The notes under the pieces: model-generated
Databases searched by the model: none
The model's input: only the letters and a program-made list of their open reading frames with translations
Told to the model about the DNA's origin: nothing
Position numbers and translations under genes: made by a program
NCBI GenBank assembly: GCA_021793715.1
Contig: JAJYSF010000012.1
Span: 1-10,428, forward strand
Reading direction: 5' to 3'
DNA from: Actinomycetes bacterium
Lineage (GTDB): Bacteria; Actinomycetota; Actinomycetes; Actinomycetales; Microbacteriaceae
Length of the DNA: 10,428 bases
In this document: one piece after another, positions 1 through 10,428 of the stretch
How positions within the stretch are numbered: the first letter of the stretch is position 1
Layout: every line of letters starts with the position of its first letter

Positions 1-143
1 CGCGAGTTGCGGGCGAGGGGCGGCTGCCCGTCGGCGAGCTCGTGAGCGACGTGATCTCGCTCGACGAGATCAACGAGGGTATGGATGCGCTCGCCTCGGG
101 AGACGCGCTTCGCCAGCTGATCCGATTCGAAGGAGGGCGATGA
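1..143 (+). CDS. Zinc-type (MDR) alcohol dehydrogenase, C-terminal fragment
   Basis: An open frame enters from the left edge (first whole codon at 3) and stops at 141-143, giving 46 visible residues. The text LPVGELVSDVISLDEINEGM, followed by DALASGDALRQLIRF, is the usual last part of medium-chain zinc-dependent alcohol dehydrogenases: a 'LP(V/L)xELIS' strand, the 'LDEINEGF/M' helix and the closing 'G.ALRQVI.F' strand. These enzymes oxidise an alcohol to an aldehyde or ketone with NAD(P). Zinc ligands and the nucleotide fold lie outside the window, so cofactor and substrate are unknown. The stop overlaps the start of the thiolase gene, which puts it in the same operon; it may make the aldehyde or keto precursor of the acid handled downstream (inference). 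A quinone-reductase-type MDR member is the main alternative. Confidence 0.78.
   Translation, partial: RVAGEGRLPVGELVSDVISLDEINEGMDALASGDALRQLIRFEGGR
130..136 (+). promoter_or_regulatory. Ribosome binding site deciding the thiolase start
   Basis: AAGGAGG is a near-perfect Shine-Dalgarno. It lies 3 bases before the ATG at 140 and 6 bases before the ATG at 143. The spacing and the family's usual N-terminus (M-R-x-A-x-I) favour 143, although 140 would give the ATGA overlap common in this operon. Confidence 0.6.
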
Positions 144-1333
144 TGCGCGCAGCGATCATCTCCGGGGCCCGCACGCCGATCGGGCGTCGCGGGGGAGCGT
201 TCGCCGAGCTCGAGGCTCGAGACCTCGGTGCCGTCGCACTCGCCGAAGCGGTGACGCGCGCGGAGCTCGACCCGCGCGAGGTCGACGACGTCGTGCTGGG
301 CTCGACCTTGGCGCCGGACGGCAACCTGGCCCGCGTGGCGTGGCTGCACGCGGGCCTGCCCGAGACCGTGCCCGCACGGTCCATCGACCGCCAATGCGGA
401 TCGGGAATCGACGCCGTCTGGCTGGCCGCGCAGGCGGTGTCGACGGGGACGGCGACCACCGTCGTCGCGGGCGGAGCCGAATCGATGACACGTGAGCCCT
501 TCCAACTCGAGCGCTCGCTCCGTGCCTCTCCCATGACCCCGCCGACATTCCTCCGCCGCCGGCTGTCGAGCGACGCGGCCGGGGATCCCGGAATGGGAAT
601 CACCGCGGAGAACCTCGCTGAACGATTCGGCATCGGTCGCGAGACCCAGGACGCGTTCGCGGCGGCCAGCCAGGCACGCTACGAGACCGCGCGGGCCAAC
701 GGCTGGATCGACGGCATCGTTCCGGTCGAGACGGCGGGTGGCCGGATCGACGCCGACGAACACCCGCGCCCCCTCACGACCACGGACGGGCTGGCGAGGC
801 TCCGCGCCGCGTTCACGGCCGATGGCACGGTCACGGCGGGAAACTCCTCCGGCATCAACGACGGGGCGGCCGCGGTCGTCGTGGTCAGCGCGGAGGAAGC
901 CGGGCGCCGCGGCGCCCGCCCTGTCGCGTGGGTCGTCGACGGGGCCGTTGCGGGCGTCGACCCGAACATCATGGGTGTGGGGCCCGTACCCGCGATCCGA
1001 CGGCTGCTCGCGCGCACGGGCTGGTCCCTCGACGAGGTCGATGTGATCGAGATCAACGAGGCCTTCGCCGTCCAGGCGATCGCCTGCACACAGGAGCTCG
1101 GCCTCGACGCCGAGCGCGTGAACGCGTGGGGCGGGGCGATCGCGCATGGCCACCCGATCGCAGCGACGGGAACGGCTCTCGTGATGAAGGCGGTCGACCA
1201 GCTCGCTCGGCAGGGCGGCGGGCGCGCCGTCGTCTCCGCGTGCATCGGGGGAGGGCAGGGCATCGCGCTCGCGATCGAGGTCGATGCGTCGACGACAGGG
1301 CCCGCCGGATGGACTCAGAAGGAGAGAACATGA
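143..1333 (+). CDS. Thiolase (acetyl-CoA C-acyltransferase)
   Basis: This is a full-length thiolase of 396 residues (397 if translation starts at 140). It cleaves 3-ketoacyl-CoA with free CoA to give acetyl-CoA and a shortened acyl-CoA, the last step of beta-oxidation, in the cytoplasm. Numbered from 143, the nucleophile is Cys85 in DRQCGSG, followed by GGAESM (110-115), NEAFA (305-309), the catalytic His337 in AHGHP and the acid/base Cys367 in SACIGGGQG. All three key residues are present, so it should be active. One oddity is GHPIAATG, where Ala replaces the Gly of the usual GHPxG(A/S)(S/T)G loop. The gene overlaps both neighbours and is followed by the hydroxyacyl-CoA dehydrogenase, as in beta-oxidation or aromatic-acid operons. 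Chain-length preference cannot be read; a biosynthetic acetyl-CoA acetyltransferase is less likely in this context. Confidence 0.93.
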   Translation: MRAAIISGARTPIGRRGGAFAELEARDLGAVALAEAVTRAELDPREVDDVVLGSTLAPDGNLARVAWLHAGLPETVPARSIDRQCGSGIDAVWLAAQAVSTGTATTVVAGGAESMTREPFQLERSLRASPMTPPTFLRRRLSSDAAGDPGMGITAENLAERFGIGRETQDAFAAASQARYETARANGWIDGIVPVETAGGRIDADEHPRPLTTTDGLARLRAAFTADGTVTAGNSSGINDGAAAVVVVSAEEAGRRGARPVAWVVDGAVAGVDPNIMGVGPVPAIRRLLARTGWSLDEVDVIEINEAFAVQAIACTQELGLDAERVNAWGGAIAHGHPIAATGTALVMKAVDQLARQGGGRAVVSACIGGGQGIALAIEVDASTTGPAGWTQKERT

Positions 1334-2193
1334 CACGTATCGAAACTGCCGTCGTGTGCGGTGCCGGGGCGATGGGCAGCCAGATCGCGATGCTGGCCGC
1401 GCTCGCCGGCTGCGCGACGACGATGGTCGATGTCGATCAGAGCCGGCTCGACGCCGCGATCGCGCAGCTGAAGAGACGCTGCGCCCGGTCGGTCGAGAAG
1501 GGCACGCTGGATGCGGACGAGGTCGACGCCGCGTTCGCCCGGCTCGGCACGTCGCTGGACCTCGACGTCGCGGCCCGGGGCGCCGATATCGTCATCGAGG
1601 CGATCGTCGAGGACCTCGATGCGAAGCGCGAACTGTTCCAGCGGCTCGCGCGCGCCACGCGCTCCGACGCCATTCTCGCGACCAACAGCTCGAGCATCGT
1701 GTCGAGCAAGCTCGCGGACATCGCGAATCCCGAGCGCGTGTGCAACATGCACTTCTTCAACCCCGCGCTCGTGATGACACTCGTCGAAGTCGTCGGCGGC
1801 GAGCACACGTCGCCGGCCACGGTCGACGCGGTCGTCGATCTCGCCGATCGCATGCGCAAGACGCCCGTCGTCGTGCGCAAGGAGATCTTCGGGTTCATCG
1901 CCAACCGCATCGTCGCGGCGATCTTCGACGAGGCCATCGACCTCCTCGAAGCGGGAGTGGCGACGGTCGAGGACATCGACCGCGCGGTCACGAACGGACT
2001 CGGACACCCGGTGGGGCCGTTCGCGCTGCTGGACATGACGGGCATCGACGTCAACGTCGCCATCAAACGGCTCGAGGCCCAAGAGACGGGGGATCCGTCG
2101 CGCGGACCGTCACGGACCCTGCTCGAGCTCGAGAGCGCAGGCAGGATCGGCCGCAAATCCGGCCATGGCTTCTACGAATACGGTGCGTCATGA
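1330..2193 (+). CDS. 3-hydroxyacyl-CoA dehydrogenase (FadB2/PaaH/Hbd-like)
   Basis: A stand-alone L-3-hydroxyacyl-CoA dehydrogenase of 287 residues, the normal length for the single-function family. It oxidises 3-hydroxyacyl-CoA to 3-ketoacyl-CoA, feeding the thiolase encoded just upstream. The N-terminus carries the Rossmann loop GAGAMG (11-16), with Asp34 after the second strand, which favours NAD over NADP. The catalytic region shows TNSSS (118-122), His141 in HFFNP and Glu153 in LVEVV, and the C-terminal domain has FIANRI (189-194) and GLGHPVGPFALLDMTG (223-238). The ATG at 1330 overlaps the thiolase stop (ATGA) and follows AAGGAG (1319-1324) at 5 bases. Another frame stays open upstream of this start but is a shadow of the thiolase. 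L-carnitine dehydrogenases share this fold, but the thiolase and hydratase neighbours favour beta-oxidation. Confidence 0.93.
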   Translation: MTRIETAVVCGAGAMGSQIAMLAALAGCATTMVDVDQSRLDAAIAQLKRRCARSVEKGTLDADEVDAAFARLGTSLDLDVAARGADIVIEAIVEDLDAKRELFQRLARATRSDAILATNSSSIVSSKLADIANPERVCNMHFFNPALVMTLVEVVGGEHTSPATVDAVVDLADRMRKTPVVVRKEIFGFIANRIVAAIFDEAIDLLEAGVATVEDIDRAVTNGLGHPVGPFALLDMTGIDVNVAIKRLEAQETGDPSRGPSRTLLELESAGRIGRKSGHGFYEYGAS

Positions 2194-2990
2194 GCGACCT
2201 GCGGGCGGACATCGCCGATGGGATCGGCACGATCACCCTCGATCGTCCGGAGGCGCTGAATGCGCTCACCGGCGAGGTGACGGAGTCGATCGCCAGACGG
2301 ATCCGGGAATGGGAGGCGTCGGCGAGCGTCGACGTCGTGATCGTCACGGGCGCGGGCGACCGTGCGTTCGCGGCGGGGGCCGACATTCCGGAGCTGCGCT
2401 CCAAGAGCGGAATCGAGATGACCCGGCGCGGGATGCAGCACGCGGTATCGGTGCTGCGCGAGTCGTCGTTGCCGACCATCGCAGCCCTGAACGGACTCGC
2501 GTTCGGCGGGGGATTCGAATTGGCGCTCGCGTGCGATGTCCGCATCTCGGTGCCGCGTGCGACGTTCGCGTTCCCCGAGACCGGCCTCGGCATCATCCCG
2601 GGGGCCGGCGGCACGCAGATGCTCACCCGGATCGCGGGGAGCGCCGTGGCTTCGCACCTCATCCTGACCGGCGCGCACCTGCGCGCCGACCGCGCCCACG
2701 AGCTCGGGATCGTCGCGTCGATCCACGAACCGGATGACCTGATGCCGGCGGCCGCTCAGCTCGCGCAGGAAATGCGCCGCAAGGGGCCGCGCGCCCTTCG
2801 ACTCGCGAAGGCTGCCATCGCCGCCGCCAACGACACCAGCATGGCCGCGGGGCTGCAGGTCGAGCTGCTCGCCCAGGCCGTGCTGTTCGAGACTGCCGAC
2901 CGTGACGAGGGCATGGATGCGTTCCTCGCGCGTCGTCAGCCGCACTTCGACGGCGAAGTGCGTCACGATGAAAAGGAGTCAACCTCATGA
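2190..2990 (+). CDS. Enoyl-CoA hydratase (crotonase family, both catalytic Glu present)
   Basis: A 266-residue crotonase-fold enzyme, family length. It should add water to a 2-enoyl-CoA to give the 3-hydroxyacyl-CoA used by the preceding dehydrogenase. The oxyanion-hole segments are AFAAGADI (59-66) and GLAFGGGFE (102-110). Both glutamates needed for hydratase chemistry are visible: Glu110 in GFELALACD and Glu130 in FPETGLGIIPGAGG (equivalents of rat Glu144 and Glu164). The C-terminal EGMDAFLARRQPHF is the classic CoA-side helix. The ATG overlaps the dehydrogenase stop (ATGA) and I see no Shine-Dalgarno before it, so translation is probably coupled. A much longer upstream extension of this frame is a shadow of the dehydrogenase. 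Of the two crotonases in the operon, this is the better candidate for the true hydratase. Confidence 0.92.
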   Translation: MSDLRADIADGIGTITLDRPEALNALTGEVTESIARRIREWEASASVDVVIVTGAGDRAFAAGADIPELRSKSGIEMTRRGMQHAVSVLRESSLPTIAALNGLAFGGGFELALACDVRISVPRATFAFPETGLGIIPGAGGTQMLTRIAGSAVASHLILTGAHLRADRAHELGIVASIHEPDDLMPAAAQLAQEMRRKGPRALRLAKAAIAAANDTSMAAGLQVELLAQAVLFETADRDEGMDAFLARRQPHFDGEVRHDEKESTS

Positions 2991-3241
2991 GCATCGATAC
3001 CCGTCCGGACGCGACGCGGGGCTTCTTCCGCATCTCGCGATTCCGGCTCTGGGCGACCATCGTCATGCTGATCCTGACGGTCGCCACGCTCAATCCGTGG
3101 GCGTACAGCACCGTGGTCGGCGGCACGTCGCTGATCAACTACATGTTGTGCGGCCTCATGGTCGCCGCGTTCACCGTGATGGTCATCGACCTCATCGTCA
3201 CGCGCAACGCCCCGACCGGTGAGGAGCGCGACGATGCCTAA
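2987..3241 (+). CDS. Small two-helix membrane protein paired with the symporter (DUF997/DUF485-like by context)
   Basis: An 84-residue protein with a short cytoplasmic-looking, Arg-rich N-terminus (GFFRISRFR), a first hydrophobic helix at about 21-38, a short loop with Gly-Gly, a second helix at about 48-70 and a charged tail ending GEERDDA. It overlaps the hydratase stop (ATGA), follows a strong AAAAGGAG (2971-2978) at 8 bases, and overlaps the symporter start by 8 bases. Small two-helix proteins directly upstream of sodium:solute symporters are known, such as YhdT before PanF and YjcH before ActP in E. coli. By size and position this is the same kind of partner. I assign it by context and topology, not by a diagnostic motif. 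It probably assembles with or stabilises the symporter. Confidence 0.8.
   Translation: MSIDTRPDATRGFFRISRFRLWATIVMLILTVATLNPWAYSTVVGGTSLINYMLCGLMVAAFTVMVIDLIVTRNAPTGEERDDA
3221..3226 (+). promoter_or_regulatory. Ribosome binding site fixing the symporter start
   Basis: GAGGAG lies 7 bases before the ATG at 3234. A GTG at 3219 in the same frame overlaps this site and has no good site of its own, so 3234 is the better start. The site sits inside the end of the small membrane protein gene, consistent with coupled synthesis of the pair. Confidence 0.6.
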
Positions 3242-4712
3242 CCCGATTCCCCTCGTGATCCTGATCGTCTACATCGCGTTCTGCGTCGGAGTCGGCCTCT
3301 ACGCCCGCCGCGGGGGCCACAACAGCAGCCGTCAATACCTCACCGGTGACGGCAACGTCGGCGTCTGGGTGAACGGCTTCGCGATCTTCGCGGCCTTCGC
3401 CACGGGCGGTACGATGCTCGGCAACATCGGTCTGTCGTACGCCGGTGGATGGGGATACATCACGGCCTACAACGGCGGGGTGGCGCTCGGGTACCTCATC
3501 GCGACGTTCTTCCTGGCGAAGGTGCTGCGCAACATGCGCATCTCCACCGTTCCGGAGTTCCTGCGCGTCCGGTATCACAACAGGGTGCTGAACACGATCG
3601 TCCCGATCATCCTGATCGGCGTCCTCGTCGCGTATCTCGTGGCGCAGATGAAGGTGGGCGGCATGCTCGGCGAGCAGCTGTTCGGCTTCGATTACGGCTG
3701 GTCGGTGATCGTCATCGGCGCCGTGTACATCTTCTACACGTTCTTCGGCGGAATGAAGGCGGTCACGCTGACCGACTTCGTGCAGGGCCTGTTGATGATC
3801 TCGGTGGTCGTCATATGCGGCGGCATCGCCTTCGCCGCCCACAGCGGTCCGGCGTCGCTGTACGATCTCGCGACGACGCTCCGCCCCTTCTGGAGCGGGG
3901 CCGAGGCCTACCCACTCGTGTCGTACATCGGCGCGTTCATCATCTGGGGCACGGTCAACGCGGTGCTTCCTCACACGATCATGCGCATCTTCGCGGCGAA
4001 GACGGAGCGTGCCGGCCGCGGCAGCCTTGCGGTCGGCCTCGGCCTGTACATCGTCACGTCGATCGCGACGACGGTCTTCATCGTCGGCGCCGTGATCATC
4101 CTCGAGGGAGGGGAGGATCTGGCGTCGTTCGACGACACGTTCCTCGTGTTCCTCGCGAAGCAGACACCCGCCTGGGTCGCCGGCCTCGCGTATGCCGGCA
4201 TCTTCGCGGCGGTCATGTCGTCCGTGAGCGCGATGCTGCTCGGTCTCGGCGGCGCGTTCGCCTACGACCTCGTCGGTCAGTTCCGCCCGGACATGAAGGA
4301 CTCGTCCTTGCGCAAGCTGACGAGCTGGAGCGTTCTCGGGTTCGGAGTGCTGACACTCCTGCTGTCGCTGAACCCGCCCGAACTGCTCACGATCCTCTAC
4401 ACCGCGGCCGTCGGCCTGCTGGCATCGGCGCTCTTCTTCCCGACGCTGCTCGGCATCTGGTGGAAGCGGATGAACACGCTCGGCGCCCTCCTCGGCGTGA
4501 TCGTCGGCGGCGCGTCCTATCTGATCCTGCTGTGGGGCGTCGAGATGCCGACACTGTCTCAGATCACGGTGTCGCTGCCGCTCTCGCTCGTCGCGTGCCT
4601 CATCGGCACCTGGGCCGGCAAGCCGCCGACCGCGGCCGAGCTCCGGCGGGTCAGCGTCGCCCACGAGCGCGAGTACGTCGAGGAACAGCAGCCGGTGGAA
4701 GAGACGAGGTAG
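3234..4712 (+). CDS. Sodium:solute symporter family permease (PanF/ActP-like)
   Basis: A 492-residue multi-spanning permease of the SSS family (TC 2.A.21), about 13 hydrophobic segments, starting directly in a helix (PLVILIVYIAFCVGVGLY). Family signatures are visible: YLTGDGNVGVWVNGFAIFAA in the first helices, FGGMKAVTLTDFVQG (171-185), PHTIMRIFAAK (246-256) and MSSVSAMLLG (328-337), the helix whose Ser residues form the Na2 site in characterised members. The C-terminal tail (about 463-492) is charged and cytoplasmic. It should take up a small solute with sodium. Lying between beta-oxidation genes and a CoA ligase, the cargo is most likely the carboxylic acid degraded by this operon (inference); pantothenate or short organic acids are cargoes of related members. 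The end lies 2 bases before the thioesterase start. Confidence 0.92.
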   Translation: MPNPIPLVILIVYIAFCVGVGLYARRGGHNSSRQYLTGDGNVGVWVNGFAIFAAFATGGTMLGNIGLSYAGGWGYITAYNGGVALGYLIATFFLAKVLRNMRISTVPEFLRVRYHNRVLNTIVPIILIGVLVAYLVAQMKVGGMLGEQLFGFDYGWSVIVIGAVYIFYTFFGGMKAVTLTDFVQGLLMISVVVICGGIAFAAHSGPASLYDLATTLRPFWSGAEAYPLVSYIGAFIIWGTVNAVLPHTIMRIFAAKTERAGRGSLAVGLGLYIVTSIATTVFIVGAVIILEGGEDLASFDDTFLVFLAKQTPAWVAGLAYAGIFAAVMSSVSAMLLGLGGAFAYDLVGQFRPDMKDSSLRKLTSWSVLGFGVLTLLLSLNPPELLTILYTAAVGLLASALFFPTLLGIWWKRMNTLGALLGVIVGGASYLILLWGVEMPTLSQITVSLPLSLVACLIGTWAGKPPTAAELRRVSVAHEREYVEEQQPVEETR

Positions 4713-4714
4713 TC

Positions 4715-5116
4715 GTGTACGTCACACAGATCGAACCGCGCATCAGCGAGACGGACGTCGTCGGTCATATCAACAACACGGTTCCCCCCGTGTGGTTCGA
4801 AGCGGGCCGGAACGAACTGTTCCGCGTGTTCATGTCCGATGGCACCCTCGACGACTGGCCGATGATCGTGAAAGCGTACAGCGTGGTGTTCGAACGCGAG
4901 CTGCGGTACGGATCCGTGGCGAGCGTCGAATGCGGCGTCGAGCGGATCGGCACCACGTCGGTGACGCTCGACGAGCGGATCCTTCAGGACGGCGAGATCT
5001 GTGTGACCGGCAAGACGACCTATGTGCACGTGGGGCCGGACGGGCGCCCGGCCCCCGTGCCAGCTGAGATACGAGCTGAGCTGGAGCGACACCTGCCAGC
5101 TGAGGAGAAGAGATGA
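4715..5116 (+). CDS. Hotdog-fold acyl-CoA thioesterase (4HBT/FadM-like)
   Basis: A 133-residue single-domain hotdog protein, normal size for the 4-hydroxybenzoyl-CoA thioesterase/YbgC/FadM group. The N-terminus SETDVVGHINN (11-21) matches the family's active-site region, with Asp14 in the catalytic position, then WFEAGRNELFR (28-38) on the central helix. Instead of the common NNxxYLxYFE the protein has NNTVPPVWFE, so a Pro-Pro pair replaces an aromatic residue near the pocket. The GTG start at 4715 follows GAGG (4706-4709) at 5 bases; no ATG is available in a sensible place. The stop overlaps the next crotonase (ATGA). Likely roles are hydrolysis of a pathway intermediate or release of CoA from dead-end esters, like PaaI in phenylacetate degradation (analogy, not orthology). 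Confidence 0.88.
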   Translation: MYVTQIEPRISETDVVGHINNTVPPVWFEAGRNELFRVFMSDGTLDDWPMIVKAYSVVFERELRYGSVASVECGVERIGTTSVTLDERILQDGEICVTGKTTYVHVGPDGRPAPVPAEIRAELERHLPAEEKR

Positions 5117-5892
5117 CCGACAGGATCACGCTCACCCGGGCGCAAGGCGTTCTCGAGATCACGCTCGCGCGCCCCGAAGCGCTCAACGCGCTGGAGAACT
5201 CGATGATCGCGGCGATCTGCGACGCGCTGGACGACGCGTCGGCGGACCCCTCCGTGCGCGCCGTGCTGGTGCGCGGTGAGGGCAAGGCGTTCTGCGCGGG
5301 GGACGACCTCGTCGACATGGGCACGGCCGAGCACCCGGAGCCCGACGACCTGCGCACGCGCTATGCGGACGGCTACCCGCGGATCGTGAACAAGATCGTC
5401 GAGCTGGACAAGCCCGTCGTGTGCGCCGTGCAGCGGTATGCGCTCGGTGCGGGCTTCGAGATCGCGCTCGCGAGCGACCTCATCGTCGCGGACGAGACCG
5501 CGCGGTTCGGCCTGCCGTTCGTGCTGCGGGGAATCGCCTCCGGCACCACGATGCTGGTGCGCCGCACCTCGTGGCACGTCGCGATGGGTCTTCTCGCCAC
5601 CGGCGGGATGATGGACGCCGCGACGGCGGACAGGCTCGGCCTGATCGCGCAGCTGGTGCCGGCGGACGAGGTGCGGGATGCCGCCACGAGCCTCGCCCGC
5701 TCCCTCGCCGCGTCCGCCACGAGCGCGATCGGAATGATGAAGTCGGCGATGCGCTCGGGGGAGGACCTGCCGGTACGGGAAGCGTTCGGCCTTCAGATCG
5801 ACGCGACGGCGGCGAGCGCGCTCACGCACGACTTCGCCGAGGGCAAGCTCGCCTTCTCGGAGAAGCGCGATCCGAGGTTCGAGGGGAGGTGA
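5113..5892 (+). CDS. Crotonase-family protein lacking the second catalytic Glu
   Basis: A 259-residue crotonase-fold protein. The oxyanion-hole parts are clear: AFCAGDDL (59-66) and YALGAGFE (109-116). Glu116 in GFEIALASD matches the first hydratase glutamate. Where the second should be, this protein reads FGLPFVLRG, placing Phe136 at that position, while the paralogue in this operon has Glu130. With one acid only it is unlikely to be an ordinary hydratase. Crotonases with a single acidic residue do double-bond isomerisation (PaaG type, Dci type), decarboxylation, hydrolysis or ring chemistry. It is coupled to the thioesterase by an ATGA overlap, with GAGGAG (5102-5107) 5 bases upstream, and lies 4 bases before the ligase. 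Family membership is certain; the reaction is not. Confidence 0.88.
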   Translation: MTDRITLTRAQGVLEITLARPEALNALENSMIAAICDALDDASADPSVRAVLVRGEGKAFCAGDDLVDMGTAEHPEPDDLRTRYADGYPRIVNKIVELDKPVVCAVQRYALGAGFEIALASDLIVADETARFGLPFVLRGIASGTTMLVRRTSWHVAMGLLATGGMMDAATADRLGLIAQLVPADEVRDAATSLARSLAASATSAIGMMKSAMRSGEDLPVREAFGLQIDATAASALTHDFAEGKLAFSEKRDPRFEGR

Positions 5893-5896
5893 ACGC

Positions 5897-7522
5897 ATGA
5901 CAGACACGGCACGCGGTGCGGGTACGGCGCCGACCCGCGATCTACCGATCCACGCGTACGTCACGGAGCACGCCCGTGAGCGGCCCGATCACGATGCGAT
6001 CGTCTTCGGCGACAGCTCCATCAGCTACGCGATGCTCGAGAGCCAGGCGATCCAGCTCGCCGCCTATCTCGCGGAGCGCGGCGTCACCAAGGGCGACACC
6101 GTGGCGCTGTTCATGCAGAACTCGCCGCAGTTCATCGTCTCGTTCCTGGCGATCCAGCGATTGGGCGCCGTCGTCGGACCGTGCAACCCGATGTTCAAGG
6201 AGTGGGAACTCGAGTACCAACTCGGCGACCTCGGGGCGAAGGTGCTGATCACCTTCGACGAACTCGTCGAGGTGTTCCGCCGGGTGGAGAAGAGCGATGT
6301 CCACACCGTCGTATGCGCCAGCTTCGCCGACGTCGTCGGGGATCCGAGAACGATTCCCGTCGATCCCCCGGGAGCCGTCGTCCACGAGAACGGATCCGTC
6401 GAGACGGTGCGATTCGCCGACGTCGTCGCAGGGGACCGCGCGGCGCCCGCGCCCGTCGAGATCGATATGGTCAACGACCCGAGCCTCGTGATCTATACGT
6501 CGGGCACCACCGGCAAGCCGAAGGGCGCGATGCTCTCGTATCGCAACGCCGAGTTCAAGACCGCGTGCCTCGTCGCGACCTTCGGGTTCTCGGGTGAGGA
6601 CGTCTTCTGCTCCGTCATGCCGATCTTCCACATCGCGGGCATGGTCGTCGGAATGACCTCTCCCCTCATGGCGGGCGCCACGATCGTGCTGGAGGCGCGA
6701 TTCGATCCTCAGGTCATGCTCCACGACATCGCCCGGACGCGCGCGACCGTCCTCTACGTGACCCCTCCGATCACGCACGGTCTCCTGGACGCGGATGCGG
6801 ATCAGCGCGCCGCTCTCCAAGATGTGCGGCTCACGCTCGGAACGAGCTTCGGAATGCAGATCGACCGCGAGCTGTCGGACCGCTGGCAGGCGGTTGCCGA
6901 CGTTCCGCTGTTCGAGTGGGCGTATGGCATGAGCGAGACCCACACCGGCGACACGCTGATGCCGCCGGAAGCGATCCGCTACGGCTGCCACGGCAAGCCC
7001 ACCTTTGAGACCGAGCTGCGGATCGTCGACGCGGAGGACCCGACCCGGGATCTGCCCGCCGGCGAGGTCGGCGAGATCCTCGTGCGATCGCCGAGCGTCT
7101 TCCTCGGATATCGCGGCAGACCGGATGCGACCGCCGAGGTCCTGATCGACGGGTGGTACCACACGGGAGACCTCGGCCGGATCGACAGCGAGGGGTATCT
7201 TCACTTCGACGGCCGCAGCAAGGAGATGATCAAGAGCTCCGGGTACTCGGTGTTCCCGGAGGAGGTCGAGGGGATGCTCATCCGTCACGACGACATCGTG
7301 GAGGCCGCCGTGGTCGGGTACGCGGACCCGAAACGCGGCGAGAGCGTGCGCGCCTTCGTGGTGCTCCGGAGCGGTGCGGAGCCCACGGAGGAGGACATCG
7401 TGTCGTGGTCGCGCGAGCGGATGGCCGCGTACAAGTACCCGCGCGAGGTGCGCTTCGTCAGTTCCCTCCCGCACACGACGACGGGCAAGCTGCAACGGAC
7501 CAAACTGAAGCGGATGACGTAG
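5897..7522 (+). CDS. Acyl-CoA synthetase (ANL superfamily AMP-forming ligase)
   Basis: A complete 541-residue adenylate-forming ligase. It activates a carboxylic acid with ATP to an acyl-AMP and then to the CoA thioester, supplying the substrate of the operon. Core motifs in order: the phosphate loop YTSGTTGKPKG (200-210), WAYGMSETHTGD (341-352, the YGxTE motif with Ser for Thr), DGWYHTGDLGRID (418-430), the hinge region DGRSKEMIKSSGYSVFPEEVE (438-458), and the C-terminal PHTTTGKLQR (525-534) with catalytic Lys531. Length and motifs resemble medium-chain, CaiC-like and aromatic-acid ligases; substrate-pocket residues (about 240-345) do not let me choose among them. It follows GGGGAGG (5883-5889) at 7 bases and is the last gene of the operon. 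No hydrophobic targeting segment is seen, so it is cytoplasmic. Confidence 0.93.
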   Translation: MTDTARGAGTAPTRDLPIHAYVTEHARERPDHDAIVFGDSSISYAMLESQAIQLAAYLAERGVTKGDTVALFMQNSPQFIVSFLAIQRLGAVVGPCNPMFKEWELEYQLGDLGAKVLITFDELVEVFRRVEKSDVHTVVCASFADVVGDPRTIPVDPPGAVVHENGSVETVRFADVVAGDRAAPAPVEIDMVNDPSLVIYTSGTTGKPKGAMLSYRNAEFKTACLVATFGFSGEDVFCSVMPIFHIAGMVVGMTSPLMAGATIVLEARFDPQVMLHDIARTRATVLYVTPPITHGLLDADADQRAALQDVRLTLGTSFGMQIDRELSDRWQAVADVPLFEWAYGMSETHTGDTLMPPEAIRYGCHGKPTFETELRIVDAEDPTRDLPAGEVGEILVRSPSVFLGYRGRPDATAEVLIDGWYHTGDLGRIDSEGYLHFDGRSKEMIKSSGYSVFPEEVEGMLIRHDDIVEAAVVGYADPKRGESVRAFVVLRSGAEPTEEDIVSWSRERMAAYKYPREVRFVSSLPHTTTGKLQRTKLKRMT

Positions 7523-7594
7523 GGCGCAGCGAACTCGCGGACGATGGCTGTGTGCGCGGCCCTCGCGCTCGCGGCCTGAACGACGACGCGTCCG
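7523..7594. other. Short convergent intergenic region without a clear terminator
   Basis: These 72 bases separate the end of the ligase gene from the converging clp pair. The best internal structures are a 4-bp GGCC/GGCC pairing (7558-7561 with 7573-7576) and the palindrome GACGCGTC (7584-7591). Neither is a convincing intrinsic terminator and there is no T run on either strand, so transcripts from the two sides may overlap or end by a Rho-dependent route (inference). Confidence 0.5.
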
Positions 7595-8182
7595 TCACCG
7601 CGTGTCGAGCACCCGGTCCGCCAGCCCGTAGTCGACCGCGGCGGCCGCCGTGAACACGCGGTCACGGTCGGTGTCGCGGCGCAGGGTCGCGACGGTCTGT
7701 CCAGAGTGGTGGGCCAGCACGCCCTCGATCTCGCCGCGCACGCGCACGAGCTCGTCGGCGTTCAGGATGAGATCTGGGATCGCGCCGCGCCCCTGACCGG
7801 CGGGCTGGTTCAGCACGATCCGTGCGTGGGGGAGCACGCCGCGTTTGCCCTCCGCGCCGGCCGCGAGTAGCACGGCGCCCACGCCGACCGCTTGGCCAAC
7901 GCACGTCGTCGCGACGTCCGGCGTGATGTACCGCATCGTGTCGTAGACGCCGAGCATCGCCGCCGGATCGCCGCCCTCGCAATTGATGTAGAGCTGGATG
8001 TCGCGGTCGCTGCCGGTCGCCTCGAGGTGCAGCAGTTGCGAGATGAGCGCGTTTGCAACGCCCGCGTCGATCGGCGTGCCGAGGTAGACGACCCGCTCCG
8101 AGAGCAGGTGCGAGTAGACGTCCATGATGCGCTCGCCGCGGCTGTCGCGCGAGATGACGTTCGGGATCGTGTAACTGCTCAT
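7595..8182 (-). CDS. ClpP-family subunit without catalytic Ser and His (ClpR-like)
   Basis: A 195-residue intact ClpP-fold protein, normal length. It keeps the family frame: ERVVYLGTPID (29-39), IQLYINCEGGD (62-72, CE for the usual SP), GEIEGVLAHHSGQ (150-162) and RDTDRDR (169-175) with the Asp of the triad (Asp174). The nucleophile loop, however, reads GQAVGVGA, with Gly100 in place of the catalytic Ser of GQAASMGA, and the next strand reads IVLNQP, with Asn125 in place of the catalytic His. I checked both codons on the minus strand (GGC and AAC). It should not cut peptides alone. The ATG overlaps the stop of the preceding active-type clpP (ATGA), with GGAGG 7 bases upstream, so the two are probably made together and form mixed rings, as ClpR does in cyanobacteria and plastids (inference). 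The reading frame is undamaged, arguing against a decaying pseudogene. Confidence 0.92.
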   Translation of the reverse strand: MSSYTIPNVISRDSRGERIMDVYSHLLSERVVYLGTPIDAGVANALISQLLHLEATGSDRDIQLYINCEGGDPAAMLGVYDTMRYITPDVATTCVGQAVGVGAVLLAAGAEGKRGVLPHARIVLNQPAGQGRGAIPDLILNADELVRVRGEIEGVLAHHSGQTVATLRRDTDRDRVFTAAAAVDYGLADRVLDTR

Positions 8183-8799
8183 GCCGCCGCCTCCGATCCG
8201 ATTCCGATTCGCGACCGTCGTTCCGGCATCACCTCGTGGAATCCGTCGACGATGCCGTCGATGAATCCGTAGTCGAGCGCCTCGCGCGCGGTGAACCAGT
8301 TGTCGTGCAGCGAATCCTCGAAGATCCGCTCGAGGGGCTGCCCCGTGTCGTCGCTCGTGAGCCCGAGCACGGTGTCGCGCAGCTCGCGCAGGTCTCCGGC
8401 CTGCAGCTCGACATCCGCCGCCGAGCCGCCGATGCCCGCCGATCCCTGGTGCAGCAGGACGCGCGCGTGGGGGAGCGCGCGGCGCTTGCCGGGTGTGCCG
8501 GCGGAGAGCAAGAACTGGCCCGCGCTGCACGCGAGACCGATCGCGAGCGTCGACACGTCGCACGGCACGAGCCGCATCACGTCGCGAATCGCGACCATCG
8601 ACGGCACCGACCCGCCCGGCGAATGGATCCACAGCGCGATGTCGCTCTGCGGATCCTCCGCGGCGAGCGTGAGCATCTGGGTCGTCAGCAGCATGCCGTT
8701 GTCGTCGTCCAGTACGCCGTCGAGCACGAGCACGCGGCGCAGGAGGAGCTCGCGGCGCACCTCGGCCGTGAACTGGGGGACTTTCGTCTCTTCTGTCAT
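8179..8799 (-). CDS. clpP: ATP-dependent Clp protease proteolytic subunit (triad present)
   Basis: A 206-residue ClpP-family serine peptidase. The fold markers are LRRVLVLDGVLDD (20-32), IALWIHSPGGSVPSM (54-68) and the nucleophile loop GLACSAGQ with Ser92, where most ClpPs read GQAASMGA. Catalytic His117 lies in VLLHQG and the Asp is Asp166 in EDSLHDNW. The triad is complete, but the loop is divergent, suggesting an accessory ClpP rather than the housekeeping copy. ClpP forms a cytoplasmic degradation chamber fed by ClpX or ClpC. I chose the ATG at 8799 (MTEETKVPQF). A 47-residue longer form starting at 8940 would overlap the divergent peptidase gene and does not look like a ClpP N-terminus. 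The ribosome site (GGCTGAAGAC) is weak. The next gene, a catalytically dead paralogue, overlaps it by 4 bases. Confidence 0.92.
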   Translation of the reverse strand: MTEETKVPQFTAEVRRELLLRRVLVLDGVLDDDNGMLLTTQMLTLAAEDPQSDIALWIHSPGGSVPSMVAIRDVMRLVPCDVSTLAIGLACSAGQFLLSAGTPGKRRALPHARVLLHQGSAGIGGSAADVELQAGDLRELRDTVLGLTSDDTGQPLERIFEDSLHDNWFTAREALDYGFIDGIVDGFHEVMPERRSRIGIGSEAAA

Positions 8800-8884
8800 G
8801 TCTTCAGCCTGGGCGTCGCGGTCGGCACGGATGCCCGGATCCGCCCACGGCAGATCTGCTCTCAGCGGCTGAAAGGATAGAGGG
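8800..8884. promoter_or_regulatory. Divergent intergenic region between clpP and the peptidase
   Basis: These 85 bases must carry promoters for both directions. I see a 10-base perfect palindrome GCAGATCTGC (8850-8859), an 8-base palindrome CGGATCCG (8836-8843), and an inverted pair TTCAGCC (8803-8809) / GGCTGAA (8867-8873), one copy in front of each gene's start. On the minus strand TATCCT (8879-8874) could be a -10 element, but no good -35 sits upstream. I see no GTTCGC-N5-GCGAAC-type ClgR box. All of this is weak evidence for operators. Confidence 0.4.
8872..8877 (+). promoter_or_regulatory. Ribosome binding site for the GTG-started peptidase
   Basis: AAAGGA lies 7 bases before the GTG at 8885. 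The in-frame ATG at 8903 has no comparable site, so the GTG is the better start. Confidence 0.5.
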
Positions 8885-10183
8885 GTGCACACGTTCGAGT
8901 TCATGCTGCGCGGTCTGTGCGTCCGCGACATCACGATCACCGTGCCCCTCGACTGGGCGAACCCCGGGGAGGGGCGTCACATCGATGTCTTCGCGCGCGA
9001 GGTCGTCAGGCCGGAGATGGCCGACGCGCCGATCCTGTTATTTCTGCAGGGCGGTCCCGGCGGCAGCGGGCCGCGCCCGATGCCGGGCGAGGGATGGATC
9101 CACGAAGTGCTCGCGACTCACCGTGTCGTGCTGCTCGACCAGCGCGGCACGGGGCGCTCGACGCCGATCCAGGGATCCACGATCGCGGGGATGACGGCAG
9201 AGGAGGGCGCTGACTACCTCCGCTGCTTTCGCGCGGAGCAGGTCGTCGCCGACGCAGAGCACCTGCGCCGCGAGGTGTACGACGGGGCGCGCTGGCAGAC
9301 GCTGGGACAGAGCTACGGCGGTTTCCTCACCCTCAGCTACCTCTCGTTCGCCCCCGAGGCGCTCGAGGCCTGCTATGTCACGGGCGGCATCACGACGATC
9401 GACCCGGATCCGGCGGCGATCTACCGCAACACCCTGCCGCGCGTGCGGCGCAAGGGCGACGAGTTCTACCGCCGCTACCCGCAGCACGTCGAGACCCTGC
9501 AGACCATCGTCGACGTCGTCGAGAACGACGACGTGCGGCTGCCGAGCGGGGATCGGCTCACCGCGCGCCGCCTGCAGACGCTCGGCATCGACTTCGGCAT
9601 GGCCCCCGGCACGGAGCGGCTGCTCTGGCTGCTCGACGGCGCCGTCCTGCCGACCGGACGCCTCAGCGACGCCTTTCTCGACGGCGTGGACCAGCGCACG
9701 CAGTACTGGGGCTCGCCGCTGTATGCCGTGCTGCAGGAGGAGATATACGCGGACGGCCATGGCGCGACGCGCTGGGCCGCGCATCGCGTGCGAGAGGAGC
9801 TCGGCGGATTCGACGCGGTGGACGAGGTCGCCGCGGGGCGCCCCCTGCCGTTCACGGGGGAGATGTTCTTCCCGTGGCAGTTCGATGAGATCATCTCGCT
9901 GCGGCCCTTCCGGGACGCTGCCATGGCGCTGCACGAGCGCGCGGAGCACCCCGAGCTGTACGACCGGGCGCAGCTCTCGCGCAACGAGGTGCCCGTCGCC
10001 GCCGCGATGTATCACGACGACATGTTCGTGCCGATCGAGTTCGCGGAGGCGACGCGCGATGTCGTGCCGAACATGCATCTGTGGATCACGAACGAGTTCG
10101 AGCACGATGGGATCCGACAGGACCCGACGGTCGTGCGGCGCCTCATCGACCGCGTGATCGAGGAGGGCGGGCCGCGCCGCTAG
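8885..10183 (+). CDS. Alpha/beta hydrolase, S33 prolyl aminopeptidase-like
   Basis: A 432-residue alpha/beta-hydrolase of the peptidase S33 type that removes N-terminal proline (or related residues) from peptides. No signal peptide is seen, so it is probably cytoplasmic. The N-terminus has the actinobacterial family pattern of a short strand domain (ITVPLDWANPGEGRHIDVFA, 18-37), then the oxyanion loop LQGGPGG (54-60), LLDQRGTGRSTP (83-94), the nucleophile elbow GQSYGG with Ser143, a cap domain (about 170-330), Asp378/Asp379 in YHDDMFVP, and catalytic His407 in NEFEHDG. All three catalytic positions are filled. The 430-residue form is longer than the ~310-residue classical iminopeptidases but normal for the actinobacterial group. 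It is divergent from the clp pair, so it could trim peptides they release (inference). Other S33 esterases cannot be excluded. Confidence 0.87.
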   Translation: MHTFEFMLRGLCVRDITITVPLDWANPGEGRHIDVFAREVVRPEMADAPILLFLQGGPGGSGPRPMPGEGWIHEVLATHRVVLLDQRGTGRSTPIQGSTIAGMTAEEGADYLRCFRAEQVVADAEHLRREVYDGARWQTLGQSYGGFLTLSYLSFAPEALEACYVTGGITTIDPDPAAIYRNTLPRVRRKGDEFYRRYPQHVETLQTIVDVVENDDVRLPSGDRLTARRLQTLGIDFGMAPGTERLLWLLDGAVLPTGRLSDAFLDGVDQRTQYWGSPLYAVLQEEIYADGHGATRWAAHRVREELGGFDAVDEVAAGRPLPFTGEMFFPWQFDEIISLRPFRDAAMALHERAEHPELYDRAQLSRNEVPVAAAMYHDDMFVPIEFAEATRDVVPNMHLWITNEFEHDGIRQDPTVVRRLIDRVIEEGGPRR

Positions 10184-10184
10184 C

Positions 10185-10265
10185 GTCGCGAGACTCGGAG
10201 ATCTCACGTATCTCGGGCGGTTACCCGGGATTCCTCCGCGTTTCGCGAGATCTCCGAGATACGTG
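10185..10265. repeat. Mosaic of overlapping inverted and direct repeats (REP-like)
   Basis: Between the peptidase stop and the terminator lies a dense repeat. CACGTATCTCGG (10205-10216) is the exact reverse complement of CCGAGATACGTG (10254-10265). CTCGGAGATCT (10194-10204) is the exact reverse complement of AGATCTCCGAG (10248-10258). The two right arms overlap by 5 bases, so the stems compete. TCGCGAGA also starts both halves as a direct repeat (10185-10192 and 10243-10250), and the centre holds CCCGGG (10224-10229) and a CGCG-TTT-CGCG mini-hairpin (10237-10247). No coding sense is seen. Whether it is dispersed in the genome is unknown. Confidence 0.65.
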
Positions 10266-10270
10266 GCGTG

Positions 10271-10308
10271 CGAAAACGGGCCCGCTCCGAGGAGCGGGCC
10301 CGTTTTCG
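10271..10308. terminator. Perfect bidirectional intrinsic terminator
   Basis: CGAAAACGGGCCCGCTCC (10271-10288) is followed by GA and then its exact reverse complement (10291-10308), an 18-bp perfect stem with a very GC-rich core. The stem flanks supply AAAA on the left and TTTT on the right, so each strand ends its hairpin with a U run. It lies between two convergent genes and can stop both the peptidase transcript and the Bax inhibitor-like transcript. Confidence 0.93.
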
Positions 10309-10318
10309 TCTGCGAGAT

Positions 10319-10428
10319 TCAGTCGCCGCGCATGATTGCGAGCATCCGCAGGATCTCGATGTAGATGAAGACGACCGTCGCCATGATGCCGAACGCCGCC
10401 GTCCACGCGAGCTTCGCGGGGGCGCCGT
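10319..10428 (-). CDS. Bax inhibitor-1/YccA-like membrane protein, C-terminal fragment
   Basis: The minus-strand frame enters from the right edge and ends at a TGA (10321-10319), leaving 35 residues. It reads LAWTAAFGIMATVVFIYIEI followed by LRMLAIMRGD: one hydrophobic helix, then the (Y/W)xEILRxL element and short charged end typical of bacterial Bax inhibitor-1/YccA family proteins. These are multi-spanning inner-membrane proteins; YccA of E. coli interacts with the FtsH protease, while functions in actinobacteria are poorly defined. The gene is convergent with the peptidase and shares its terminator. The rest of the protein lies outside the window, so the call rests on the tail only. Confidence 0.75.
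   Translation of the reverse strand, partial: GAPAKLAWTAAFGIMATVVFIYIEILRMLAIMRGD

Follow-up and report, generated by a model that had tools for sequence, protein, structure and literature searches.

A triad-deficient ClpP4-type subunit encoded behind an active-type partner in a candidate second Clp core of actinobacteria

Why bacteria and plastids retain ClpP subunits that lack the catalytic triad is the question addressed here, and the function of ClpR subunits is itself described as poorly understood (PMC9067928). In actinobacteria, work with Streptomyces hawaiiensis reported that full proteolysis is kept when ClpP1 is combined with ClpP2 S131A, and that ClpP2 docks the ATPases, its pocket mutants abolishing proteolysis (PMC9765437). 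In this line, mycobacteria were reported to require only the catalysis of ClpP1 and only the docking of ClpP2, and a double 'forced asymmetry' strain, from which both redundant functions had been removed, grew like the controls (PMC9067928). The viability of S. lividans is described as needing either clpP1clpP2 or clpP3clpP4 (PMC9765437), and triad-deficient alleles had been mentioned before in Streptomyces coelicolor and Nocardia asteroides (PMC9067928). Our search of the literature, which covered few subscription papers, found none that dealt with a tie between such alleles and the PopR core, with counts of repeated loss or with a reciprocal pocket; older Streptomyces work may mention the ClpP4 residues. 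The existence of triad-deficient alleles is thus already known, and what appears to be new is the breadth of the phenomenon, its repetition and a reciprocal pattern between the two subunits.

The gene at 7595..8182 and its partner

The window (the whole stretch of 10,428 nucleotides that was analysed, from a relative of Microbacterium) carries two overlapping ClpP genes:

7595..8182, minus strand: second-pair subunit on the ClpP2 side (ClpP4-type; P0001), with Gly100/Asn125/Asp174 at the triad positions and the docking aromatics Tyr65 and Tyr85 present
8179..8182, minus strand: ATGA stop/start overlap of the P0002 and P0001 genes, read from the sequence
8179..8799, minus strand: partner subunit (ClpP3-type; P0002), with Ser92/His117/Asp166 intact and Ala/Trp/Leu at the positions of E. 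coli Tyr74/Tyr76/Phe96

The P0001 frame, read from 8182 to 7595, starts with ATG and encodes 195 amino acids with no internal stop. The coordinates, frame and residue numbering proposed in an earlier note on this DNA proved exact, with Gly100 encoded at 7885-7883, Asn125 at 7810-7808 and Asp174 at 7663-7661. Its claim of a retained ClpP fold was also borne out, by the Pfam CLP_protease match (PF00574, 202.1 bits against a cut-off of 20.2), by three printed alignments to solved ClpPs, all gap-free (E 6e-57 to 1e-55), and by a predicted structure, which reached a pLDDT of 83.7 from a mixed alignment of both subunits (only 38 from a shallow one) and a TM of 0.85-0.88 to ClpP structures among 50 listed. 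P0001 is 46% identical to E. coli ClpP, and its score against the ClpP equivalog TIGR00493 (205.4 bits) lies below the curated cut-off of 308.6. In the alignments to solved ClpPs, Gly100 occupies the position of the nucleophile Ser and Asn125 that of the catalytic His, so that P0001 lacks the Ser-His-Asp triad of ClpP (PF00574) and is, like ClpR, a ClpP homologue without it. No shifted Ser or His was found in the neighbouring blocks GQAVGVGA and IVLNQP, and the loop GQAVGVGA contains no Ser, Thr or Cys. Moreover, the replacement is not a mere quirk of one strain: the protein P0003, 99% identical to P0001, has identical residues at the triad positions, eight of the 120 nearest proteins listed, P0003 being one of them, read Gly-Asn-Asp, and the nucleophile Ser is absent in 79 of the best 80 loci.

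The framing of P0001 as a lone paralogue did not survive, since the overlapping upstream gene, left unmentioned in the earlier note, encodes a ClpP with an intact triad. A homologue of P0001 lies directly behind an intact-triad partner at 80/80 nearest loci (the best 80 of 458 relatives), and P0001 itself has the place of a second gene behind an intact-triad ClpP, as in a PopR-type second Clp core. The ATGA overlap is shared by 155 of 201 related pairs, and we infer that it couples the translation of both genes.

By best NCBIfam match, mostly below the curated cut-off, the plus-strand genes at 140-7522 resemble genes of acyl-CoA catabolism; they comprise a thiolase (above the cut-off), a 3-hydroxyacyl-CoA dehydrogenase, two enoyl-CoA hydratase-like genes, a sodium/solute symporter, a thioesterase-like gene and an acyl-CoA ligase. 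These neighbours were considered as functional partners of the pair and rejected, having no match (E 1e-10) in flanks of up to 3 kb at the 80 nearest loci, where the divergent hydrolase gene at 8885 has matches at 2/80.

Triad states, trees and constraint

A scan of genome contigs provided the best 80 of 458 relatives, all of them actinobacterial loci, with Microbacterium, Glycomyces, Actinomadura, Herbidospora, Streptosporangium, Cellulomonas, Pseudofrankia and Embleya among their genera. To these were added the best 30 loci from 61 genomes of the Streptomycetaceae (a family sample reached through an Embleya genome), the best 30 from 296 genomes of the phylum, the best 30 from 394 genomes of the class, and 80 further regions taken by score from the class list. 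Loci lacking an adjacent pair, eighteen in all, were excluded. They comprise 14 solitary Ser-His-Asp genes from the phylum sample together with L269 (SHD), L272 (SDD), and L143 and L183 (both AHD), which belong to one genome (G127) where the partner gene lies ~256 bases away with no overlap. The distinct adjacent pairs amounted to 211, the window included, from which nine rows grouping with or nearest to canonical ClpP2, all Ser-His-Asp, were removed after the tree, leaving 202.

The second subunit has a broken triad in 167 of these 202 pairs and the first in none, in a sample weighted to the kin of the window (second triad broken in 79/80 nearest loci, 27/27 Streptomycetaceae, 8/8 phylum and 52/86 class rows). 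With the nine canonical-like rows kept, the first subunit is intact in 211/211 and the second broken in 167/211. Whereas the first subunit reads SHD in 202/202, twenty triad states, counting the intact one, were found in the second: AHD (68), SHD (35), SGD (30) and GHD (29) are common, ADD, EHH and EHN (5 each), SHN (4), GND, SHA and WHT (3 each) are rarer, and SGE, GHE and SHS (2 each) and GDD, WHD, SDD, AQD, SHH and FHN (one each) are rare. The best 80 of the 458 loci comprise AHD 49, GHD 22, ADD 5, GND 2, GDD 1 and SHD 1, and 34 of the 35 intact second subunits come from the 86 class-wide rows. Ser-Gly-Asp was found in 119 of 120 listed proteins of the Streptomyces ClpP4 type, the organism-named ones being all from Streptomyces. 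A protein of 331 amino acids (P0123), with CLP_protease and PF25145 matches and a Ser-His-Asp reading, matches the Streptomyces ClpP4 type over 97% at 63% identity and is possibly a fused pair. Close to the active site, the strand SPGG reads CEGG in P0001, as in about half of the second subunits (Cys in 98/211, Glu in 99/211); first subunits keep its Ser in 211/211 and its Pro in 209/211.

The genomes of 19 relatives all hold an additional pair with both triads Ser-His-Asp (19/19), labelled as canonical clpP1P2 on the basis of the gene arrangement and the tree; additional ClpP hits occur in six of these genomes. The second subunits form a clade of their own beside canonical ClpP2, both in a quick tree of 112 rows (an 88-row clade, 96) and in a careful tree of 54 rows (a 44-row clade, 98/92), and P0001 falls in it together with the Streptomyces ClpP4 type. 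By the sequence evidence, P0001 belongs to a PopR-type second Clp core, distinct from the housekeeping clpP1P2 of the 19 relatives. The earlier description of P0001 as a ClpR-like subunit holds as far as a triad-deficient ClpP fold is concerned, but it was not filed as ClpR because it groups with the actinobacterial second-pair proteins, of the ClpP4 type with PopR boxes; an ancestry separate from cyanobacterial and plastid ClpR is likely.

With the triad columns excluded, parsimony counted 7 changes between intact and broken states over 112 rows and 8 over 54 rows, the latter interpreted as seven losses plus a regain, a distinction that the counts themselves cannot make. The residue lost differs between lineages. 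Ser was lost in the clade that contains P0001 and in a group next to it, Streptomyces has lost His, and two clades have lost Asp; L233 and L260 are isolated cases, of His and Asp loss respectively. Forcing all broken rows together with L042 was rejected (p-AU 2.48e-36), as was forcing all Ser-less rows together with L042 (p-AU 5.8e-5), both groups having been chosen after the tree was viewed. The addition of 28 near proteins raised the count to 11 changes, with Ser-His-Asp proteins nesting several times in the Ala/Gly clade. Nested in this way are locus L042 and the proteins P0051, P0066, P0070, P0072, P0075, P0079, P0085, P0103, P0106, P0112, P0113 and P0122, whose loop reads GQAVSVGA or GEAVSVGA and in which the nucleophile Ser has apparently returned. 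A search for orthologues with an intact triad thus gave a mixed result, most being broken and Ser-His-Asp appearing in 12/120 nearest proteins listed and in 35/202 second pairs; for this reason the triad of the second subunit, as judged from these readings, is labile and its dead state is not fixed.

The gene itself appears well conserved, with NG86 dN/dS values, rough at high G+C, of 0.139 against the closest fetched locus (L001), 0.197 against L002 and 0.195-0.308 against ten further Microbacterium; the second-subunit gene gave 0.052-0.121 in five closer pairs. Equivalent values for the active partner were 0.111 (L001), 0.148 (L002), 0.277-0.356 (ten Microbacterium) and 0.053-0.111 (closer pairs). 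The range of 0.05-0.31 points to purifying selection on the P0001 gene and therefore makes a structural role likely, as had been suggested from the preserved frame.

A PopR-type box and a second ClgR-family gene

Upstream of the pair there are two predicted boxes:

8840..8854, minus strand: PopR-type operator at position -55 relative to the P0002 gene; its sequence, TCTGCCGTGGGCGGA, fits TCYGCC-N3-GGCRGA without a mismatch
8855..8869, minus strand: further upstream, a degenerate copy of the box (GCCGCTGAGAGCAGA) with 3 mismatches, adjoining the main box in a 15-bp register

The Streptomyces PopR site is given in a review as TCTGCC-3N-GGCGAATCTGCC-3N-GGCAGA (PMC9775585), a tandem 15-bp design that is the same as the one in the window, where the main box is a predicted PopR-type operator without mismatch. 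Over the 202 upstream regions the best match had 0 mismatches in 96, 1 in 72, 2 in 27, 3 in 6 and at least 4 in 1. Up to 2 mismatches were thus found in 195/202 regions against ~16 per set shuffled in two-base blocks (means of 0.1, 1.55 and 14.55 regions with 0, 1 and 2 mismatches), for a consensus that was fixed after some of the counted sequences had been viewed and for which the published site and the shuffles serve as controls. A pair of boxes at 15-bp spacing, neither with more than 3 mismatches, occurs in 169/202 regions, a raw count with no shuffled control. In the 19 regions upstream of canonical clpP1P2, the best match has 1 mismatch in 4 and 2 mismatches in 2, and the remaining 13 lack a match of this quality. 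In L090 and L096-L099, boxes like TCTGCC-N3-GGCGAA (one of them TATGCC) lie 79-114 bp upstream of canonical clpP1, and a shared ClgR/PopR control of canonical clpP1P2 is possible in these genomes.

PopR itself was searched for beside Streptomyces clpP3clpP4 by pattern, by Pfam (ten readings, one locus) and by BLAST, with no match, and a PopR-like gene was located after going through CinA to ClgR and searching with ClgR. At E 1e-8, the ClgR family has two copies in 16/16 genomes with a second pair and a single one in 14/14 genomes without it (a second copy in 0/14), the latter having been picked for showing only two hits in the class-wide scan. In 14 of the 16 genomes no more than 400 bp separate the second copy from the pair, in one the distance is ~3.2 kb and in one the copy lies elsewhere; its position and kinship to ClgR suggest that it is a PopR-like gene. 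Such a gene is present at 68/80 nearest loci; none was found in the 10.4 kb window nor at the other 12/80, some of which end at contig ends. A housekeeping clpP pair was likewise not seen in the window.

A proposed division of labour and its alternatives

The ATPase pocket was read at the positions of E. coli Tyr76 and Phe96, counting Trp and His as aromatic. Both are among the three residues of published docking mutants (PMC9765437, PMC4416901); the third, Tyr74, is variable in both subunits. Aromatics occupy both positions in 202/202 second subunits and in 2/202 first subunits, and in canonical pairs in 19/19 of each subunit. In the window, positions 76/96 are Tyr/Tyr in the triad-deficient P0001 and Trp/Leu in the active-type P0002, whose pocket loss depends on Leu at 96 because Trp at 76 is itself aromatic. 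Since Mycobacterium tuberculosis ClpP1 is reported to have Leu at this position as well (L83, PMC4416901), the loss of the pocket is no peculiarity of second pairs and exaggerates an asymmetry that already existed. Moreover, the tree shows a single change at position 96 of the first subunit, and this change is for that reason not repeated evidence; the pocket was probably lost early and the triads later. A correlated, repeated loss of triad and partner pocket is not claimed, given this single change and an independent-pairs test of triad loss against partner pocket loss that comprised 3 supported pairs (p 1) and had no power.

Gene order, residues, operator sequence, kinship, constraint and reciprocal conservation, as observed here, are the basis of our main reading, to which we give a probability of roughly 0.74: a second core in which the first subunit cuts and P0001 docks ClpX/ClpC and completes the barrel without cutting. 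In the window organism, P0001 and P0002 would assemble into a mixed barrel under PopR-like control, P0002 contributing the active sites and P0001, itself inactive, the hydrophobic docking pockets for ClpX/ClpC. By analogy with Streptomyces, such a core might be made when the housekeeping ClpP1P2 fails. Deadness of the second subunit does not appear to be a required feature, because 35/202 are intact and Ser comes and goes in the window's clade (12/120 listed nearest). A somewhat bolder step, which we still consider probable, is that the division of labour became complete, one subunit giving up docking and the other giving up catalysis in about seven lineages through different triad positions, with the nucleophile apparently returned in some of them, as a natural counterpart of 'forced asymmetry'.

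The same machine is compatible with a neutral account, in which catalysis by the docking subunit is dispensable and the triad wanders by relaxed drift, the broken state having no role or benefit of its own. The interchange of Ser, Ala and Gly in the window's clade, the twenty triad states (intact included) and the reported dispensability of ClpP2 catalysis in mycobacteria (PMC9067928) and Streptomyces (PMC9765437) all fit this account. However, mutants show that the catalysis of canonical ClpP2 can be spared as well, and yet the triad of this subunit is intact in 19/19 genomes, which argues that the second core differs in constraint, and we regard drift as a possible but clearly less likely explanation. 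It is improbable that P0001 acts as a brake or decoy that joins the housekeeping ClpP1P2 or forms its own rings to lower or redirect proteolysis instead of serving P0002. In favour, P0001 has kept its ClpP fold and its docking aromatics, and S. hawaiiensis ClpP-ADEP is reported to disrupt ADEP-activated ClpP1 complexes (PMC12607617), but the gene sits directly behind an active-type partner at all of the best 80 of 458 loci, the second-subunit clade stands apart from canonical ClpP2, and Streptomyces clpP3clpP4 is described as substituting for clpP1clpP2 in viability (PMC9765437). Activity of P0001 by a non-classical route, for which the Listeria ClpP1 heterocomplex with Asn for Asp offers a described case (PMC9765437), is very unlikely given Gly at the nucleophile position, Asn at the base position, a loop devoid of Ser, Thr and Cys, and CEGG in place of SPGG. 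A pseudogene or sequencing error, favoured only by the triad loss itself, is extremely unlikely given the intact frame, a low dN/dS near that of the active partner and the same residues in separate relatives.

Repeated triad loss in one subunit, beside intact close relatives and a canonical pair intact in 19/19 genomes, constitutes a natural experiment on why triad-deficient subunits are retained, and division of labour between P0002 and P0001 predicts which subunit must be hit to stop the second core.

Among known systems, Listeria ClpP1 resembles P0001 in being the one of two ClpPs whose triad is atypical, but is reported to carry only Asn for Asp and to be active in a heterocomplex (PMC9765437). 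The ClpR of cyanobacteria and plastids shares with P0001 a triad-deficient ClpP fold and is part of a mixed core, that of Synechococcus being described as sharing each ring with ClpP3 (3:4) (PMC4673316). ClpP1P2 of mycobacteria and Streptomyces is, like the proposed second core, reported as heteromeric, with a catalytic first subunit and a second one that docks the ATPases; both of its triads are intact, while in the window the second triad is lost and the docking positions of the first subunit are altered, so that the second core resembles a natural version of the asymmetry engineered in mycobacteria. Streptomyces clpP3clpP4, of the PopR regulon, shares with the window pair its gene order, a tandem PopR-type operator, an intact first and a triad-deficient second subunit and a common clade, at 50-56% identity; unlike it, the window pair has no regulator gene alongside. 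The Streptomyces ClpP4 type keeps Ser and has Gly for His, whereas P0001 has lost both Ser and His and kept Asp. The ClpP4 type thus lacks His despite clpP3clpP4 being sufficient, the S. lividans protein itself lying outside this reading, and ClpP3P4, described as a backup core, would be recast as a protease in which a single kind of subunit is active.
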